Part shown: positions 1 through 64,000 of the stretch, piece after piece
Layout: the number at the start of each line of letters is the position of its first letter
Numbering within the stretch: position 1 is the stretch's first letter
Source of the DNA: Candidatus Siliceabacter maunaloa
Lineage (GTDB): Bacteria; Actinomycetota; Thermoleophilia; Solirubrobacterales; Solirubrobacteraceae
DNA length: 64,000 bases
Direction of reading: 5' to 3'
NCBI GenBank assembly: GCA_024330185.1
Contig: JANDLV010000015.1
Span: forward strand, 1-64,000
Notes under the pieces: generated by a model
Seen by the model: only the letters and a program-made list of their open reading frames with translations
Database searches by the model: none
What the model was told of the DNA's origin: nothing
Translations under genes and position numbers: made by a program

Positions 1-565
1 CGCCGGTCGCCTGTGCTGAGCCGGTCTGTGGCGCGGTCGCGGCGACCTCGCGTGCCCGGGGTGGCGCGGCAGGCTCCTGGCCCGCGTCGCCGGCCGGGCC
101 CGTGGTGGCGCCCTGGTCGGCGCCCAGCGTGTCCTGCAGGCAGGTGGCGAAGTCGCCCAACAGGCGCTTGGAGACGTCCTCGATCATGCCGCCGCGGCCG
201 AAGCGCGCGAGGCGGCCGGTGATCGCGTAGTCGGTATCCACCACCACGCGCGCCCCGCTCTCGTGCTCGGTGACCACCGAAACGATGGTGGCCTTCGCGC
301 CGCCCTGGCCCCGCTTGTCGGTGCCGTTGGCCTGCATGACCGCGCGGTGGGCGGACTCGTCGACCTCCTCCATGCGCAGCTTTCCCCGGTAGCTGGCCGA
401 GGCGGGGCCGATCTTGACTGCGAACGTGCCCTCGTAGTTGCCCTCGCCGTCGTTGCCCAGGATCTGTGCGCCGGGCAGGCAGGGCGCCACGCGCTCGATG
501 TCGATAAGGGCCCTCCACACCGTGTCCACCGGTGCGTCGACGTCAAAGGACTGCTCGAGCTTCAT
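1..565 (-). CDS. coxG: CoxG/SRPBCC-family protein, C-terminus cut by window edge
   Basis: The frame opens at ATG 565 and stays open to base 1, giving 188 visible codons. The N-terminus MKLEQSFDVDAPVDTVWRAL is typical of CO dehydrogenase subunit G, a START/SRPBCC-fold protein that in Afipia (Oligotropha) helps hold the dehydrogenase at the membrane. The fold runs to about residue 145 (RFGRGGMIEDVSKRLLGDFA). An Ala/Pro/Gly-rich linker follows, as in other actinobacterial CoxG proteins that end in a hydrophobic anchor; the anchor, if present, lies outside the window. The start overlaps the end of the preceding nucleotidyltransferase by 23 bases, so this is the last visible gene of the cox operon. 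Family assignment is firm; the membrane-recruitment role is inferred from the family. Confidence 0.85.
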   Translation of the reverse strand, partial: MKLEQSFDVDAPVDTVWRALIDIERVAPCLPGAQILGNDGEGNYEGTFAVKIGPASASYRGKLRMEEVDESAHRAVMQANGTDKRGQGGAKATIVSVVTEHESGARVVVDTDYAITGRLARFGRGGMIEDVSKRLLGDFATCLQDTLGADQGATTGPAGDAGQEPAAPPRAREVAATAPQTGSAQATG

Positions 566-1118
566 GGCGCATGGCCTCCAGGTCGTCTGTCGTGTCCACG
601 TCTCTTCCGCTGCACAGGTGCCCGCATTCCACCATGCGCCACCGCTGATCGACGTCACGCAACGTCTCGTGCGGCTGCAGGGCGGCGGCGGCGCGCAGCA
701 GCTCGGGGCCCAAAACGACGGGATGGCCGGGCGCGCCCTCGTAGGCGGCGCGGGTGCCCGGTGGCTCGGTGACGAAGCGCGCGATGACCTGCGGGGTGAT
801 CAGCGGGGCGTCGCCGAGGGTCAGCAGCACCTTGCGCGCGGCCCGCAACTCGCACACGCCGTGACGTAGCGAGGCGCCCTGGCCGTCGGCCCACGACGGG
901 CACACCACCGGCTCGGCGTCGCCGAAGTCGACGGCCTCGGCGATGTCGTCGGCGTGGGAGCCCAGCACCACGACGATGCGCTCCAGTCCGGGAACGGCCT
1001 GCTGGGCGCGGACGGCGTACTCGAGCAGCGGGCGGCCGTGCAGAGGGGCGAGCTGCTTGGGACCGTCGCCGTCGAAGCGGGAGCCCGCGCCGGCAGCCAG
1101 AATCAGCCCGGCGATCAT
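543..1118 (-). CDS. MocA/MobA-like molybdenum cofactor nucleotidyltransferase
   Basis: A 191-residue protein with the NTP-transferase signature LAAGAGSRFDGDGPKQLAP at residues 7-25, followed by GRPLLEYAV, and the metal-binding LTLGDAPL near residue 100. This matches MocA-type enzymes, which convert molybdopterin cofactor to the MCD or MGD form used by xanthine-oxidase-family proteins. Its ATG overlaps the stop of the XdhC-like gene (ATGA), so the two are translationally coupled. Position inside the operon argues that it makes the cofactor for the CoxL-type subunit encoded upstream. CTP versus GTP preference cannot be read from the sequence; MCD, the CODH cofactor, would predict CTP. Confidence 0.85.
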   Translation of the reverse strand: MIAGLILAAGAGSRFDGDGPKQLAPLHGRPLLEYAVRAQQAVPGLERIVVVLGSHADDIAEAVDFGDAEPVVCPSWADGQGASLRHGVCELRAARKVLLTLGDAPLITPQVIARFVTEPPGTRAAYEGAPGHPVVLGPELLRAAAALQPHETLRDVDQRWRMVECGHLCSGRDVDTTDDLEAMRHEARAVL

Positions 1119-2227
1119 GGGTTCGTCACCGCGTCGCCCACATCATGGATCCGTCCGTCCGCGTGGGTGAGCCGGCCGCCCTCGCGGCCGTTGCGGTGCG
1201 CGACGACCTCGGCGACGATCGACAGCGCGGTCTCCTCGTTGCTCGTCGCGCCAAGATCCAGGCCGATCGGGGCGGCAAGGCGCGCCAGCTCATCCTCGTC
1301 CACGCCGGCCTCGAGCAGGCGCTCGCGACGCGAGGCCTGCGCGCGGCGCGAGCCCATCGCGCCGACGTAGCCCGCGTCCGAGCGCAGGGCGATGAGCAGC
1401 GCGGCGTCGTCGAGCTTGGGGTCGTGGGTGAGGACCGCGATGGAGGTCGCGGGGTCGATGCCGCCGAGCTGCTCGAAGGCCTTGTCGGGCCACGCGCAGA
1501 CGACCTCCTCGGCGGCGGGGAAGCGCTCGGGCGTCGCGAAGCGCCCGCGCGGGTCAACGACGTAGGGCAGCCAGCCGGCCGCGCGGGCAAGCGTGCACAC
1601 GGCGGCGGCGAAGTCGACGGCGCCGAAGACGATGAGCCGCGGGGGCGGGTGGACGACGTCGACGAAGAGGGACCCGCGCCGCTCGCACCGCTGCGCCCAG
1701 ATGAGCTCGCCGGCCGCCTCGAGGGCCCGGGCGTCGAGGCCGGGGTCGCCGAGGCTGCCCGAGAGCGTCAGGCCGCCGGGGCGATGACGGTTACCGTGGC
1801 TCTCCCGGCCCATGCCGAGCTCGACGAGCACGTCCGCGCCCGCGCGCTCTCCCTCCAGCAAGGTCACCCGCGCGGCGCGGCCGCCGACCGCGGCGATCTC
1901 CTCGAAGCGCGACGGGCGGTGCTCGGCCACCCAGACCTCGATCTCCCCTCCGCAGGGCAGCCCGACCCCCCAGGCCTCCTCGTCGGCGATGCCGAAGTGC
2001 AGCACCTGCGGCCCGGCGCCCTGATGGAGGACCTGCTCGGCCACGCCGACGACGGCGCCCTCGACGCAGCCTCCCGACACGGCGCCGACGATCCGCCCGT
2101 CGGCGTTGACGGCCATCTTCGCCCCCGGCGGCCGGGGGGCTGAGCGGTACACCCCGACGACGGTGGCCACGGCCACGCGGTCGCCGGCGGCGACCCAGTC
2201 GGTCAGGTCGGGCAGGATGTCCTTCAC
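1115..2227 (-). CDS. coxF: XdhC/CoxF-family molybdenum enzyme maturation factor
   Basis: A 370-residue protein starting at GTG 2227. That start overlaps the stop of the VWA gene (GTGA) and has GGAGG just upstream, so the longer upstream frame is rejected. The N-terminal XdhC domain contains VYRSAPRPPGAKMAV and the conserved GAVSGGCVEG at about residues 46-55. The C-terminal Rossmann-like XdhC_C domain contains LIVFGAVDFAAAVC, VLTHDPKLDD and GYVGAMGSRRA. In characterised relatives the protein binds molybdenum cofactor, promotes its sulfuration and inserts it into xanthine-oxidase-type subunits. Cofactor handling is supported by the family and by the neighbouring MocA gene. Confidence 0.88.
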   Translation of the reverse strand: MKDILPDLTDWVAAGDRVAVATVVGVYRSAPRPPGAKMAVNADGRIVGAVSGGCVEGAVVGVAEQVLHQGAGPQVLHFGIADEEAWGVGLPCGGEIEVWVAEHRPSRFEEIAAVGGRAARVTLLEGERAGADVLVELGMGRESHGNRHRPGGLTLSGSLGDPGLDARALEAAGELIWAQRCERRGSLFVDVVHPPPRLIVFGAVDFAAAVCTLARAAGWLPYVVDPRGRFATPERFPAAEEVVCAWPDKAFEQLGGIDPATSIAVLTHDPKLDDAALLIALRSDAGYVGAMGSRRAQASRRERLLEAGVDEDELARLAAPIGLDLGATSNEETALSIVAEVVAHRNGREGGRLTHADGRIHDVGDAVTNP

Positions 2228-3351
2228 ATCTCCTCCAAGACGGTCACGAGCTCCTCCAGCGAGGCGAGCGTGTTGCCCGCCAGCAGGTGGTCGGCGTGGG
2301 GCAGGGCGGCCTGCATCCCGCGCGTGAGGGGGCGGTACGACGGGTGCGCCGCCAGGGGGTTCAGCCACACGACGCGGTGCGCGCTGCGGCGCAGGCGCGC
2401 CATCTCCTCGGCGAGCTCGTCGGGGTCGCCGCGGTCCCAGCCGTCGGAGAGGATCACGATCGTGCTGCCGCGTCCGATGCGCCTGCCGTGCGTCCGGTTC
2501 AGCGTGCCGATGGCGGCGCCGATCCGGGTCCCGCCGGAGTAGTCGGCCACCGCGGCGGTCGCCCGGCGCAGCGCGGCGTCGGGGTCACGGCCGGCCAGCT
2601 CCCTCGTGACCCGCGTGAGGCGGGTGGCGAAGGCGAAGGCCTCGACGCGCCGGCGGGCGCCCACGCAGGCCTGTACGTAGCGCAGCAGCGCGCGCGCGTA
2701 GGGCGCCATCGAGCCCGAGACGTCGCAGACCATGACCAGCGGGCGCTGGCGGCTGGTCGGCGCGCGCCAGCGGCGCTCGATCGGCTCGCCGGCGTGGCGC
2801 AGCGAGGCTCGCAGGGTGCGGCGCAGGTCGGGCGCATGGGAGCGACGGCGGCTCGGCCTGGTGCGCCGCGCGCGGCGCTGGGGGCCGCGGCGGGCCAGGC
2901 GCGCCATGATCGCTTGGGTGGAGGCCAGCTCCTCGTCGGTGAGCTGGGCGAAGTCCCTGGTGCGCAGGGTCTCGACCTCGCTGTAGGCGGCGGGGACGGG
3001 CTGGGGGTCGAGGGGCTGTTGGCGCTGGCTGCCCGGCGGCGGCGGGACGCCGACGTGGGGGAGGGCGCTGCGGGCGACGTCGCCGAGCTCGGAGAGGGGG
3101 TGGTCGTGGGGCGTGTCGTGGCCGAAGACGGTGATGAACGCGCGGTCGAAGGCCTCGAGGTCGGTGCGCTTGGCGCACAGCGTCGCGCGCAGCGCGACCC
3201 GCGCATCCTCGCGCTCGTGGGCGCCGATCGCGGCGAGGGCGCGATGAGCATTGAGAAGCGCATCGATGCCTGCGGTGACGCCCTCATTCCGCAACTCCTC
3301 GGCCAGCGCGGCGAGGTTGGCGGTGAGGGCCCGGGCCGCGGCGGTGGTCAC
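2224..3351 (-). CDS. coxE: CoxE-like von Willebrand factor A domain protein
   Basis: A 375-residue protein from GTG 3351, which overlaps the AAA+ gene stop (GTGA). The N-terminal half (about 1-170) is the CoxE-specific region and ends in a very Arg-rich linker. The C-terminal half is a VWA domain with an intact MIDAS motif, CDVSGSM, at residues 209-215, and later IVILSDGWDRGDP. In CO dehydrogenase biogenesis CoxD (AAA+) and CoxE (VWA) act together as a chaperone pair that completes the metal-sulfur active site. The adjacent, coupled MoxR gene fits this. Recognised from domain order and context. Confidence 0.88.
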   Translation of the reverse strand: MTTAAARALTANLAALAEELRNEGVTAGIDALLNAHRALAAIGAHEREDARVALRATLCAKRTDLEAFDRAFITVFGHDTPHDHPLSELGDVARSALPHVGVPPPPGSQRQQPLDPQPVPAAYSEVETLRTRDFAQLTDEELASTQAIMARLARRGPQRRARRTRPSRRRSHAPDLRRTLRASLRHAGEPIERRWRAPTSRQRPLVMVCDVSGSMAPYARALLRYVQACVGARRRVEAFAFATRLTRVTRELAGRDPDAALRRATAAVADYSGGTRIGAAIGTLNRTHGRRIGRGSTIVILSDGWDRGDPDELAEEMARLRRSAHRVVWLNPLAAHPSYRPLTRGMQAALPHADHLLAGNTLASLEELVTVLEEM

Positions 3352-4178
3352 ACGCCCTCCAGGACGCCCCGCTCGCGGACACGCTCGACGTCCTCGCGGA
3401 CCTTCAGCGCGGCGCCGATCGTCTCGTCGAGGTCGGCGTCGTCGCCCATGGCCAGCAGCGCGCGGGCCCAGACGATGGTCTCGCCGACACCCGGGGCCTT
3501 GTAGAGCTCCTCCTCGCGCAGGCGCGCGACCGCGGCGCACACGCGGGCGGCGATCGCCTCGGGGACCCCGGGCAGGCGCGCGGCGACGATCGCGCGCTCG
3601 CGGTCGGGGCCGGGGTAGTCGATCCAGTGGTAGAGGCAGCGGCGCTTGAGCGCGTCGTGCAGCTCACGGGTGCGGTTGGACGTCAGCACCACCATCGGCG
3701 CCCGCTGCGCGGTGACCGTGCCCAGCTCGGGCACCGTGACCGCGAAGTCGGCCAGGAACTCCAGCAGGAAGGCCTCGAACTCGTCGTCGGCGCGGTCGAC
3801 CTCGTCGATGAGCAGCACCACGTCGCCGTCGTGCTCCAGGGCCTCCAGCAGCGGGCGGCGGATGAGGAAGCGCCGCGAGAAGAGCTCGCCCTCGTCCACG
3901 CCCTTCTCGGCCGCGCGCAGGGCGAGGAGCTGGCGCGCGTAGTCCCAGTCGTAGACCGCGTGGTTGACGTCGATGCCCTCGTGGCACTGCAGGCGGATGA
4001 GGCGAGCGCCCGTCGCGGTGGCCAGCGCGCGGGCCACCTCGGTCTTCCCGACGCCCGCCTCGCCCTCGAGCAGCAGCGGCTGCTCCAGGGTGCGGGCCAG
4101 GTGGATGGTAAGGGCGAGCGCGCGGTCGGCCAGGTAGCCCTCGCCGGCCAGCGCGTCGGCGGTGTCCTCGACCGTCAC
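3348..4178 (-). CDS. coxD: MoxR/CoxD-type AAA+ ATPase
   Basis: A 276-residue AAA+ protein with Walker A GEAGVGKT at 39-46, Walker B LLIDEVD at 122-128 and the sensor region VVLTSNRTREL. The compact MoxR-type architecture matches CoxD, the ATPase that with CoxE matures the molybdenum hydroxylase active site. It begins 42 bases after the FAD-subunit gene ends, the only real gap in this operon, and overlaps coxE by four bases. Start at ATG 4178 gives a normal MoxR N-terminus. Confidence 0.9.
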   Translation of the reverse strand: MTVEDTADALAGEGYLADRALALTIHLARTLEQPLLLEGEAGVGKTEVARALATATGARLIRLQCHEGIDVNHAVYDWDYARQLLALRAAEKGVDEGELFSRRFLIRRPLLEALEHDGDVVLLIDEVDRADDEFEAFLLEFLADFAVTVPELGTVTAQRAPMVVLTSNRTRELHDALKRRCLYHWIDYPGPDRERAIVAARLPGVPEAIAARVCAAVARLREEELYKAPGVGETIVWARALLAMGDDADLDETIGAALKVREDVERVRERGVLEGV

Positions 4179-4220
4179 AGGCTCACGGGGGTGCGAGCCC
4201 GTACCGCGCGTGCGCGCGCC

Positions 4221-5066
4221 TCACGACAGCCCCGCGGCCTCCGTGAGCGCCCGCTGGCACAGCACGCGCGCCAGGTGGCGCTTGTAGGCGGGCGTCGCGT
4301 TGAGGTCGCCCGGCGGGTTGGTGGCGTCAGCGGCGCGCTCGGCGGCCTCGGCGATCGACCCGGCGTACAGCGGCTGGCCGCGCAACGCCTCCTCGACAGC
4401 GGTCGCTCGCAGTGGCGTCGAGGCCATGTGCGTCAGGCCGACGCGTACGTCTTCGCACACGCCGTCGCGAGCGTAGACCAGCGCGCACACCGCGACCATG
4501 GCCCAGTCCTCGGCCCGGCGGTTGAACTTCTGGTAGCCGTAGCCGTAGCCGTCCAGCGCCGGCACGTGCACCGCGGTGATCACCTCGTCGGGCGCAACCG
4601 AGGTGGTCATGTAGTCCTTGAACAGGTCGGCAGCCTCGATCGTGCGCGGGCCGCCCGAGCCCTGCGCGCTCACCGAGCCGCCCGCGGCCAGGAGGACCGC
4701 CGGCAGGTCGGAGGCCGGGTCCCCATGGGCAAGCGAGCCGCCGATGGTCCCGCAATGGCGCACCTGCGGGTCGGCGATGGTCGACGCAGCACGGCTCAGA
4801 AGCCCCAGGTCGGGATGGTGCTCCAGCTCGCTGTGCACGGTCATCGCGCCGATGCGCCACGAGCCGTCCTCGCGCTGCATGCCGTCCAGACCCGGCACCT
4901 TGCGCAGGTCCACCAGCTTGGTGGGCACCACGACGCGCAGCTTCATCAGCGGGATGAGCGAGTGGCCGCCGGCCAGCAGCCTGGTCTCCTCGCCCCCCTC
5001 GCCGAGCAGCCAGAGCGCGTCGTCCAGCGACTCGGGTGCCGCGTAGTCGAACTCGGTGGGGATCAT
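4221..5066 (-). CDS. coxM: Molybdenum hydroxylase FAD-binding subunit (CoxM type)
   Basis: A 281-residue protein beginning [20 protein letters not shown]. It has the two FAD motifs of the xanthine dehydrogenase medium subunit, AGGHSLIPLMK at about 34-44 and GTIGGSLAHGDPASDLPA at about 105-122. It takes electrons from the [2Fe-2S] small subunit and passes them to the terminal acceptor. ATG 5066 overlaps the coxL stop (ATGA). Length and motifs are normal, so the subunit looks intact. Confidence 0.93.
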   Translation of the reverse strand: MIPTEFDYAAPESLDDALWLLGEGGEETRLLAGGHSLIPLMKLRVVVPTKLVDLRKVPGLDGMQREDGSWRIGAMTVHSELEHHPDLGLLSRAASTIADPQVRHCGTIGGSLAHGDPASDLPAVLLAAGGSVSAQGSGGPRTIEAADLFKDYMTTSVAPDEVITAVHVPALDGYGYGYQKFNRRAEDWAMVAVCALVYARDGVCEDVRVGLTHMASTPLRATAVEEALRGQPLYAGSIAEAAERAADATNPPGDLNATPAYKRHLARVLCQRALTEAAGLS

Positions 5067-7443
5067 GCGGGCACGCCTCCCCTGGCCTCCTCGATGGCCT
5101 CCCACACCCGCATGGGCGTGAGCGGCATGTTCATGAACGTCACGCCCAGCGGGCGCAGCGCGTCGATGACCGCGTTGGTCACCGCGGCGGAGGCGCCGAT
5201 CGTGCCCGCCTCGCCGACGCCCTTGACCCCCAGCGAGTTGCTCGGGGAGGGCGTCTCCGTGCGGTCGGTCTCGAACATCGGGACCTCCGCCGCGCTGGGC
5301 AGCGAGTAGTCCACGAAGGTGCCCGTGACGAGCTGGCCGTCGTCGTCGTAGTGCACCCGCTCGTAGAGCGCCTGGCCGATCGCGTGGGTGATCCCGCCGT
5401 GGATCTGGCCGTCGATGATCATCGGGTTGACGGCCGGGCCGCAGTCGTCGACGGCGATGTACCGGGCAACCGCGACCTTTCCGGTCTCGCCGTCGACATC
5501 GACGATCGCCGCGTGCGCTCCGAACGGGAAGACGAAGTTCTCGGGGTCGTAGAACGTCGTCTCCTCCAGGCCCGGCTCCATGCCCTCGGGCAGGTTCTCG
5601 GGGATGTAGGCGGCGCCGGCCACCTCGGCCAGCGACATGCCGTGGTCGGGCGAGCCTCTGACCGAGAACCTGTCGCCGGACACCTCGATGTCCTGCGCGG
5701 CGGCCTCGAGCTCGTGCGCGACGATCGCCTTGGCCTTCTCGGCGACCTTCGCCGTGGCGCGCGCGATCGCCTCGCCGCCCACGCTCAGCGACCGCGAGCC
5801 GTAGGTGCCCAGGCCCTGGGGCCCGGTCCCGGTGTCGCCGTGGATGACCTCGACCACCTCGGGGTCGACGCCCAGCCGGTCGGCCACGATCTGGGCGAAG
5901 CTGGTGTCCAGACCCTGCCCGTGGGGCGATGCGCCCGAGTAGACGGTGACCGCGCCGGAGATGTGCACCCGCACCATCGCCGACTCCCACAGGCCGGTCT
6001 GTAACCCCAGCCCGCTGGGGCCCACGATGCGCGAGGGCGCCAGGCCGCAGATCTCCGTGTAGGTCGACAGCCCGATGCCGCGATAGATCCCGCGCCCGCG
6101 CAACTCGGCCTGCTCGCGCTTGAACGCCTCGACGTCGAGCTTGCCCATCAGCTTGTCCAGCGAGCCGTGGTAGTCGCCCGAGTCGTAGACGACGCCGGTG
6201 GCCACCTCGGCCGGGAAGCTCTCCTTGGGGATGAAGTTCTTGCGCCGGATGGCCGGCGGCGACATGCCCAGCTCCGAGGCGAGCTGATCGATCATCACCT
6301 CGACCATGTGCGTCGCCTCGGGCCGCCCGGCGCCCCGGATGGCGTCAGTGGACATCTTGTTGGTGAAGACCCCGGTGATGTCGGTCCGCACGTTGGGGAT
6401 GGCGTAGCAGCCGCCCATCACGAACGCCCCGAGGACCGGGATGACCGGGGTGAGCAGCATCAGATAGGCACCCAGGTCGGCGGTGATCTGCACGTGGAAC
6501 GCTGTGATCGTGCCGTCCTGTCTGGCGCCCATCCGGCAGGTGGCGATCTGGTCGCGGCCGTGGTGGGCGACCTGCATGTGCTCCGAGCGGGTCTCGATCC
6601 ACTTGATCGGCCGCTGCAGCCTGCGCGAGGCGTAGGCCAGCAGGACCTCCTCGCCGTAGAACTGCAGCTTGGCGCCGAAGCCACCACCGACCTCGGGCGC
6701 CACCGCGCGGATGCGCTCCTCGCTGATACCCAACTGGAGCGCGAGGAAGAGGCGCACGAAGTGAGGCACCTGCGTGGACGAGTGGATGGTCAGGGAGCCG
6801 GCGCGGAAGTCGGCGATGACGCCGCGCGGCTCGATCGGGGCGCCCGAGGTGCGGTGGTTGACGATCTCGCGCTGCACCACGACGTCGGCCTCGGCCAGGC
6901 CGGCCTCCACGTCCCCGCCGCCCAGCGAGAACTCGAACACCCTGTTGCTGCCCAGGTCCTCGTGCACGAGCGTCGCGCCGTCGGCCAGCGCGGCCCGCGG
7001 GTCGACGATCACGGGGAGCGACTCGTACTCCACGAGCACCTCCTCGGCGGCGTCGACGACCGCGTAGCGATCGGTGCCGACCACGATGGCGACAGGGTCG
7101 CCGACGTGGTTGACCTGGCCGCGGGCCAGCGCCCAGTGCGGGGCATTGGCGATCTCGGTCCCCGGCGGCACCCACGCACAGGGCAGCGGGGACTCCAGGT
7201 CGGTCATGTCCTGGCCGGTGAGGACCAGCTCGACGTCCTCGCGAGCCAGCGCTGCGCTGGAGTCGATGGAGACGATCATCGCGTGGGCCTCGGGCGAGCG
7301 CACGATGGCGGCGTGCAGCAGGCCCGGCACGGTCATGTCGTCCACGTAGCGTGCGCGGCCGGTGATGAGGCGCGGGTCCTCCTTGCGCTTCAGCGACCGG
7401 CCGACGTGCAGCGCGGCGCCGTTGGGCGCGGCCTCGGTGGCGG

Positions 7444-7447
<4 letters not shown>
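5063..7447 (-). CDS. coxL: Xanthine-oxidase-family molybdopterin large subunit (form II CoxL type)
   Basis: A 794-residue large subunit. Cofactor-binding motifs include [10 protein letters not shown] at 251-260 and a C-terminal [12 protein letters not shown] whose Glu, near residue 746, aligns with the catalytic glutamate of the family. The active-site loop reads RGAGR at 371-375. This is the form II signature (AYRGAGR type), not the AYXCSFR loop with the copper-binding Cys of form I CO dehydrogenase. The order S-L-M is also the form II order (form I is M-S-L). The substrate is therefore uncertain: form II enzymes are called putative CODHs, but many probably oxidise other carbonyl or N-heterocyclic compounds. 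Coupled by ATGA overlaps to coxS and coxM. Confidence 0.93.
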
Positions 7448-7953
<506 letters not shown>

Positions 7954-8058
7954 ACCCTCTCCTCCGGTTGATGGCAAAGCCGTAGCTTCGACAATAGGGG
8001 TTGCGCGCGGCCTCGCACAACAGGCAAGGGGTCCGTTTGACGACCCTGGCGCACGGGG

Positions 8059-8718
8059 ATGCGGTGGGGTATGGAGGGCGTCTACGCCGACCGCGCGGCG
8101 GCTGGCCGCGCGCTCGGCGCCGCCCTCGCGCGCGACGGCCGGACCAGAGGCGCGATGGTGCTCGCGTTGCCGCGCGGCGGCGTCCCGGTGGCCGCGGAGG
8201 TCGCGGCTGCGCTCGACGCTGCGCTGGACGTGCTTGTGGTGCGCAAGCTCGGCGTCCCCGGCCACGAGGAGCTGGCCATGGGCGCCGTCGCCGCGGGCGG
8301 CGTGCGCGTGCTCGACCAGCGCGTGGTGCGCGAGGCGGGCGTCGACGGCGAGGCCATCGCTGACGTGACCCGCCGCGGCCGTGAGGAGGTCGACCGCCAG
8401 GAGGCCGTCTTCCGCGGCGACCGTACGCCGCTGGCGCCACAGGCCGCACGCGCGATCGTGGTCGACGACGGGCTGGCCACCGGCTCGACCATGCGCGCCG
8501 CGGTGCGCGCGCTGCGCGCCATGGCCGCGGCGACGATCGTGGTCGCCGTGCCGGTCGGCTCAGCGCCGGCGGTGGAGTCGCTGCGCGACGAGGCCGACGC
8601 GGTGGTCTGCCCGTGCGTGCCCGAGCCGTTCGTCGCCGTAGGCGCCTGGTACGAGCGCTTCGAGCCCGTGGGCGAGGACGAGGTGCGCGCGCTGCTGGCT
8701 CGCCTGTCCCCGCGCTGA
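8059..8718 (+). CDS. Phosphoribosyltransferase-domain protein
   Basis: A 219-residue type I PRT-fold protein. It has [15 protein letters not shown] near residue 36 and the PRPP-binding loop [13 protein letters not shown] near residues 134-146. This family (often annotated as a putative phosphoribosyltransferase, near ComF and hypoxanthine PRT in fold) has no settled substrate. An alternative ATG at 8071 (MEGVYADR) fits family N-termini slightly better. Divergent from the cox operon with no evident functional link. Confidence 0.8.
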
Positions 8719-8800
8719 CGCCGTTGCCCGAGTCAACACCTCCTGCTCGCCGCGCCTGCTCGCCGCGCCTGCGGCCCCCTGGCTCGCTACCGTGCCCGCG

Positions 8801-9628
8801 ATGCGCCGCCTCCGCCTCCCCCTCGCCGCCACCCTCGCGACGCTCACCGTCCTGGCCGCCGGCCCGGCCCTCGCCCAGGAGCCCTCCCCGCAGGAGCCTG
8901 ACCCCGCCGCCTCGCTGGGGGTCACGGCCCCCAACCCCCAGCCGAAGGCCGACAACGAGTGCTACGAGCGCGACGACCTGCGCTGCCCCGACCTGCGCAT
9001 GGGCACCCCCCAGCAGGTCTACGTGCAGCGCACGCCCGCCGGGAGGACGCTGCTGCGCTCGCGCAACCGGCTGCAGAACCGCGGCGACGGCCCGCTGGCC
9101 CTCCACAGCGAGCGCGACGCCGACGAGAGCACCATGCGCGTGCGCCAGCGCATCTACCGCGACGGCGCCCGCGGGCACATCAGCCAGTCCACCCACGCGC
9201 GCCTGGACTTCTGGCGCATCCCCGGCCAGGGCGGCTACTGGAAGGTGCGCAACCCCGTCGAGTTCCAGGTCTGGACCATGGGCGAGCGCCGCGAGGTGGT
9301 CGCCGAGGGCGAGAAGAGCCGCTTCTGCATGCGCGACCTGTTCCGGCGCACCGGCGAGGGCCCGCAGCGCGCGGTCTTTCCGGCCTGCGCGCAGGACCGC
9401 GGCGACCGCTCCAACCGCCAGGGCATCTCGGTCGGCTGGGACGAGAGCTACCCGGGCGGCTACTTCGAGCAGTACGTCGACGTCAGCGACCTGCGCAACG
9501 GCTGTTACAAGCTCTGGCACACCGCGGACCCCAACGACCGCTTCGACGAGTCCGACGAGACCAACAACGCCTCGGGCGTGATCGTGGGCCTGCGCGACGG
9601 ACGCGTGCGCGTCGGCCGCTGTTTCTGA
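8801..9628 (+). CDS. Secreted lysyl-oxidase-like protein with degenerate copper motif
   Basis: A 275-residue protein from ATG 8801 (GTG 8792 is an alternative). Residues 1-27 form a signal peptide ([19 protein letters not shown]). The C-terminal half resembles bacterial lysyl-oxidase-like proteins: a [18 protein letters not shown] strand, the [14 protein letters not shown] turn, then VIVGL. The copper-binding stretch, normally three alternating His, here reads [11 protein letters not shown] with a single His, so catalysis by the usual copper/quinone mechanism is doubtful. Several Cys could form disulfides in the exported protein. It converges with the secreted glycosidase gene. Confidence 0.7.
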
Positions 9629-9661
9629 GCGAGTCGCCCGGGTGCGCAGGGACTTCGCGGA

Positions 9662-9703
9662 ACCGTCCTGCCCTGGTGTTCCACAGCAACAGCAGGGCAG
9701 GAC
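9662..9703. terminator. Hairpin between convergent genes; member of a two-copy 42-bp repeat
   Basis: Ten-base perfect arms GTCCTGCCCT (9665-9674) and AGGGCAGGAC (9694-9703) enclose a 19-base loop, between the ends of the lysyl-oxidase-like gene and the glycosidase gene. This is a good position for a bidirectional terminator, although no T-run follows. A related 42-bp element occurs at 60610-60651 (30 of 42 bases identical without gaps). Confidence 0.55.
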
Positions 9704-9711
9704 GCTTGCAG

Positions 9712-11208
9712 TCAGCGCGCGCCGCTGACCGGGGCTCCTGTGACGGTACGCCCGGCCACGTCGGCCTCGAGGAGGAACGTGGCGTCCGGGTCGGCGGGGA
9801 CGGTGGCCTGGAGCGTGCCGTCGGCGCGGGTGACCCCGGCGGCCAGCTCGCGCCACGCACCGCCGCCGGCCGGGCGGGTGAGGACGCGCCAGGGGCGCTC
9901 GTCCTCGCCCGGGCGCACGAGGCCCCACAGCGCGACCCGGCCCGGCTGCGCCTCGAGGGCGACGAGCGGCGCTGCGAAGGCGGCGCGGGTGGGCTTGGGG
10001 CGCCCGTCGATGAAGTAGAGCCCGGTCTGGTAGTCGGCCCAGCGCTCGCGCAGCGAGTCTCCCTCGCGCTCGGGCAGGTCGCGCACCAGGAAGTGCGTGG
10101 TGCTGCGCACGCGTGGGTCGGCGCGGGCGATGCGCTCGGCCTCGGAGAGCCAGCGGGCGGCGTCCTCGGGCGTGACGTCCCAGGTCGGGTCGGGCGGGTT
10201 GGTCTGGTACCCGAGCTCGGTCAGGTAGAGGTCGAGGCGACGCTCGATGCGCCCGCTCTCGTGGAGGCGGTCGAGGGTGGACGTGAGGCGCCCGAGGTCG
10301 GCCATGCGCACGTCCTCGTCCTGCGGGCTGGGCTCCCAGGGCGGCAGGCGGTCGCCGTAGGGGTGGTGGGACCACCCGTCGCCCGGCAGCGGGCGGAAGC
10401 CGGCGCAGCGCCCGGCGCGCACGGGCTCCAGCGCCTCGTCCACGCAGGCCAGCGCGCGCAGGAACACCATCGGGGACATGCGGTCGTCGGCCTCCTGCGG
10501 CTCCGCGGCGCCCAGGCTGGAGGTGGCGCCGATGAGCACGGTTGCGCCCGGCGCGGCCTCCCGCAGGCGCGGCACGGCGGCGTGGAGCATGTCGCGGTAG
10601 ACGTGCGGGGCGGCGGGTTCCAGGTCGCCGTCGGGCCCCTCCTCCCACTGGGGCAGCAGGAAGACGTTGTGGTTGGGCTCGTTCCAGACGGTGAAGGCGG
10701 CGGCGTCGGGGTAGCGGCGCGCGACGGCCTGCGCGAAGTCGGCGAAGTGGCGTGGGTCGGGGACGATGCGCTCGCGGTCGGGCGCATCGCCGGCCTGCGC
10801 CACGGCCCAGCGCGGAGCCCAGAAGGCGATGTCGACGTTGAGCTCGATCCCGCGCTCGCGCGCCATGCGCGCGAGACGGTCGAGGCGGTCCCACGCGCCC
10901 GGGGGATAGGCGTCGGGGTCGGTGGCGTCGAAGCCCGCGGGGCGCTGTATCGCCTCGGGCGCCGGGGCGATGACCGACCAGCCGGCGGTCGCGCGCACCC
11001 AGTCGACGCCTGCGGCGCGCAGGTCGTCCAGTACCCCGGCCATCTGTGCATCGGAGCGGTAGAGCAGCTCGGCGTCGTCCTGTACGACGGTGAGCGGGCC
11101 CGGACCGGGAGCGGGCGGAGAGGGCGCGCGGCCGTAGCCCGCGACACCGGCGAGGGCGAGGGCGGCGAGGAGGGCGAGGGCGGCGCCGAGACCCGCTCCG
11201 CGCCGCAC
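9712..11208 (-). CDS. Secreted clan-A glycoside hydrolase-like protein
   Basis: A 498-residue protein. GTG 11208 starts two bases after the upstream small gene's stop and leads directly into a signal peptide or anchor ([19 protein letters not shown]). The fold looks like a (beta/alpha)8 glycosidase of the GH5/GH39 type: [13 protein letters not shown], the acid/base candidate VWNEPNHN and the nucleophile candidate [10 protein letters not shown] beta-rich C-terminal domain of about 90 residues follows. Substrate unknown; an extracellular polysaccharide is likely from the signal peptide. Probably co-transcribed with the 61-residue gene upstream. Confidence 0.75.
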
Positions 11209-11210
11209 CG

Positions 11211-11396
11211 TCAGAACCGCTGGATCGCCGTTGCGCTCTTGAGGTCGGCCAGCTCGCCGGCCATCGCGTCGACCGTGGGGCCCAGCTCGCCCAGGGCCGT
11301 CGGGTCGTCGTGGGCGACCTCGAGTGCGGCCCGGCACTCGCGCAGCCCCTCGTCGAGGCGGTCGAGTGTGGCGGCGATCGCGTCGGTGTCGAGCAT
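11211..11396 (-). CDS. Small hypothetical protein, predicted helical
   Basis: A 61-residue acidic protein, [21 protein letters not shown]..., with regularly spaced Leu/Ile and no Pro outside one loop, so two amphipathic helices are likely. It ends two bases before the glycosidase start, so the two probably form an operon. I do not recognise a family. Codon use resembles its neighbours. Confidence 0.55.
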
Positions 11397-11406
11397 GGCG
11401 CAAGGC

Positions 11407-11446
11407 TAGTGGTCGCCCACGCACGTACGTCCTTGGACGACCACTA
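11407..11446 (-). terminator. Hairpin starting at the ECF sigma stop codon
   Basis: Nine-base perfect arms TAGTGGTCG (11407-11415) and CGACCACTA (11438-11446); the right arm contains the TAG stop of the ECF gene when read on the minus strand. The 22-base loop holds a small ACGTACGT palindrome. The same arms recur at 28918-28965, again anchored on a stop codon. Confidence 0.6.
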
Positions 11447-12010
11447 GGCGGCCAGGCCGGTCTCCTGGGCCAGGTGCGCCCGTGCGCGCGTCAGCAGGGA
11501 CTTGGTGGCCTGCACCGAGGTGTGCATCTCGTGGGCGACCTCGCGGTGGGAGCGTCCGTCGAGCACGTGCATGATCAGCGCGGTGCGCTGGCGCGTGGGC
11601 AGCGCGGCCATCGCGCCGGTCAGCGTGCGCAGCTCCTCGCGGCGCTCGAGGATCGCGCAGGGATCGAGCCCGCCGGGTCGCACCGCCAGCACGTCGTCGA
11701 AGCCGCCGCGGGCCGGGCGCGGGCTGCCCAGGGAATCCAGGGCACGGTTGCGCACGATCATGTAGAGCCAGGGCCGCAGCGCGATCGCCCGGCTGTCGGC
11801 GCGCAGGGCGGCGTGGGCGCGGATGAGGGCGTCCTGGAGGACGTCCTCGGGGTCGGCGCCCGAGCCGCGCAGCATCCGCCGGGCGTAGGCCAGCAGCGCT
11901 GCACGGTGGCGACGGACGATCGCCTCGAAGGCCTCCTCGCGATCCGCGCGGACGAGGGCGACGAGGCGCTCGTCGGGCAGGTGGTCGAGGAGCTGGGTGG
12001 TGGCGGGCAT
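11444..12010 (-). CDS. ECF-type RNA polymerase sigma factor
   Basis: A 188-residue sigma-70 family protein. Region 2 spans roughly 20-90 (FEAIVRRHRAALLAYARRML, DPEDVLQDALIRA, RPWLYMIVRNRALD); region 4 is C-terminal (LPTRQRTALIMHVLDGRSHREVA, with the helix-turn-helix ending KSLLTRARAHL). Start ATG 12010 has GGGAG upstream. No anti-sigma gene is adjacent. It is divergent from the FHA/HTH gene across about 150 bases that must hold both promoters. Confidence 0.9.
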   Translation of the reverse strand: MPATTQLLDHLPDERLVALVRADREEAFEAIVRRHRAALLAYARRMLRGSGADPEDVLQDALIRAHAALRADSRAIALRPWLYMIVRNRALDSLGSPRPARGGFDDVLAVRPGGLDPCAILERREELRTLTGAMAALPTRQRTALIMHVLDGRSHREVAHEMHTSVQATKSLLTRARAHLAQETGLAA

Positions 12011-12161
12011 GGCACTCCCTTCAGAAGTCGGTGTACGCCATAGAAACCGCCCTGCCGCCCCCCGGCCGGGCACCCCTGGTGGTGGTGGCCACACCGCAGG
12101 TGCCGCGTCTCCACACCTTGGTGTGCAGACTGCGACCGTCCGGTCTGAAAAGCTCATCGCT

Positions 12162-12863
12162 ATGGTGCAGCCCACCGACCCCGGTCCGCTCGCCGCCCAC
12201 GGGGCGACCCCCGCCGAGCTGCGCGACCGGATCGAGGCCGAGCGCGGCGGCGCACCCTTCCTGGTCTTCCGCGACGGGGCCGGCGCGCAGCGCCTGTTCG
12301 TGCTGGAGGCCCAGCGCACCCGGGTCAGCCTCGGCCGCAGCCCCGGCAACGACATAGCGCTGGTCTGGGACACCGAGGTGTCCCGCCTGCACGTCGAGCT
12401 GGAGCGCCTGGGCGACGAGTGGACGCTCAGCGACGACGGCCTGTCGCGCAACGGCTCGTTCGTCAACGGCCAGCGCATCGGCGGGCGCACCCGGCTGCGC
12501 GACGGCGACATCGTGCGCGTGGGTAAGACCTCGCTGGCCTTCCGGGTGCCCGAGTCCCCCGACTCGCGGCCCACCCGGGCGGCGGGCGCGGGGACCGCCC
12601 CGTCCGACCTGACCGCCGCCCAGCGTCGCGTCCTCGTGGCGCTCTGCCGGCCCTACGGCGCGGGTGAGTGGGCCACGCCGGCCACCAACCAGCAGATCGC
12701 CGACGAGCTGTTCCTCTCCGTCGACGCCGTCAAGGCCCAGCTGCGCGCGCTCTTCCAGCGCTTCGCGCTCGACCACCTGCCCCAGAACCAGAAGCGCTCC
12801 GTGCTGGCCATGCGGTCGATGGAGGCGGGCATCGTCACCGCACGGGATCTCGAGGCCGGGTAG
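12162..12863 (+). CDS. FHA-domain protein with C-terminal HTH
   Basis: A 233-residue protein. The FHA domain (about 45-129) keeps the phosphothreonine-binding residues: GRS at 58-60, SRLH at 74-77 and NG at 97-98 before SFVNGQRI. After a short linker, residues about 150-225 form a winged or LuxR-like helix-turn-helix (NQQIADELFLSVDAVKAQLRAL). The architecture suggests a transcription factor controlled by phospho-threonine binding. The next gene, convergent and only 12 bases away, is a Ser/Thr kinase, a natural candidate partner. Start at ATG 12162 puts the FHA domain at the usual distance. Confidence 0.82.
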   Translation: MVQPTDPGPLAAHGATPAELRDRIEAERGGAPFLVFRDGAGAQRLFVLEAQRTRVSLGRSPGNDIALVWDTEVSRLHVELERLGDEWTLSDDGLSRNGSFVNGQRIGGRTRLRDGDIVRVGKTSLAFRVPESPDSRPTRAAGAGTAPSDLTAAQRRVLVALCRPYGAGEWATPATNQQIADELFLSVDAVKAQLRALFQRFALDHLPQNQKRSVLAMRSMEAGIVTARDLEAG

Positions 12864-12875
12864 GCCGTCGGCGGC

Positions 12876-14858
12876 TCAGCGCTCGGGCGTCTCGATGCGG
12901 ACCACCTCGTCCTCGCTGAGGAGGCTCACCCACACGAAGTCCTCGGCGGCGGCGACGGCGAACGGGCCGCGGCCCGTCTCGACCGGGTCGCCGATGCGCT
13001 CGCGGCTCTCGGCGTCGACACGCACCACGTCGCTGCGGCGCCGGCGCGAGACCCATACCACGCCATCGGCCTCGTCGACGCGCGCGGGCGCGGCGCCGAT
13101 CTCGGTGAAGTCCGTCTGCAGCGTGTTCGGGGAGATACGCGTGATGGTCTCCTCGCCCTCGTTGGCCACCCACACGCCGTTGCCGACGGTCAGCCAGCCC
13201 GGCTTGGAGCCGACGTTGATCGACTCCTGCTCCTCGTCGGGCAGGCGGATGCGGGTGACGGTGGCCGCCTCGGTGTTGGTCACCCACACGGCGTCGTAGC
13301 CAACGGCCAGGGCGCGCACGCCGGTGGGCACGGCGATGAACCGCTGCTCGGCGGTCTCGCGGTCGATGCGCACAACGCCGTCGGGATTGCGCACCGCGAC
13401 CCAGATCGCGCCCTCGCCCGTGTCGACCGCGAAGGGCTCGCCGGGCAGTGTGGTCGCGGGGCCCGCGCGCCGGCCGGTCTGCAGGCTGAAGCCCAGCAGC
13501 GAGCGGGTGGTCTGCTTGACCACCCACAGCCGTCCGTAGCCGGCGTGCACGGCGGTGACGCCCTCCCCGACCGGCAACGGGGGGCGCACGCGCCTGCCGG
13601 CGTCGGCCTCGAAGCGCAGCACGTCGTCGTCCGAGGCGCTGCCCACCCACAGGAACCCGCCGCCCAGCGTCAGCGCGTTGGGCCGCGTATCGACCGGCGC
13701 GCGGTCGACCACCTCGGGCAACGCGGGCGGCGGGGCCGTGGTCGGCGCGGTGGCCCGCTGGGTGGTGGGTGGGCCGGAATCCTCGCCCTCGCCCACCAGC
13801 GCCGCAGCAGCCATGCCGCCCAGCGCAAGAAGGACGACCGCGGCGGCGGCGGCCAGCGCGGCGCGGGGCACCCCGCCGCGCCCGTGGCCGCTCGCACCCG
13901 CGCCCCCGGCGGTCTCCGGCGTGTCGGCGCTCGCGGCCGCCGTCACCGCCGTGGACGGCTCGCCCGCGGGCGCGCGCGTCTCGTCGAAGGGCGCGGCGTC
14001 GCCCACGGCGACCATGCGCTCGGGCCCGCCGGCGTCCCGGACGCCCGCTGCGGCCAGGGCCGCGCGACCCAGGTCGCCGGCCGAGGGGAAGCGGTCGGCG
14101 GGCTGCTTGGCCAGCGCGCGGCGCACGACGGGGACGAAGGTGGCCGGCACGCCGTCGGCCTCCCCGGGCGGCTCGTCGTTGAGGTGGGCCCACAGCGTCG
14201 CCTCGTCGCCCGAGCGCATGAACGGCGCGCGGCCCGTCAGGAGGTGCACGAGCACGCAGCCCAGCGCGTAGACGTCCACGCGGGCGTCCACCCGCTCCCC
14301 ACGGATCTGCTCGGGGGCGACGTAGCCCAGCGTGCCCACCCAGCCGCCGGCCCGGGTGATGCCCGTCTCGGAGGCCGTGCGCTTGGTCAGGCCGAAGTCG
14401 GTGAGGTAGGCATGGTCCCCGGCGCCCAGCAGGACGTTGGCGGGCTTGACGTCGCGGTGGACCAGGCCCCGGGCGTGGGCGGCGTCCAGCGCGCCGCCGA
14501 CCTGGGCGACGATGCGAGCCGCGTCCACGGGCTCCAATCTCCCCAGGGCGCGCACGCGGGCGCGGAGATCCTCCCCTGCGACGTAGCGCATGACGATGAA
14601 GAGCTGGCCGTCATGCTCGCCCGCGTGGTAGATCGGGATGACGTTGGGATGCTCGATCGAGGCCGCGGCCCTGGACTCGCGCACGAAGCGGTCGCGGAAG
14701 TCCTCGTCCTCGGCCAGGCCGGGCGCGATGAGCTTGAGCGCGACGGTGCGCTCGAGAGCCATCTGCTTGGCGCGGTACACGACCCCCATCCCGCCGCGTC
14801 CCGCGAGCCCCTCGATGCGGTGGTCGGCGAAGACCTCGCCTTCGGTCAGCTCGTGCAT
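12876..14858 (-). CDS. Membrane Ser/Thr protein kinase with extracellular beta-propeller
   Basis: A 660-residue PknB-like protein. The kinase domain covers about 12-270, with glycine loop GRGGMGVVYRAK, K42, HRDVKPAN at 134-141 and DFG at 154-156, all intact. A low-complexity juxtamembrane region leads to one transmembrane helix near 325-350 (AAAAAVVLLALGGMAAAALVG). The C-terminal 300 residues carry repeated units (LWVGSAS, IWVAVRN, VWVTNTE, VWVANEG, VWVSRRR, VWVSLLS) spaced about 40-45 residues apart, a six- or seven-bladed YVTN/NHL-type propeller likely to be outside the cell as sensor. Neighbours include an FHA protein and an ECF sigma factor. Confidence 0.9.
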   Translation of the reverse strand: MHELTEGEVFADHRIEGLAGRGGMGVVYRAKQMALERTVALKLIAPGLAEDEDFRDRFVRESRAAASIEHPNVIPIYHAGEHDGQLFIVMRYVAGEDLRARVRALGRLEPVDAARIVAQVGGALDAAHARGLVHRDVKPANVLLGAGDHAYLTDFGLTKRTASETGITRAGGWVGTLGYVAPEQIRGERVDARVDVYALGCVLVHLLTGRAPFMRSGDEATLWAHLNDEPPGEADGVPATFVPVVRRALAKQPADRFPSAGDLGRAALAAAGVRDAGGPERMVAVGDAAPFDETRAPAGEPSTAVTAAASADTPETAGGAGASGHGRGGVPRAALAAAAAVVLLALGGMAAAALVGEGEDSGPPTTQRATAPTTAPPPALPEVVDRAPVDTRPNALTLGGGFLWVGSASDDDVLRFEADAGRRVRPPLPVGEGVTAVHAGYGRLWVVKQTTRSLLGFSLQTGRRAGPATTLPGEPFAVDTGEGAIWVAVRNPDGVVRIDRETAEQRFIAVPTGVRALAVGYDAVWVTNTEAATVTRIRLPDEEQESINVGSKPGWLTVGNGVWVANEGEETITRISPNTLQTDFTEIGAAPARVDEADGVVWVSRRRRSDVVRVDAESRERIGDPVETGRGPFAVAAAEDFVWVSLLSEDEVVRIETPER

Positions 14859-14906
14859 CCGCGCGCATTGTCGCGCAAGCGGAGACTCGACTCCGGCCGA
14901 TCCGCC

Positions 14907-15671
14907 TCAGGAGGCCTCCTGGTTGGCCACGGCGGCCATCAGCGTGAGCCCGCCGTCGATCACGTAGGAGGCGCCGGTCACGTAGCGGGACTCGGGCGAG
15001 CACAGCCAGGCGATCAGGGCGGCTACCTCGCGGGCGTCGCCCGGTCGCCCGGCGGGGATCATCGGCCGCCGGCGGTCGTGGGGGTCGATGTCCTCGCCGC
15101 CGGTCATCGGGGTGGCGATCTCGCCGGGGGCGACGGCGTTGACGCAGATGCCGTGCTCGGCCAGCTCCAGGGCCAGCACCTTGCTCAGGCCGCCCAAGCC
15201 GTGCTTGGCGGCCACGTAGGGGGCGGCGCCGCGCAGCGGCACGTGCTCGTGGACGGAGGTGACGTTGACGATCCGGCCGCCGGCGCCCGCGGCGATCATG
15301 CGCCGCGCTGCCTCCTGGGCCGTCGAGAGGGCCCCGACGAGGTTCACCGCGAGGATCCGCTCGAACGTCGCGGTGTCGAGCTTCAGCACCGGCCCCCGGG
15401 TGGCGGTGGCGGCGTTGTTGACCAGGGCGTGGATGCCGTCCAGCGCGTCGGCCAGCTCCGCGACGACGCGGCCGCCGCTGTCGGCGTCGGTGAGGTCGAG
15501 CGCTCGGGCCTCCCCGCGCCGGCCCTCGCGCTCGACGAGCGCGGCGGTCTCCCGGCCACCCTCCTCGTCGCCGTACCATGTGATGCCCACGTCCCATCCC
15601 TGCTCGGCGAGCTTGATGGCGGTGGCGCGGCCGATGCCGGAGTCGGCGCCGGTGATGATCGCGACGGGCAC
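14907..15671 (-). CDS. Short-chain dehydrogenase/reductase
   Basis: A 254-residue classical SDR. The NAD(P) loop is TGADSGIG at 7-14, the structural motif NNAAT near 87, the catalytic Ser in NVTSVHEH and the YVAAK pair near 150-154. The C-terminal GASYVIDGGLTLM is typical of glucose-1-dehydrogenase or acetoacetyl-CoA-reductase-like SDRs. The substrate cannot be assigned. It is divergent from the PfkB-type kinase, with a hairpin in the shared upstream region. Confidence 0.88.
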   Translation of the reverse strand: MPVAIITGADSGIGRATAIKLAEQGWDVGITWYGDEEGGRETAALVEREGRRGEARALDLTDADSGGRVVAELADALDGIHALVNNAATATRGPVLKLDTATFERILAVNLVGALSTAQEAARRMIAAGAGGRIVNVTSVHEHVPLRGAAPYVAAKHGLGGLSKVLALELAEHGICVNAVAPGEIATPMTGGEDIDPHDRRRPMIPAGRPGDAREVAALIAWLCSPESRYVTGASYVIDGGLTLMAAVANQEAS

Positions 15672-15688
15672 GGTCGCACCGGTACCCG

Positions 15689-15727
15689 CATGAGGGGCGG
15701 GCGAAGCGGGCAGCCCGTCGCCTCATG
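15689..15727. promoter_or_regulatory. Imperfect palindrome in the SDR/PfkB divergent region
   Basis: CATGAGG (15689-15695) is matched by CCTCATG (15721-15727). The intervening bases extend the pairing (GGCGGGC with GCCCGTC, one bulge and one wobble), giving a stem of about 12 pairs with a short loop. It lies between the divergent starts at 15671 and 15790, so an operator or a 5' UTR hairpin are both possible. Confidence 0.35.
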
Positions 15728-15789
15728 AGCCATCACATCGTCCTCGTCGAGGCCGTGGCGCAGTCGTCCCCGTAGGCGGACGCCGGCCT

Positions 15790-16620
15790 GTGACGGTCCG
15801 GGTCGCGGTGGTGGGCCACGTCGAGTGGGTGGAGTTCGCGCGGGTCGAGCGGGTTCCGCGCCCCGGGGAGATCGTGCACGCGCGCGAGACGTTCGAGGAG
15901 GCCGGCGGCGGCGGCGGGGTGGCCGCCGTCCAGCTCGCCCGCCTGGCCGGGGCGGTCGACCTCATCACCGCCCTGGGAGCGGACGGAGCCGGCCGGCGGG
16001 CGCGGGAGGCGCTGTCCGCCCGGGGCGTCTGCGTGCACGCGGCGCCCCGCGAGTGCCGGCAGCGGCGGGCGTTCACGCTCCTCGACGACGCGGGGGAGCG
16101 CACCATCACGGTCCTCGGCGAGCGGATCGTGCCCCACGGGGAGGATGCGCTGCCCTGGGAGCGGCTGCGCCGCGCCGACGGGGTCTACTTCACCGGGGGT
16201 GACCCGGCGGCGCTGCGGGCGGCACGCGAGGCGGCCGTCCTGGTGGCGACGCCGCGGGCGCGGGAGGCGATCGTGGCTGCGGGGGTGAAGCTCGACGTAC
16301 TGGTGCACAGCGGCAGCGACGCAGGCGAGCGGATCGCTCCCGGGGAGCTGCCCGTGGCGCCCCGTCTCAGCGTCACCACGCTGGGGGAGCGGGGCGGGCG
16401 GTGGCGGACCGAGGAAGGCGACGAGGGAGCCTGGGCGCCCGCGCCGCTCCCGGGACCCGTGGCGGATGCCTACGGCGCGGGCGACACGTTTGCCGCGGCG
16501 CTGACGTTCGCGCTCGCCTCGGGCTACGACCTCGCGACCGCACTCGACCTCGCCGCCCGCTGCTCGGCGGCCTGCCTCACCGGCCGTGGCCCGTATGACG
16601 CCGAGCTGCCGGTGCCCTGA
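15790..16620 (+). CDS. PfkB-family carbohydrate kinase
   Basis: A 276-residue ribokinase-like protein starting at GTG 15790. The N-terminal substrate-binding motif AGGGGGVAAVQLARL is present. The C-terminal PfkB signature DAYGAGDTFAAAL contains the catalytic Asp and the anion hole. It is short for the family (usually about 300) but has all core motifs. Sugar specificity is not evident; adenosine-kinase-like and ribokinase-like members look alike at this level. Confidence 0.87.
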   Translation: MTVRVAVVGHVEWVEFARVERVPRPGEIVHARETFEEAGGGGGVAAVQLARLAGAVDLITALGADGAGRRAREALSARGVCVHAAPRECRQRRAFTLLDDAGERTITVLGERIVPHGEDALPWERLRRADGVYFTGGDPAALRAAREAAVLVATPRAREAIVAAGVKLDVLVHSGSDAGERIAPGELPVAPRLSVTTLGERGGRWRTEEGDEGAWAPAPLPGPVADAYGAGDTFAAALTFALASGYDLATALDLAARCSAACLTGRGPYDAELPVP

Positions 16621-16629
16621 GCGCAGGAG

Positions 16630-16815
16630 TCAGCCCGGGCCCTCGGAGCCTCGGCCCGTCTGCCCCTGCAGGCGGTCGATGAGCTCGGAGGCACGGGCCT
16701 TGCTCAGCGAGGGGTCGAACGCCTCGCCGGCCTCGCGGCACAGCGTCTCGAGGTAGGACGCCTGAGGTCCGTCATTGGCCTCGCCGGTGACGTCACCTGG
16801 CTTATCCGACCGCAT
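16630..16815 (-). CDS. DUF3072-family small protein
   Basis: A 61-residue protein containing the family core QASYLETLCREAGEAFD followed by SKARASELIDRLQ. DUF3072 proteins are small, helical and of unknown function, sometimes fused to or near DNA-binding or stress proteins. Its ATG (16815) lies inside the palindrome that precedes the divergent Rrf2 gene, so the Rrf2 regulator probably controls both directions. Confidence 0.8.
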   Translation of the reverse strand: MRSDKPGDVTGEANDGPQASYLETLCREAGEAFDPSLSKARASELIDRLQGQTGRGSEGPG

Positions 16816-16824
16816 TGGTAGGAT
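16804..16824. promoter_or_regulatory. 21-bp palindromic operator of the Rrf2-SUF promoter
   Basis: Arms ATCCGACC (16804-16811) and GGTAGGAT (16817-16824) match as ATCCnACC-N5-GGTnGGAT. The right arm contains a -10-like TAGGAT (16819-16824) placed nine bases before the rrf2 ATG, which implies a leaderless or nearly leaderless transcript. A repressor bound here would block the -10. A second 21-bp palindrome with the same left arm precedes the rieske-sufB-sufD unit at 21011. Regulator identity is inferred from adjacency. Confidence 0.65.
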
Positions 16825-16832
16825 TATGCCCG

Positions 16833-17339
16833 ATGATCTTCACGACCAAGGCGGAGTACGGAGTGCGCCTGCTGGTCGAGCTCGGGCGCCAGCCCAGCGA
16901 CCAACCGGTCTCGCTCAAGGCGATCTCCGAGGCCGAGGGCCTGCCCCTCGCCTACCTCGAGCGCATCGCCGCCCTGCTCAAGAAGGCCGGCGTGGTCGCC
17001 GCCACGCGGGGCGCCCACGGCGGCTACCGGCTGGCTCGCGACCCGGCGGCCATCACGATGGACGAGGTCGTGCTCGCCCTGGAGGGCGTCGTCGCGCCCA
17101 TGTCCTGCTTCATCGACGACAGCGCCGGCGAGCGCGGCGTCCTGTGCTCCCACACCGACGACGGCGGGGAGACATGCGCCACCAAGCTGCTGTGGATGCG
17201 CGTGCACGGCGGCGTGCTGCGCGCGCTGGCGGGCACCACGCTGGGCGAGCTGATCGCCTTCGCCGATCACGGCCCGGCCGTGCCGGCGGCGGCCGCGATC
17301 TCCGGCGGCACTCCGCCCGCCCTCCAGCCCCATCTCTAG
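16833..17339 (+). CDS. Rrf2/IscR-family Fe-S cluster-sensing regulator of SUF
   Basis: A 168-residue Rrf2 protein, MIFTTKAEYGVRLLVEL..., with the winged helix-turn-helix at about 25-68 (SLKAISEAEGLPLAYLERI, GVVAATRGAHGGYRL). Three Cys at 92, 105 and 115 occupy the cluster-binding loop; the first aligns with IscR C92, though the spacing is wider than the IscR C-x5-C-x5-C. It likely binds an Fe-S cluster and represses or tunes the adjacent suf genes, as IscR does. ATG 16833 is chosen over the upstream frame because the family starts with this segment and a -10 lies nine bases upstream. It leads the sufC-sufS-sufU unit, 18 bases before sufC. Confidence 0.88.
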   Translation: MIFTTKAEYGVRLLVELGRQPSDQPVSLKAISEAEGLPLAYLERIAALLKKAGVVAATRGAHGGYRLARDPAAITMDEVVLALEGVVAPMSCFIDDSAGERGVLCSHTDDGGETCATKLLWMRVHGGVLRALAGTTLGELIAFADHGPAVPAAAAISGGTPPALQPHL

Positions 17340-17357
17340 ACCCAGAAAGCGAGACGC

Positions 17358-18125
17358 ATGCCCGAGCTCCTCATCGAGAACCTCCACGTCAGCGCCGGCG
17401 ACAAGCAGATCCTCAAGGGGCTCGACCTCGCCGTGCGCTCGGGCGAGGTCCACGCGCTGATGGGCCCCAACGGGTCGGGCAAGTCGACCCTGGCCAACGC
17501 GATCATGGGCCACCCCAACCTCGAGGTCACGCAGGGGCGCATCGTCTTCGACGGCGAGGACATCACCGAGGCCGACCCCGACGAGCGCGCCCGCGCGGGC
17601 CTGTTCATGGCCTTCCAGTACCCGGTCTCCATCCCGGGCGTGACCGTCACCAAGTACCTGCGCATGGTCATGAACGCGCACCGCAACCAGCGCGGCGAGG
17701 AGGACATCTCGCTCAAGGACTTCCGCAGGACGGTAGAGGAGGCGATGGAGCTCACCAGCGTCCCCAGGGAGTTCTCCAGCCGCTACCTCAACGAGGGCTT
17801 CTCGGGCGGCGAGAAGAAGCGCATGGAGATCCTCCAGCTCGCGCTCCAGAAGCCGTCCGTCGCGGTGCTCGACGAGACCGACTCGGGCCTGGACATCGAC
17901 GCCCTCAACGTCGTGGCCAACGGCGTCAACACGGTGGCCAAGGGCAGCGACATGGGCGTGTTGATCATCACCCACTACCAGCGCATCCTGCACATGGTCC
18001 AGCCCTCGCGCGTCTCCATCATGTTCGAGGGGCGCATCGCCAAGGAGGGCGGCCCGGAGCTCGTGACGCAGCTCGAGGCCGAGGGCTACGGGCGCATCCG
18101 CGAGGAAGTCGCCGCGTCCGCATGA
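17358..18125 (+). CDS. sufC: Fe-S assembly ATPase SufC
   Basis: A 255-residue ABC-type ATPase with Walker [10 protein letters not shown] at 36-44, signature FSGGEKKR at 148-155 and the Walker B region [16 protein letters not shown]. The replacement of the usual RAL segment by [11 protein letters not shown] is diagnostic of SufC. It forms the SufBC2D scaffold complex with SufB and SufD encoded 4 kb downstream. Its stop overlaps the sufS start (ATGA). Confidence 0.97.
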
Positions 18126-19342
18126 GCACGGTCGCGGGCCAGACCCTGGACGTCGCGAGCCAGTTCCCCGTCCTGGAGCGGAAGGGGCTGCACTACCTCG
18201 ACACGGCCGCGACGGCGCAGAAGCCGCTGGCCGTGATCGAGGCGATGGACGACCTGCTGCGCCACCACAACGCCTCGATCCATCGTGGTGTCTATCCCCT
18301 GGCCGTCGAGGCCACGGACCTCTTCGAGGGTGCGCGCGACCGCGCCGCCGCGTGGCTGGGCTCCACCTCCCGCGAGACGATCTTCACCAAGAACGCGACC
18401 GAGGCCATCAACCTCGTCGCGCACGCGTGGGGCGGGGCCAACCTGCGCGAGGGCGACCTCGTGGTGCTCACCCAGATGGAGCACCACTCCAACATCGTCC
18501 CGTGGCAGCTCGCCTGCCAGGCGGCGGGCGCCGAGCTGGCCTACGTGCCCATCGACGAGGAGGGCGAGCTGGTCCTCGACGCGCTCGACCCGCTGCTGGA
18601 GCGCGGGCCCAAGCTCGTCGGCGTCGTGCACGCCTCCAACGTGCTGGGGACGATCAACCCCGTCGAGGAGATCGTCCGCCGGGCGCACGCCGCCGGGGCC
18701 GCGGTGCTCGTGGACGGCACCCAGGCCGTGCCCCAGCTCCCCGTCGACCTGCGCGCGATCGACGCCGACTTCTACGTGTGGACGGCCCACAAGGCCTACG
18801 GCCCGACGGGGCTGGGCATCCTGCACGGCCGCGCCGAGGTGCTGGAGGCCATGCCGCCCTTCCTGGGCGGCGGGCACATGATCGCCTCGGTGGACTGGCA
18901 GGTGTCGCGCTACGCCGAGCTGCCCCACAAGTACGAGGCCGGCACCTCCCCGATCGCCGAGGCGGTCGGCATGGGCGCCGCCGTGGCCTGGCTCCAGGAC
19001 CTTGGCATGGAGCGCGTGCGCGCCCACGAGCACGAGCTGGTGGCCTATGCGCTGGAGCGCCTGGCCGGCGTCCCGTGCCTGCGCGTGTTCGGCCCGCCGA
19101 CCGCGGACCGGCGCGGCGCGGTCGTGTCGTTCGCCCTGGAGGGCGTGCACCCCCACGACGTGGCCGAGATCCTGGCCCGCGACGGCGTCTGCGTGCGCGC
19201 CGGCCACCACTGCGCCCAGCCGCTCATGCGGGTGCTCGGGGTGCCGGCCACCACGCGTGCATCGTTCGCCGTCCACAACAGCCGCGACGACGTCGACGCC
19301 CTCATCGACGGCCTGCACCGCGTGCGGGAGGTGTTCGCGTAA
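18122..19342 (+). CDS. sufS: Cysteine desulfurase SufS
   Basis: A 406-residue type II cysteine desulfurase. The PLP lysine is K224 in [10 protein letters not shown] and the persulfide-forming C364 lies in [18 protein letters not shown] and the [19 protein letters not shown] segment are typical of SufS. It provides sulfur to the SufU protein encoded next. The overlap with sufC indicates translational coupling. The usual SGHK at the PLP site is TAHK here, a conservative change. Confidence 0.97.
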
Positions 19343-19370
19343 GTGATCCGTTCTGTGAGGACGGACCACT
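19342..19370 (+). other. Intra-operonic hairpin between sufS and sufU
   Basis: Starting at the last base of the sufS TAA, AGTG-a-TCCGT (19342-19351) pairs with ACGGA-c-CACT (19361-19370), with one internal mismatch and a nine-base loop. It ends one base before the sufU ATG. It could adjust sufU expression by attenuation, RNA processing or occlusion of the sufU start. No T-run follows, so complete termination is unlikely. Confidence 0.5.
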
Positions 19371-19371
19371 G

Positions 19372-19833
19372 ATGGACGACCTCTACCGCGAGGAGATCCT
19401 CGAGCACTACAAGCGCCCGCACCACTGGAGCCCGCCCCTCCCCGAGCTCGAGCACCACGATCTCGCCTTCGAGGACAACAACCCGCTGTGCGGTGACGAG
19501 CTGCGGGTGGAGATCGCCACCGCCGCGGACGGCACCATCGAGGATCTGCGCTTCTCCGGCCACGGCTGCGCGATCAGCCAGGCCGCGGCCTCCATGGCGT
19601 CCGACGAGGTCAAGGGCATGAAGATCCACGACCTCCTGCGCTTGGACCGCTCCTTCGTCACCGACCTCTTGGGCATCGACATCTCCGCCACGCGCATGAA
19701 GTGCGCGCTGCTGTCCCTCAAGGTCCTCAAGTCCGCCGGCCTGGGCGCCAGCGTCGACTGGGAGGCCGACACGCCCGCCTCCGCCGCCGAGGCGGGCGGC
19801 GACCAGCCCGTGCAGGCCGCCGAGGATCTTTAG
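19372..19833 (+). CDS. sufU: Fe-S assembly/sulfur transfer protein SufU
   Basis: A 153-residue IscU-fold protein with the zinc/sulfur ligands C40 and D42 (NPLCGD), C66 (GHGCAIS) and C111 (RMKCALL). SufU proteins of Gram-positive type act as zinc-dependent sulfur acceptors from SufS rather than as scaffolds. It ends in an acidic tail of about 25 residues ([10 protein letters not shown]...). No ribosome-binding site is obvious because the preceding hairpin occupies the region. Confidence 0.95.
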
Positions 19834-19867
19834 GGCGGGCACGGGCTGGTGCTCGCCGGCCGCCCGT

Positions 19868-20230
19868 TCAGGGGGAGATCAGCTCGACCTCGGGGAAGTA
19901 CGTGCGATAGCGGGCGGCGTCGCGGGTGAGGAGCGTCAGGTTGTCGATCTCGGCGTGGGCGACCTGCGCGCCCTGCGCGAACAACTCGTGGCTGGCGGTC
20001 AGCGGGATCCGCAACCCCGGCGTGAGCAGGTCGTCGTGAAACCGCTCGACGTACTCCGGGTGCGCCGTCAGCGCGGCGATGTAGGCGAACACGTCGACGC
20101 CGGTGATGGCGATGGCGAAGCGTGAGGCGAGGGCTTCGAGCAGGCCGGGGAGGACGTTCGGCCGGCTCCCCTCGCTGTCGAGCCAGAGCGGAAACGTGCG
20201 ACCTCCGAAGCTCCCGCGGTGGTGGTCCAC
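19868..20230 (-). pseudogene. Chimeric fragment: type ISP restriction enzyme joined to PIN-toxin C-terminus
   Basis: A 120-codon open frame with two unrelated halves. Residues 1-88 (HHRGSFGGRTFPLW, PNVLPGLLEAL, DVFAYIAALTAHPEYVERF, LTPGLRIPLTA) match the C-terminal part of type ISP restriction-modification enzymes, which normally exceed 1000 residues. Residues 89-120 (QVAHAEIDNLTLLTRDAARY, YFPEVELISP) match the C-terminus of VapC-like PIN toxins. The join is in frame, so a deletion appears to have fused the remains of two neighbouring genes. Neither half could be active: no nuclease, helicase, methylase or complete PIN acidic site is present. No partner antitoxin is visible. Confidence 0.75.
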
Positions 20231-20399
20231 CGCATGCTCAGCTTCGAGCCAGGCGGCCGGTCAGCCGCCGTGGGTGTCGTGCGCGTGGGCTGGGCTGGCT
20301 GACGCGTCGCGTGTGAGGACATCAGCCGGATGTGGGGGGCCGAACGTCGTGCGGCTCGGCCCTAGAGATGGCATGGGTCGCGGGTCTACGATGGCGGGC

Positions 20400-20960
20400 A
20401 TGGCGGTTGCACAGCGCATGACGGCTGAGCAGTTCAAGGCCGCGTTCCCGGAGGACACGCACCCCCACGTTCAGCTCATCGCGGGAGAGGTCGTCGTGAA
20501 CCAGCCGGGGTTCTTGCACCAGCAGATCGCGACGAGACTGCTCGTCGCGCTCAACATCTGGACCGACGCCGAGCCAGGGCGTGGTGTGGCCGTCATGCCG
20601 CTCAACATCGTGCTTGACGACGAGAACGTCTACGCGCCCGACATCCTCTGGTACCCAAAGGCGCGAGCGCCGTCGCACGATGACCGCCCTCCCTATCCCG
20701 TTCCCGACCTCGCGGTCGAGGTCCGGTCCCCCTCGACGTGGCGCTACGACGTCGGGGTCAAGCGGCAGGTCTACGAGGATCACGGCCTGCGGGAGCTGTG
20801 GCTCGTCGACACCGACGCCGGCAGCGTGCTCGTCTTCCGCCGCCCGGAGCCCGCGGCGGCGCGATTCGACGTGAGCCTCGAGCTCGAGGGAGGGGAGGCG
20901 CTCGCCTCGCCGCTCCTACCGGGTTTCGCGCTGGAGCTCGCCGAGCTGTTCGCGCGGTAG
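20400..20960 (+). CDS. Uma2-family PD-(D/E)XK endonuclease-like protein
   Basis: A 186-residue protein starting MAVAQRMTAEQFKAAFPED (ATG 20391 is an in-frame alternative). The PD-(D/E)XK core is present: VQLIAGEVVV, APDILWYP, LAVEVRSPSTWRYD and K in VKRQVYEDHG, then ELWLVDTDAGSVLVFRR. Uma2 proteins are numerous in cyanobacteria and some actinobacteria and have no settled role. It lies with the restriction/PIN fragment in a patch that separates the two suf units. Confidence 0.82.
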   Translation: MAVAQRMTAEQFKAAFPEDTHPHVQLIAGEVVVNQPGFLHQQIATRLLVALNIWTDAEPGRGVAVMPLNIVLDDENVYAPDILWYPKARAPSHDDRPPYPVPDLAVEVRSPSTWRYDVGVKRQVYEDHGLRELWLVDTDAGSVLVFRRPEPAAARFDVSLELEGGEALASPLLPGFALELAELFAR

Positions 20961-21006
20961 CACCCTGTCGGCCTGACCCGGCGCAGCCGCGGCCCCCCCG
21001 ACCGGG

Positions 21007-21031
21007 TAGAATCCGACCACAGCGATCGGAT
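21007..21031 (+). promoter_or_regulatory. Promoter and 21-bp operator of the rieske-sufBD unit
   Basis: A -10-like TAGAAT (21007-21012) runs into a 21-bp palindrome, ATCCGACC...TCGGAT, at 21011-21031. Its arms pair at positions 1-6, 8 and 10 of 10. It shares the length and the complete left arm ATCCGACC with the operator at 16804-16824. The palindrome ends exactly at the base before the ATG, so bound regulator would cover the start site and the beginning of the message. Inferred to be a second site of the Rrf2 regulator. Confidence 0.65.
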
Positions 21032-21352
21032 ATGCCCGAGACCATCGACATCTGCCCCGTCAACGACCTGCCGCCCGGCGCCATGCGCACCGTGGAGTGG
21101 GAGGACGTCGAGATCATGGTGGTCAACTGCAACGGCGAGCTGCTGGCCATGGAGGATCGCTGCTCCCACGACGACGGGCCGCTCGCGGAGGGGGAGATCG
21201 ACCACGCGACCTGTAGCGTGGAGTGTCCCCGTCACGGTGCGCGGTTCGACCTGCGCACCGGGAAGCCCCAGACCCTGCCCGCCTACGTACCCATCGAGAC
21301 CTTTCCCGTCCTGATCGAGGACGACGTCATCAAGCTGGAGGTCGATTCGTGA
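21032..21352 (+). CDS. Rieske-type [2Fe-2S] ferredoxin of the SUF cluster
   Basis: A 106-residue Rieske-fold protein with ligands C44-S-H46 (RCSHDDGPL) and C65-P-R-H68 ([10 protein letters not shown]). It resembles the non-haem-iron-oxygenase ferredoxin subunits often found inside actinobacterial suf operons. An electron donor in Fe-S assembly or an accessory carrier are both possible. About 160 bases separate it from sufB. Confidence 0.92.
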
Positions 21353-21515
21353 CCCCTCCGGCGGATGGCGCACCGTTCCAGCGGGCGACAACCGTCGCAT
21401 GGCGGCGTCCTCGCTCGGGGCCAGGCCTGCGGCCTTGTCCCCTCACTGCGTCCTTGCCCTGCTCGGTTCTCCCCTCGCTGGACCGGCACTCCACCCACCG
21501 GAGGAATCACTGACC

Positions 21516-22949
21516 ATGGCCACGCCCGAAGTCCTAGAAGAGCAGAAGTCCCTGCAGGGGATCAACGCCGACTACACCGAGCGCTACGGCTTCCACGACG
21601 CCGAGAACTACCTGTACAAGGCGCCCAAGGGGATCAACCGCGAGATCGTCGAGAAGATCTCGGAGTTCAAGAGCGAGCCGCAGTGGATGCGCGACTTCCG
21701 CCTCAAGGCGCTGGATCAGTTCTTCGCGCGCATCATGCCCACCTGGGGCTCACCGTTCCTGGCCCAGGTGGACTTCGACAACATCCACTACTTCGTCCGC
21801 GCCTCCGAGCGGCCCGAGCGCTCCTGGGACGACGTGCCCGAGGACGTCAAGAAGACCTTCGACCGCCTGGGCATCCCGGAGGCCGAGCGCAACTTCCTGG
21901 CCGGCGTGGGCGCGCAGTACGAGTCCGAGGTCGTCTACCACCAGGTCAACGAGGAGCTCGAGAAGCAGGGCGTGATCTTCACGGACATGGACACCGCCCT
22001 GCGCGAGCACGAGGATCTCGTGCGCGAGTACTTCGCCACCCTCATCCCCTCCAACGACAACAAGCTGGCCGCGCTCAACAGCGCCGTGTGGTCGGGCGGC
22101 TCGTTCGTCTACGTGCCCCCGGGCGTGCACGTCGAGATGCCGCTGCAGGCCTACTTCCGCATCAACACGGAGAACATGGGTCAGTTCGAGCGCACGCTGA
22201 TCATCGCCGACGAGGGCTCCTACGTGCACTACGTCGAGGGCTGCACCGCGCCGACCTACAGCTCGGACTCGCTGCACTCCGCGGTGGTCGAGCTGATCGC
22301 CAAGCCCGGCGCGCGGATCCGCTACACGACCGTGCAGAACTGGTCGAACAACGTGTTCAACCTGGTCACCAAGCGGGCCGAGGCCCAGCGCGACGCCACC
22401 GTCGAGTGGGTCGACTGCAACCTGGGCTCCAAGCTGACCATGAAGTACCCGTCGGTCTACCTGACCGGCGAGCGCGCCCACGGCGAGATCCTGTCCATCG
22501 CCTTCGCCGGCGAGGGTCAGCACCAGGACGCGGGCGGCAAGATCATCCACGCCGCGCCCGACACGACCTCGAACATCTTCGCCAAGTCGATCTCCAAGGA
22601 CGGCGGGCGATCGAGCTACCGCGGGCTGCTCGAGGTGGCCAAGGGCGCCGAGCGCTCGCGCTCCAAGGTGGTCTGCGACGCGCTGCTGCTCGACGACGCC
22701 TCGCGCACCGACACCTACCCGACCATCCGCATCGGCGAGGACGACGTGGACGTCGGCCACGAGGCCAGCGTCACCAAGGTCGGCGAGGAGCAGCTCTTCT
22801 ACCTCCAGTCCCACGGGCTGAACGAGGAGGAGGCCGGGAAGCTCATCGTCAACGGCTTCATCGAGCCGATCGTCAAGGAGCTGCCGATGGAGTACGCGGT
22901 CGAGATGAACCGCCTGATCGAATTGCAAATGGAGGGGAGCATTGGCTAG
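21516..22949 (+). CDS. sufB: Fe-S scaffold protein SufB
   Basis: A 477-residue SufB with family segments [58 protein letters not shown] and the C-terminal [20 protein letters not shown]. Conserved Cys residues for sulfur or cluster handling are present in the EGC and VVC contexts. It forms SufBC2D with SufC and SufD. ATG 21516 has GGAGG upstream. The preceding 160 bases contain no gene; they hold several GC-rich inverted repeats of uncertain meaning. Confidence 0.97.
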
Positions 22950-24216
22950 TCCCGCCGACGCGCCCGCGACCACCGAGCCCGCCTTCCTGATCGACCGTCG
23001 CCGTCGCGGCGAGGAGCTCGTCGCGACCCTGGAGCTGCCGCAGTTCCGCCGGGAGCCCGGCTGGGAGTTCACCTCGCTCAAGGGGCTGGACCTCGACGCC
23101 TACGCGCCGGTGGCCGGCGGCGACCTGTCGCTCGCCGAGGAGACCCCCCTCGCGGTGCGCCCGTCCGGCCAGGCGGTGGCCCTCACCCAGGTCGACGGCG
23201 CCTTCGCGCCCGCGCCCGACATGCCCGGCGAGGGGCCGCTGGTGATGCCGCTCAGCGCGGCGGTGGAGAGCCACCCCGAGCTCGTCGAGCCCCACCTGGG
23301 GTCGGTCGTCGACGCCGAGGATCCCTTCGTCGCCCGCAACGAGGCCAACTGGCTGGGCGGTGCGTTCGTCTACGTGCCGCGCAACATGAAGGTCGAGGCT
23401 CCCATCAGCCTGCGTGCCATCCAGGCCGCGGCCGGCGGCGCCATGCACTGGCGCGTGCTCATCGTGTTGGAGGAGGGCGCCCAGGCAGAGGTGTGGGACC
23501 AGTACGTCACCGCCCGTGGCGACGGCGACGGGCAGCTCTTCAGCACGGTCACCGAGCTGGTGGTCGGCCAGAACGCGACCCTGCGCTACGTCTGTGCCCA
23601 GGGGCTGGGCGAGAAGGCGTGGATCTTCGGCAATCAGCGCGCGACCGTCGACCGCGACGGCACGCTGGACTGGGTCGTGCTGGGCTTCGGCGCCGGCAAC
23701 GGCCGCGTGGCCCAGGAGACCGACCTGCGCGGGCCCGGAGCCCACGGCAAGGTCACCGGCGCCTACGCGACGCACGGCCGCCAGCACCTGGACTTCGCCA
23801 CCACGCAGGAGCACGCGTCGGCCGACACCACGTCCGACCTGGCCTTCCGCGGCATCCTCGACGGCCGCTCGAGCACGGTGTGGAGCGGCATGATCCAGGT
23901 CGACGAGCACGCCCAGCGCATCGACGCCTTCCAGGAGTCGCGCAACCTGCTGCTGAGCAAGCGCGCTCACGCCGACGCCATCCCGGGCCTGGAGATCCTG
24001 GCCAACGACGTGCGCTGCACGCACGCGGCGGCCATCGCCCAGATCGATCCCGAGCAGGTCTTCTACCTGCGCTCGCGAGGGCTGCGCGACCCTGCGGCCA
24101 GGCGCATGGTCATCGAGGGCTTCCTCCACGCCGTCGTGGAGCGTTTCGAGGAGGGCGACTTCCGCGAAGCGCTGGCCGCCGCCCTCGATCACCGCCTCGA
24201 GCAGATCCTGGGCTAG
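22942..24216 (+). CDS. sufD: Fe-S assembly protein SufD
   Basis: A 424-residue SufD starting at TTG 22942, overlapping the end of sufB by eight bases with GGAGGGG as ribosome-binding site. Typical segments are [20 protein letters not shown] near the N-terminus, [17 protein letters not shown], and the C-terminal [19 protein letters not shown] with YLRSRGL. It completes the SufBCD scaffold; length is normal. Confidence 0.96.
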
Positions 24217-24222
24217 ACGCCC

Positions 24223-24762
24223 ATGCGGCTGCCCGCGGCGGCCCTGGCCGCTCTCGTCGTGGTGATCGTCGTGGTCGAGGGCATCCTCGCCCTCGAGCCG
24301 CCGACCCTGTTCCTGGGCGCGGCGGACTGGACAGGGCACCTGGCCACGACGGCGATCATCGTCGCCGCCATCCCCCGCCCGCTGCCCCGCGCGCTGGTCA
24401 TCGGCGCCTTCGCGGCCCTGCTCATAGACCTCGACCACATCCCCGACCTGCTCGCCGACGAGGGGATCAACGCGCAGACGCCGCGGCCGGTCACGCACTC
24501 GCTGCTGACCGTGCTGGCCATCGGCGCCATCGCCGCGGCGGTGCGCGCCCGTCTGCCGCGCTACGGCGACTTCGCCCTGGGCGTGGCCATCGGGGTGCCG
24601 ATGCACCTCCTGCGCGACGTCTTCGTCGGCCCGGGGGTCGCCCTTCTGGCACCGCTGTACGGAGGTGTCGTCGAGGGCCCCTTCCTCCTCTACCTAGCGG
24701 GCCTCATCTTCGTCGCCCTCTACGCGGCGCTGCGCCCGCGTCCGGTACAACGCCGCGCATGA
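24223..24762 (+). CDS. DUF457/YdjM-like membrane protein, putative metal-dependent hydrolase
   Basis: A 179-residue protein with four to five hydrophobic segments. Family motifs are LLIDLDHIPDLL near residues 66-77 and RPVTHSLL near 90, whose Asp and His residues make the putative metal site; MHLLRD follows. No activity is established for the family. It starts six bases after sufD and its stop overlaps the next gene (ATGA), so it may be read from the suf promoter, though a functional link is not implied. Confidence 0.8.
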   Translation: MRLPAAALAALVVVIVVVEGILALEPPTLFLGAADWTGHLATTAIIVAAIPRPLPRALVIGAFAALLIDLDHIPDLLADEGINAQTPRPVTHSLLTVLAIGAIAAAVRARLPRYGDFALGVAIGVPMHLLRDVFVGPGVALLAPLYGGVVEGPFLLYLAGLIFVALYAALRPRPVQRRA

Positions 24763-25889
24763 CCGACGCCTGGGTCGCCGAGCACGCCGGGCGGATCGCC
24801 GCGCGCGCCGAGCGGGAGCTCGAGGCGCTGGTGGCCGTCTCCTCGCCCTCGGGCGACGTGCGCGGCGCCGAGGAGGCCATTTCCGTGGCCTGCGCGCTGC
24901 TGCCCGAGGAGGCGCAGATCCAACGCGTGCCCTGCTCGTCGCCCGACCACGCCGACGACCTCATAGCGCGCCTGCGTGGCACCGGCACGCGGCGCATCGT
25001 GCTGCTGGGCCACGTCGACACCGTCGTGGCCCACGACGCCCACCGCCCCCTGCGCCACGAGGAGGGCCGGCTCGTCGGCTCGGGCTCCATCGACATGAAG
25101 GCGGGCGACGTCCTGGCCCTCGGCGTGCTCCGCGCGCTGGCGGCGCAGCCTCACCGCTTCGCCGAGGTCGCGCTGGTGCTCGTCGTCGACGAGGAGTGGC
25201 GCATCGGCCCGTTCGCCCACGTCGACCGCTTCGCCGGCTGGGACGCGTGCCTGTGCTTCGAGGCCGGCCAGCACACGCCCGAGGGCCAGGACGCCGTGGT
25301 GGTCAGGCGCAAGGCGGCCGGCACGCTGCGGGTGGAGGCCCACGGGCGCTCCGCGCACTCCGGCTCGGCGCCCCAGCGCGGGCGCAACGCGCTGCTGGCG
25401 CTCGCGGACGCCGCCCGACGCATCGCCGACCAGCACGATCCCGAGGGGCCGCTGCGCCTGACCGCGGTGCCCACCGTGATGACCGTGGGCGACGCGTTCA
25501 ACGTCGTACCCGCCAATGGCGCGCTGACCTGTGACCTGCGTGCCGACGCGCTGCGCGCGTTCGACGCGGTGCTCGCCGCGATCCCCGAGGAGGTCGACGA
25601 GGTGCGACTCGAGCCGGTGCTCCAGCGCCAGTGGCCGGGGATGGACGCCCGCGAGGTCACGGCTGAGCTCCTGGTGGCCGCGGGTGAGCGCCTGGGGCGC
25701 CCGATCGTGTGGGCCGACCGCGGCGGGGCCAGCGACGCCAGCTACTTCGCGCCCGCCGTCCCGCTCACGGTCGACGGCCTGGGGCCCCGGGGCGGTGGCG
25801 CCCACGCGCCCCACGAGTTCGTGGATCCGGCCTCGCTGCACCCTCGCGCCGAGGTCGCCCTCGCGCTCGTGGCGGCGCTCACGACGTGA
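24759..25889 (+). CDS. M20-family metallopeptidase (glutamate carboxypeptidase-like)
   Basis: A 376-residue zinc peptidase with GHVDTVV, the bridging Asp in GSIDMKAGD, the catalytic Glu region DEEWRIGP and the C-terminal zinc ligand region DRGGASDASYFAP...GGGAHAPHEFV. The dimerisation domain starts at RKAAGTLRVEAHGRSAHSG. It is closest to carboxypeptidase G2 or ArgE/DapE-type aminoacylases; the substrate is unknown. Coupled to the preceding DUF457 gene by an ATGA overlap. Confidence 0.9.
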   Translation: MTDAWVAEHAGRIAARAERELEALVAVSSPSGDVRGAEEAISVACALLPEEAQIQRVPCSSPDHADDLIARLRGTGTRRIVLLGHVDTVVAHDAHRPLRHEEGRLVGSGSIDMKAGDVLALGVLRALAAQPHRFAEVALVLVVDEEWRIGPFAHVDRFAGWDACLCFEAGQHTPEGQDAVVVRRKAAGTLRVEAHGRSAHSGSAPQRGRNALLALADAARRIADQHDPEGPLRLTAVPTVMTVGDAFNVVPANGALTCDLRADALRAFDAVLAAIPEEVDEVRLEPVLQRQWPGMDAREVTAELLVAAGERLGRPIVWADRGGASDASYFAPAVPLTVDGLGPRGGGAHAPHEFVDPASLHPRAEVALALVAALTT

Positions 25890-25902
25890 TGGCAGGAAGT
25901 CC

Positions 25903-25925
25903 TGCACGGTGAAAGGGCTCGTGCA
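25903..25925 (+). terminator. Small hairpin after the M20 peptidase gene
   Basis: TGCACG (25903-25908) pairs with CGTGCA (25920-25925) around an 11-base loop, 13 bases after the stop. Another palindrome (GCAGGA/TCCTGC) directly precedes it. No T-run; terminator assignment rests on position, ahead of the independent riboswitch-controlled gene. Confidence 0.4.
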
Positions 25926-25956
25926 CGGGCGCCGATCAGTTCGCTAGTCTCCCCGC

Positions 25957-26121
25957 GCATCAAGACCTGCCGAGTTCCCGCCGTCCAGGCGGCGGGGAGC
26001 GGGGGACCCAGTGGCCGGCCTGAAGAAGGTCGACAGGGGCGAATCGTCATCCCCAGTGACGTAGCGCTGCTCGTTCAGCGCGAGCCCGTCAGCTAACCCC
26101 GCAGGCTCCAGAACGAGAGGA
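25957..26121 (+). promoter_or_regulatory. c-di-AMP riboswitch (ydaO-yuaA class)
   Basis: The 5' leader of the NlpC/P60 gene contains the ordered conserved blocks of the ydaO-yuaA RNA. They are CCGAGTTCCCGC with its pairing partner GGCGGGGAGCGGGGGACCCA (26001-26010 is GGGGGACCCA), then AGGGGCGAATC around 26036-26045. The highly conserved GAGCCCGTCAGCTAACC follows (26082-26098), then CGCAGGCTC and GAGAGGA. The pseudo-symmetric ligand sites lie in these blocks. In actinobacteria this RNA commonly precedes secreted cell-wall hydrolases, and c-di-AMP binding turns expression off. It ends about ten bases before the start codon, so control of initiation or of an overlapping terminator are both possible. 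Confidence 0.93.
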
Positions 26122-26130
26122 ACGCCGTCC

Positions 26131-26946
26131 GTGACACGTCTGTCCCGCCTGCTGCCCGTACCGGCGCTCGCCGCCGTCCTGCTGGCCCTGCCCGTCTCGC
26201 CCGCGCAGGCCAACCACGACGAGGACCACCACTGCACGCCCGACACACGCGGCGCGCTCGGTGAACGCTGGCCGCTGGGCAGCGGCGACGATGGTCAGGA
26301 CGTCCGCGTCCTGCAGGACTTCCTCAACCAGCTCGGCGACGACCTGAGCATCGACGGCCAGTTCGGCCCCGTCACCAAGGAGGCTGTCGACGGGTGGAAG
26401 TCGGCCGCCGGGCGCGAGCAGGACGGCCGGATGACCTGCGGCGACATCCGAGTCCTGCGCGAGGCCATCGCCGGCGTGCCCGAGGAGGGCGGGGACGACG
26501 AGGGTCCCACCCCCGGCGACGCTCCCCGGGGCGAGCAGGCCCGCCTCACCGAGGATGGCCTCGCGGTGGCTCCGGCGGGCGCGCCCGAGAAGGTCAAGCA
26601 GATCATCGCCGCGGGCAACGAGATCGCCACCAAGCCCTACGAGTACGGCGGCGGCCACGGCGGGAACTGGGACGACGACGGCTACGACTGCTCCGGCTCG
26701 GTCTCCTACGCGCTGTACAAGGCCGGCCTCATGGAGAGCTCGATGCCCTCCGGCGGCTTCATGGACTGGGAGCAGCCCGGAGAGGGCGACTGGGTGACGG
26801 TCTACGCCCACGAGGGCCACATGTACATGGTCGTGGCCGGCCTGCGCTTCGACACCAGCGGGCGCGAGGGGACCGGCGACTCGCGCTGGCAGGAGGAGAT
26901 GCGCGACCCCGACGCCTACGAGGTCCGCCACCTGGAGGGCCTGTAG
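26131..26946 (+). CDS. Secreted NlpC/P60 cell-wall hydrolase with peptidoglycan-binding domain
   Basis: A 271-residue protein from GTG 26131. Residues 1-27 are a signal peptide ending in SPAQA. A PG_binding_1 domain spans about 49-92 (LGSGDDGQDVRVLQDFLNQL, DGQFGPVTKEAV). An acidic linker leads to an NlpC/P60 domain from about 155, with catalytic C187 in YDCSGSVSYAL and H230 in HEGHMYMVV. It should cleave peptide stems of peptidoglycan outside the membrane. Expression is governed by the c-di-AMP riboswitch in its leader, linking wall turnover to osmotic or envelope signalling. Confidence 0.93.
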   Translation: MTRLSRLLPVPALAAVLLALPVSPAQANHDEDHHCTPDTRGALGERWPLGSGDDGQDVRVLQDFLNQLGDDLSIDGQFGPVTKEAVDGWKSAAGREQDGRMTCGDIRVLREAIAGVPEEGGDDEGPTPGDAPRGEQARLTEDGLAVAPAGAPEKVKQIIAAGNEIATKPYEYGGGHGGNWDDDGYDCSGSVSYALYKAGLMESSMPSGGFMDWEQPGEGDWVTVYAHEGHMYMVVAGLRFDTSGREGTGDSRWQEEMRDPDAYEVRHLEGL

Positions 26947-27038
26947 CCACCGGCGGCCCGCACGGGCCGACGCCCGACGAGGAGGCGCTGGCCTCCGACG
27001 TCGCGGCCCACATCACCGACGGCCAGCGCGTCGAGCGC

Positions 27039-27647
27039 ATGGCCGCCGAGCTGACGCAGGGCTTTGCGGCCCTGCGCGGCCTCGGGCCGGCCGCCTCGGT
27101 CTTCGGCTCGGCCCGTACCCCCGAGGGCTCGCCCGAGCACGAGCAGGCCTGTGAGCTCGGGCGCAAGCTGGGCGCCGCGGGCCTGGCCGTGATCACCGGC
27201 GGCGGGCCCGGCGCCATGGCGGGCGCCAACCAGGGTGCCCGCGAGGCCGGCGCCCACTCGGTCGGCCTGACCATCGACCTGCCCCACGAGCAGGGCGCCA
27301 ACCGCTGGATCGATCTCGAGGTGCCCTTCCACTACTTCTTCTGTCGCAAGGTCATGTTCGTGCGCTACGCCAGTGCGTTCGTCGTCCTGCCCGGCGGTTA
27401 CGGCACCTTCGACGAGCTCTTCGAGGCCATGACCCTCATCCAGACGCGCAAGGTCCATCACTTCCCCCTCGTCCTGGTGGGCACGGACTACTGGGGCGGC
27501 CTCGTGGACTGGCTGCGCGACCGCGTGCTCGCGGAGGGCAAGATCGGCGCGGCCGACCTCGAACTGCTCCACCTCACCGATGACCTCGACGAGGCCGTGG
27601 CCATGGTCACCGAGGCCGCGCGCTTCCAGGGCGAGGCCGCCGGGTAG
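27039..27647 (+). CDS. LOG-family protein (nucleotide 5'-monophosphate phosphoribohydrolase-like), start uncertain
   Basis: The Rossmann-fold LOG/TIGR00730 family is recognised by VFGSART, VITGGGPGAMAGAN and the catalytic PGGYGTFDELFE. These enzymes release bases from nucleotide monophosphates (cytokinin activation in plants and mycobacteria). ATG 27039 gives 202 residues. Family-like sequence (TPDEEALASDVAAHITDG) continues in frame upstream to about 26975, but no ATG, GTG or TTG is available between the NlpC stop and 27039. Either translation starts at a rare codon or the true start has been lost or misread. Confidence 0.85.
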   Translation: MAAELTQGFAALRGLGPAASVFGSARTPEGSPEHEQACELGRKLGAAGLAVITGGGPGAMAGANQGAREAGAHSVGLTIDLPHEQGANRWIDLEVPFHYFFCRKVMFVRYASAFVVLPGGYGTFDELFEAMTLIQTRKVHHFPLVLVGTDYWGGLVDWLRDRVLAEGKIGAADLELLHLTDDLDEAVAMVTEAARFQGEAAG

Positions 27648-27713
27648 CGCCGCCGAGTGCGATCACGCCGACGCCGACGCTTTCGCGCCGCTGGGGTCCG
27701 CCTTCGAGCTTCA

Positions 27714-28037
27714 TCAGAGATCGAGTAGGAGGGCCAGGGCGTCGTCCACGGCGCCCATCTCCGCAGCCTCGAGACGGCCGGCGGAGCGACCGAGGCGCTG
27801 CGGGTCGACCACCGTGGTCTGTTCGACAAGGACGCGTGTCGGGTTGCCCTCAAGGTCGATCGTGGGGCGGAAGCTCATGGCCCGAGCGCGTGTAGACGTG
27901 GGTGCGACGAGGACCGTGCGGAAGGGAAGGAAGTCGTCGGACTGGACGACGACGCAGTACCGCGCGCCGCGCTGCTCGGCGCCTCGTGCTCCTCGTGGCG
28001 CCGGCAGACGGAAGACCTCGCCGCGGACCACGCTCAC
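27714..28037 (-). CDS. MazF/PemK-family toxin
   Basis: A 107-residue protein starting at GTG 28037, overlapping the antitoxin stop (GTGA). It shows the PemK/MazF fold: RGEVFRLPAP at the N-terminus, RYCVVVQSDDFLPFRTVLVAPTS and TIDLEGNPTRVLVEQTTVVDPQRL. MazF toxins are sequence-specific mRNA endoribonucleases. Intact length and coupling to an RHH gene suggest a functional type II module. Confidence 0.88.
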   Translation of the reverse strand: MSVVRGEVFRLPAPRGARGAEQRGARYCVVVQSDDFLPFRTVLVAPTSTRARAMSFRPTIDLEGNPTRVLVEQTTVVDPQRLGRSAGRLEAAEMGAVDDALALLLDL

Positions 28038-28279
28038 TCTCCGAGGGGAGGCGCGAGCGCGGACATCTGCTCGCGGATGGCCCGCATCTCCTCTGCGTCG
28101 TCGTCGTCGGCCATCAGCTGAGTGATCTCCGCCAGCAGGAAGGCGCGGCGTCGCCGTCGCTCGGCCGCCTCGCGCAGCGCCGTCCGAACCGCCTCGGAAT
28201 CGCTGACCCCTTCGGCCCGCACCACCGCGAGCGCAGCTTGTGCGGCGTCGTCGAGTCGGACGTGGATCGAGCGGGCCAT
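28034..28279 (-). CDS. Ribbon-helix-helix antitoxin partner of MazF
   Basis: An 81-residue protein beginning MARSIHVRLDDAAQAALAVV, an RHH/CopG-like N-terminus with DNA-binding strand and helix. An Arg-rich middle and acidic C-terminus (MADDDDAEEMRAIREQMSAL) follow, typical for a toxin-neutralising tail. It precedes and overlaps the MazF gene, the usual order. It probably represses its own promoter. Confidence 0.85.
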   Translation of the reverse strand: MARSIHVRLDDAAQAALAVVRAEGVSDSEAVRTALREAAERRRRRAFLLAEITQLMADDDDAEEMRAIREQMSALAPPLGE

Positions 28280-28349
28280 GCCGGCACCGTAGCACGATAT
28301 GTCGCACCGAGGTCGCAGCGAGGCGCGAGAGAGCTATGCCATCAGCGGG

Positions 28350-28944
28350 CGCAAGGTAGCCGACGAGGGCTGCGGAAAACCGCCCGGCTCCACCTTGCGG
28401 CGAGAGCCAGCCGACCGCGTGGCCGAGGAGGTTGAGGTAGACGCCGGAGATGGCGCTGCCCGCCCCGTCGGGCGGGATGTCGCCGTGCAGCGCCGAGCCG
28501 TACAGCCAGGCGGCCGCGCCGGTGCTGGTGAACAGCTCGCCGGCCAGGGCGGAGGCGGGCATGAGCAGCACCCGGGCGAACTCGAGCGTCTCCCTCGGTC
28601 CAAGGCCGGCGAGCAGACGTGCGGGCCCGGTCACCGGTGGGAAGCCGGCGAGCATGGTCTCAGCGCAGGCCGTGGCGCTCGAGTGGCCAGCGGGCGAAGA
28701 CGGGCGAGGCGGCGGCCGCCGGGTGGACGGCGGAGAAGACGTCGTGGTGGAAGCCTGGGAGGGTCAGCTCCTCGGTGGCCACGGCGCCGCCCAGCCGGTC
28801 CTGGGCCTCGAGCACCAGCACCGACCGGCCGCGCTGGGCGAGCGTTATGGCGGCGGCCAGCCCGTTTGGCCCGCTGCCCACCACCACGGCGTCGTAGCGC
28901 TGTGTGGCCACGGCTGGTAGTGGTCGCCCCCGCAAATACGGCAC
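28350..28944 (-). pseudogene. Broken phytoene-desaturase-like FAD oxidoreductase
   Basis: The 5' part (28944-28660) encodes an intact FAD-binding start, [20 protein letters not shown], through [20 protein letters not shown], then stops after PLERHGLR. Homology resumes just beyond the stop in another frame (FPPVTGPARLLAGLGPRETL, SALHGDIPPDGAGSA, GWLSPQGGAGRFSAAL). The intervening family segment of roughly 60-70 residues is missing, and the protein ends after about 190 of the usual 500 residues. So internal deletion, frameshift and 3' truncation are all visible. The MazF/RHH pair now occupies the downstream side. Bases 28280-28349 show no gene. Confidence 0.75.
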
Positions 28945-28965
28945 GTATTTCGGGGCCGACCATTA
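28918..28965 (-). terminator. Long two-tier hairpin starting at a stop codon
   Basis: Outer arms TAGTGGTCG (28918-28926) and CGACCATTA (28957-28965; one wobble) continue into inner arms CCCCG-c-AAATACG and CGTATTT-CGGGG with a three-base loop. The right outer arm contains the TAA stop of the minus-strand gene. Same arms and stop-codon anchoring as 11407-11446. The stem is near perfect, so a strong terminator or RNA 3'-end stabiliser is likely. Confidence 0.65.
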
Positions 28966-30087
28966 GGCGACGGCGAGGGCGATCTGGTGGAGCATGCTCT
29001 GCGGGGGGGTGCCCTGGCCCCAGAAGGCGTGCTGGGCCTGGTGGCCGGCGTGGCGGTAGGCACGGTCGAGGTGCCAGGGCAGCTCGTCCCAGGTGCCGGC
29101 CGCGCGCAGGTAGGCCTGTCGGTCGTGCTCGAAGAGCACGAGGCGGTTGCGCGCCCGACCCATGAAGTGGCCCTCGTGGGTGGTCAGGTCGAAGGCCAGC
29201 AGCGGGGCGGCGCCTTGCGGGACGGCGGGGGGCTCGTCGCGCCCCAGGCGCGCCAGGCTGTCGTTGAGCTCGGCGACGTAGGCGTCGAGCAAGCCTTGGT
29301 CGTCGGTGCTCACCACACGGGTGATGGTGACGTAACCGCGCGTGAACAGGGGCGTGCGCTGCGTGGGCAGGGCGACGACCTCGATCTCGAACGTCTGGTC
29401 GGCCAGGCCACCGCTTCGCAGCGGGGTGAAGCGACCGACCTCCGAGGCGTGGTCGGGCCAGGTCTCCGTGGCCGAGAGCGCGGCGATGACGCGGTCGGCG
29501 GAGGCGACGGCGACCGGCGGGTAGGTGTGCCACACCTGCTCGCGGCCGGGCGCGGTCGGCGGCGTGGGCGGGCCGAGACGGGCGTGGCGCAGCCGGTCCT
29601 CCGGGCGGTAGGCCGCCTTCTCCTCACCGGACTCGAAGGCGATGCCCCACCCGCGCCGCGCCGGGTCGTCCCAGGCGTCGGCGAACCAGGGACCGAGCAG
29701 GCGGCTCGCGCCCTCCAGCAGCTGCTCGCGGTTGAGCGTTCCGCGCGGGGTCCGGGTTGCTTCGAAGAAGCGTTGGCGCCCGTAGGCGCTGTGGAAGGCG
29801 AGCACGTCGGGGGCGCGCAGGCGGCGGTGGCCGAGGCGGTGCCAGCGCGTGGTGACGATCCCCAGGGCCAGGCGCAGATCGGCCACCTCGCGCAGGCCAT
29901 AGGGCCGCGCGTAGTAGGCGGCGTTGACTAAGTCGGTGATCCAGCCGGCGGCGTCCGGGGCGGCGATCGACGAGCCGGCCATCCGTGCGAAGCGGATCTG
30001 TGGCGAGCGAGCGGCGCGGCCGGCCACGAGGGCGGCACCGGCCACACCGGCGGCGGTGAGGCTCCTGCGGCTAACGGTCAGGGGCAT
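28963..30087 (-). CDS. Uncharacterised twin-arginine-signal secreted protein
   Basis: A 374-residue protein from ATG 30087, preceded by AGGAGA. The N-terminus SRRSLTAAGVAGAALVAGRAA has the twin-arginine signal pattern, so it is likely exported folded, perhaps with a cofactor. The body is rich in Trp, His and Arg, with notable stretches HEGHFMGRARNRLVLFEHD and HAGHQAQHAFWGQGTPP; clustered His could bind metal or haem. I do not recognise a family. It ends in the hairpin at 28918-28965. A lone gene between two pseudogenes. Confidence 0.65.
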   Translation of the reverse strand: MPLTVSRRSLTAAGVAGAALVAGRAARSPQIRFARMAGSSIAAPDAAGWITDLVNAAYYARPYGLREVADLRLALGIVTTRWHRLGHRRLRAPDVLAFHSAYGRQRFFEATRTPRGTLNREQLLEGASRLLGPWFADAWDDPARRGWGIAFESGEEKAAYRPEDRLRHARLGPPTPPTAPGREQVWHTYPPVAVASADRVIAALSATETWPDHASEVGRFTPLRSGGLADQTFEIEVVALPTQRTPLFTRGYVTITRVVSTDDQGLLDAYVAELNDSLARLGRDEPPAVPQGAAPLLAFDLTTHEGHFMGRARNRLVLFEHDRQAYLRAAGTWDELPWHLDRAYRHAGHQAQHAFWGQGTPPQSMLHQIALAVA

Positions 30088-30160
30088 CGGCGGTCTCCTG
30101 GAGATGGCGCAAACGGGCACACGTACGACGGTAGGGCGCGCGTGGAAGCGCATGCGCGGA

Positions 30161-30705
30161 TCACTCCGCCGACAGCCCGTTCACGGCGATCAGGCAGCCG
30201 CCGCGGTGGGGATCCTTGGCCACGAAGTCGGTGAGCTTGGCGCTAGGGGCGATCACGTCGAGGAGGCCGCGGCTGATGCCGCGGTGCAGCGTGCACACCA
30301 GCGGCTGGTTCTCGCTCACCGCGTCGCGGTAGGGGCCGTTGCCCAGCTCGAAGGTCACGCCGTCGTGATGAGGGCGGTCACGGGGTGCGAAGCCCAGCGC
30401 CGCCAGCGCGGTCTGCATGGTGCCGGCTGCGGAAGCATCGTGGGGGCTGGGGCGATCTCGCGCCCTATGGCCCGGCCGTGGCGCCCGATGCCGCTTGACA
30501 CCGTGGTGCGCTCGAGCAGGCCCTCGTCGGCCAGGCGCTGCAGGTGGATGCGCACGCCGTTGGGATGCAGGCCGGTTGCCTGGGCGAGCTTCTCTACGCC
30601 GGCGGGGCGCCTGAGCTCGGCGAGCAGCGCGAACAGCCGCGCACGACTGGGTTGGGCGAGGACGGCGTCGGGCTGGTTGGCGGGGAGGAGGTCGATAAAA
30701 GCCAT
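30161..30705 (-). pseudogene. Frameshifted and internally deleted ArsR-like regulator
   Basis: From 30705 the frame encodes a winged HTH (LAQPSRARLFALLAELRRPA, GLHPNGVRIHLQRLADEGLL) and then jumps to GRAIGREIAPAP, a segment that in full-length relatives lies about 60 residues further on. Shortly after, homology moves to a second frame (TALAALGFAPRD, FELGNGPYRDAVSENQPLVC, TLHRGISRGLLDVIAP) down to 30161. Relatives have Cys in the NCPYRDAV motif; here it is Gly. The gene is therefore inactive as a full regulator, though the HTH portion (116 residues) could still be made. It is divergent from the ferredoxin gene. Confidence 0.72.
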
Positions 30706-30708
30706 TTT

Positions 30709-30724
30709 TCCACTTGTGCGTGGA
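30709..30724. promoter_or_regulatory. Inverted repeat upstream of the broken regulator and ferredoxin
   Basis: TCCAC (30709-30713) and GTGGA (30720-30724) flank six bases, four bases before the regulator start and 66 before the ferredoxin start. Suits an autoregulatory operator of the now damaged ArsR-like protein. Confidence 0.4.
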
Positions 30725-30789
30725 CAAAGGCGCAGTCGAGCTGGTATTCCTATTGCGATTGTGCAAAACCCCTGCGAAGGAAGCGAGCC

Positions 30790-31059
30790 TTGACCTACGT
30801 CATCAACGAGCCGTGCCTAGGGACCAAGGACACCTCCTGCGTCGAGGTGTGTCCGGTCGACTGCATCCATCCGACCCCCGACGAGCCCGACTACGACCAG
30901 CACGACCAGCTCTACATCGACCCGGAGGAGTGCATCGACTGCGACGCATGCGTCGAGGCGTGCCCGGTCGACGCCATCACCTCGGAGGATCAGGTCCCCT
31001 CGGAGTGGGAGCGCTACATCGCCATCAACGCCGACCACTACCGCCAGCCGGCGGCGTGA
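30790..31059 (+). CDS. fdxA: Seven-iron-type ferredoxin (FdxA-like)
   Basis: An 89-residue ferredoxin starting at TTG 30790 with AAGGAAG upstream. Cys at 9, 17, 21 and 25 (C-x7-C-x3-CP) match the [3Fe-4S]-type half. Cys at 48, 51, 54 and 58 (CIDCDACVEACP) form the [4Fe-4S] half. These are common soluble electron carriers for P450s and oxidoreductases in actinobacteria. It lies 71 bases before an acyl-CoA ligase gene. Confidence 0.93.
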   Translation: MTYVINEPCLGTKDTSCVEVCPVDCIHPTPDEPDYDQHDQLYIDPEECIDCDACVEACPVDAITSEDQVPSEWERYIAINADHYRQPAA

Positions 31060-31130
31060 GGCGCCGGCGGTGACACGCGCGTCGGACGCGCTGCTGCTGG
31101 TCACGATCTCCACGGGGTAGGGCCTCCGTC

Positions 31131-32615
31131 ATGAGCCTTGCGCGCCTTCTCACCGACACCGCCTCCCAGCACGGCGAGCGCACGGCGGTCAAGCTCGACG
31201 ACGTCGAGCTCACCTACCAGGCTCTCGACCAGGGTTCCCAGCTCGTGGCCGGCCTGCTGGCCTCCCACGGGGTGCAGCCCGGCGACCGCGTCGGGATCAT
31301 GCTGCCCAACGTCCCCTACTTCCCCGCCGTCTACTACGGGGTGCTGCGCGCGGGCGCGGTGGTCGTCCCGATGAACCCGCTGCTCAAGGGCCGGGAGGTG
31401 CAGTTCCACCTCGAGGACTCGGGCGCCAAGGTGCTGTTCGCCTGGCACGACTTCGCGCAGGACGCCGGCAAGGGCGCCGAGGCGGCCGGAGCGCAGCTGG
31501 TCAGCGTCGCTCCCGGCGAGTTCGAGAAGCTGCTGGGCGAGCAGGAGGCGCGCCCCGACGTGGTCGAGCGCGACGACGAGGACACCGCGGTCATCCTCTA
31601 CACCTCGGGCACCACCGGCACGCCCAAGGGCGCGGAGCTGACCCACCGCAACCTGCGGCGCAACGTCGAGGTGGCCACGGCTCTGTTCGACATGTCGCGC
31701 GACGACATCGTCTTCGGCGGACTGCCCTTCTTCCACTCCTTCGGCCAGACCTGCGCGCTCAACGCGACCATCTCCAGGGGCGCCACGATCACGTTGCTGC
31801 CGCGCTTCGAGCCCGAGAAGGCCTTCGAGGTCATCCAGCGCGACAAGGTGACGATCCTCGAGGGCGTGCCGACGATGTACTCGGCGCTGATCAACCACCC
31901 GGCCGGCGACACCTGCGACGCCTCGTCGCTGCGCGTGTGCGTCTCGGGCGGCTCCGCGCTGCCCGGCGAGGTGCTGCGCGGCTTCGAGGAGAAGTTCGAC
32001 GCGGCCATCCTCGAGGGCTACGGCCTGAGCGAGACCTCGCCGGTGGCCTCCTTCAACCACCCCGACCGGGAGCGCAAGGTCGGCTCCATCGGGACGCCGA
32101 TCGAGGGGGTGGAGATGAAGGTGGTCGACGACGACGGCAACGAGGTGGCACAGGGGGAGGTCGGCGAGATCGCCATCAAGGGCCACAACGTCATGAAGGG
32201 CTACTGGCAGCGCGACGACGCCACCCGGAAGGTCATGCGCGACGGCTGGTTCCACACGGGCGACATGGCCACCACCGACGAGGACGGCTACTTCTTCATC
32301 GTCGATCGAAAGAAGGACCTCATCATCCGCGGTGGCTACAACGTCTACCCGCGCGAGATCGAGGAGGTGCTCTACGAGCATCCGGCGGTCGCGGAGGCCG
32401 CGGTGGTCGGCGTTGCCCACGACGAGCTGGGCGAGGAGGTCGGCGCGGCGGTGACCCTCAAGGAGGGCGAGTCGGTCGACGAGGACACCCTGCGCGACTA
32501 CATCAAGGAGCAGGTCGCCGCCTACAAGTACCCGCGCCGGATCTGGTTCGTCGACGAGCTGCCCAAGGGCCCCACGGGCAAGATCCTCAAGCGCGAGATC
32601 GAAACGCCCAGCTGA
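31131..32615 (+). CDS. Acyl-CoA synthetase (AMP-forming)
   Basis: A 494-residue ANL-superfamily enzyme with the P-loop YTSGTTGTPKGAE, the GYGLSETSP motif, FHTGDMATTDEDGYF, and the C-terminal hinge DRKKDLIIRGGYNVYPREIE with catalytic Lys in PTGKILKREI. It resembles long-chain or medium-chain fatty acyl-CoA ligases (FadD). Complete. It ends overlapping the next frame by four bases. Confidence 0.92.
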   Translation: MSLARLLTDTASQHGERTAVKLDDVELTYQALDQGSQLVAGLLASHGVQPGDRVGIMLPNVPYFPAVYYGVLRAGAVVVPMNPLLKGREVQFHLEDSGAKVLFAWHDFAQDAGKGAEAAGAQLVSVAPGEFEKLLGEQEARPDVVERDDEDTAVILYTSGTTGTPKGAELTHRNLRRNVEVATALFDMSRDDIVFGGLPFFHSFGQTCALNATISRGATITLLPRFEPEKAFEVIQRDKVTILEGVPTMYSALINHPAGDTCDASSLRVCVSGGSALPGEVLRGFEEKFDAAILEGYGLSETSPVASFNHPDRERKVGSIGTPIEGVEMKVVDDDGNEVAQGEVGEIAIKGHNVMKGYWQRDDATRKVMRDGWFHTGDMATTDEDGYFFIVDRKKDLIIRGGYNVYPREIEEVLYEHPAVAEAAVVGVAHDELGEEVGAAVTLKEGESVDEDTLRDYIKEQVAAYKYPRRIWFVDELPKGPTGKILKREIETPS

Positions 32616-34063
32616 GCCGCTTCGACCTCATCGTGGTGGGCCTGGGCTCGGCGGGCATGACCGCCGCCCAGGCCGCTCCGCGCTTCGGCCTGCGCACTGC
32701 CGGGGTCGAGCGCGCGCGGGTCGGCGGGGACTGCCTGTGGACGGGCTGCGTGCCCTCCAAGGCCCTCATCGCCAGCGCGCGGCTGGCCCATCAGATGCGC
32801 CACGCCGACCGGCTGGGGCTGGAGCGCGTCGACCTGCGCGTGGACACCGCGAGGGTGTGGGCCAGGGTCCGCGCGGTTCAGGAGGACATCGCGGCCACCA
32901 GCGACAGCCCGCAGCGCTTCCGCGAGGCGGGCGCGGAGATCTTGGTTGGTGACGCGGCGCGACTGGTGGCCGGCGGGCGCCGTGGCCGGGGCGTCTCCAG
33001 GCGCTTGGCGCGCCCGGATGCGTCCCTCGCCGTGGAGGTGGACGGCCGCCTGCTCCGAGCGCGCCATGTGCTCATCTGCACGGGCAGCCGCCCGGCGACC
33101 CCGCCGGTCGAAGGGCTCGAGGAAGCCGGCTTCCTCACCTCCGAGACGCTGTTCACCCTGGAGCGCGCGCCGCGCAGCGTCGTCGTGCTGGGCGGAGGAC
33201 CGATCGCCGTCGAGATGGCCCAGGCGCTGGCGCGCCTGGGCGTAGAGGTGACCGTGCTGGAGAGGGGCGACGCCATCCTCTCACGTGACGAGCCCGAGCT
33301 GACCGCCCGCGTGGCCGCCCGGCTGGAGGCCGAGGGGGTGGCGCTGCACACCGCCACGGCGGCCGAGCGGGTGACGCTGGACGGCGACGGCGCCAAGCGC
33401 GTGCACGCGGGTGAGCGGTCGTTCGTCGCCCAGGAGCTGCTCGTGGCCGCGGGGCGTGCGCCCAACGTCGAGGGGCTGGGCCTGGAGGACGCCGGCGTCG
33501 CGGTGGGCCCCAAGGGCATCGTGGTAGACGACCGGCTGCGCACGAGCCGGCGTGGCGTGTGGGCGGCGGGCGACGTGACGGGCGGGCCCCTGTTCACCCA
33601 CGCGGCCGGCTTCGACGCCGCCCGCGCGGTGCGCAACCTCGCCTTCCCCGGCGCCGGCGGGCCGGCCGACGAGGTGCCCTGGACGACGTTCACCGACCCC
33701 GAGCTGGCCCACGTCGGCCTGACCGCCGCGCAGGCGCGCGATCGTCACGGCGACGATGACGTCGAGGTGCATCGCATGGAGCTGGCCGACTCCGACCGCG
33801 CGCGGGCCGAGGACGCCACCGACGGCGCCATCGTCGTCGTCACCGCGAAGGGGCGCATCGTCGGCGCCCACGTGCTCGCGCCCGCAGCCGGCGAGCTCAT
33901 CCACGAGCTGGCCCTGGCGTTACGAAAGGGCCTGGACCTTCGCGAGCTGGCGGGGATGGTCCACGTGTACCCGACCTACGCGGTGGACCTCCAGCGCCTG
34001 GCCGGCGAGGCGGCCTACGCGCGGGGCGAGAAGGTGCGGTTCCTCACCCGGCTGGCTCGCTGA
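32612..34063 (+). CDS. Pyridine nucleotide-disulfide oxidoreductase
   Basis: A class I FAD disulfide reductase of about 483 residues: the FAD loop VVGLGSAGMTAA, the redox pair GGDCLWTGCVPSKAL, the NAD(P) loop VVLGGGPIAVEMA, the second FAD motif GVWAAGDVTGG, and the catalytic HVYPTYAVDLQRLA near the C-terminus, where His is the expected base. It is closest to mercuric reductase or dihydrolipoamide dehydrogenase-like proteins of unknown substrate. No ATG is available at the expected N-terminus; CTG 32612 (overlapping the upstream stop as CTGA) gives LSRFDLIVVG, while GTG 32633 would remove half of the first FAD strand. I favour the upstream start. Confidence 0.87.
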   Translation: MSRFDLIVVGLGSAGMTAAQAAPRFGLRTAGVERARVGGDCLWTGCVPSKALIASARLAHQMRHADRLGLERVDLRVDTARVWARVRAVQEDIAATSDSPQRFREAGAEILVGDAARLVAGGRRGRGVSRRLARPDASLAVEVDGRLLRARHVLICTGSRPATPPVEGLEEAGFLTSETLFTLERAPRSVVVLGGGPIAVEMAQALARLGVEVTVLERGDAILSRDEPELTARVAARLEAEGVALHTATAAERVTLDGDGAKRVHAGERSFVAQELLVAAGRAPNVEGLGLEDAGVAVGPKGIVVDDRLRTSRRGVWAAGDVTGGPLFTHAAGFDAARAVRNLAFPGAGGPADEVPWTTFTDPELAHVGLTAAQARDRHGDDDVEVHRMELADSDRARAEDATDGAIVVVTAKGRIVGAHVLAPAAGELIHELALALRKGLDLRELAGMVHVYPTYAVDLQRLAGEAAYARGEKVRFLTRLAR

Positions 34064-34141
34064 TCCGGACGCGGCGCCGCTGAGGTTGCGGTCGGATCTG
34101 TCACAGCGGGCGGTTGGCTTCGCCGCGGCGCACGAAGGAAC

Positions 34142-35563
34142 TCAGACGTTCGCGGGCTCGGGCTCGCTGCGGTGGAGGGGCAGCAGTTCGGCCAGGCGCA
34201 GGTTCTCGTCGGGGTCGAGCACCGAGTGCTGGGCGCAGGCGGGCACAAGGCGCCCGTCGTCGGGGTGGGCCATCGCGTAGGAGCAGGACTGCAGGCGCTC
34301 CTGGGTGGCGCGGATGCGCGGGTCGTCGGACATGACGCCCTGCTCGAGCAGCTCCCAGGCCGGGCGCACGTCGCGGGCGTCCATGAACGCGTGCATGACG
34401 AACGTGATCGTCTTGGGCCGGTTGGCGCGCAGGTGGCGCACGCCCCCCGCGCGGCGCACCAGGCGCACGGCCCACCCGGCACCGTGGGGCAGGACCTGCG
34501 GCCGGCGCGCGATGGCCCGGGCGGCGCGGGCGGCCAGCAGCGCCGGTGGGGCGACGAGGTCCATGCCGCCGAAGCCGGCCAGGAAGTCCCCGAGCACCCG
34601 TTGGTCGCGGGGATCGTCCTCGTCGAGAACCGGCGCGTAGCGGTCGCCCGCGTAGAGGCCGTAGGCGGTGCGGTTGCAGCGCTCGTCGCCGACCTGGACG
34701 GCGCGGAAGTGCAGCCGCGACCCGGCGCCCTCCTCGATCCGCGTCCATACCTCGTCGGTGGAGAAGGCGCGGTAGGCGTCCTTCCAGCGCGCCTCGTTGC
34801 CCACGAAGGCGGCGGGCTGGAAGGAGAACATGCGAAAGCCCATGTCGCGGCAGTCGCGCACGACCCGGGCCACCTGGTCGATGTTGCGCGGGGTGACCGT
34901 CATGTTGTGGGCCAGGTAGTGCTTGATGCCGTGCTCGCGCTCCAGGCGCTGGAACATCTGGCAGAAGCGCTCGCGGTAGGGGTTGAGCTCGGCCTCGTTC
35001 CTGACACGCTTGATGCCTCGGCGACCGAACATCATGGAGTCGAAGTGGCCGGCGAAGCTGAGGAAGTCGAAGCGCCGCTCGCCGGTATCGGGGTCGAGGG
35101 CCAGCGCCTCGAGGTGGTCGTAGTCGAAGTCGCCGTGGCTCATGGACATCGGCTTGCGCCCGTGGCGGTGCATGGCCTGCAGCGCTGCCGCGTGATCGTC
35201 GGGGGAAAGAAGCGTCACCTCGCCGCCGATGAGCTGGGCGTTCTGCCCGGGGCCGCGCAGCTCGCGCAGCAGGGCCATCTGGCGATCGACCTCGCGCTGG
35301 GTGTGCGGGCCGTCCACGCGCACCCGGTTGGCCTCCTTGGCGTGGTAGCACGGGGTGCAGGCCAGATTGCAGCGGGGGAACACGCCGTGGGTGCCCTCGC
35401 AGCCCGCGCTGCGGGTGCCCAGCATCTGGTTGGGGGTCTTGACGTGGGTGGGCAGATCCTCCCAGCGACGCGCGAGCGCGGCGGTGAGGTCGGGGTGCTC
35501 GGGGCGCGTCGCGACCTCCAGGGCACGCAGGCGGTCGAGCAGGCTCCTCACCACGGTCGGCAC
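34142..35563 (-). CDS. Radical SAM protein of unknown function
   Basis: A 473-residue protein with the radical SAM cluster motif C65-x3-C69-x2-C72 (PRCNLACTPCYH) preceded by GCEGTHGVF. Other conserved-looking segments are QLIGGEVTLLSPDDHAAAL, HGDFDYDHL, LSFAGHFDSMMFGRRGI and HNMTVTPRNIDQVARVV. Several C-terminal Cys (QSCSYAMAHPDD, VPACAQHS) could hold a further cluster or act in catalysis. Homologues occur in actinobacteria; I know of no assigned reaction. The TIGR04283-like glycosyltransferase gene lies 46 bases upstream in the same direction, so a shared pathway is plausible. Confidence 0.85.
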   Translation of the reverse strand: MPTVVRSLLDRLRALEVATRPEHPDLTAALARRWEDLPTHVKTPNQMLGTRSAGCEGTHGVFPRCNLACTPCYHAKEANRVRVDGPHTQREVDRQMALLRELRGPGQNAQLIGGEVTLLSPDDHAAALQAMHRHGRKPMSMSHGDFDYDHLEALALDPDTGERRFDFLSFAGHFDSMMFGRRGIKRVRNEAELNPYRERFCQMFQRLEREHGIKHYLAHNMTVTPRNIDQVARVVRDCRDMGFRMFSFQPAAFVGNEARWKDAYRAFSTDEVWTRIEEGAGSRLHFRAVQVGDERCNRTAYGLYAGDRYAPVLDEDDPRDQRVLGDFLAGFGGMDLVAPPALLAARAARAIARRPQVLPHGAGWAVRLVRRAGGVRHLRANRPKTITFVMHAFMDARDVRPAWELLEQGVMSDDPRIRATQERLQSCSYAMAHPDDGRLVPACAQHSVLDPDENLRLAELLPLHRSEPEPANV

Positions 35564-35609
35564 GCCAACTGGTAGCGCGGCCTGTCCCTCACCGGATCAG
35601 GTCGGCACG

Positions 35610-36302
35610 TCATCGCACCACCCGGTAGAGGTCGACCAGCCGCTGGGGCGGGACGCCGGCCACGTAGAGCCAGCGGATGACCCACCACGACAGCAGCGTG
35701 CGGGCGACGCCCATCTCCCGCCAGCGGCGGTCGGACGTGGTCGCCGGCCCGGGCAGGCAGCGCGTGGGCCCGTGACGCTCCAGCCGGCGCACGAGGTCGT
35801 AGTCGTCCATGATCGGCAGCTCGCGGAAGCCGCCCAGGGCCGCCCAGGCCTCGCGGCGCAGCCATACGGAGGAGTCGCCGTAGTAGAAGCCCCGCCGGCG
35901 CTGGAACGCGTAGACGCGCCCCATGAGCGCCGCGAAGGCGTCCCCGCCGTCGAAGCGCAGCGCGAAGTTCCCTCCCACCGCGCCCTCCCGCAGGGCCTGC
36001 GCGAGCGACGCGTAGGCGTCGGCGGGCAGCCGGCTGTCGGCGTGAAGGAAGAGCAGGACGTCGCCGCAGGCCGCGCCCGCCGCGGCGTTGCACTGCGCGG
36101 CGCGCCCACCGCCGGCCTGCAGCACCCGCGCGCCCACCGCGTGCTCGCGGGCGACATCCACCGTCGCGTCGCGCGACCCGCCGTCGCACACCACCACCTC
36201 GAAGCGCCCGTGCAGGCCCGCCAGGTGGTCCAGGGTCCCCGGCAGCGCCTGCTCCTCGTGCAGCGCGGGGACCAGGATCGAGACCAGCGGGCCCTCGCTC
36301 AC
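35610..36302 (-). CDS. Family 2 glycosyltransferase (TIGR04283-like)
   Basis: A 230-residue GT-A protein starting at GTG 36302: VSILVPALHEEQALPGTL, FEVVVCDGGSRDATVDVA, GDVLLFLHADSRLP with the metal-binding HAD, GNFALRFD, and MDDYDLVRRLERHG. This small family is frequently paired with TIGR04282 proteins and with radical SAM enzymes in arsenosugar and other clusters. No arsenic-specific gene is seen here. Its start overlaps the stop of the damaged Doc gene (GTGA). Confidence 0.88.
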   Translation of the reverse strand: MSEGPLVSILVPALHEEQALPGTLDHLAGLHGRFEVVVCDGGSRDATVDVAREHAVGARVLQAGGGRAAQCNAAAGAACGDVLLFLHADSRLPADAYASLAQALREGAVGGNFALRFDGGDAFAALMGRVYAFQRRRGFYYGDSSVWLRREAWAALGGFRELPIMDDYDLVRRLERHGPTRCLPGPATTSDRRWREMGVARTLLSWWVIRWLYVAGVPPQRLVDLYRVVR

Positions 36303-36601
36303 GCCAGCCGCGATCGCACCCAGGCCACGAGCTCGTCATGGGTGGTCTCGCCCGATGCGGCGCGCTCGACCATCTCGGCGTCGCCGAGGTCGTCGTCGTC
36401 GGGCCAGGGCCGACCGTTCTCGCGCAGGAAGAAGCCGAACAGGAGGAAGGCCGTCCTCTCTCCGAAGCCCTGGCGTGGCACGGCGAGCGCGGACTCGGCC
36501 AACTTGAGGTTCGGTAGGCGGCGTATCGCCTCAGGCGAGGCGCCGAGCACGCTGCTCGCAGCGTCGACGAAGTCCCCGAGACCCGGGTACCAGGTATCCA
36601 A
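36299..36601 (-). pseudogene. Doc/Fic-family toxin with the active-site segment deleted
   Basis: From TTG 36601, 100 codons match death-on-curing proteins at both ends: WYPGLGDFVDAASSVLG and LAESALAVPRQGFG at the N-terminal side, RTAFLLFGFFLRENGRPW on the C-terminal side. The Fic motif HPFxDGNK(R) that normally lies between them is missing: GFG is joined in frame directly to ERTAFL. About 30 residues are deleted. Without the His and phosphate-binding loop the protein cannot AMPylate or phosphorylate a target. The upstream HTH protein is the presumed antitoxin. Confidence 0.72.
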
Positions 36602-36605
36602 GCCG

Positions 36606-36845
36606 TCAGCGGGCGAGCCGGTCGAACGTCTTGGGACGACCGGCGATGAAATCGCGGTACTCCTGGGCACGCTCCTCGGGGGTACCCGGCAGATTGCGCT
36701 CGAGACCATCGTCCTTCTCGGTGAGATGCTCCAGTCGCGACCGCACGCTGGCGACGTCCAACTCGAGCCGCTGTGCGATCTCCTCGCGGCTGTGACCGGC
36801 GGCGGCAAGATCGAGCAGTTCGCGATCCAGTGTTGCCCGTTCCAT
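36606..36845 (-). CDS. Small HTH protein, probable antitoxin of the Doc remnant
   Basis: A 79-residue protein, MERATLDRELLDLAAAGHS..., with a sigma-region-4-like HTH (REEIAQRLELDVASVRSRLEHL) followed by a charged tail (RAQEYRDFIAGRPKTFDRLAR) that suits toxin binding. It ends four bases before the Doc remnant's start. Assigned from position and architecture only. Confidence 0.6.
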   Translation of the reverse strand: MERATLDRELLDLAAAGHSREEIAQRLELDVASVRSRLEHLTEKDDGLERNLPGTPEERAQEYRDFIAGRPKTFDRLAR

Positions 36846-36879
36846 GGTCGACAGGATACGCTGCTCACGCCGGCTCGCG

Positions 36880-37087
36880 CACCTGTCGAACTCGACCACG
36901 GAGAGGGCCTGGGCAAGGTGAGGGTCTACGTCGACGGCGAGCACGTGTGTCGACGATCGCACCGGCTCCAGCGCGGAACTTCCGTTTCGAGGTCGCGGGA
37001 CGTTCGGCGATCGTCCGCATCAAGCAGGAGCTGCTGGGCTTCCAGTACGACTACCGGCTGGTCGTCGACGGCGCCGAGATCCCATAG
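36880..37087 (+). pseudogene. Remnant of a FAIM1-like (Fas apoptotic inhibitory molecule) gene
   Basis: Two plus-strand segments in different frames together resemble the beta-sandwich FAIM1 family, which also occurs in bacteria. The first is VELDHGEGLGKVRVYVDGEH (about 36888-36947). The second, from about 36968, is NFRFEVAGRSAIVRIKQELL followed by GFQYDYRLVVDGAEIP and a stop at 37087. A one-base frame change and loss of intervening residues separate them. No start codon or promoter remains. The HTH gene opposite overlaps none of the recognisable homology. Confidence 0.5.
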
Positions 37088-37096
37088 GCCCAACGC

Positions 37097-38797
37097 TCAG
37101 ACGGCGCAGTGGAAGGCGTCGGGCAGGGAGCCGTCGGCCTGGCGCAGGCGCAGGAAGCGCTCGACGATCCGGCGCTTGGCCTCTGCGAGTGACACCTCGC
37201 CCTCGGCGATGAGGAAGTCCGGTGAGGCGTCGCGGTCGCCGCCGACCGGGTGCCAGTGGACGCCGTCGGTGGTGACGGTGAGCTCGGGGACCATCACGGC
37301 GTCGGAGACCTGGATGGCGCCGTCGACCTCCGCGGCGAAGCCGCGCTGCACCAGCGGGCGCACCGCGAAGCCGTCGCCGGTGATGCCCATGGTGGCCAGC
37401 CGGGCGCGCAGCGGCTCGACCTCATCGCGGTTGTCGGGCGTCTGGGTCATGGCCACACGCAGCGGCAGGCCCAGGGACGACGCGTACTCCAGCCCCTCCA
37501 TCGCCCGTCCCCAGGAGCCCGCGCCGCGCCAGCGGTCGTGGGTCTGCGCGAGCGCGCCGTCGACCGAGCTCTGCAGGACGAGGCCGTCGCGGCCGGCCAG
37601 GCGGGCCAGCTCGCGCCGCCGGCGCCCGGTGAACAGCATCGCGTTGGTCAGCACCACCGTCTCCAGGCGGTCGCTGGCGTACTCGATCATCTCCAGGATG
37701 TCGGGATGCACGAACGGCTCGCCGCCGGTCAGGTAGACCTCGGTGAAGCCCTCGCGCACCGCCTCGTCGATCAGCGAGCGAAAGCGCCAGCTCGGGATCT
37801 CGCGGCGGCGCGCCTTGGGGGAGGAGGCCACGACGCAGTACTCGCAGGCCAGGTTGCAGTGGAAGTTGGTGTAGACCCACAGCCGCGGCGGGAACAACGG
37901 CGTGCCGAACAGTGAGACCACCGGGCGCCCGTCGTCCGGGATTTCCACCGGCTCGGCCCAGCCGGCGCCGTCGGCGCCCTCGAACCCGGCGGGCATGGCC
38001 TCGCGGTAGACGTGGAACGCGCCGCGGGCGCGCTCGGGCGGTGGGACGATCTCCAGGCACGTCGTCCACCACCCGGTCTCCACGGTCTCCACAAAGGGCT
38101 CGGGCAGCCCCGCGGCCCGCATCGAGGCGGCTTGCGCGCGCCAGTCGTAGGCCAGCGGGATGAGCTCGGCGCGGGCATCACCGGCCTCGAGGTCGACGAT
38201 CGCGTACCAGGTCTCGCGCCGCCCGTCGTTGGCCGGGCGCCCGACGGTGCCGACGTTGACGACCAGCGTGTCGTCGACGCGGCGCTGCCAGGGGATGCCC
38301 GTGTGGGTGCACAGCAGCAGGTCGGGGCGCTCGCCGGCGCAGCCGTCCAGGCGCAGGCGCAGCTCGTCGTCGTCCAGGGACTCCCACAGGAAGTCGTTGA
38401 TGACCAGCGGGGAGCCGTGGACCATTTGGACGTCCACCCCGCCGATGGTCTCCCGCAGCTCGCCGGGCAGCTCATGCATCCAGGCCGCGAAGGCCCGGCT
38501 CGTGTGGGCCAGCGTGTGGTCGTACATGAGCTGGGCGAAGTGGTTGTCGCGCTCGTCGGCGTAGCCGCAGCCGCAGTCGGGGTCGCCGCGGCCGATGGCC
38601 ACGTCGTAGTTGCCCGCGATGCACTCGACGCCGCCGTCGGTGAGCAGCGGCCACACCGCGTCGCACTCGGCGCCGAAGCCCCCCAGGTCGCCCAGGCTGA
38701 CGAGACGCTCGCAGCCCCGGGCGCGCGCATCATCCAGGCACGCGGCCACCGCGTAGGGATTGGCGTAGGCCCCGCCGAAGGCTGCGATCCGCGTCAT
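37097..38797 (-). CDS. Phosphoesterase-like domain fused to a radical SAM domain
   Basis: A 566-residue fusion from ATG 38797. Residues 1-245 follow the calcineurin/YfcE-type layout: LGDLGGFGAECDAV at 35-48, GNYD at 62-65, VHGSP at 126-130 and THTG at 164-167. However, the first metal motif (normally SDIHGN) reads FGGAYANP, so the D-x-H ligands are absent. A linker leads to the radical SAM domain at about 300-566 with C314-x3-C318-x2-C321 (HCNLACEYC) and YLTGGEPFVHPDI. The C-terminus ends with further Cys (AFHCAV). I know no characterised protein of this architecture. It is divergent from a flavoprotein gene across 23 bases. Confidence 0.85.
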   Translation of the reverse strand: MTRIAAFGGAYANPYAVAACLDDARARGCERLVSLGDLGGFGAECDAVWPLLTDGGVECIAGNYDVAIGRGDPDCGCGYADERDNHFAQLMYDHTLAHTSRAFAAWMHELPGELRETIGGVDVQMVHGSPLVINDFLWESLDDDELRLRLDGCAGERPDLLLCTHTGIPWQRRVDDTLVVNVGTVGRPANDGRRETWYAIVDLEAGDARAELIPLAYDWRAQAASMRAAGLPEPFVETVETGWWTTCLEIVPPPERARGAFHVYREAMPAGFEGADGAGWAEPVEIPDDGRPVVSLFGTPLFPPRLWVYTNFHCNLACEYCVVASSPKARRREIPSWRFRSLIDEAVREGFTEVYLTGGEPFVHPDILEMIEYASDRLETVVLTNAMLFTGRRRRELARLAGRDGLVLQSSVDGALAQTHDRWRGAGSWGRAMEGLEYASSLGLPLRVAMTQTPDNRDEVEPLRARLATMGITGDGFAVRPLVQRGFAAEVDGAIQVSDAVMVPELTVTTDGVHWHPVGGDRDASPDFLIAEGEVSLAEAKRRIVERFLRLRQADGSLPDAFHCAV

Positions 38798-38820
38798 AAC
38801 CTGACCATAGACTGTCACCC
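38798..38820. promoter_or_regulatory. Overlapping divergent promoters for two leaderless genes
   Basis: Only 23 bases separate the ATGs at 38797 (minus) and 38821 (plus). The minus-strand -10-like TATGGT occupies 38809-38804, six bases from its ATG. The plus-strand -10-like TAGACT occupies 38808-38813, seven bases from its ATG. The two elements overlap by two bases, so initiation in the two directions should be mutually exclusive and both messages should lack a leader. Confidence 0.5.
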
Positions 38821-39999
38821 ATGAGCCACCCCCTCCGTCTGGCTGTCCTTGGCGCCGGCCCGATCGGCCTCGAGGTCGCCCTGGCCGCCGCGCAGCGCAA
38901 CCTGGACTTCACCGTCTTCGAGGCCGGCGACGCGGTGGGCGGCCACGTGCGCCGGTGGAGCCACGTGCGCACCTTCACACCGTGGTCGATGACCGTGTCG
39001 CCGCGGGCACGCGCCGTTCTGCCCGGGGCTCCCGACGGCGACGAGCTTCCCACCGGCGGCGACCTCGTCGAGCACCTGCTCGAGCCCCTTGCGGCGACCG
39101 CGCCGCTGGCCGGCCGGCTGCGCACCGGGACGCGCGTGCTGGCCGTGGCGCGCGAGGGGATGCTCAAGCACGAGCACATCGGCAACCGCGGGGCGGGCGG
39201 CCGGCCCTTCCGGCTGCTCGTCCGACGTGCCGACGGCAGCGAGGCCATCGAGCGCGCCGACGTGGTCATCGACGCCACCGGCACCTACTCCAACCCCAAC
39301 CGCCTGGGCGACGGCGGCATCGACGCGGTCAACGAGCGCGCGCTGGAGCACCGCATCGACCGCTACCTGCCCGACTTCACGCGCGAGGCCGACGGGTGGG
39401 CGGGGCGCACCGTACTGCTCAGCGGTTCCGGGCACTCGGCCCAGACCGCCGCACGGGCCCTTGCCGCCTTCGCCGCCCGGGCGCCGGGCACCCGTGTGGT
39501 GTGGGCCGTACGCAACCCGCGTCCCGACTGGGGCGCCGTGGCCGACGATCCGCTGCGCCAGCGCGCCGCCCTGAACGCCGCCGCGGCGGAGCTTGCCGGC
39601 GGGGCGACCAGCGCCGTCGAGGTGCTCCCCGGCCGGGTCACCGAGGCGCTGGCCGAGCGCGACGGGCGCATGGTCGTGACGCTGCGCAACGGCGGCAGCG
39701 AGGAGGTCGAGGTCGACCGGATCCTCGCCCTCAACGGCGGTGTGGGCGACCACGCGCTGTACCGCCAGCTCCAGGTCCACGAGTGCTACGCCACCGCGGG
39801 TCCGATGAATCTCGCGGCCACGCTGCTGGGCGAGACCGGCGCCGACTGCCTGGCCGTCGGCTCCGCCGGAGCAGAGACGCTCGTGAACCCGGAGCCCGGG
39901 TTCTTCATCCTCGGCGCCAAGTCCTACGGGCGCAACTCGCAGTTCCTGCTGCGCACGGGCTGGCAGCAGGTCGATGACGTGTTCGGCTCCCTGCTCTAG
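38821..39999 (+). CDS. FAD-dependent NAD(P)-binding oxidoreductase (monooxygenase-like)
   Basis: A 392-residue flavoprotein: FAD loop LAVLGAGPIGLEVALAA, FEAGDAVGGHVRRWSHVRTF (like flavin monooxygenases and TrxB-like proteins), DATGTYSNPN, the second nucleotide loop VLLSGSGHSAQTAA, and GFFILGAKSYGRNSQFLL close to the C-terminus. It lacks a redox-active CxxC, so a disulfide reductase role is unlikely. The divergent, promoter-sharing radical SAM fusion is its probable pathway partner. Substrate unknown. Confidence 0.83.
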   Translation: MSHPLRLAVLGAGPIGLEVALAAAQRNLDFTVFEAGDAVGGHVRRWSHVRTFTPWSMTVSPRARAVLPGAPDGDELPTGGDLVEHLLEPLAATAPLAGRLRTGTRVLAVAREGMLKHEHIGNRGAGGRPFRLLVRRADGSEAIERADVVIDATGTYSNPNRLGDGGIDAVNERALEHRIDRYLPDFTREADGWAGRTVLLSGSGHSAQTAARALAAFAARAPGTRVVWAVRNPRPDWGAVADDPLRQRAALNAAAAELAGGATSAVEVLPGRVTEALAERDGRMVVTLRNGGSEEVEVDRILALNGGVGDHALYRQLQVHECYATAGPMNLAATLLGETGADCLAVGSAGAETLVNPEPGFFILGAKSYGRNSQFLLRTGWQQVDDVFGSLL

Positions 40000-40051
40000 C
40001 GTCGCCGACCGCACGTACTTCCGAACAACGCCACCAGCGAAAGGACCACTC

Positions 40052-40447
40052 ATGGCCGACTTCTCCTCCGCGCGGATCAGCGAGCTCGAGCCCTTCTACC
40101 AGGGCTTGTTCCTCAAGGCGCGCGCCGCCGTGGGGGCGCAGTCCTTTGGGCTCGCGGTGGTCGAGCTGGGGCCCGGGGCCGACGCCCACCCGCTGCACGA
40201 CCATCCCGGCGGCCAGGAGGAGGTCTACGCGGTGCTGCGGGGCACTGGGGAGCTGGAGATCGAGGGCGAGTCGCAGCGCATCCCGCTGGACTCCGAGACC
40301 ATCGTGCGCGTGGGGCCCGACTCCAAGCGCAAGATCCACCCGGGCCCCGACGGGATGCGCCTACTGGCCATCGGCGGCACGCCGGGCGAGGCCTACGAGG
40401 CGCCGGCGTACAGCGAGCTCGGCGCCCCTGACCCCTTGGGCGCATAG
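40052..40447 (+). CDS. Cupin-domain protein
   Basis: A 131-residue single cupin. Motif 1 reads PGADAHPLHDHPGGQEEVYAV with metal-ligand candidates in HPLHDH and E; motif 2 lies near IVRVGPDSKRKIHPGPDG. Such small cupins act as isomerases, dioxygenases or metabolite-binding proteins; nothing points to one role. It follows the flavoprotein by 52 bases in the same direction and may be co-transcribed. Confidence 0.85.
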   Translation: MADFSSARISELEPFYQGLFLKARAAVGAQSFGLAVVELGPGADAHPLHDHPGGQEEVYAVLRGTGELEIEGESQRIPLDSETIVRVGPDSKRKIHPGPDGMRLLAIGGTPGEAYEAPAYSELGAPDPLGA

Positions 40448-40500
40448 CGGCCTGCGAGCACCTCACCGAGGGGGAGCGGTGGACGCGCGAGCAGCTCGAG

Positions 40501-41310
40501 GTGCTGCTCGCGCGGCGGTTCTCCCCGTCCGCGGTGGCGGGGTTCCTCGTGGCCTCGCAGCGAAGGGCCGGGGAGGTGCGCCGCGCGCGGCCCGAGCTGG
40601 GGCGCCGGTCGCGGGCGTGGATCGCCGTGGGCGCGGGCGCCTACGCGTGCGCGGGCGGCGTATGGGCGGCGTACGGGGCCGCGGGGCCACCGCCCCTCCG
40701 GATGCGCACCGCCGCCGCGTGGTGGTCGGCCACCTGGCTCATGCTCGACTGGCACCTGGGCATGGTGGAGACGCAGGACGGGCGGCCACGCAACCTCGCG
40801 GCGGCGGACGCGATGACGCTCGCGAGGGTGTGGATGGTGCCCGTCGCGCTGGAGGCGCCGACAGCCTCCCTGGCGCTGGCCGCCTTCGCCACCGACGTCC
40901 TCGACGGCCGCCTGGCCCGCGCGAGCGAGCCCACGCGGATCGGCCGCGACCTCGAGGGGCTGGCCGACAGCGCCTTCGCCGCCGCGGCGCTGCGCGGCGC
41001 GGTGCGCCGCGGGTGGTTGGCGCCGGCCATCGCCCACGCCGAGATGGCGCGGCTGGGCGTGGGCTTCGCCTACGCGCTGGGCGTGTACTTCGGCTCGGCC
41101 CAGCGGCCCGACCCAGCGGTCACCCGCGCAGCCAAGGCCACCACGCCGGTGCGCGTGGCGGGCCTGATGGCCGCGGGCGCCGGGCGCCCGCGCCTCGCCG
41201 CGGCGCTGGTGGGCGGCGGGGCGGCGTGGAGCGTCGGCGCGGTGGTCACGGCGTTGGCGCGGCGCCCTCCGTCGCGGGCAGCAGCGGCACCGCGGCGTCC
41301 CAGTCGCTGA
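40501..41310 (+). CDS. CDP-alcohol phosphatidyltransferase-like membrane protein
   Basis: A 269-residue protein from GTG 40501 with about six hydrophobic helices. The signature region TDVLDGRLARASEPTRIGRDLEGLAD matches the CDP-alcohol pattern D-x2-DG-x2-AR...G-x3-D-x3-D except for two points: seven instead of eight residues after AR, and Glu at the first of the last two Asp positions. It may transfer a phospho-alcohol to or from CDP-diacylglycerol, but the altered motif makes activity uncertain. Its 3' end overlaps the convergent lipoprotein gene by 65 bases. Confidence 0.75.
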   Translation: MLLARRFSPSAVAGFLVASQRRAGEVRRARPELGRRSRAWIAVGAGAYACAGGVWAAYGAAGPPPLRMRTAAAWWSATWLMLDWHLGMVETQDGRPRNLAAADAMTLARVWMVPVALEAPTASLALAAFATDVLDGRLARASEPTRIGRDLEGLADSAFAAAALRGAVRRGWLAPAIAHAEMARLGVGFAYALGVYFGSAQRPDPAVTRAAKATTPVRVAGLMAAGAGRPRLAAALVGGGAAWSVGAVVTALARRPPSRAAAAPRRPSR

Positions 41311-41746
41311 TCGCGCAGCCGTTCTCGCGCGAGAACGCGCGCTCGACGCGCTCGTCACCGATCGTCCCGCTGACCCGCGCGGCCTGGGGACCGCCGTAGA
41401 TCGACGTACAGGCCCGGTCGGGGTCTGGCGCGGTCAGCAGGAGCTCGGCGCTCGCTCGCACACGGGCGCACGCCGCGTCCTCACCGCGGTCGGCGATCGC
41501 CCCGCTGGCCACGGCCTCGCCTCCGTCGCAGGTCAGCGTCGACTCGACCGCGGGCGCGCCCCGGCCGGCCTCGAAGACCACGGCCAGGCGGATCGGCGGA
41601 CCCGCGTCGAGCGGCCCGGTCCCCTCGCCGCCCGGCTCGCCCTCGTCGCCGGCGCACCCCGCAAGCGCGAGCGCCAGCGCGACGCCCGCCGTCGCGCAGC
41701 CTCGGCGGGCCGGCGCGCCTCCGCCCGCTGCCCCAGCCCGCCTCAC
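41246..41746 (-). CDS. Subtilisin-inhibitor-like (SSI family) lipoprotein
   Basis: A 166-residue protein starting at GTG 41746. The lipobox LALALAGC places the mature N-terminal Cys near residue 31. The mature part resembles the SSI protease-inhibitor fold: STLTCDGGEAVASG, DAACARVRASAELL, RACTSIYGGPQAARVSGTIG, AFSRENGCAISDWD. Four Cys suit the two conserved disulfides. Streptomyces SSI proteins are freely secreted; a lipid-anchored version would protect the cell surface. Its start overlaps the stop of a 16-codon frame (GTGA), and its 3' end overlaps the convergent CDP-alcohol gene. Confidence 0.72.
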   Translation of the reverse strand: MRRAGAAGGGAPARRGCATAGVALALALAGCAGDEGEPGGEGTGPLDAGPPIRLAVVFEAGRGAPAVESTLTCDGGEAVASGAIADRGEDAACARVRASAELLLTAPDPDRACTSIYGGPQAARVSGTIGDERVERAFSRENGCAISDWDAAVPLLPATEGAAPTP

Positions 41747-41793
41747 CCGCTGCCGGCCTCGACGACCTCGTGGACCTTCTGCTCGGCAGCCAT
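41743..41793 (-). CDS. 16-codon upstream ORF coupled to the SSI-like lipoprotein
   Basis: MAAEQKVHEVVEAGSG is preceded by a strong GGAGGAG ribosome-binding site with correct spacing. Its TGA overlaps the GTG start of the lipoprotein gene, which has no ribosome-binding site of its own. This layout suggests a leader peptide whose translation drives that of the next gene. It has no evident stalling motif. Confidence 0.5.
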   Translation of the reverse strand: MAAEQKVHEVVEAGSG

Positions 41794-41983
41794 GTCTCCT
41801 CCTTCTCGGTGAGCGGGAAGGCTACGAAGCCTTCACATCCTCGACACTGGAATCCGCGCGAGGAGGTGCTAGCTTGCCGCGCGCACGGGTCGGGGAAGCC
41901 TCGATCATTCAAGCAGTGTGGGCGTTGCAGGTGGTTCTCCGTCGGCGTACGCAGCACGCGACCATCGGAGGACCGGCGAGACC

Positions 41984-42187
41984 ATGGCCACCGGAACCGT
42001 CAAGTGGTTCAGCGACGACAAGGGCTTCGGCTTCATCACGCCCGATGAGGGCAGTCGCGACCTGTTCGTCCATCACACCGGCATCGTGGCGGACGGCTAC
42101 CGCACCCTTGGCGAGGGTGCGCGCGTCCAGTACGAGGAGGAGCAGGGCGACAAGGGCCCCAAGGCCGTCAACGTCAGCAAGGTCTAG
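41984..42187 (+). CDS. cspA: Cold-shock-domain protein
   Basis: A 67-residue CSD protein with RNP1 KGFGFI at 13-18 and RNP2 LFVHH at 27-31. It binds single-stranded RNA and DNA as an RNA chaperone. ATG 41984 is the usual MATGTVKWF start. The 190 bases upstream contain no gene; a -10-like TAGCTT near 41871 would leave a leader of over 100 bases, as is common for cold-shock genes. Confidence 0.96.
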
Positions 42188-42244
42188 CGAAGCTAGGAGC
42201 GCTGCTTGCGACCGCGCTCCCACTGCGGGGCGCGGCCTCGCGCG

Positions 42245-42592
42245 TCAATGGGGCGCGACGTGCCCGTCGCGCGGCTCGAGCGGCAGTCCCGCCTCCGCCC
42301 ACGCCGCGAGTCCGCCGGCCATCGACCATGCGTCGTAGCCAGCCCGCCGGAAGGCCTGCGCAGCCATCGCCGAGCGTATGCCCGCGCGGCACTGGAAGAT
42401 GACCGGGCGTTGGGGGTCGATAGTGTCCGCGCTGCTGCCCAGGCGCTCCAGCTCGATGTGCCGCGCGCCGCGGGCGCGGCCCGCCTCCCACTCGTAGGGC
42501 TCGCGCACGTCGACGACCTGCGCGCCGTCCGTGCGCAGGGCCTCCTCGGCCTGCGCGCAGGAGACCTCGAGCTGGGGATCGAGGATGCTCAC
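42245..42592 (-). CDS. Rhodanese-domain protein
   Basis: A 115-residue single rhodanese domain from GTG 42592: QVVDVREPYEWEAG, GARHIELERL, and the active-site loop FQCRAGIRS with the catalytic Cys. GlpE/PspE-like proteins of this size transfer sulfur or bind persulfides. It follows the decayed DUF2339 gene by 14 bases. Confidence 0.9.
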   Translation of the reverse strand: MSILDPQLEVSCAQAEEALRTDGAQVVDVREPYEWEAGRARGARHIELERLGSSADTIDPQRPVIFQCRAGIRSAMAAQAFRRAGYDAWSMAGGLAAWAEAGLPLEPRDGHVAPH

Positions 42593-42606
42593 GCCCCGAC
42601 GGTAGC

Positions 42607-44335
42607 TCAGCCGGGCTGAGGCGGCCGCGCGCGCTGCCATAGGAACGCGCCGCCGAGCAGGACCAGGCCGAGCGCGAGGAACGACGCGACGCGGTAGAGG
42701 GCGGCCAGGCCCGCCAGGCCGACCAGCGGTGCGCGCAGGCTTCGCACGCCGTGGCCGGCAGATCTCGATCGAGGCGCGGCCGTGCCCACGCCCTCGGTTT
42801 CGGCCGGGGGCGCGACGTCGGCCCGCAGCAGGGTGCTCGGGTCGACGATGCGCGCGAGCCCCAGCGCGATCGCGGCGGCGGCAAGGGCGCCTACGGCGAG
42901 CACCGCGCCCAGGACGTCGTCGAGGCCGTCGACGAGCGCCACGGGCGGCATCTCGAAGGCGAGCACGTGGCAGACGGCGAGCGCGAGGAGGCCGACCGCG
43001 CCGCCCGCTGCGACGTGGTCCCTGCGGGCGAACGGCAGAATTAGGGCGGCCAGCGCCGCCCATGCCGCGGCCACCCAGGCGCCGTCGAGGAGGACCGCGG
43101 TCAGGTAGGCCAGCGCCGCGAGCGCAAGCGCGTCGAGCGCGGCGGACCAGCCCTCACGGCGCGGGGCCACGAGCCGGCCGGCGCACACGGCGCCCGATGC
43201 GACGGCGTGCGCAGCGAGGACCGCGGCGGCCCCCTCGCTGCCGTCGAGTGCGAGGTCGGGGGGCGCGACGCCGAGCGCGTGGCCGGCCGCCAGCAGCGCC
43301 TGGCCGCACAGCGTGGTGGCCAGGAGCAACTCGCCGTTGCCCGGATCGCGCGGCACGCGCCAGGCGACGGCGCCGGCGATCACGAGGGTGGCAGAGTAGG
43401 CGACGGCCAGCGCGGCGCCGTGGAGGATCAGGCCGAGCGCGACGTCCCCCAGGACGACGCCCAGGGCGAGCAGGACGAGGCGCAGCGTGCCGGTCACGCG
43501 CGCGCCGCCGGCCGCGCCCGCCGCCAGGTGCAGAGCGGCCAGAGCGGCGACCCATCCGTGGGCCAGGGCACCGTCGAAAGCGGTGAGCCCCGCGATGGGT
43601 CAGCACCAGCGCGTTGAGGGACAGGAGCGCCACCACCGCGCCGGGCAAGGCGCGGGCTCGAGGTGCGTACCGTGTCGCCGGCGGCGGAGACGATGGTGAC
43701 CGCGCCGAAGCCGGCGAGCACGAGCAGCGCGGCGCCCTGCGGCCGGCCGCCGTCCAGCCACTCGCCCCACTGGACGCTCGTCAGTGCGAACGCGGGGAGC
43801 ATGAGGCGCGGCCAGCGCTGGTGCACGAGTACCGCGGCGGTGCAGGCGGCGGCGATCCACAGCAGCCACAGCGTCACGCCGTCGGCGGGTGCGCCGGCCA
43901 GCGCCGGGGCGGCGAGCCGCCGAGCAGCCCGAGCGCGGCGATCCCCTGTGAGCTCCAGCGCAGGGCGACGACGGTCGCGCCGGTACCGACGACGAGGGCC
44001 AGCGGCAGCGCGATCGCCGGCGCCAGAACTTCGTAGCCCTGAGCTCCGACCGCGATGGTCAGGAAGAGGCCGGCCACGCCTGCGGCGACCGCCGCGAGCG
44101 CGGCGTCGGTGCGCCCGCGACGCTCCTGCAGCCAGACACCGAGCGCGGCGAGGGCGAGCGAGCTCAACCCGCCGAGCAGGGTGCGCGCCCCTTCTCCGAG
44201 CCAGCCGTTGGAAACGGCGACTCCGAAGAAGAGCACGACGGCGATGACGACCGCCAGCCCTCCCGTCCAGGCGAGCACGCGCCCGCCGAAGAGATCCTCG
44301 AGAGTCCAGCGCGCGCGCCCGGCGGCCGAGGCGCT
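42607..44335 (-). pseudogene. DUF2339 membrane protein gene with at least three frameshifts
   Basis: Reading 44335 to 42607, family-like sequence continues through changing frames. LEDLFGGRVLAWTGGLA to IAALGLLGG (to about 43915) is followed in a second frame by WLLWIAAACTAAVLVHQRWP and FALTSVQWGEWLDG (to about 43690). A third stretch is GAVVALLSLNALVLTHRG (to about 43600). The last is FDGALAHGWVAALAALHLAAG and on to the C-terminal YRVASFLALGLVLLGGAFL. DUF2339 proteins are large multi-helix membrane proteins of unknown function. The hydrophobic pattern and codon bias persist, so decay is recent; the N-terminal third is absent. Confidence 0.72.
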
Positions 44336-44340
44336 GCGTG

Positions 44341-44478
44341 CGGGCCTCCGCAGACGATCTGGCCATCGCCGACTACGACTCGTTGACGGTCGAACAGATC
44401 CTCGAGCGCCTCAGCGATCTGTCCGTGGCGGCGCTGGCCAAGGTCGACGGCTACGAGCGGCACAATCAGGCGGCCGTG
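44341..44478 (+). pseudogene. Isolated C-terminal helical fragment, IADYDSLTV type
   Basis: About 45 codons, DDLAIADYDSLTVEQI...RLSDLSVAALAKVDGYERHN, match a helical C-terminal module found in several actinobacterial proteins, where it follows an unrelated N-terminal region. Here no N-terminal part or convincing start exists, and sequence after YERHNQAAV loses coding character. Probably a fragment left by rearrangement at the 5' end of the decayed DUF2339 gene. Confidence 0.45.
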
Positions 44479-44540
44479 AGCACGGGGACGAGAAGCTCTC
44501 GGGGGCCGGCGCGGGCGCCTCGGACGCCGTCGGGCTCATC

Positions 44541-44753
44541 TCACGGGCGGCTGCGTGGCTGCTGGAAGCCGGCGCGGGCGCCGTCCAGGCGCGCGCGCAG
44601 CTCGTCGGGCTCGAGCTCGCCGGTGGCCAGGGCGGCGACCGCCCAGCCAGCGGCGGCGCCGAGCAGGCACAGGACGGCGCTGCCGAAGCCCAGCGCGATC
44701 CACGCGGCGACGACGGCGAAGCCCAGGGCGGCGGCGGCGTGCTTGGTGCTCAT
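44541..44753 (-). CDS. DUF2273-like small membrane protein of the Asp23 group
   Basis: A 70-residue protein, MSTKHAAAALGFAVVAAWIAL..., with one or two transmembrane helices (to about 45) and a charged tail (ELEPDELRARLDGARAGF). Small two-helix proteins like this sit beside Asp23 and AmaP genes in Gram-positives. It follows the broken DUF6286-type gene by three bases. Role probably structural at the membrane. Confidence 0.65.
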   Translation of the reverse strand: MSTKHAAAALGFAVVAAWIALGFGSAVLCLLGAAAGWAVAALATGELEPDELRARLDGARAGFQQPRSRP

Positions 44754-44756
44754 CGG

Positions 44757-45082
44757 TCAGGTCACCTTTCGGGGGACGGAGGGGTCGAGGGCGGTGATGA
44801 GGACGTCGACGCGCACGCCGGGCAGGCCGTGGCGCTCGAGCGCGGCGGCGGCGCGTGGGCTCACGTTGCGCAGGGTCGGGGCGGCGGCGTCGGCGCGCCG
44901 CAGGGTGAGGTGGACGACGATGCGGTCTGTCTCGTGAGGACGTCGACCAGGCCCGCCGGCGCCTTGAGCGCCAGGAGCACGAGCATGGCCGCATACCAGG
45001 CCACGACGAGCGCCAGCAGCCCGGCGACGACCTGGCCGGCCACGGCGGCGGGTGAGCGCCCGATGCGGATGCGCCGGCGCAT
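44757..45082 (-). pseudogene. DUF6286-like Asp23-cluster membrane protein, frameshifted and shortened
   Basis: From ATG 45082 the frame gives an N-terminal helix (AAVAGQVVAGLLALVVAWYA...KAPAGLVDVL) and then nonsense. One frame over, directly afterwards, family-like sequence resumes (ETDRIVVHLTLRRADAAAPT, AALERHGLPGVRVDVLITAL) and ends at a TGA at 44757. Intact relatives have roughly 80-100 more residues between these parts, including a second helix. So both an internal deletion and a frameshift are indicated. The start still overlaps the upstream AmaP-like gene (ATGA). Confidence 0.6.
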
Positions 45083-45654
45083 CACGCCGCTCGTCGGCCT
45101 CTGCCCCCGGCGCGTGGGCGCACCCGCGCGCGCAGGCCGAACGGCTCGCTGACCGACGCCAGGCGGCTCGTCACGTCGTCCCGCAGCGCCGCCGGCTCGA
45201 CACCCGCGCTGTGGGTGGCGTCGACGCGCAGGTGCGGCCCGCGCCGCCGCGGGCGCACGCGTGCCCGCGCGCCCGTGACCCCGCGCGCACCCTCGGCGAG
45301 GTGCGCGGCGATGGCCCGCAGGGCGCGGGGGCGCACGCCCAGCGTGGCGTCCCCCTCGTCGGGCAGCAGAAAGCTGCGCGACCGCCGGCGGCTCAGCGCG
45401 CCGATCGCGACGGCCAGGCACAGGACGACCGTGCCGGCGGCGATCAGGGCGGTGGTCTGCTGCGCCGGCCCCCCGCCGGCCAGGCCGTCGAGGAAGCGGT
45501 CGACCGCGTCGCGCGCGGCGAGCTGGGCGAGATCGGCCGCGGTGGCGGGCCCGACGGCCGCGCCGACGGCCACCGTCAGCCCGACGAGGGCGAGCAGGCC
45601 GAGCAGGACGAACGCGCTGACGCGGGCGAGCGGGCCGAGGAGCAGCGCGATCAT
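45082..45654 (-). CDS. AmaP-like membrane protein
   Basis: A 190-residue protein from ATG 45654. Two transmembrane helices occur at about 8-33 (RVSAFVLLGLLALVGLTVAVG) and 65-83 (LIAAGTVVLCLAVAIGAL). A C-terminal soluble domain follows (ALRAIAAHLAEGARGVTGAR...). The layout matches AmaP, which anchors Asp23 at the membrane in Staphylococcus. Coupled by ATGA overlaps on both sides. Sequence identity to AmaP is low, so the name rests on topology and context. Confidence 0.62.
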   Translation of the reverse strand: MIALLLGPLARVSAFVLLGLLALVGLTVAVGAAVGPATAADLAQLAARDAVDRFLDGLAGGGPAQQTTALIAAGTVVLCLAVAIGALSRRRSRSFLLPDEGDATLGVRPRALRAIAAHLAEGARGVTGARARVRPRRRGPHLRVDATHSAGVEPAALRDDVTSRLASVSEPFGLRARVRPRAGGRGRRAA

Positions 45655-46013
45655 GCGGCGGGCTTGGGCAGCTGTTCGTCGGCCAGCAGGCCGGCCACCG
45701 TGACGTGCACGGCGCCCAGCTCGCCCATCAGTCCCGCCGCCTCGACGCCCGCGAGGACCCCCGCGCGGACGCGTCGGCCCAGCTCGGCCAGGGCGACCGG
45801 ACGAGCGATCAGGTGCACGGTGAGCTCGTGGCAGCCGTCGCCTTGCGCCGCGACGACGACGCCCTCGACCGCCCGGCCGCCCTGCGCGGTGCTGCGCAGG
45901 GGACCCCCGGCCAGGTCCACCACGCCGGCGTCGCACAGGGCGGCGCGCCGGGCGACGTGCGCGAGGCGCACGCGCACCGAGCCCTCGGAGGCGTCTGTCG
46001 GAGCGTCAGGCAT
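45651..46013 (-). CDS. Asp23/Gls24-like protein, short form
   Basis: A 120-residue soluble protein: VRVRLAHVARRAALCDAGVVDL, then VEGVVVAAQGDGCHELTVHLIA, then LGRRVRAGVLAGVEAAGLMG and VHVTVAGLL. This follows the Asp23 order (helix, beta strands, helix, strand). It is first in the operon with the AmaP-like and DUF2273-like genes. The plus-strand Asp23 gene at 48301 is a clearer member, so two copies flank the ECF sigma gene. Confidence 0.65.
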   Translation of the reverse strand: MPDAPTDASEGSVRVRLAHVARRAALCDAGVVDLAGGPLRSTAQGGRAVEGVVVAAQGDGCHELTVHLIARPVALAELGRRVRAGVLAGVEAAGLMGELGAVHVTVAGLLADEQLPKPAA

Positions 46014-46134
46014 CGCACCGAGGAGGACAGGCCCCGCGACGTCAGGGTTACGAAACCGTGAGGAAGGCGATTGGTGTAACTCTCGGCGCCCGCGCGGGGT
46101 CACCAGAGGACCAGACCACCGTCGGAGGTACCTC

Positions 46135-46419
46135 ATGATCGGCTTCATCGTCGCCGGACTCGTCATCGGCGCACTCGCGCGCCTCGTCCTGCCCGGCAAA
46201 CAGGGCATCGGCATCGGGCTGACCCTGCTGCTCGGCGTCGTGGGCGCGGTGATCGGCGGCACCATCGCCAATCTCGTGGGCAGCGGCGACATCTTCGAGC
46301 TCAACATCTTCGGCTTCATAGTGGCGGTCGTCGCCGCGGTCGTGCTGCTGGCCGTCGCAGAGCGTGCCGGGCTGGGCCAGGGTCGCTCCACCGACGCGGT
46401 CGGGCGCGGCCGCCATTAA
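46135..46419 (+). CDS. GlsB/YeaQ/YmgE-family stress membrane protein
   Basis: A 94-residue protein with three hydrophobic helices: IGFIVAGLVIGALARLVLPG, LTLLLGVVGAVIGGTIA and IFGFIVAVVAAVVLLAVA. Glycine-rich helices and the PGKQ turn are typical of transglycosylase-associated (GlsB) proteins, induced by general stress. GGAGG precedes ATG 46135. It is divergent from the Asp23-like operon across about 120 bases. Confidence 0.9.
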   Translation: MIGFIVAGLVIGALARLVLPGKQGIGIGLTLLLGVVGAVIGGTIANLVGSGDIFELNIFGFIVAVVAAVVLLAVAERAGLGQGRSTDAVGRGRH

Positions 46420-46461
46420 CGTCGAACGCGCCGTAGGCGGGCGTGGTGTTTGCTTCCAACC

Positions 46462-47028
46462 ATGCGGTCGGATGAGCAGCTCGTGGCGCAGACGCTGCGT
46501 GGCGAGCTGTCGGCCTTCGAGGAGATCGTGCAGCGTCACCGGGGGGCGGTCTTCACCGTCGCCGCGCGCATCGTCGGGCCCGGTGACGCCGAGGACGTGA
46601 GCCAGGACGCTCTCCTGCGTGCGTTCAACCGCCTGGACCGCTTTCGCGGCGAAGGGCCGTTTCGCGCCTGGCTGCTGCGCATCGCGCGCAACACCGCGCT
46701 CAACGCGCTGGCCGCCCGGCGCGACATCCCCACCGGGGACGACGACGTGACCGGGGCCCGGGATCGTGACCCGCCGCAGCGCACGCCGGCGCAGTCGCTG
46801 CAGGACGGCGAGCGGCGCGAGCGCATGCGCATCAAGCTGCGCGGCCTGTCGCCGGCTCACCGTGCCGTGCTGGTGCTGCGCGACGTGGAGGGCCTCTCCT
46901 ACGAGGAGATCGCCGCCGTGGTCGACGCGCCGCTGGGTACCGTGAAGGGCAGGTTGCACCGCGCGCGCGACGAGCTGGCGGGCATGCTGCGCGCCAACAC
47001 CTACGACTGGGAGCTGCCCGATGGCTGA
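46462..47028 (+). CDS. ECF sigma factor
   Basis: A 188-residue sigma-70 family protein. Region 2 is FEEIVQRHRGAVFTVAARIVG and DAEDVSQDALLRAFNRLDRFR with FRAWLLRIARN. Region 4 is LSPAHRAVLVLRDVEGLSYEE and GTVKGRLHRARDELAGML. Start ATG 46462. The next gene overlaps by eight bases and may encode its control protein. It sits between stress membrane genes and probably governs this locus. Confidence 0.93.
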   Translation: MRSDEQLVAQTLRGELSAFEEIVQRHRGAVFTVAARIVGPGDAEDVSQDALLRAFNRLDRFRGEGPFRAWLLRIARNTALNALAARRDIPTGDDDVTGARDRDPPQRTPAQSLQDGERRERMRIKLRGLSPAHRAVLVLRDVEGLSYEEIAAVVDAPLGTVKGRLHRARDELAGMLRANTYDWELPDG

Positions 47029-47263
47029 CGACGACGAGCCGCTGACCCTGGCCGAGCGCCGCGTCGCCGTCCTGGTCGCCCAGCTCCAGGACGACCGCGG
47101 CGATCCCCCCGAGCGCCTCACCGAGCAGGTGGTCCGCACGGCACGCTGGCAGCGCGCCGTGCGCGGCACGCTGGTGATCGCCGGCCAGGTGATCGGGTCG
47201 CTGGGCGACGGGCTGGCGTTGCTGATCGACCAGCGCAAGCGAACGCGCAGCGACGGGGGCTAG
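47021..47263 (+). CDS. Small protein coupled to the ECF sigma gene, possible anti-sigma
   Basis: An 80-residue protein with an N-terminal amphipathic helix (TLAERRVAVLVAQLQDD), a middle segment LTEQVVRTARWQRAVRGTL and one hydrophobic helix (LVIAGQVIGSLGDGLALLI). Overlap with the sigma gene and the membrane helix suggest a minimal membrane anti-sigma factor. No zinc HxxxCxxC motif is present, so this is inference. The mechanosensitive channel gene begins two bases after its stop. Confidence 0.6.
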   Translation: MADDDEPLTLAERRVAVLVAQLQDDRGDPPERLTEQVVRTARWQRAVRGTLVIAGQVIGSLGDGLALLIDQRKRTRSDGG

Positions 47264-47265
47264 GC

Positions 47266-48084
47266 GTGATCGACGTGGGCAGGATCCTCGACGAGGCCGG
47301 CGACACTCTGGGCCAGTTCCTGCCGCGCCTCGGTGCCGCGCTGCTGATCCTCCTCGGCGGCTGGCTGGTGTCGCGGTTGTTCTGCCGCCTGCTCGTCCGC
47401 GCGCTGCAGCGCGTCGGCCTCGATCGCGCTGCCGAGCGGGTCGGCCTGCACGACCTGCTCGTCCGCGCCGGCCTGGAGCGCTCGCTCACGCGGCTGATCG
47501 GCCTCGTCGTGCGCGTGACGCTGCTGGTGATCGTCGTGGTCGCGACGATCGGAGTGCTGGGCATCGACGCGCTGGACCGCACGCTCGACGAGGTTCTGCT
47601 GTTCCTGCCGCGGCTGCTCGTGGCGCTGGTGCTGCTGCTGGGCGGCCTGGTGCTCTCCAGCGTGGCCAGGGAGCGCGTCGAGCGGGCCGCCTACCAGATG
47701 GACCTGCCCGGTCCTCTCGGCCGCGTCACCCAGGTCTCCGTGCTGGTCATCGCCGCCATCACGGCCCTCGGTCAGCTCGGCGTGCCCACCCTGGTGCTCA
47801 ACGTGCTCGTCGCCGCGGTGGCCTCCGGGGCGGTCCTGACCTTCGCGATCGCCTTCGGGCTGGGCGGCCGCGAGGTCGCCCGCCAGCTCAGCGCCGGCCG
47901 CGCCCTGGCCACCACCTACGAGGAAGGGCAGACCATCGCCGTGGGCGGACTGCGCGGGGCCATCGTCTCCCTGGACGACACGACCGTGGTGCTCGACGTC
48001 GACGACGGCCGGCGCGTGCGCATCCCCAACCACGTGCTGCTCGAGGGCACCGTGACCGTTCGCGAGGTCGAGCGATCGACGTAA
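47266..48084 (+). CDS. MscS-like mechanosensitive channel protein
   Basis: A 272-residue protein starting at GTG 47266. About four hydrophobic helices carry the conserved TM-helix repeats (FLPRLGAALLILLGGWLVSRL and FLPRLLVALVLLLGGLVLSS are clear internal duplicates). An Ala/Gly-rich pore helix (AVLTFAIAFGLGGREVARQL) is followed by a small beta domain (YEEGQTIAVGGLRGAIVSLD, RRVRIPNHVLLEG). The beta domain and pore match MscS, while the large cytoplasmic cage is missing. Likely senses membrane tension within the stress locus. Confidence 0.83.
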   Translation: MIDVGRILDEAGDTLGQFLPRLGAALLILLGGWLVSRLFCRLLVRALQRVGLDRAAERVGLHDLLVRAGLERSLTRLIGLVVRVTLLVIVVVATIGVLGIDALDRTLDEVLLFLPRLLVALVLLLGGLVLSSVARERVERAAYQMDLPGPLGRVTQVSVLVIAAITALGQLGVPTLVLNVLVAAVASGAVLTFAIAFGLGGREVARQLSAGRALATTYEEGQTIAVGGLRGAIVSLDDTTVVLDVDDGRRVRIPNHVLLEGTVTVREVERST

Positions 48085-48145
48085 CCCTGGGGGGCCCGAT
48101 CCGGTCAGATCGGGTGAGAAGTCCACCCACGAGAGGAGCACCACC

Positions 48146-48295
48146 ATGTCCGACCTCAAGGGCAAGGCCAAGGAGAAGACCGGGGACGTCACCGGCGACG
48201 AGAACCTCAAGCGCGAAGGTCAGGGCGACCAGGCCGCCGACAAGGTCAAGGAGGGCGTCGACAAGGTCAAGGACGCCTTCAAGAAGGACCGGTAG
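48146..48295 (+). CDS. CsbD-family stress protein
   Basis: A 49-residue Lys/Asp-rich protein: MSDLKGKAKEKTGDVTGDE... ending KVKDAFKKDR. This is the CsbD core, a small helical general-stress protein of unknown action. GAGAGGAG precedes the ATG. The next gene (Asp23) starts five bases after its stop. Confidence 0.93.
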   Translation: MSDLKGKAKEKTGDVTGDENLKREGQGDQAADKVKEGVDKVKDAFKKDR

Positions 48296-48300
48296 CGACC

Positions 48301-48762
48301 ATGGCGACCCAGAGCAAGCCCTCAGAATCGTCTACGGAGGTCGCCACCCGCGGCACAGAGGCCGCCGCGGCCCCGCTGGCCAGCGACCGCGGGAAGACCG
48401 TCATCGACGACTCGGTCGTCGCCAAGGTCGTCTCGATCGCGGCGCGCGAGGTGCGCGGCGTGCACGGGATGGGCAGCGGCGTCTCCCGTGCCCTGGGCAG
48501 CATGACCCAGCGCATCGGCGTCGGCGGCGGCACGAGTGGCGTGTCGGTTGAGGTCGGCGAGCGCGAGACGGCCGCCGACGTGGTGCTCGTCATCGAGTAC
48601 GGCGAGTCGATCCCCCGCGTGGCCGGCGAGGTACGCGACAGCGTCGTCCGCCGCGTCGAGGGCATCTGCGGGCTCCACGTCGTCGAGGTCAACGTCACCG
48701 TCACCGACCTGCACTTCCCCGGCGAGGACGACGACGGGGACCAGGAATCGCGCGTCAGCTGA
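48301..48762 (+). CDS. Asp23/Gls24-family envelope stress protein
   Basis: A 153-residue protein with the family pattern GKTVIDDSVVAKVVSIAAREV, VRGVHGM, then SGVSVEVGERETAADVVLVI, EYGESIPRVAGEVRDSV and GLHVVEVNVTVTDLHFP. Asp23 proteins assemble near the membrane and help maintain envelope integrity under alkaline or antibiotic stress. It follows csbD and probably shares its promoter. Confidence 0.94.
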   Translation: MATQSKPSESSTEVATRGTEAAAAPLASDRGKTVIDDSVVAKVVSIAAREVRGVHGMGSGVSRALGSMTQRIGVGGGTSGVSVEVGERETAADVVLVIEYGESIPRVAGEVRDSVVRRVEGICGLHVVEVNVTVTDLHFPGEDDDGDQESRVS

Positions 48763-48843
48763 CGCCGGTGCAAAGGAAGGTGCAGCCCGACTGCGGATCC
48801 GCACTCGCGCTCGCCGCCCATCCACGGCATGGTATGGCGCGTA

Positions 48844-49323
48844 ATGCACGACATGCCCCTTCTCCGGCGACTCGTCCTGCCCGTCCTCCTGCTCGCCCTC
48901 CTTGCCGGCTGTGGCGACACGACCGCTCAGCGCGCCGAGGACAGGGCAAGCGAGGCTGACAGGGTCATCCGCACCTGGTCCGAGCGCCTGCGGGCGGGTG
49001 ACGTGGAGGGCGCGGCGGCCCTGTGGGCGGTGCCCTCACGGGCGGCGAACGGCTCGCCGCCGCTGGAGCTGAGCACGCCCGAGGCGGTCGAGGCCTTCAA
49101 CGAGGCCTTCCCGTGCGGCTCGGTGGTGACCGACACCCGGCCGGGCGACGACGGCTTCACCCTCACCGACTTCCGCCTCACAGCGCGCGAGGGCGCCGAC
49201 TGTCAGGGCGGTGAGGGTGGCGAGGCGAGCGCCGCGATCCGCGTGCGCGACGGACTTATAACCGACTGGCTGCGCCTCCCCGAAGACGGCACGACACCGC
49301 CACCCGGCAGCCGGGTGGTGTGA
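48844..49323 (+). CDS. Lipoprotein with NTF2-like domain
   Basis: About 159 residues from ATG 48844 (48853 is equally possible). The lipobox VLLLALLAGC makes it a lipoprotein. The mature part has an NTF2/SnoaL-like pattern: ADRVIRTWSERLRAGDVEGAA ALWAVP, PEAVEAFNEAFPC, and a final beta strand VRDGLITDWLRLP. Two Cys (FPC and ADC) may pair. Function unknown. Confidence 0.72.
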   Translation: MHDMPLLRRLVLPVLLLALLAGCGDTTAQRAEDRASEADRVIRTWSERLRAGDVEGAAALWAVPSRAANGSPPLELSTPEAVEAFNEAFPCGSVVTDTRPGDDGFTLTDFRLTAREGADCQGGEGGEASAAIRVRDGLITDWLRLPEDGTTPPPGSRVV

Positions 49324-49347
49324 AAGGCCGTCGCGGTTGGGGCGGCG

Positions 49348-49581
49348 TCAGACGTCGTCGCGGTAGACGCGACGGCGCTCGACGACTTCCCCGCGGCCGT
49401 CCCCGGGCCCACCGCGCGACGCGTTGGCGAACAGGATCAGCGAGATCACCAGGCCGATGATGCCGGCGATCATCAGGATCAACCCGACCGTTGCGATCTC
49501 GATCCCCTGGACGTCAGCGTCCACGGCGAATCGCAGAATGGCGCCAACGGCGATGAGGGCGATTGAGGCTCCAATGCTCAT
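49348..49581 (-). CDS. DUF6458-family small membrane protein
   Basis: A 77-residue protein, MSIGASIALIAVGAILRFAVD, with two helices (second: IATVGLILMIAGIIGLVISLILF), a Gly-rich linker and a basic tail (ERRRVYRDDV). This matches the actinobacterial DUF6458 family of unknown function. Start ATG 49581. It is divergent from the metallopeptidase gene. Confidence 0.85.
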   Translation of the reverse strand: MSIGASIALIAVGAILRFAVDADVQGIEIATVGLILMIAGIIGLVISLILFANASRGGPGDGRGEVVERRRVYRDDV

Positions 49582-49662
49582 TTCCCTGCCCTTCCCGCGT
49601 AGCATCCATTCCATGCAGACCTCGACGAACGGCTCGTACGCGATCCCGGAGAGCGGCTGACG

Positions 49663-50292
49663 ATGCACCCGCCGACGCCCCGGCGCATCCTCCTCGCCGC
49701 GCTCGTCGCGTTGTGCGCCGGCCTGGCGGCCACCGCGCTGCTGAACGGCTTCAGCCAGGCGACGCCGGTCCGGTTCCTCCAGGGCGCTTCGCTGGCGGGC
49801 ATCGCGATCTTCCTCATCGGAGGCCTCGTGGTGGGCCTGGGCCTGCGCCTGGCCGACTGGCGCGATCCGGCCTCCGAGGAGGACTTCGAGAAGGTCGTGG
49901 AGCGGTCTGAGCGTCTGGCACGTGACGGCGTCGCGGCCGAGCCCGACGAGATGGACTTCGCTGCGTTGGACCCCCTGGACGACGAGGACTTCGAGGAGCT
50001 GGTCACCGAGGCCCTGGACGACCTGCCCGACCTCCTGCACCGCGCGCTGGAGCGCAACGTCGCCGTGGTCATCTCCGACGACGGGCACCGCCACCAGGCC
50101 TACGGCCTCTACATGGGCGGCACCGTCGCCCGCGCCGAGCACGACCGCATCGTCGTCTTCCGCGACACCCTGCGCCGGGACTTCGGCGACGACCCGGAGA
50201 CCCTGCGCGACGAGGTCACCCGCACCGTGCGCCACGAGCTCGCCCACCACCTCGGGGCCGACGAGCTGGGCGTGCGGGAACTGGGCCTGTAG
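49663..50292 (+). CDS. Zincin-like metallopeptidase (PF06262 type) with N-terminal membrane segment
   Basis: A 209-residue protein. Residues 1-65 hold two hydrophobic helices. The soluble part begins around MDFAALDPLDDEDFEELV and contains the zincin motif RHELAHHLGADE (HExxH). This part alone corresponds to the usual 110-130-residue cytosolic DUF1025 metallopeptidase; the membrane-anchored N-terminal addition is less common. Substrates are unknown. Confidence 0.85.
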   Translation: MHPPTPRRILLAALVALCAGLAATALLNGFSQATPVRFLQGASLAGIAIFLIGGLVVGLGLRLADWRDPASEEDFEKVVERSERLARDGVAAEPDEMDFAALDPLDDEDFEELVTEALDDLPDLLHRALERNVAVVISDDGHRHQAYGLYMGGTVARAEHDRIVVFRDTLRRDFGDDPETLRDEVTRTVRHELAHHLGADELGVRELGL

Positions 50293-50371
50293 GACCGCCC
50301 GCCGGTTGCGATAGACCGGTCGCGGGCGCAAAAGCGCGAGGATGTCGTCCGAACGACAAGGGAGGAGACCG

Positions 50372-52174
50372 ATGAGCACGACGGAAGACCGGGCGACGGC
50401 CGCCCCGACAACGATGGCCGCGATGGTGCTGGACGCCGCGGCCAGACGGCGCGGCATGGCCGTACGTCACAAGGAGGACGGGGCGTGGCGGCGGATGGGC
50501 TACGCGGAGCTCGGCCGCAGGATCACCGCGCTGGCCCGCGGACTGCTGGCCCTGGGCGTGGAGCCCGGCGACCGGGTGGCGATCCTGTCGCAGACCCGCC
50601 CGGAGTGGACCTGCGCCGACTTCGCGGTCCTGTGCGTCGGCGCGGTGACGGTGCCCGTCTACCAGACCAACTCGCCGCAGGAGTGCCGATACGTCCTCGA
50701 GCACTCGGGCGCGCGGGTCGTCTTCTGCGAGGACGCCGTCCAGATGGAGAAGATCGAGGGCGTCCGCGACCACCTCCCCGCCCTGGAGCGCGTCGTCGCC
50801 TTCACGCAGGCCCGCGAGGGCGCGCTCTCGCTCGCCGAGCTCGAGACGCGCGGAGAGGAGATCGACGAGGCCCGCGTGCGCGAGCGCGCCCACGCCGTCT
50901 CCCTCGACGACCTGGCCACCGTGGTCTACACGTCGGGCACCACCGGCCCGCCCAAGGGGTGCATGCTCACCCACGGGAACCTGCGCGCCGACATGGACAT
51001 GATCCAACAGCGCATCAGCTTCCCGGGCGACGCGGTCTTCTACGTCTTCCTGCCGCTGGCCCACGTGCTCACGCGCATCGTGCAGTTCCTCGCCGTGGAC
51101 GCCGGGGCGGAGCTGGCCTACTGGCAGCGCGACCCCAAGAAGCTCGTCGAGGAGGTCGGGGAGATCCAGCCCACGCACCTGCCCTCGGTGCCGCGGCTGT
51201 TCGAGAAGATCTACACGGCGGCGACCGTCAAGGTGGCCGAGGCCGGCGGGGCCAGGGAGAAGCTCTTCCACTGGGCCGTGGGCGTCGGGCGCAGGGTGCG
51301 CGAGGCCGAGCAGGCGGGCCGCGAGCCCGGCAGGGCGCTGCAGGCCCAGTACGCGGTGGCCGACAGGCTCGTGCTGCACAAGGTGCGCGACCTGTTCGGC
51401 GGGCGCATCGAGCTCTCGGTCACCGGCGCGGCGCCGATCGACCCCGAGATCCTGCAGTTCTTCCGGGCCGCCGGGGTCTACGTGCTCGAGGGCTACGGGA
51501 TGACCGAGACCGCCGCGGTGGCCGCCATCAACACCATCGAGGAGCACCGCTTCGGCACCGTAGGCAAACCGGTGCCCGGCTGCGAGGTGCGCATCGCCGA
51601 CGACGGCGAGATCCTCATGAAGGGGCCCAACATCTTCGGGGGCTACTTCGCCAACGAGGAGGCGACGCGCAGCGATCTGGTCGACGGGTGGCTGCACTCC
51701 GGCGACCTGGGCGAGCTGGACGCCGACGGCTACCTGAAGATCACCGGCCGCAAGAAGGATCTGATCATCACCTCCAGCGGCAAGAACATCGCGCCGTCGA
51801 ACATCGAGAACCTCATCCGCCAGACACGCTGGGTGTCCCAGGTGGTCGTCTTCGGTGACCGTCGGCCCTACCTGACGGCGCTGGTCACGCTCGATCCCGA
51901 CGAGGCCGTGGCCCTGGCCGCGAAGGTGGGCGCCCCGGGCGAGCAGGTGGGAGCACTGGCCCGCCACGAGGGCGCGCGGGCGGAGATCCAGCGGGTCGTC
52001 GACGAGGTCAACGCCCAGTTCGCGAGCATCGAGCAGATCAAGCGCTTCGAGATCCTCGAGCGCGACCTCTCGCAGGAGGACGAGGAGCTCACCCCTACGC
52101 TGAAGGTCAAGCGCAACGTGGTCTACGACCGCCACGCGGGGGTGTTCGCGGGGCTGTACGAGGACCGGTCATGA
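50372..52174 (+). CDS. Long-chain fatty-acid-CoA ligase (FadD15-like)
   Basis: A 600-residue ANL enzyme with GGGAGGAG before ATG 50372. It has YTSGTTGPPKGCMLTHGN, VTGAAPIDPEILQFFRAAG, LEGYGMTETAAVA, DGWLHSGDLGELDADGYL and KITGRKKDLIITSSGKNIAP. The large-insert form and the C-terminal EELTPTLKVKRNVV, in which KVKR replaces the usual catalytic hinge sequence, match the long-chain FadD15/FACS class. Complete. Confidence 0.93.
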   Translation: MSTTEDRATAAPTTMAAMVLDAAARRRGMAVRHKEDGAWRRMGYAELGRRITALARGLLALGVEPGDRVAILSQTRPEWTCADFAVLCVGAVTVPVYQTNSPQECRYVLEHSGARVVFCEDAVQMEKIEGVRDHLPALERVVAFTQAREGALSLAELETRGEEIDEARVRERAHAVSLDDLATVVYTSGTTGPPKGCMLTHGNLRADMDMIQQRISFPGDAVFYVFLPLAHVLTRIVQFLAVDAGAELAYWQRDPKKLVEEVGEIQPTHLPSVPRLFEKIYTAATVKVAEAGGAREKLFHWAVGVGRRVREAEQAGREPGRALQAQYAVADRLVLHKVRDLFGGRIELSVTGAAPIDPEILQFFRAAGVYVLEGYGMTETAAVAAINTIEEHRFGTVGKPVPGCEVRIADDGEILMKGPNIFGGYFANEEATRSDLVDGWLHSGDLGELDADGYLKITGRKKDLIITSSGKNIAPSNIENLIRQTRWVSQVVVFGDRRPYLTALVTLDPDEAVALAAKVGAPGEQVGALARHEGARAEIQRVVDEVNAQFASIEQIKRFEILERDLSQEDEELTPTLKVKRNVVYDRHAGVFAGLYEDRS

Positions 52175-52271
52175 TGATGGTGATGGAGCCGGGGTCCGGG
52201 GGCGCCCGGCCGGCACCCGGAGAAGCCGGTAGGATGGCGCGCCGGCACTCGAACCGGGGAGAAATGGGCTT

Positions 52272-53174
52272 ATGCAGGGATTGAAGAGGTTCGTGGCCGG
52301 TGGCCTGATCGCGATGGCGACGGTCGCCATCGCCCCCTCCGCGCTCGCTCAGGCGCAGGACCCCGGGCCGGGCGGCACGCTGAGCCTCAGCGAGACCGGC
52401 CGTGAGGCCGAGAGCCCGCGTCCCGGGGCGGACCCGCCTGTGGCCCGTGGGGCACAGGCACCCACCGAGCCACCCACGGTCGAGCTCACCGACGGCACGT
52501 TCACGGAGGACGATCCCGAAGTCACCCTCGAAGTCTCCAACTGCGCCTCGAATGTCGTCACCGCCGAGTCGCCCATCTTCGCCAGCTCCGCCTACGACCC
52601 GGACACGATGACTGTCACGGCCGACGTCGTGCAGGGGACCGAGAGCGGCACCTTTCCGCTCACGGTCACCTGCCAGGGCCAGCCCCCGGGGGTCGGCGAG
52701 CTCACGGTCAACGCGGGCTCGAGCGACGACGACGAGATCACCGCCCGCATCACCGACGGGACGTTCACCGACGAGGACCCGGAGATCCGCATCGAGGTCA
52801 CCGGCTGCGAGTCGGACGAGGTCACGGCTGAGTCGCCGATCTTCGCCAGCAGCTCCTTCGACGAGGAGACCGGCGTGATCACCGCGCGGATCGAGGAGGG
52901 GACCGAGAGCGGCACCTACGAGCTCACGGTCACCTGCGAGGGCCAGCCCACGCTGGAGGGGGAGATCGAGATCAGCGCCGGTGGCGCCGGCGGGGACGGC
53001 GACGGGGGGTCGACGCCCCGCGGCGGTGTCGACGCGGGCCACGGCGGGACCGCCGATGGTTCGCCGGCCGACGCCGACGGCTCGCCGCCCGCCGGCTGGC
53101 TGCTCCTCCCGCTGCTGGGCGCCACGGGCGCGGGGCTGATGGTCCTGCGCCGGCGGCACGGGACCGATCGCTGA
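52272..53174 (+). CDS. Secreted two-repeat protein with non-LPXTG sorting signal, probable class F sortase substrate
   Basis: A 300-residue protein. Residues 1-26 are a signal peptide. Two tandem repeats of about 79 residues (70-148 and 158-236) share TDGTFTxxDPE, AESPIFASS, GTESGT and LTVTCxGQP, each with two Cys. The C-terminus has TPRGGVDAG at 248-256, a polar spacer, a hydrophobic helix (WLLLPLLGATGAGLMVL) and the RRR charge stop. The PxGGVxxG motif in place of LPXTG is seen at the C-termini of other actinobacterial wall proteins. The facing gene, 39 bases away, encodes a class F sortase. A -10-like TAGGAT occurs at 52232-52237. Confidence 0.78.
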   Translation: MQGLKRFVAGGLIAMATVAIAPSALAQAQDPGPGGTLSLSETGREAESPRPGADPPVARGAQAPTEPPTVELTDGTFTEDDPEVTLEVSNCASNVVTAESPIFASSAYDPDTMTVTADVVQGTESGTFPLTVTCQGQPPGVGELTVNAGSSDDDEITARITDGTFTDEDPEIRIEVTGCESDEVTAESPIFASSSFDEETGVITARIEEGTESGTYELTVTCEGQPTLEGEIEISAGGAGGDGDGGSTPRGGVDAGHGGTADGSPADADGSPPAGWLLLPLLGATGAGLMVLRRRHGTDR

Positions 53175-53213
53175 CCGCCACCCCGGGCGGGCGACCGTCC
53201 CGGGCCGCGGGCC
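53175..53213. terminator. GC-rich hairpin between convergent sortase and substrate genes
   Basis: CCCGGG-c-GG pairs with CC-gt-CCCGG across a short GCGA loop in the 39-base gap, followed by a second GC-rich inverted repeat. Shared bidirectional terminator by position. Confidence 0.45.
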
Positions 53214-53912
53214 CTACTGCCTGCGCGCGAACACGATCAGGTTGTCGCGGTAGCTGCCGCTCGACTCGTCGAAGCTCCCCGTGCAGGTCACGAGCCGCAG
53301 CGTCGATCCGGGCGTCGGGCCATAGACCTCGCGCGTGGGGAAGCCGTCCTTGGGCACGTCCTTCAGACGGTCCACCACGAAGCGCACCGTCCGTCGCCCG
53401 CGGGGCGTGACCTCCACCACGTCGCCGGGCCCGAGCTCGCGGAGGCGGAAGAAGACGGCCGGACCGGTCGACGAGTCGACGTGGCCCGCGATCACCGCCG
53501 GGCCCTTCCGTCCGGGGAACTCGCCACCCGACCACCAGCCGGCCTCATCGGCCCGAGCGGGAACCTCGAGCCGCTCGTCGTCGGTGAGCCCGAGGCCGAT
53601 GACCGGTGCCTCCACGCCGATCGTGGGGATCCGGATGCGAAACAGGCCCTCCCCCTCGGCGGTCTGCTCGGACGCCAACCGAGTGCGCGGCTCCCGGCGC
53701 ACCGGCTCCCGGCGCACCGGCTCCCGGCGCGCCGGTTCCCGGCCATCTTCGGTGCCGGGCGACTCGACGCGGCTGCCGGTCGGCGCCTGCCGATCGACGG
53801 GGGCCGCTGCCCTGGGACCAGGCGCGGACGGCGCCAGTAGCCAGATCGCGCCGACCACCGAGGCGGCGATCAGCGCCACCAGGGCAACGACGGCAGGCCA
53901 CCTTCGCTTCAC
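53214..53912 (-). CDS. Class F sortase
   Basis: A 232-residue transpeptidase with one N-terminal membrane helix (9-26). A linker carries tandem Arg-Glu-Pro repeats (REPVRREPVRREP, encoded by a 15-bp tandem repeat), and the catalytic domain spans about 90-232. Catalytic residues are H144 (AGHVDSSTG), C210 (VTCTGSF) and R222 (SYRDNL). It attaches secreted proteins to the cell wall; the convergent two-repeat protein is the obvious substrate. Confidence 0.92.
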   Translation of the reverse strand: MKRRWPAVVALVALIAASVVGAIWLLAPSAPGPRAAAPVDRQAPTGSRVESPGTEDGREPARREPVRREPVRREPRTRLASEQTAEGEGLFRIRIPTIGVEAPVIGLGLTDDERLEVPARADEAGWWSGGEFPGRKGPAVIAGHVDSSTGPAVFFRLRELGPGDVVEVTPRGRRTVRFVVDRLKDVPKDGFPTREVYGPTPGSTLRLVTCTGSFDESSGSYRDNLIVFARRQ

Positions 53913-54036
53913 GGACGGAGGCTAACAGGCAGACCCGCCAGGCCAATAGCCTCCCACGCGGTCAACCGCCGCTCCCACGGCTCACTCCGCCTTGGTCCGT
54001 GGAACCGGTGGGGCCCGACAGGAAACGAGGACACCC

Positions 54037-55194
54037 ATGCCGGAAGCTGTGATCGTCGACGCCGTGCGCACGCCCATTGGGCGCGCGTTCAAGGGGTCGC
54101 TCAAGGACGTCCGCGCCGACGACCTCGCCGCGGTGCCGCTCCGCGCGCTCGTGGAGCGCAACCCGGGGGTCGACTTCGCGCGGACCAACGACGTCATGAT
54201 GGGCGCCGCTTCGGGGATCGGTGAGCAGGGCTACAACGTGGGGCGCAACGCGGCGCTGCTGGCGGGTCTGGACCACCGGGTGCCCGCCTGCACGGTCAAT
54301 CGCTTCTGCGCCTCCTCGCTGCAGACCATCCGCATGGCCTGTCACGCCATCTGGGCCGGCGAGGGCGACCAGTACATCGCCGCCGGCGTCGAAGCGGTCT
54401 CGCGCGCCGGCCTGGGCGCGGGCATCCCCGACGAGGCCAAGCACCCCCGGCTCGACGGCAGCGAGGGCTCGGCCTACGACGTCTACATCCCCATGGGCCT
54501 GACCGCGGAGAACGTGGCGCAGCAGCGCGGGGTCTCGCGCGCGGCCCAGGACGAGTGGGCCGCGACGTCGCAGAACCGCGCCGTCGAGGCCCGCGACTCG
54601 GGCCACTTCGACAGGGAGATCGTGGCCGTAGAGGGCCCGGAGGGCCCCGTCAGCCGCGACGACGGGCCGCGCCCGGGCACGACGGTCGAGAAGCTGGCCG
54701 AGCTCAAGCCCGCCTTCAGGGAGGACGGCACGGTCACGGCCGGAAACGCCTGCCCGCTCAACGACGGCGCCGCCGCGGTGCTGGTCATGTCCGCGGACCG
54801 CGCGCGCGAGCTGGGCCTCACGCCGCGGGCGCGGATCGTCGCGTCGTGGGTGTCGGCCGTGCGCCCGGAGGTCATGGGCCTGGGGCCGATCCCGGCCGTC
54901 CAGGGGCTGCTCAAGCAGGCGGGCATGACCATCGACGACGTCGGCGTGGTCGAGATCAACGAGGCCTTCGCGGCCCAGATCGTCCCCTGCATGGACGACC
55001 TGGGCATCGACGCCGACAAGCTCAACCCCTTCGGCGGGGCGATCGCCCTGGGCCATCCGTTCGGGATGACCGGCGCGCGCATCATGACCACCCTGCTCAA
55101 CGATCTTCTGACGCGCGACGAGCAGTACGGCATCGAGTCCATGTGCGTCGCCGGGGGCCTGGGCCAGGCCATGCTCGTCGAGCGGCTGAGCTAG
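54037..55194 (+). CDS. Acetyl-CoA C-acetyltransferase (thiolase)
   Basis: A 385-residue thiolase with acyl-binding Cys in NRFCASSLQT near residue 92, EINEAFAAQ, GGAIALGHPFGMTGAR with catalytic His, and the second catalytic Cys in MCVAGGLGQAM. Active-site sequence FGMTG rather than the usual IGxTG is a small deviation. Either degradative (FadA) or biosynthetic roles are possible. A hairpin starting at its stop codon follows. Confidence 0.92.
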   Translation: MPEAVIVDAVRTPIGRAFKGSLKDVRADDLAAVPLRALVERNPGVDFARTNDVMMGAASGIGEQGYNVGRNAALLAGLDHRVPACTVNRFCASSLQTIRMACHAIWAGEGDQYIAAGVEAVSRAGLGAGIPDEAKHPRLDGSEGSAYDVYIPMGLTAENVAQQRGVSRAAQDEWAATSQNRAVEARDSGHFDREIVAVEGPEGPVSRDDGPRPGTTVEKLAELKPAFREDGTVTAGNACPLNDGAAAVLVMSADRARELGLTPRARIVASWVSAVRPEVMGLGPIPAVQGLLKQAGMTIDDVGVVEINEAFAAQIVPCMDDLGIDADKLNPFGGAIALGHPFGMTGARIMTTLLNDLLTRDEQYGIESMCVAGGLGQAMLVERLS

Positions 55195-55224
55195 TGGCCC
55201 ATCCGGTCCACTAGAGCGGGCCAC
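55192..55224 (+). terminator. Hairpin starting at the thiolase stop codon
   Basis: GTGGCCC (55194-55200), directly at the TAG stop, pairs with GGGCCAC (55218-55224) around a 17-base loop. It resembles the stop-codon-anchored hairpins at 11407 and 28918 (TAGTGG start). The next gene begins eight bases later, so complete termination here would require a promoter inside the hairpin region. Confidence 0.5.
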
Positions 55225-55231
55225 CGAACCA

Positions 55232-56323
55232 GTGAACTCATGGAGCCTCCTGTTCGCCGGCTCGGCGGCGATCGACGTCGGGCTGGCGCTGTGGGTCGCC
55301 GTGCGCCGGGGTCGCGGGCGGCGCATCGGCCGCCAGGGCGCCCTCGCCCTGGCGCTGTGGGTCGCGAAGCTGTGGCTGCTCGTCCAGGTGGGCATGGACC
55401 CGTTTCTGGGCTACCTACACGTCCTGTGGCTGGACCTCGTCCTCGTCGCCCCCGCCTTCGGGCTGGCCCTCGCGGCCACCGGGCGCGGGAGGCGCCATCG
55501 CGTCGCGGGCCTCGCCGGGCTGGCCCTGGCCCTGCTGGGGGTCTGGGGTTCGTTCGTGGAGCCCGGCCGCCTGCTGCTCGAGCGTGCGTCGGTGCCGTTG
55601 TCGGCCGACCGCGCCGGGGAGGGCCCGATCACCGTCGGTGTGCTCGTCGACCTGCAGTTCAGGCGCGTCGGAGCGCAAGAGCGTGAGGCGGTCGACCGGC
55701 TGATGGCTCTACGCCCGGACGTGATCCTCCTGCCGGGCGACGTGCACCAGGACTCCGACGAGGTGCTGCGCGAGGAGCTGCCCGCCATCCGGGAGCTGCT
55801 GGGGCGCCTGCGTGCCCCCGGCGGCGTCTGGTTCGTCGAGGGCGACCACGAGGACCAGGCCGAGGCACGGCTCATCACCGCCGGGACCCGCGTGCGGGTG
55901 CTCGACAACGAGGTCGCCACCGTCCCCGTCGGCGACCGCCGTCTGACCATCGGGGGCATCGGACTGCGCTACCGCTCGGCGGGCGCCCGCGCCGTGGCGT
56001 CGCGGCTCGAGCGCGCGCCCGGCAGCGACGACGTGCGCCTGCTGCTGGCACACCGCCCCGACGCCGCGTTCCTGCTGCCCCCGCGCCCGCGGACCGACCT
56101 GGTCGTCGCCGGCCACACCCACGGCGGCCAGATCGCGCTGCCCTTCGTCGGGCCGCTCATGGCGTTCACCGACGTGCCCCTCTCGGTAGCCGCCGGCGGC
56201 CTGCACGACCTGGGCGACGCGCGGAGGATCTACGTCAGCCGCGGCGTCGGCGTGGAACGCGGCCAGGCGCCGCGCGTCCGCCTCAACGTCCCGCCCGAGA
56301 TCTCGCTGCTCACGCTGCGGTAG
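55232..56323 (+). CDS. Membrane metallophosphoesterase-like protein with altered metal motifs
   Basis: A 363-residue protein from GTG 55232. Three to four N-terminal hydrophobic helices (to about 110) precede a calcineurin-like domain: ITVGVLVDLQF, LPGDVHQDSD, WFVEGDHEDQ, LLLAHRPDAAF and VVAGHTHGGQIALPF. Relatives (YkuE type) have SDLH, GDxxD and GNHD. Here the first His is Gln (DLQ) and Asn-His is Asp-His (GDHE), while the C-terminal HRPD and HTHG are intact. It may bind metal weakly or have changed function. Confidence 0.8.
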   Translation: MNSWSLLFAGSAAIDVGLALWVAVRRGRGRRIGRQGALALALWVAKLWLLVQVGMDPFLGYLHVLWLDLVLVAPAFGLALAATGRGRRHRVAGLAGLALALLGVWGSFVEPGRLLLERASVPLSADRAGEGPITVGVLVDLQFRRVGAQEREAVDRLMALRPDVILLPGDVHQDSDEVLREELPAIRELLGRLRAPGGVWFVEGDHEDQAEARLITAGTRVRVLDNEVATVPVGDRRLTIGGIGLRYRSAGARAVASRLERAPGSDDVRLLLAHRPDAAFLLPPRPRTDLVVAGHTHGGQIALPFVGPLMAFTDVPLSVAAGGLHDLGDARRIYVSRGVGVERGQAPRVRLNVPPEISLLTLR

Positions 56324-56337
56324 CCGCCAGTGGTTGC

Positions 56338-57351
56338 CTAACGCGGCCGGGCGAGGCTCACCGCGTAGAGATCGTCGGGGTCGGTGAGCCAGTGGGCCAG
56401 GTGCAGTCCCGCGGCGGCGAGGTCGCCCTCGAGGCGCTCGCGGGTGAACTTGGTGGAGATCTCGGTGCGCATCTCCTCGCGGGCGCGGAAGTCGATGGCC
56501 AGGTCCAGCGCTCGCACGTTGACACACTGACGGGTCAGCGCGCGCAGGCGCAGGTCGACCCACTCGCGGTCGCGGTCGAAGAACGCGACGTGCTCGAAGG
56601 CGTCGACGTCGAAGTCGGCGCGCAGCTCGCGGTTCATGACGGTGAGCACGTTGCGGTTGAACGCTGCGGTCACGCCGGCCGCGTCGTTGTAGGCCGCCTC
56701 CAGGACGGCCGGGTCCTTGACCAGGTCGGTGCCCAGCAGCAGGTGGTCGTCGGGGTCCATTCGCCCGGCCAGGTCGCGTAGGAAGCGCCGCCGGGCGCCG
56801 GGCAGGAAGTTGCCCACCGTGCCGCCCAGGAAGGCCAGGACCCGCGGGCCGGTGGGCTCGGGGAGGTGGTCGAGATGGCGCTCGATGTCGCCGACGATGC
56901 CGTGCACCTCCAGGCCGGGGTGCTCGGCCACGAGCTCCTGCGCGCTGGCGCGCACCGTGGTCTCCGACACGTCGACGGGCACGTAGCGGCGCAGGGTGCC
57001 CGCGTGGGCCAGCGCGCCGAGCAGCGCCCGCGTCTTGGCGTCCACCGACCCTGCGCCGAGCTCCACGAGCTCCACCGCGCCGGTGGCCGCGGCGATCTCG
57101 TCGCCCCGCTCGTGCAGGATGGCCGTCTCGGTACGGGTCGGGTAGTACTCCGGCTGCTCGCAGATGGCGTCGAACAGAGCGCTGCCGTGGGCGTCGTAGA
57201 GGTGCTTGGGCGGCAGCTCCTTGAAGGGGCGGGTGAGACCGTCGAGCACGTCGTCGGCCAGGGAGCGCTCCTCCTCCGCGCGCAGATAGGAGTGGAGCTC
57301 GACGTGGGTCTCGACCTCGGGTGGGGCGAGGGCCCTGCGCTGCGCGGTCAT
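56338..57351 (-). CDS. egtD: Histidine N-alpha-methyltransferase EgtD
   Basis: A 337-residue SAM-dependent methyltransferase. LTRPFKELPPKHLYDAHGSALFD near the N-terminus, the SAM motif VELGAGSVDAKTRALL, FLGGTVGNF, and the histidine-binding YNDAAGVTAAFNRNVL with LTRQCVN are all typical of EgtD. It makes hercynine, the first step of ergothioneine synthesis. ATG 57351 overlaps the egtB stop (ATGA). Confidence 0.95.
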   Translation of the reverse strand: MTAQRRALAPPEVETHVELHSYLRAEEERSLADDVLDGLTRPFKELPPKHLYDAHGSALFDAICEQPEYYPTRTETAILHERGDEIAAATGAVELVELGAGSVDAKTRALLGALAHAGTLRRYVPVDVSETTVRASAQELVAEHPGLEVHGIVGDIERHLDHLPEPTGPRVLAFLGGTVGNFLPGARRRFLRDLAGRMDPDDHLLLGTDLVKDPAVLEAAYNDAAGVTAAFNRNVLTVMNRELRADFDVDAFEHVAFFDRDREWVDLRLRALTRQCVNVRALDLAIDFRAREEMRTEISTKFTRERLEGDLAAAGLHLAHWLTDPDDLYAVSLARPR

Positions 57352-58445
57352 GCGTCTTGTGCGAGTCGCACGCCGCTGAAGATCTGACGGCGCTGTGGCA
57401 GGTCCCAGTTGCGGTTGGTCGGGGTGCGCAGCCGCGGGTGGGTGGCCCACGAGCCGCCGCGCAGCACCCGGTAGCCGGCGTCGAAGAAGGGCGCGGAGTA
57501 CTCGCGGTAGGGGTGGGGGACGAAGCCCGGGTAGCCGTGGAACTCCGTCGCCGTCCACTCCCATCCGAAGGCCGTGCCCTGCAGGGTCTCCTGGGCCGAG
57601 GTCGCCGCCCTCTCCCACTCTGCCTCGGTGGGGAGGCGGGCTCGCTGGCTGCGGGCGAAGGCGTCGGCCTCGAACCAGGAGACGTGCAGGACCGCCAGCC
57701 GGGGGTCGACCGGCGTCCCGTCCCAGCCCTGCGGATGGGTGATGTCGTACTCCTCCTTCCAGGCCCAGCCCTCGTCGGACCACCACTCGCGCCGCTCGTA
57801 GCCCCCGCCCTCGGTGAAGGTCAGCCACGTCGCGTTGGTCACGGGGCGGCGGGCGATGCGAAACGGGCGCAGTGCGACGGGGTGGCGGGGGCGCTCGTTG
57901 TCGAAGGCGAAGCGGCCGTCGCGGGCGCCCATCTCGAACGGCCCGCCGGGGACCTCGATCCATCCGTCGCGATCCACCGGATGCTCGGCCTCCGCGGACG
58001 GGCGGCCACCGGGCAGGCCGGCCAGGAACAGCGTCTGGCGCATCGTCTCCTGGTGCTGGAGCTCGTGGTTGGCCACCATCTCGGTGATCGTGCCGTCGCC
58101 GGGGCCCTCGCGCTCGAGCACGTCGGTGGAGCGACCCCGGACCTCGCTGAGGTGGGTGCGAAGCTCGGCGCCGCGCAGGAAGTCCAGGTCCCCGCGCGCG
58201 GTACGGGGGGTCTCGAAGGCGTCGTAGAGGTCGGCCAGCTCGGGGCGCAGGAGGGGCAGGCCGCCATGACGATGGGCGATCCACAGATCCTCGTAGGCGG
58301 CGATGTGACCCAGGTCCCAGGCCAGCGGGCTCATCATCGGCGTCCACGCGCGCTCCAACGTGGTGTCGTCGAAGTCGTCGACGAGCGCCAGCGTGCGCTC
58401 GCGCGCCAGGTCGAGCGCGCTGATGACCTGGGTCGTGCCCGACAT
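57348..58445 (-). CDS. egtB: EgtB-like hercynine sulfoxide synthase
   Basis: A 365-residue protein. The N-terminal DinB-like domain supplies a three-His iron site: H47 in LGHIAAYED and H127, H131 in ANHELQHQET. The C-terminal FGE-sulfatase domain includes VPGGPFEMG, RPVTNATWLTFTEGGGYERR, LPTEAEWERAA and YRVLRGGSWAT. EgtB couples hercynine to a thiol using O2. It is shorter than mycobacterial EgtB (about 430). Thiol donor (gamma-glutamylcysteine or cysteine) is not evident; egtA, egtC and egtE are absent from the window. Confidence 0.92.
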   Translation of the reverse strand: MSGTTQVISALDLARERTLALVDDFDDTTLERAWTPMMSPLAWDLGHIAAYEDLWIAHRHGGLPLLRPELADLYDAFETPRTARGDLDFLRGAELRTHLSEVRGRSTDVLEREGPGDGTITEMVANHELQHQETMRQTLFLAGLPGGRPSAEAEHPVDRDGWIEVPGGPFEMGARDGRFAFDNERPRHPVALRPFRIARRPVTNATWLTFTEGGGYERREWWSDEGWAWKEEYDITHPQGWDGTPVDPRLAVLHVSWFEADAFARSQRARLPTEAEWERAATSAQETLQGTAFGWEWTATEFHGYPGFVPHPYREYSAPFFDAGYRVLRGGSWATHPRLRTPTNRNWDLPQRRQIFSGVRLAQDA

Positions 58446-58523
58446 CTCGGTGCCTGCTACCCGTGCCTCGTCCGCGCAACCGTCGCGGTTTGTCAGCGGA
58501 CCAGGCTGGGCACCGGGGCGCTC

Positions 58524-59142
58524 ATGCACGAGATCGCCCCCGGCCTGGTCCACTGGAGCGTGCCCCATCCGCGCATCGGCCAGGCCGTCGACTCCTTCCT
58601 GCTCGCGGAGCGCGGCGTGCTGCTCAACCCCATGCTCCCGCCCGACGGCCTCAAAGCGCTGCACACCGGCCCCGCGCCGCCGACCGACGTCGTGCTGACC
58701 AACCGTCATCACGTGCGCGACACCCCCGCGTTCGTCGAGGCCTTCGGCTGCGCCGTCCACGTGCCCGCGGCGGGGTGTGGACGAGGTCCGCGCCGGCGGC
58801 CTGGATGCACGCGGGTACGCGCCCGGCGACGAGCTGCCGGGCGGCATGACGGCGGTGGAGGTCGGCGCGATCAGCGCCGACGAGATGGCGCTGCACGTGC
58901 CGTGGTTCGCGGCGGTGGCCTTCGCCGACGGACTGGTGCGCGATGGTGGCGCCGACGGCCCGCTGGCCTTCGTCCCCGACTCGTTGATCGGCGACGATCC
59001 CGAGGGCGTCAAGCGCGGCCTGCTCGACGCCTTCGAGCGGCTGGCGGCGCTGGAGCCCCGCCACCTGCTCCTCGCCCACGGCCACCCGGTCGTGGGTAAT
59101 GGCGAGCGTGCGCTGCGCGACTTCGTGGCCGCGCAGCGGTGA
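58524..59142 (+). pseudogene. MBL-fold hydrolase with a single-base frameshift
   Basis: From ATG 58524 the frame reads MHEIAPGLVHWSVPHPRIGQ through VVLTNRHHVRDTPAFVEAFG. Near 58775 coding continues one frame over (VDEVRAGGLDARGYAPGDEL, LLLAHGHPVVGNG) to 59142. Removing one G from the GGGG run at 58772-58775 restores a 205-residue protein with no gap. The metal motif is already atypical (NRHHVRD for THxHxDH). Either a very recent mutation or a sequencing error in a homopolymer. Confidence 0.68.
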
Positions 59143-59255
59143 GGGCGGCGCCGGCGAACGGCAGCAATGCCGACGGTCAGTCGCTTCTACGGGATAATGC
59201 GAAACTGGGAGCAGGCGCGAGCGGGCACTTCGCTCACGCCGATCGAGCCACTGCA

Positions 59256-59534
59256 ATGAGCGACATCCACGACATCGTCGGCGTCGAGGTGACGGGCGAC
59301 CACAGCCTGCGCGTCACCTTCGACGACGGGGCCGTACGCGAGTTGAGTCTGGAGGGCAAGCTCGAAGGACCGGTCTTTGAGCCCCTCCGCGATCCTGGGC
59401 TGTTCGCGCAGGCGACGGTCGACGGTGAATCCGGGACCGTCGTGTGGCCGACCGGCGCCGACTTGGACCCCATCGTCTTATACCAGGGGCTCCCGCCCCT
59501 CAATGCTCGAGTCGTGCGCAAAGCCGCTGTCTGA
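59256..59534 (+). CDS. DUF2442-domain protein
   Basis: A 92-residue protein: IVGVEVTGDHSLRVTFDDGAV, then FEPLRDPGLFAQATVDGESG and TVVWPTGADLDPIVLY. This is the DUF2442 core, a small alpha/beta domain that in many genomes accompanies DUF4160 as a possible toxin-antitoxin or NifX-like pair. No DUF4160 partner is seen here. A -10-like GATAAT at 59193-59198 may drive it. Confidence 0.85.
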   Translation: MSDIHDIVGVEVTGDHSLRVTFDDGAVRELSLEGKLEGPVFEPLRDPGLFAQATVDGESGTVVWPTGADLDPIVLYQGLPPLNARVVRKAAV

Positions 59535-59658
59535 CGGCTTCTGGTTGTCGGGGTTCCGCGCAGGCCCACCCGGTATCTTCGGCCGCCCGCGCGGGATGGC
59601 TTGGGACGGACGTGCCGGGAGCCGATGCCAAACGGGGCCCCGCTCCCAGGTGAGCCGC

Positions 59659-60042
59659 CTAGCAGTCGGTGATGAAGATCGAGCGCTGCGATGCGGCGAC
59701 CAGCGGGGCGATGTCGCCGGCGTCGCTGGTCAGGATTCGGTCTCCTGTGCGACTGACGGCCACGACGCTGGCGTCGACTGCGTCCTGGGTGCCGGCTCGC
59801 CCGAGCAGGACCCCGGCTTCTCGTCCGAGGTGTTGGTCGACGGCTTCCACGTCAACCGACCTGAGCATCCGGGCGAGGTTGGCTTGGCGCCCGGTGGTAT
59901 CTCGCCAGACCTGGCTGATCACCACGCCTGTGCTGCGCAGCTCGAGTCCGCCCTGCTGGGCCATGCGGAGGCGAGCGAGCATGGCGCGATCGCCCCGGTC
60001 CACCGCGACGAATGCCCCGGCGTCGAGCACGAGGGCGCTCAT
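59659..60042 (-). CDS. PIN-domain toxin (VapC-like)
   Basis: A 127-residue PIN protein. Acidic residues occur at the expected places: D7 (LVLDAGAFVAVDRGD), E in the GLELRST/VISQVWRD region, D in DAVDASVVAVS and D in RILTSDAGDIAPL. The final stretch is FITDC. Coupled to the upstream antitoxin by an ATGA overlap. PIN toxins cleave tRNA or rRNA. Confidence 0.87.
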   Translation of the reverse strand: MSALVLDAGAFVAVDRGDRAMLARLRMAQQGGLELRSTGVVISQVWRDTTGRQANLARMLRSVDVEAVDQHLGREAGVLLGRAGTQDAVDASVVAVSRTGDRILTSDAGDIAPLVAASQRSIFITDC

Positions 60043-60290
60043 GCTGCCGGTCTGGCGGCAGACTTCGCCAGCCCCAGCTCTTGGGCGGCTTTGGCGAGCT
60101 CGTCGTGAGTGAGCTCCCCGTGCTCGGCTTCCCAGGTATCGAGGAACTCGGCCAGCGCCTCGGCACGCAGGCGGGCGGTTGCCGCCTGGGCCAGCCATCG
60201 GGAGACGCCGCCGCCGCTTCGCTTCGCCGCCGCACGGACAGCGTCGCCGAGGTCTGGGTCGAACGAGACGCTCAGTTTGTCCACCTTCAT
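60039..60290 (-). CDS. RHH-type antitoxin of the PIN toxin
   Basis: An 83-residue protein, MKVDKLSVSFDPDLGDAVRAA, with the ribbon-helix-helix pattern and RSGGGVSRWLAQAATARLR. A C-terminal helical tail (LTHDELAKAAQELGLA) likely wraps the toxin. Precedes and overlaps the toxin gene. Confidence 0.85.
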   Translation of the reverse strand: MKVDKLSVSFDPDLGDAVRAAAKRSGGGVSRWLAQAATARLRAEALAEFLDTWEAEHGELTHDELAKAAQELGLAKSAARPAA

Positions 60291-60609
60291 CGCCCGAGCA
60301 TACCTCAGTGCGAACTACCACGGTATGGATATCTCTGGCGAATGATGCATGTGCTTATCCACTTCGCTCCACCTGGATAGCCCACTTGGTCGATCACCCG
60401 GTGTGAGCCCTGCATCCACTGGTCGTCTCGGTCGGAGGCGGCCACGGCGCCCGGCGGTGGAGGGCCGTGACGCATTACGGACCCCAGCGGTCCGGGCCAC
60501 ACCCCGCCCTCCTCTGCCTCGATGCTGCCGTTCGCCCGACCCGCCAAACCCCACGAGTCGCCCCGAACATTGGTGTATCCAGGGTGAGGGGAGGGGGGCG
60601 AGAACACCC
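60291..60609. other. Non-coding stretch between vapBC and the pgl operon end
   Basis: No coding pattern on either strand. The right part holds C-rich sequence and several short inverted repeats (for example ACCCCAGCGGTCCGGGC around 60480-60500), but no RNA family is recognised. The vapBC promoter must lie at the left, near 60291-60350. A hairpin repeat follows at 60610. Confidence 0.4.
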
Positions 60610-60651
60610 ACCGTCCTGCCTGGGTGTCGTTATGGAACAGTAGGACAGGAT
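60610..60651 (-). terminator. Hairpin downstream of the pgl operon; second copy of the 42-bp repeat
   Basis: TCCTG-CCT (60614-60621) pairs with AGG-a-CAGGA (60642-60650). On the minus strand it lies 40 bases past the pgl stop. 30 of 42 bases match the element at 9662-9703 without gaps, best in both arms and in a central GGTGT and AACAG. Confidence 0.55.
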
Positions 60652-60690
60652 GGTTGGGCGGCGTCAGCCTCCTCGACGGAAGGATCCAGC

Positions 60691-61383
60691 TCAGCGCGGA
60701 TCGGCCGCCGCGTCGCAGATGACCTGGTCGAGGCCCTCGCCCAGCAGGGAGGCGGGGGTCGCCGGATCGGGAGCGGCGAGGGCCCGGCGCAGGGGCTCGC
60801 GCTTGGCCTCGCCGGCGGTGAGGAGGAGGGTATGGCGCGCCTCGCGCAGGACCGGCAGGGTCAGGGTGATGCGCTGCGGTGGTGGCTTGGGCGCGTCGCG
60901 CACGGCGACGCATGGTGCGTGGTGCACCTCGAGCGCCGGATGGTGGGGAAACAGCGAAGCCGTGTGGCCGTCCTCGCCCAGGCCCAGCAGGACGAGGTCG
61001 AACACCCCGTCGGGGACGAGGTCGGCCAGCTCCCGCGCGTAGAGCCAGGCGGCGTCCTCGGGCACGGCGGAGCCGTCGACGGGGTGCAGGCGCGGCGGCT
61101 GGGCCCGCGCGTGGGCGTACAGGGACTCGTCGACCATGCGCGCGTTGGACTCCGCGTGGTCGCGGGGCACGCAGCGCTCGTCGCCCAGCCACAGGTGCGC
61201 GTGGTCCCACGAGCCCTCCATCGCGCCCAGCAGCTCGTACGCGCGCCGCGGCGTGCCCCCGCCGGCCAGGGCGACGTGGAAGGGCCGGTCGCGGCGGCGC
61301 GCGTCGGCCAGGCGCCACGCGAGCTGATCGGCCACCCGGCGGGCCGCGGCCTCGGCGTCGGCGACCACGACGAGCTCGGTCAC
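60691..61383 (-). CDS. pgl: 6-phosphogluconolactonase
   Basis: A 230-residue protein from GTG 61383, overlapping the GH15 stop (GTGA). Family motifs: FHVALAGGGTPRRAYELL, LWLGDERCVPRDHAESNARM, and DLVLLGLGEDGHTASLFPHHP. It hydrolyses 6-phosphogluconolactone in the oxidative pentose-phosphate pathway. Its place after opcA confirms that a zwf-opcA-pgl operon enters from the right. Confidence 0.94.
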   Translation of the reverse strand: MTELVVVADAEAAARRVADQLAWRLADARRRDRPFHVALAGGGTPRRAYELLGAMEGSWDHAHLWLGDERCVPRDHAESNARMVDESLYAHARAQPPRLHPVDGSAVPEDAAWLYARELADLVPDGVFDLVLLGLGEDGHTASLFPHHPALEVHHAPCVAVRDAPKPPPQRITLTLPVLREARHTLLLTAGEAKREPLRRALAAPDPATPASLLGEGLDQVICDAAADPR

Positions 61384-63293
61384 CGGTCCACGTCCTCCCG
61401 GATCGGGGAGCGCTCCTGCAACTCCTCGTCGGCGCGCACCACATGCATGACCGCGTTGATCAGCGCGAGGTGCGTGAAGGCCTGGGGGAAGTTGCCCAGG
61501 TGGCGGCCCGACCGCGCCTCGATCTCCTCGGCGAACAGCAGCAGCGGCGAGGCGTAGCCCAGCATCTTCGCGCACAGGTCGCGGGCCCGGTCGGTCTCCC
61601 CGATCTCGGCCAGCGCGCTGACCATCCAGAACGAGCAGATCGCGAACGTGCCCTCCTGTGCTCCCGCGAAGCCGTCGTCGGTCTCCTCGGGGCGGTAGCG
61701 CAGCACCAGGCCGTCCTCGGTCAGCTCCTCGCCCACGGCCAGGACCGTGGCACGCACGATCGGGTCGTCGGGCGGAAGGAAACGCAGGAGCGGCGCCAGG
61801 AGCAGCGAGGCGTCGAGCGCGGTGGTCTCGTAGTGCTGCACGAGCACGCCGCGCTCGTCGACGCCGTGCGTCAGGACATCGGCCTTGATCTCCTCCGCGG
61901 CCGCGGCCCACCGCTGCGCGCGCTCGTGCTCCTCGCGCAGCACGGCCAGCCGCGCGCCCCGGTCGGCGGCCACCCAGCAGAACATCTTCGACGAGGTGAA
62001 GTGCTTGGGCTCGCCGCGCACCTCCCAGATGCCGCGGTCGGGCTCGCGCCAGTGTGCGAGGGCGTCCTCCACCTGGCGGCACAGGATCGGCCACATCGTG
62101 TCCGCCAGGCGGTCGCGCGAGCGGGAGTGCAGGTAGAAGGAGTCCAGCAGCGCGCCCCAGACGTCGTGCTGGCGGTGATCGTGCGCGCCGTTGCCCACCC
62201 GCACCGGCCGTGCGCCCTCGTAGCCGCCCAGATGGTCGAGGGTGCGCTCGTCGAGGCGGCGCTCCCCGTCGATCCCGTACATGATCTGCAGCTCCTCCTC
62301 GCCGCCCGCCACGTCGGCGATGAAGTAGAAGAAGTCGTCGGCCTCCCAGTCGAAGCCCAGGGTGTACAGGCCCCACAGCATGAACGTGGAGTCACGGATC
62401 CACGTGTAGCGGTAGTCCCAGTTGCGCTGGCCGCCGGGCGTCTCGGGCAGCGAGGTGGTGGGCGCGGCGACCATCGCGCCGGTCGGCGCGTATGTGAGCC
62501 CCTTGAGGGTCAGCGCGCTGCGCTGCAGGTAGGTGCGCCAGGGGTGGTCGGGGAAGTCGCCGTGGGCCAGCCAGTCGTGCCAGAAGTCCGCCGTGCCCCG
62601 CAGGCGCTCGTAGGCTTCGCCCCAGGTCGTCGGGCAGCCGTGCTCGCTCCAGCCCAGTGCCACGTAGGCCAGGTCACCGTCGCGCATCGTGGTGCGCGCG
62701 CGGGCACGCGAGCCCTCGAAGCCCACGTTGAGGTCGGTGTGCAGGCGCAGCGTCAGATCGCTGTCGGGCCCGCGTGCGATCGCCGCGTGGTAGCCCTCGT
62801 CGCCATACTCCCAGCTCACCCGCTCGCGCCCGTAGTCGAGCACCGGCTCGCACTCCATCTCGATCTCGACCGAGCCGTTGACGCAGCGCAGGGTGCGCAG
62901 CAGCACGTGGTCGGCGTCGTGGTCGGTCGGGGAGCGGCGGTGGGTGTGGGAGCGGTCGTCGTCGTGGTGCCAGGGGCCGATGAGCAGGACGTCGCGGACG
63001 ATCACCCAGCCGGTCTTCGTGCCCCACGTCGTCTCGAGCACGTTGGTGCCCGGGATGTAGCGCCGCCCGGCCGGCACCTGGGTGGCGGCGGGGCCGACGC
63101 GGAAGAAGCCGGCGTCGCGGTCGAGGATCGCCCCGAAGACGCTGGGGCCGTCCATGCGCGGCAGGCACATCCACTCCACGTTGCCACTGGGCGCCACGAG
63201 CGCGGTGGTCTCGCAGTCCGACAGGAAGCCGTAGTCGGCGATGGGCGGGAAGGGGCTGCCGCCCAGCGGGGTGTCGGTGACGAGCTGCCTCAC
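61380..63293 (-). CDS. Glycoside hydrolase family 15 protein (trehalase/glucoamylase-like)
   Basis: A 637-residue cytosolic protein with an N-terminal beta-sandwich starting PPIADYGFLSDCETTALVAP and a GH15 (alpha/alpha)6 barrel: QRNWDYRYTWIRDSTFMLWGL, WEVRGEPKHFTSSKMFCWVA and QEGTFAICSFWMVSALAE, with catalytic Glu candidates in these motifs. Mycobacterial members of this subfamily are trehalases, which makes trehalose a reasonable substrate. Placement between opcA and pgl would feed glucose into the pentose-phosphate pathway. Confidence 0.9.
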   Translation of the reverse strand: MRQLVTDTPLGGSPFPPIADYGFLSDCETTALVAPSGNVEWMCLPRMDGPSVFGAILDRDAGFFRVGPAATQVPAGRRYIPGTNVLETTWGTKTGWVIVRDVLLIGPWHHDDDRSHTHRRSPTDHDADHVLLRTLRCVNGSVEIEMECEPVLDYGRERVSWEYGDEGYHAAIARGPDSDLTLRLHTDLNVGFEGSRARARTTMRDGDLAYVALGWSEHGCPTTWGEAYERLRGTADFWHDWLAHGDFPDHPWRTYLQRSALTLKGLTYAPTGAMVAAPTTSLPETPGGQRNWDYRYTWIRDSTFMLWGLYTLGFDWEADDFFYFIADVAGGEEELQIMYGIDGERRLDERTLDHLGGYEGARPVRVGNGAHDHRQHDVWGALLDSFYLHSRSRDRLADTMWPILCRQVEDALAHWREPDRGIWEVRGEPKHFTSSKMFCWVAADRGARLAVLREEHERAQRWAAAAEEIKADVLTHGVDERGVLVQHYETTALDASLLLAPLLRFLPPDDPIVRATVLAVGEELTEDGLVLRYRPEETDDGFAGAQEGTFAICSFWMVSALAEIGETDRARDLCAKMLGYASPLLLFAEEIEARSGRHLGNFPQAFTHLALINAVMHVVRADEELQERSPIREDVDR

Positions 63294-63333
63294 AGGCAGC
63301 CCCCGGTACGCGCGCCTCGGCGCGCCGGCGGCC

Positions 63334-64000
63334 TCATGCGACCATGCCCCGGGCCGCCGCCAGCGCGGGGTCGAAGGTGCCGTCGCGCAGCAGCGCCTGG
63401 CGCAGCCCCTCGCCCAGGATGCCCGGCTCGCCGCGCGAGGCGCCCAGGACGGTCCACGTGCGCTCGTGCCCGTCGCGGTCGGTGCGCGTCATCTCCAGGC
63501 CCCCGACGCCGCGGCGCAGCGCGACGCCCGCCCCCGACGCGCTGTGCAGCGCCACGCCGCACAGCCCGGGCGCGGTCATGTCCGGCTCGGGTTCCAGGCG
63601 CACGGCCACCTCGCCGCGGCGCGAGCGCACGCGGCCGGCCAGGCCGTCGTCCCGACGGGTCAGCTTCGACACCCGCCAGCCCAGCCGGGCGGCCAGCCAG
63701 CCGGCCAGCAGCAGCGCCGCCACGCAGGAGTCGGCGCGATGGCGCACGGTCACGCGGTCCAGCGTGGCCAGCTCGGCGCGCCGGGCGGCGGGGTCGAACG
63801 CCGCGGCCACCCGCTCGCGCCATGGCGTCCCGCGCAGCCACGAGAGGTCGACCACGTAAGTGTCCTGCGCCAGCCGGCCGACGCGTGCGAGGGCGTCGAC
63901 CGGGTCGGGCTCGTCGCGCGAGTCCAGCAGCACGGACTGGCTGAGGGCCAGCAGCGCGTCGACCGCCTCGGGATGGCCGTGGGGCGACCAGACCACGGTG
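63334..64000 (-). CDS. opcA: Glucose-6-phosphate dehydrogenase assembly protein OpcA, N-terminus outside window
   Basis: The open frame enters from the right edge and ends at 63334; 221 codons are visible. VVWSPHGHPEAVDALLALSQ, TYVVDLSWLRGTPWRERVAAAFD and VAALLLAGWLAARLGWR are characteristic of OpcA, which assembles and activates G6P dehydrogenase in actinobacteria and cyanobacteria. The zwf gene is expected just beyond 64000. The 40-base gap to the GH15 gene suggests one transcript. Confidence 0.92.
   Translation of the reverse strand, partial: TVVWSPHGHPEAVDALLALSQSVLLDSRDEPDPVDALARVGRLAQDTYVVDLSWLRGTPWRERVAAAFDPAARRAELATLDRVTVRHRADSCVAALLLAGWLAARLGWRVSKLTRRDDGLAGRVRSRRGEVAVRLEPEPDMTAPGLCGVALHSASGAGVALRRGVGGLEMTRTDRDGHERTWTVLGASRGEPGILGEGLRQALLRDGTFDPALAAARGMVA

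What the first reader, a model, noticed from the sequence alone, without database searches (positions are those of the whole stretch)
37097..40447. Undescribed gene set: eroded phosphoesterase fused to radical SAM, a promoter-sharing flavoprotein, and a cupin
The 566-residue protein joins a calcineurin-like domain lacking its first D-x-H metal motif (FGGAYANP for SDIHGN) to a complete radical SAM domain. The flavoprotein gene diverges from it across 23 bases with overlapping -10 elements, and a cupin gene follows. Radical SAM, flavin oxidoreductase and cupin together suggest a small-molecule or cofactor modification pathway in which the phosphoesterase domain may serve as substrate-binding module. 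No such pathway is known to me.
Basis: partly seen in the sequence, partly recalled or inferred. Interest (0 to 1): 0.7.

Follow-up and report, generated by a model that had tools for sequence, protein, structure and literature searches.

The report
Probable arsenosugar-pathway fusion enzyme without ArsS
The odd fused enzyme is a conserved bacterial protein whose halves and neighbours trace back to arsenic-handling genes, so it most likely builds arsenic-containing sugars by a route that replaces the only known enzyme for that step; no experiment has yet shown this.

Summary
The fusion, flavoprotein and cupin are all real. The interpretation changes once neighbours and relatives are examined.

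TIGR04283 occurs in 20/20 fusion genomes among 201 of the order, against 5/181 others. The flavoprotein association recurs; the cupin's barely does.

The phosphoesterase half is not randomly eroded. One complete metal site (D, H, H) is replaced by G, Y, G in 39/39 fusions and 4/4 split relatives. The second-site ligands and a DCxC motif are kept. This variant is one side of a single tree branch (100/100).

Its intact relatives sit in ars resistance operons (12/12 loci in this order). The altered variant sits beside ArsS, the known arsenosugar radical SAM enzyme, in Bacteroidota (3 of 4 loci). In other bacteria it is adjacent or fused to a different radical SAM domain, and ArsS is then absent from all 39 genomes tested.

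Best explanation: an ArsS-independent, arsenosugar-type organoarsenical pathway in which this radical SAM half makes the arsenic–carbon bond. The link to arsenic metabolism is well supported by gene context; the exact chemistry is inferred. Some fusion genomes lack a detectable arsenite methyltransferase, the main weakness.

The parts
37097..38797 (-). Fusion protein, 566 aa: metal-site-altered metallophosphoesterase (res 1-~245) + linker + radical SAM (res ~295-566)
38063..38797 (-). Metallophosphoesterase-fold half (res 1-245), DxH -> G9xY11 and GHxH -> xHTG167; D37, N63, H127, H165 and D-C75-x-C77 kept
38765..38773 (-). Codons for G9-A10-Y11, which replace D-x-H (metal 1 ligands)
   Evidence: G9 and Y11 invariant in 39/39 fusions and 4/4 split forms; D and H in 12/12 ars-operon relatives
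38567..38575 (-). Codons for C75-G76-C77 (family-specific CxC motif)
   Evidence: both Cys conserved in all fusion, split and ars-operon rows
37100..37915 (-). Radical SAM half (res 295-566), nearest NCBIfam NF049973 Rv1681 (266 bits, cut-off 380)
37835..37858 (-). CNLACEYC, the [4Fe-4S]-binding CxxxCxxC (res 314-321)
   Evidence: C314, C318, C321 invariant
38821..39999 (+). Flavoprotein, Pyr_redox_3 type, 392 aa; 40-42% relatives sit beside arsR and arsK-like genes in ars operons
40052..40447 (+). Cupin_2 protein, 131 aa; accessory, seen beside the fusion in only two other independent loci
40501..41310 (+). CDP-alcohol phosphatidyltransferase-family protein, recurrent in the Solirubrobacterales-type clusters
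35610..36302 (-). TIGR04283 glycosyltransferase (210 bits, cut-off 182), named for arsenosugar biosynthesis
34142..35563 (-). Second radical SAM protein, weakly like tetraether lipid synthase Tes (27 bits); CNLACTPC motif
32612..34063 (+). MerA / lipoamide-dehydrogenase-like FAD oxidoreductase (start codon uncertain, possibly CTG 32612)

Best explanation
The locus encodes part of an organoarsenical (arsenosugar-type) biosynthetic pathway that uses no ArsS. The fusion joins an arsenic-pathway phosphoesterase, which has lost one whole metal site and probably now binds rather than hydrolyses its ligand, to a radical SAM domain. Proposed working: arsenic (as arsenite or methylated arsenite) is bound by the N-terminal half through its remaining metal site and/or the CxC pair. 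The radical SAM half cleaves S-adenosylmethionine and attaches the 5'-deoxyadenosyl group to arsenic, as ArsS does. An MTAP-like phosphorylase then removes adenine, leaving a 5-arseno-ribose phosphate. The TIGR04282/TIGR04283 enzymes elaborate the sugar. The MerA-like protein and the flavoprotein set the arsenic redox state. The CDP-alcohol phosphatidyltransferase, where present, may attach the product to lipid. Shown by tools: the domains, the fixed motif changes, the gene context, and the absence of ArsS. Inferred: every reaction step, the ligand of the N-terminal half and the identity of the product.
For: (1) Intact homologues of the phosphoesterase half (33-38% id) lie in ars operons in 12/12 loci fetched from the order (ArsR, ArsC, ArsM, aquaporin, ArsD, ArsA; NCBIfam ArsA 754 bits, ArsD 116, ArsM 293); loci around radical-SAM-only homologues gave 0/4. 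(2) The altered variant lies beside ArsS itself (TIGR04167, 436-446 bits, cut-off 300) in Bacteroidota L130, L131, L132, with TIGR04169 (arsenosugar-associated peroxidase-like; a stand-alone gene in L130, on the same reading frame as the phosphoesterase in L132 and apparently in L131) and an SSS symporter. (3) In Deltaproteobacteria the same SSS symporter family and the same phosphoesterase variant flank a radical SAM gene that is not ArsS (L042, L046, L047), and ArsS is absent from 19/19 further fusion/split genomes and 201/201 genomes of the order. (4) Ignavibacteria L041 has flavoprotein - ArsM - radical SAM - altered phosphoesterase in one run. (5) TIGR04283 in 20/20 fusion genomes vs 5/181 (p 3e-23, kinship not corrected); TIGR04282 and an MTAP-like phosphorylase adjoin in Streptomyces and other relatives; both occur unlinked in the window's own genome. 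(6) Flavoprotein relatives lie between arsR and an arsK-like gene (L068-L070). (7) Loss of the metal-1 ligands is one branch, 100/100. ArsS chemistry as reported by Cheng et al. 2021, cited in PMC12159101.
Against: ArsM is not a consistent partner: 13/20 fusion genomes vs 84/181 others (p 0.09); none in G063 (single contig, 93% complete, two copies of the cluster) nor in the seven PhnD-type or similar genomes G210-G214, G218, G219. In the PhnD-type group the fusion adjoins a phosphonate-type ABC transporter and, in several, sugar-catabolic genes instead of the glycosyltransferases. In most fusion clusters no ars gene is within the fetched flank. The names 'arsenosugar biosynthesis glycosyltransferase' are NCBI inferences. 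The radical SAM half scores only 48 bits to the ArsS model (cut-off 300). The second radical SAM protein has no explained role and occurs without the fusion in 10 genomes of the order. No biochemical data.
Confidence: 0.62

Rival explanations
1. The pathway is arsenic-related but the radical SAM half does different chemistry from ArsS, for example transferring another part of SAM to arsenic (as ArsL does in arsinothricin) or acting on a later intermediate, with the second, Tes-like radical SAM protein making or extending the arsenic product.
For: Two radical SAM proteins occur in most clusters; the radical SAM half is in a different family from ArsS (48 vs 300 bits); the L041 ArsM scores best against the arsinothricin ArsM model (356 bits, below its cut-off of 500); radical SAM enzymes are known to make C-As bonds in more than one way (PMC12159101, PMC8552651).
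Against: The MTAP-like phosphorylase and the TIGR04282/4283 pair fit an adenosylated intermediate; the altered phosphoesterase adjoins ArsS specifically in Bacteroidota.
Confidence: 0.2
2. Neofunctionalised system: halves of arsenic ancestry now serve a non-arsenic substrate such as a phosphonate or another phosphate-like or selenium compound; the PhnD-type group would be the telling case.
For: PhnD/PhnE genes adjoin the fusion in L014, L016, L017, L020, L031, L036 and PhnD-like Rv1680-family proteins adjoin the stand-alone radical SAM relatives L043-L045; no ArsM in those PhnD-type fusion genomes tested.
Against: The Bacteroidota ArsS operons and the Ignavibacteria ArsM operon carry the same altered phosphoesterase; flavoprotein relatives are in ars operons.
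Confidence: 0.13
3. Catabolic direction: the system takes up and dismantles organoarsenicals (arsenosugars) rather than making them.
For: ABC transporter, FGGY kinase, class II aldolase and 2-hydroxyacid dehydrogenase genes beside the fusion in L014, L016 and L036, not all in each.
Against: Most clusters carry two glycosyltransferase-type enzymes and no catabolic set; the ArsS-linked operons are considered biosynthetic.
Confidence: 0.05

Closest known systems
ArsS (TIGR04167) arsenosugar radical SAM enzyme and its gene cluster
   Same: Radical SAM enzyme beside the same altered phosphoesterase and the same SSS symporter family; TIGR04282/TIGR04283 enzymes associated; ArsM in some clusters
   Different: Radical SAM half is not in the ArsS family (48 vs cut-off 300 bits), is fused to the phosphoesterase, and ArsS is absent from all 39 fusion/split genomes tested
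Ap4A hydrolase SapH / YfcE-type metallophosphoesterases (3qfm, 1nnw, 3rqz)
   Same: Fold of the N-terminal half (Z 25-27); metal-2 ligands kept
   Different: Metal-1 ligands D, H, H replaced by G, Y, G in all members; extra DCxC motif
Rv1681 family radical SAM (NF049973; M. tuberculosis Rv1681/MoeX)
   Same: Closest named family of the C-terminal half, 266 bits
   Different: Below the family cut-off of 380; the PhnD-like partner seen beside stand-alone L043-L045 is lacking in most fusion clusters
ArsO flavin monooxygenase (NF040505)
   Same: An ars-operon relative of the flavoprotein hits it weakly (57.7 bits)
   Different: Window flavoprotein scores 17.6 bits (cut-off 425)
Arsinothricin cluster arsQML (PMC8552651)
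   Same: Radical SAM plus ArsM making a C-As bond in a bacterial ars operon
   Different: No phosphoesterase, flavoprotein or glycosyltransferases in arsQML

Membership tests
ArsS (TIGR04167) | Score over the curated cut-off of 300 bits | tested here: not met
   48.4 bits for the fusion; no ArsS in 201 genomes of the order or 19 further fusion/split genomes
ArsS-type arsenosugar gene cluster | TIGR04283 transferase in the cluster | tested here: met
   210 bits vs cut-off 182; 20/20 fusion genomes
ArsS-type arsenosugar gene cluster | TIGR04282 transferase | tested here: met
   Own genome, unlinked, 135.5 vs cut-off 134 bits; linked in Streptomyces and other relatives
ArsS-type arsenosugar gene cluster | Arsenite methyltransferase ArsM available | tested here: inconclusive
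   Present, unlinked, in the window's genome (G000:C38, 293.6 bits); absent from 7/20 fusion genomes of the order and from the PhnD-type genomes tested
ArsS-type arsenosugar gene cluster | Makes a dimethylarsinoyl-ribose product | not testable with these tools
   needs mass spectrometry
Metallophosphoesterase (active, dinuclear) | D-x-H and G-H-x-H metal-1 ligands | tested here: not met
   G-x-Y and H-T/S-G in 39/39 fusions
Metallophosphoesterase (active, dinuclear) | Fold | tested here: met
   Pfam Metallophos_2 41.8 bits; 1nnw Z 27.1
Radical SAM superfamily | CxxxCxxC and domain score over cut-off | tested here: met
   PF04055 61.9 vs 29.5 bits; C314, C318, C321 invariant in 35 sequences
Rv1681 family (NF049973) | Score over the cut-off of 380 bits | tested here: not met
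   266 bits
ArsO (NF040505) for the flavoprotein | Score over the cut-off of 425 bits | tested here: not met
   17.6 bits

The most novel reading that the evidence does not exclude
A second, independently evolved way of making the arsenic-carbon bond of arsenosugars: a radical SAM enzyme outside the ArsS family, fused to a phosphoesterase remodelled into an arsenical-binding (substrate-loading) domain, present in Streptomyces and other Actinomycetota, which to my knowledge are not known to make arsenosugars.
Probability: 0.45. Interest if true: 0.78.

Novelty: new variant of a known kind. Interest (0 to 1): 0.62.

Why it matters
If true, bacterial arsenosugar-type biosynthesis extends to Actinomycetota, including culturable Streptomyces, through an enzyme that annotation does not connect with arsenic. 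It would give an unexplained ars-operon phosphoesterase family a role, show how a hydrolase active site was turned into something else in what looks like one evolutionary step, and offer a concrete place to test how soil bacteria make complex organoarsenicals. It also warns that the label 'arsenosugar biosynthesis glycosyltransferase' is applied in genomes with no ArsS.

Tried and rejected
Cupin as a core component: rejected (two other independent loci). Shared overlapping promoter: no consensus support. Random erosion of the phosphoesterase: rejected. ArsS elsewhere in these genomes: not found. Genome-level co-occurrence of the fusion with ArsM: not significant (p 0.09). Rv1681 literature: 14 papers, mostly on tuberculosis biomarkers, antigens or diagnostics by title and abstract start; none was read for a function of Rv1681. 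Literature on TIGR04283: none held. 'ars operon' + metallophosphoesterase and 'arsenic' + calcineurin-like phosphoesterase: papers listed but not read in full; no title or abstract start describes this family. PDB sequence search for the second radical SAM protein: no match. Distances between C75, C77 and the metal site could not be measured because model coordinates are not exposed. Ars-gene baits were actinobacterial, so the count in Bacteroidota (9 of 15 intact loci with an ars gene within about 8 kb) is probably low.
Full report
What is there. The minus-strand gene 37097-38797 encodes 566 residues: a metallophosphoesterase-fold half and a radical SAM half, both predicted confidently and joined by a linker of low confidence. 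Structure comparison gives 1nnw, 2gju, 3rqz and the Ap4A hydrolase SapH for the first half (Z 25-27) and SkfB, SuiB, BlsE and viperin for the second (Z 19-23). The flavoprotein starts 23 bases away on the other strand and a cupin follows.

How conserved it is. One genome-collection scan and a 201-genome survey of the order gave about 40 distinct full-length fusions, from Solirubrobacterales-type genomes through Acidimicrobiales and Streptomyces to a genome labelled Acidobacteriota. Neighbour maps show a recurring set: fusion, TIGR04282, TIGR04283, second radical SAM protein, MerA-like protein, and variably an MTAP-like phosphorylase, an MFS transporter, the flavoprotein, the CDP-alcohol enzyme and DUF427. 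Streptomyces L021, L023 and L037 have VTT protein, methyltransferase, MerA-like, second radical SAM, MTAP-like, TIGR04282, TIGR04283, fusion and flavoprotein in order (families). TIGR04283 is in 20/20 fusion genomes and 5/181 others; the flavoprotein in 11/20 and 1/181 (relatedness is not corrected for). The second radical SAM protein is in 19/20 fusion genomes and in 10 others. The cupin occurs in only two other independent loci (L011, L038).

The altered metal site. Aligning the N-terminal half with its relatives shows that D-x-H is G-x-Y and that the last H of GHxH is G in 39/39 fusions and in 4/4 unfused versions, while the second-site ligands D37, N63, H127 and H165 are invariant and a DCxC motif is shared with the intact relatives. 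A tree of 55 sequences puts all altered forms on one side of a single branch with 100/100 support. The tool warns of long branches around the four Bacteroidota altered forms. The change therefore appears to predate the fusion and concerns one metal site as a set, which argues for a new use and against decay.

The arsenic link. Searching for the arsenite methyltransferase ArsM placed it within 1-2 kb of many stand-alone phosphoesterase homologues found. Fetching loci chosen by their phosphoesterase match and testing them showed that all 12 stand-alone homologues, which keep the intact metal motifs, lie among ars genes, for example ArsC - phosphoesterase - aquaporin - ArsD - ArsA in L077. None of four loci chosen for a radical-SAM-only homologue has ars genes. 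The flavoprotein's 40-42% relatives lie between arsR and an arsK-like gene (L068-L070).

The ArsS link. In Bacteroidota most homologues are intact, but four are altered like the fusion. Three of these adjoin ArsS (436-446 bits, cut-off 300). All four adjoin an SSS symporter, and the fourth genome has ArsS elsewhere. TIGR04169, a protein family named for arsenosugar biosynthesis, is on the same reading frame as the phosphoesterase in L132. In Deltaproteobacteria L042, L046 and L047 the same symporter family and the altered phosphoesterase flank a radical SAM gene of the other kind. In Ignavibacteria L041 the run is flavoprotein, ArsM, radical SAM, altered phosphoesterase (ArsM by NF040538, 356 bits, below its cut-off of 500 but with the cysteines I know as typical of ArsM). 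ArsS is absent from every fusion or split genome tested: 20 in the order and 19 elsewhere. So the radical SAM half stands where ArsS stands.

Mechanism. ArsS adenosylates arsenic in arsenosugar biosynthesis (Cheng et al. 2021, cited in PMC12159101). By analogy I propose that the radical SAM half makes the arsenic-carbon bond, that the MTAP-like phosphorylase removes adenine, and that TIGR04282/4283 elaborate the sugar. The window's genome holds an unlinked MTAP-like gene (52% id to the Streptomyces cluster copy), TIGR04282, and ArsM with ArsR and ArsC nearby. These reaction steps are inference. The role of the N-terminal half (binding an arsenical through the remaining metal site or the CxC pair) is inference too.

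Limits. ArsM is missing from several fusion genomes, including one on a single contig with two cluster copies. One group of clusters replaces the glycosyltransferases with a phosphonate-type transporter and, in several, sugar-catabolic genes. Genome-level association with ArsM is not significant. No reaction has been observed. I hold the assignment to arsenic metabolism at about 0.75-0.8 overall, and the specific ArsS-replacing explanation at 0.62.

Novelty. No held paper found in ten searches describes the fusion, its phosphoesterase family in ars operons, or an ArsS-independent arsenosugar cluster. Most subscription papers are not held and most listed papers were not read in full, so this is not proof of absence. 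I class it as a new variant of a known kind.

Noticed in passing
L043, L044, L045 (radical SAM at about 10001 in L043/L044, 1231 in L045): Stand-alone relatives of the radical SAM half (42%) follow a PhnD-like protein; the L044 one scores 419 bits to the Rv1680 family (cut-off 400), so this is the Rv1680-Rv1681 pair of mycobacteria in other Actinomycetota. Function unknown.
   Followed up: partly
L014, L016, L017, L020, L031, L036: A second type of fusion locus, next to phosphonate-type ABC transporter genes; in several, FGGY kinase, class II aldolase or 2-hydroxyacid dehydrogenase genes lie on the other side. No ArsM in those genomes tested.
   Followed up: partly
L073-L080, L082, L086, L133-L147: An intact metallophosphoesterase family with a DCGC motif is a common, apparently undescribed member of ars resistance operons in two phyla; in L134, L136 and L145 it is duplicated in tandem.
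   Followed up: partly
window 34142-35563: Tes-like radical SAM protein with no named family or solved relative; in 19 of 20 fusion genomes but also in 10 genomes without the fusion. Its reaction is unexplained.
   Followed up: partly
L087 and L088 (one genome, G063): Two separate copies of the cluster on one contig; the L087 copy also has a cytochrome P450-like ORF (7384-8709) and a methyltransferase-like ORF (8673-9341) between the second radical SAM protein and the fusion.
   Followed up: no
G049, G061, G082, G139, G175: Genomes with TIGR04283 but no detected fusion; in G175 TIGR04283 adjoins the second radical SAM protein, and in G061 it lies within 2 kb of a 34% radical SAM relative.
   Followed up: partly
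window 36606-36962: Small ORF between the glycosyltransferase and the fusion; an overlapping reading (36299-36916) had no family match. Not seen in relatives.
   Followed up: no
window 31131-32612: Acyl-CoA-synthetase-like gene just upstream of the MerA-like gene (sequence cluster C7, with homologues near some other fusion loci); membership in the pathway untested.
   Followed up: no

Follow-up and report, generated by a model that had tools for sequence, protein, structure and literature searches.

A class F sortase facing a candidate substrate with a GVDTG-type sorting signal, and the distribution of such pairs across the phylum

Introduction

LPXTG is the textbook sortase tag. As far as their available text goes, papers from 2020 to 2026 either treat class F sortases as enzymes of unknown function or give LPXTG from one species only. 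In the open-access literature that we saw, a biochemical study of class F exists for one enzyme, SrtF of Cutibacterium acnes, which is reported to act on LPQTGE (PMC7451113) and, in the accessible parts of the reports that call it class F, is described as using LPXTG (PMC7451113, PMC13257024). This enzyme, which we liken by description and which lies outside our tree, shares its class with the sortase examined here but differs in its LPXTG signal; because it uses LPXTG, a GVDTG-type motif would not be universal for class F. SrtE1 of S. coelicolor resembles our pair in being an actinobacterial sortase with a non-LPXTG signal, but it belongs to another class (E), its LAXTG signal keeps leucine at P4, and no glycine-rich downstream part is described in the available portion of that report (PMC5148588).

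Closer in gene arrangement, the class F genes of A. missouriensis SrtF1 (AMIS_11010) and SrtF4 (AMIS_36440) adjoin exported tail proteins that lack a standard pentapeptide, and the available text of this 2026 Actinoplanes study sets aside the neighbours of two class F sortases for want of a known pentapeptide (PMC13251363). Several Actinoplanes and Paractinoplanes neighbours in our own set carry VPLG[GS]VATGxGG; the A. missouriensis proteins are known to us by description.

Results

The window, that is, the whole stretch of 64,000 nucleotides that was analysed, contains a putative sortase substrate gene of 300 amino acids (52272..53174, + strand), recognised from its open reading frame, its translation and a match to the NCBIfam model GVDTG_CTERM (NF058571). 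It is followed by a class F sortase gene of 232 amino acids (53214..53912, - strand), with a GTG start and an N-terminal membrane anchor. According to the ORF list and the translations the two genes are convergent, with stop codons 39 bases apart, a gene order in agreement with the sequence-only reading that had placed both genes here, facing each other. The ORF 5' of the pair reads by eye as what we take to be an acyl-CoA ligase and the ORF 3' of it as, presumably, a thiolase; a functional link of either to the sortase pair is not evident. The G+C content of the region is about 73%, and our scan returned neither promoters nor terminators. Elsewhere in the window, a c-di-AMP riboswitch (RF00379; 25958-26122, + strand) scores 72.7 bits, the gathering score being 38.

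The sortase reaches 170.2 bits with the NCBIfam class F model NF033748, over its cut-off of 166, which bears out the class first proposed for it, and 86.4 bits with PF04203. Compared with the members of NF033748 it is ordinary, being about 47-59% identical to the aligned relatives. In its AlphaFold model the domain is confident from about residue 90 onwards (domain pLDDT about 87-97), and the model has the beta-barrel fold of sortases, its Foldseek matches being sortases of classes A, C, D and E, with classes C and A at the top (best E 1.4e-10). A solved class F structure, sought by sequence, gave no match by single sequence and three weak matches by profile. The sister genome of the genus, which is 87% complete, gave no match to the window sortase.

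The tree and the column counts were based on 152 of 156 class F domains, one domain with an internal stop and three short ones having been left out. The catalytic His144 (codon 53481..53483, - strand) and the nucleophile Cys210 (53283..53285, - strand) are present in 152/152 aligned domains. A full His-Cys-Arg triad had been read from the sequence, and its first two members hold while the arginine does not: Arg222 (53247-53249, - strand) corresponds to arginine in 51/152 domains, and the third active-site residue conserved across the class appears to be Asn224 (53241..53243, - strand), which lies near the usual Arg site and is asparagine in 145/152. A replacement of the catalytic arginine by asparagine in actinobacterial class F is reported in the available text of an earlier paper (PMC6998099). 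Class F-like domains of 98-121 bits also occur in relatives of the window genome (G039, G030, G003 and G081; loci L098-L101) within open frames of 636-1004 codons, with no motif tail within 1 kb; these may represent a fused form, or the frames may be too long.

The facing protein has a predicted signal peptide at about residues 1-26 (52272..52349, + strand), recognised by eye in the translation from a KR start, a hydrophobic core and an ALA end, as had been claimed. Two Ig-like repeats follow, at residues 70-149 (Cys91 and Cys134; 52479..52718, + strand) and 158-237 (Cys179 and Cys222; 52743..52982, + strand), delimited by self-alignment and the AlphaFold model. The two repeats of the sequence-only reading stand, but its spacing of 79 residues was dropped, since self-alignment places the repeat starts at residues 70 and 158, with a period of 88, 47/88 identical positions and two cysteines per repeat; the similar core spans about 79-80 residues. 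The single-sequence AlphaFold model of the ectodomain is an all-beta tandem (mean pLDDT 79.3, pTM 0.45) that matches Ig-like and cadherin-like sandwiches, including domains of bacterial adhesins and S-layers (TM about 0.3-0.4, best Z 7.2). These matches to a modelled fold are generic, with modest scores, and name no function. A search among 299 genomes of the class found only the window protein itself, and a search of plasmids gave no match. Because the ectodomain is without relatives in these 299 genomes, the displayed part would be lineage-specific and the sorting tail general.

In the translation, the stretch TPRGGVDAGHGG starts at residue 248, so that TPRGGVDAG occupies residues 248-256; the C-terminal hydrophobic helix (residues 275-292; 53094..53147, + strand; translation and hydropathy filter) and the positively charged tail RRR (residues 293-295; 53148..53156, + strand) were likewise read as first described. 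Within this region lie the putative sorting signal PRGGVDAGHGG (residues 249-259; 53016..53048, + strand), with its conserved upstream proline, and the predicted pentapeptide GVDAG (residues 252-256; 53025-53039, + strand). No LPXTG occurs in the 300-residue translation, in line with the original description, and anchoring of the LPXTG type (TIGR01167) was rejected for want of the pentapeptide, the protein not being among the six TIGR01167 matches of its own genome.

The order of motif, helix and basic tail at the C-terminus of a putative exported protein fits the GVDTG sorting domain. Residues 248-295 match positions 1-44 of the 44 positions of NF058571 (GVDTG sorting domain), with a score that straddles the cut-off of 29: hmmscan on the complete protein gives 27.4, the search of the genome 31.8. 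The window tail thus matches the whole model while carrying GVDAG, with alanine instead of threonine. It is the sole match over the cut-off in its own genome; two weaker matches (C44 and C1) were considered as extra substrates and rejected, their tails being without the motif. Since NF058571 already models the tail, the motif type is known to NCBI curators, and the GVDTG family itself is not new. The name of the model is silent on a sortase partner, and the link to class F is supplied by the present analysis. Within the open-access literature, no paper containing GVDTG or its sister spellings deals with sortases, as judged by title or abstract.

We then examined DNA around 156 class F domains from 70 genomes. 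Candidate tails were open frames that begin in the manner of a signal peptide and carry, besides basic residues, a hydrophobic stretch at the C-terminus; no motif was used in the selection. Such a frame lies within 1 kb of 98 sortases; 54/152 sortases have no filter-passing tail protein within that distance, partly because contigs end. Applied to the 45 residues that precede the helix in the 98 neighbour tails, with the NCBI model unused, expectation-maximisation yielded GGVx[TA]GxGG. A motif score of at least 10 is reached by 71/98 neighbour tails, by 0/32 similar tails at distances above 3 kb and by 0.4% of shuffles; the window tail, itself among the 98, scores 15.4.

An independent set comprised 80 class F loci from named bacterial genomes, reduced to 75 by leaving out five that repeated earlier DNA. 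Under the same strict filters a qualifying tail lies within 1 kb at 59/75 loci and reaches the motif score at 50/75; the recurrence of such tails near class F genes of other genomes, which the sequence-only reading had proposed to look for, is a matter of observation in both sets. Among distant tails 1/7 reaches the score, and this one looks like a second substrate. A looser filter applied to 24 of the 25 strict failures (L326, with a strict score of 9.1, was left out) recovered motif tails in 18/24 and none in 6/24, a count that carries no shuffle control and includes L259, which has no convincing helix, and four tails 1.2-1.4 kb away. In Microbispora (L271, L280, L281, L282, L290 and L297) the tails, NPPIGGVAAGFGGAA, lie on the opposite strand and diverge from the class F gene; the pairing is the same, the gene arrangement different.

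Proline stands two positions before the motif in 47/50 of the strict independent matches, although this column was unused in selection. The signal can therefore be extended to P-x-G-G-V-x-[T/A]-G-x-G-G. With regard to the proposal of PxGGV as the class F motif, its non-LPXTG character is upheld; PxGGV is only the upstream half of a signal that continues with x[TA]GxGG, and it is not class-wide. The signal of the window protein is probably better read as P-x-G-[GVDAG]-x-G-G, with GVDAG in the place of LPXTG. When the Thr-Gly cut of LPXTG serves as the point of alignment, which sets register and cut alike, the predicted scissile bond is Ala255-Gly256.

The downstream GxGG is conserved as much as the pentapeptide, and only one glycine follows the cut in LPXTG. 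It could be argued from this that the two genes are a true sortase-substrate pair in which cleavage falls inside the downstream glycine run, or in which the product is polymerised or released instead of being anchored to the wall. We regard this as unlikely, since the V-x-[TA]-G register equals P-x-T-G of characterised sortase signals, and the ORF list has no second pilin-like gene beside the pair.

In a phylum sample of 296 genomes, class F domains were taken at E <= 1e-25 and GVDTG tails at E <= 1e-4. Class F domains occupy 142 places in 58/296 genomes and GVDTG tails 46 places in 31/296. Genomic linkage is observed at two levels: class F is present in 31/31 GVDTG-bearing genomes (Fisher p 2.7e-26, uncorrected for relatedness), and 38/46 tails have a class F domain no more than 3 kb away. 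Of the eight tails without a class F domain at that distance, three are about 500 bases or less from a contig end. In one relative, a contig (G076 contig 69, 1-9494; L102) carries a pair of GVDTG tails separated by about 6 kb, and its 9.5 kb contain no match to a sortase; these two tails without a sortase nearby indicate that substrates can lie away from the sortase.

Motif subtypes follow sortase clades. Sortase branches carry their own versions of the tail, namely PTRVDAGSAGL and PEGVPAGTAGL, SPVAPVxAGGGG, PNGGPPAGGGGL, PRGSVKTGVGG, VIGGVRGGLGGS and PSGAPDTGV. This clade-specific co-variation is also seen in genus g79, which we take to be Streptomyces, where each of seven sampled genomes has 4-7 class F genes. 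For 32 sortases of this genus, the nearest sortases in different genomes have a motif identity of 0.783, compared with 0.418 when paralogues are shuffled within genomes, and 0/2000 shuffles reach the observed value. Over 93 pairs the correlation between sortase and motif matrices is 0.563, with 0/999 permutations as high, a figure confounded by relatedness. The clade-variant part goes beyond the curated NCBIfam model: among ten variant tails hand-picked from the 98 neighbours and tested over their last 110 residues, 0/10 pass the NF058571 cut-off and 5/10 (L141, L216, L124, L199 and L203) give no match at E 0.1.

These distributions also bear on the identity of the anchoring enzyme. Besides the class F enzyme, the window genome encodes a class E-like sortase, on a different contig, so that the one-to-one pairing of the sequence-only reading holds for GVDTG tails, with one over the cut-off in the genome, but not for sortases. 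The available text on class E gives its signal as LAXTG, which likewise ends in xTG (PMC5148588), and one could suppose that the class E-like enzyme anchors the protein while the adjoining class F gene has some other function. This supposition is very unlikely: class E sortases occur in 175/296 genomes, yet it is class F that accompanies every GVDTG-bearing genome; by inspection, no class E sortase lies within 3 kb of any of the 46 GVDTG tails among the class E places listed; and motif type tracks the class F clade. As a separate observation, at two loci (L127 and L137) LARTG tails have a class F sortase at a distance of 1.8-1.9 kb and a class E sortase about 11 kb off; here two sorting systems adjoin.

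Most unlikely of all is an ordinary tail-anchored membrane protein on which no sortase acts, its glycine-rich stretch being a linker that reflects the high G+C of the region, for although cleavage is only predicted, V, T/A, G, G and G are conserved phylum-wide, the shuffles and distant tails rarely or never reach the motif score, and the preceding proline recurs without having been selected.

Discussion

Our results strongly support the view that the facing protein is a cognate class F substrate with a non-LPXTG motif, judged from its sequence and its setting, because co-occurrence, adjacency, blind motif discovery and independent loci all point in this direction. Narrowed to its core, the reading is of a genuine class F sortase beside a probably dedicated substrate with a GVDTG-type signal. 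What matters here is the phylum-wide, control-tested link of this signal to class F, the extended motif on both sides of the pentapeptide and the clade-specific variants.

We consider it quite likely that the two genes form a self-contained surface-display unit, in which the class F sortase would recognise its neighbour through PRGGVDAGHGG and attach it to the cell wall. In the mechanism that we infer, including its cleavage position, anchoring step, acceptor and the role of the asparagine in catalysis, the 300-residue protein would be exported and then retained in the membrane through the C-terminal helix and the RRR tail, where the neighbouring membrane-bound sortase would read the PRGGVDAGHGG signal. 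Cys210, together with His144 and Asn224, would attack the bond that follows Ala255 (GVDA|G, in the register of LPXT|G). A thioacyl intermediate would form, and the two-domain Ig-like protein would be passed to a cell-wall amine.

A broader proposal, which we put forward tentatively and hold at slightly short of even chances, is that actinobacterial class F enzymes are dedicated, mutually orthogonal sortases that read a long signal spanning the scissile bond (PxGGVx[TA]|GxGG). Paralogues in the same cell would use diverged versions of the signal, so that each anchors only the product of its adjoining gene, and the NCBIfam model would cover one part of this code.

With a signal found phylum-wide and ready-made pairs at hand, the specificity of class F sortases becomes directly testable. 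In addition, GVDTG-type pairs offer new candidates for ligating peptides by tags that are orthogonal to LPXTG.
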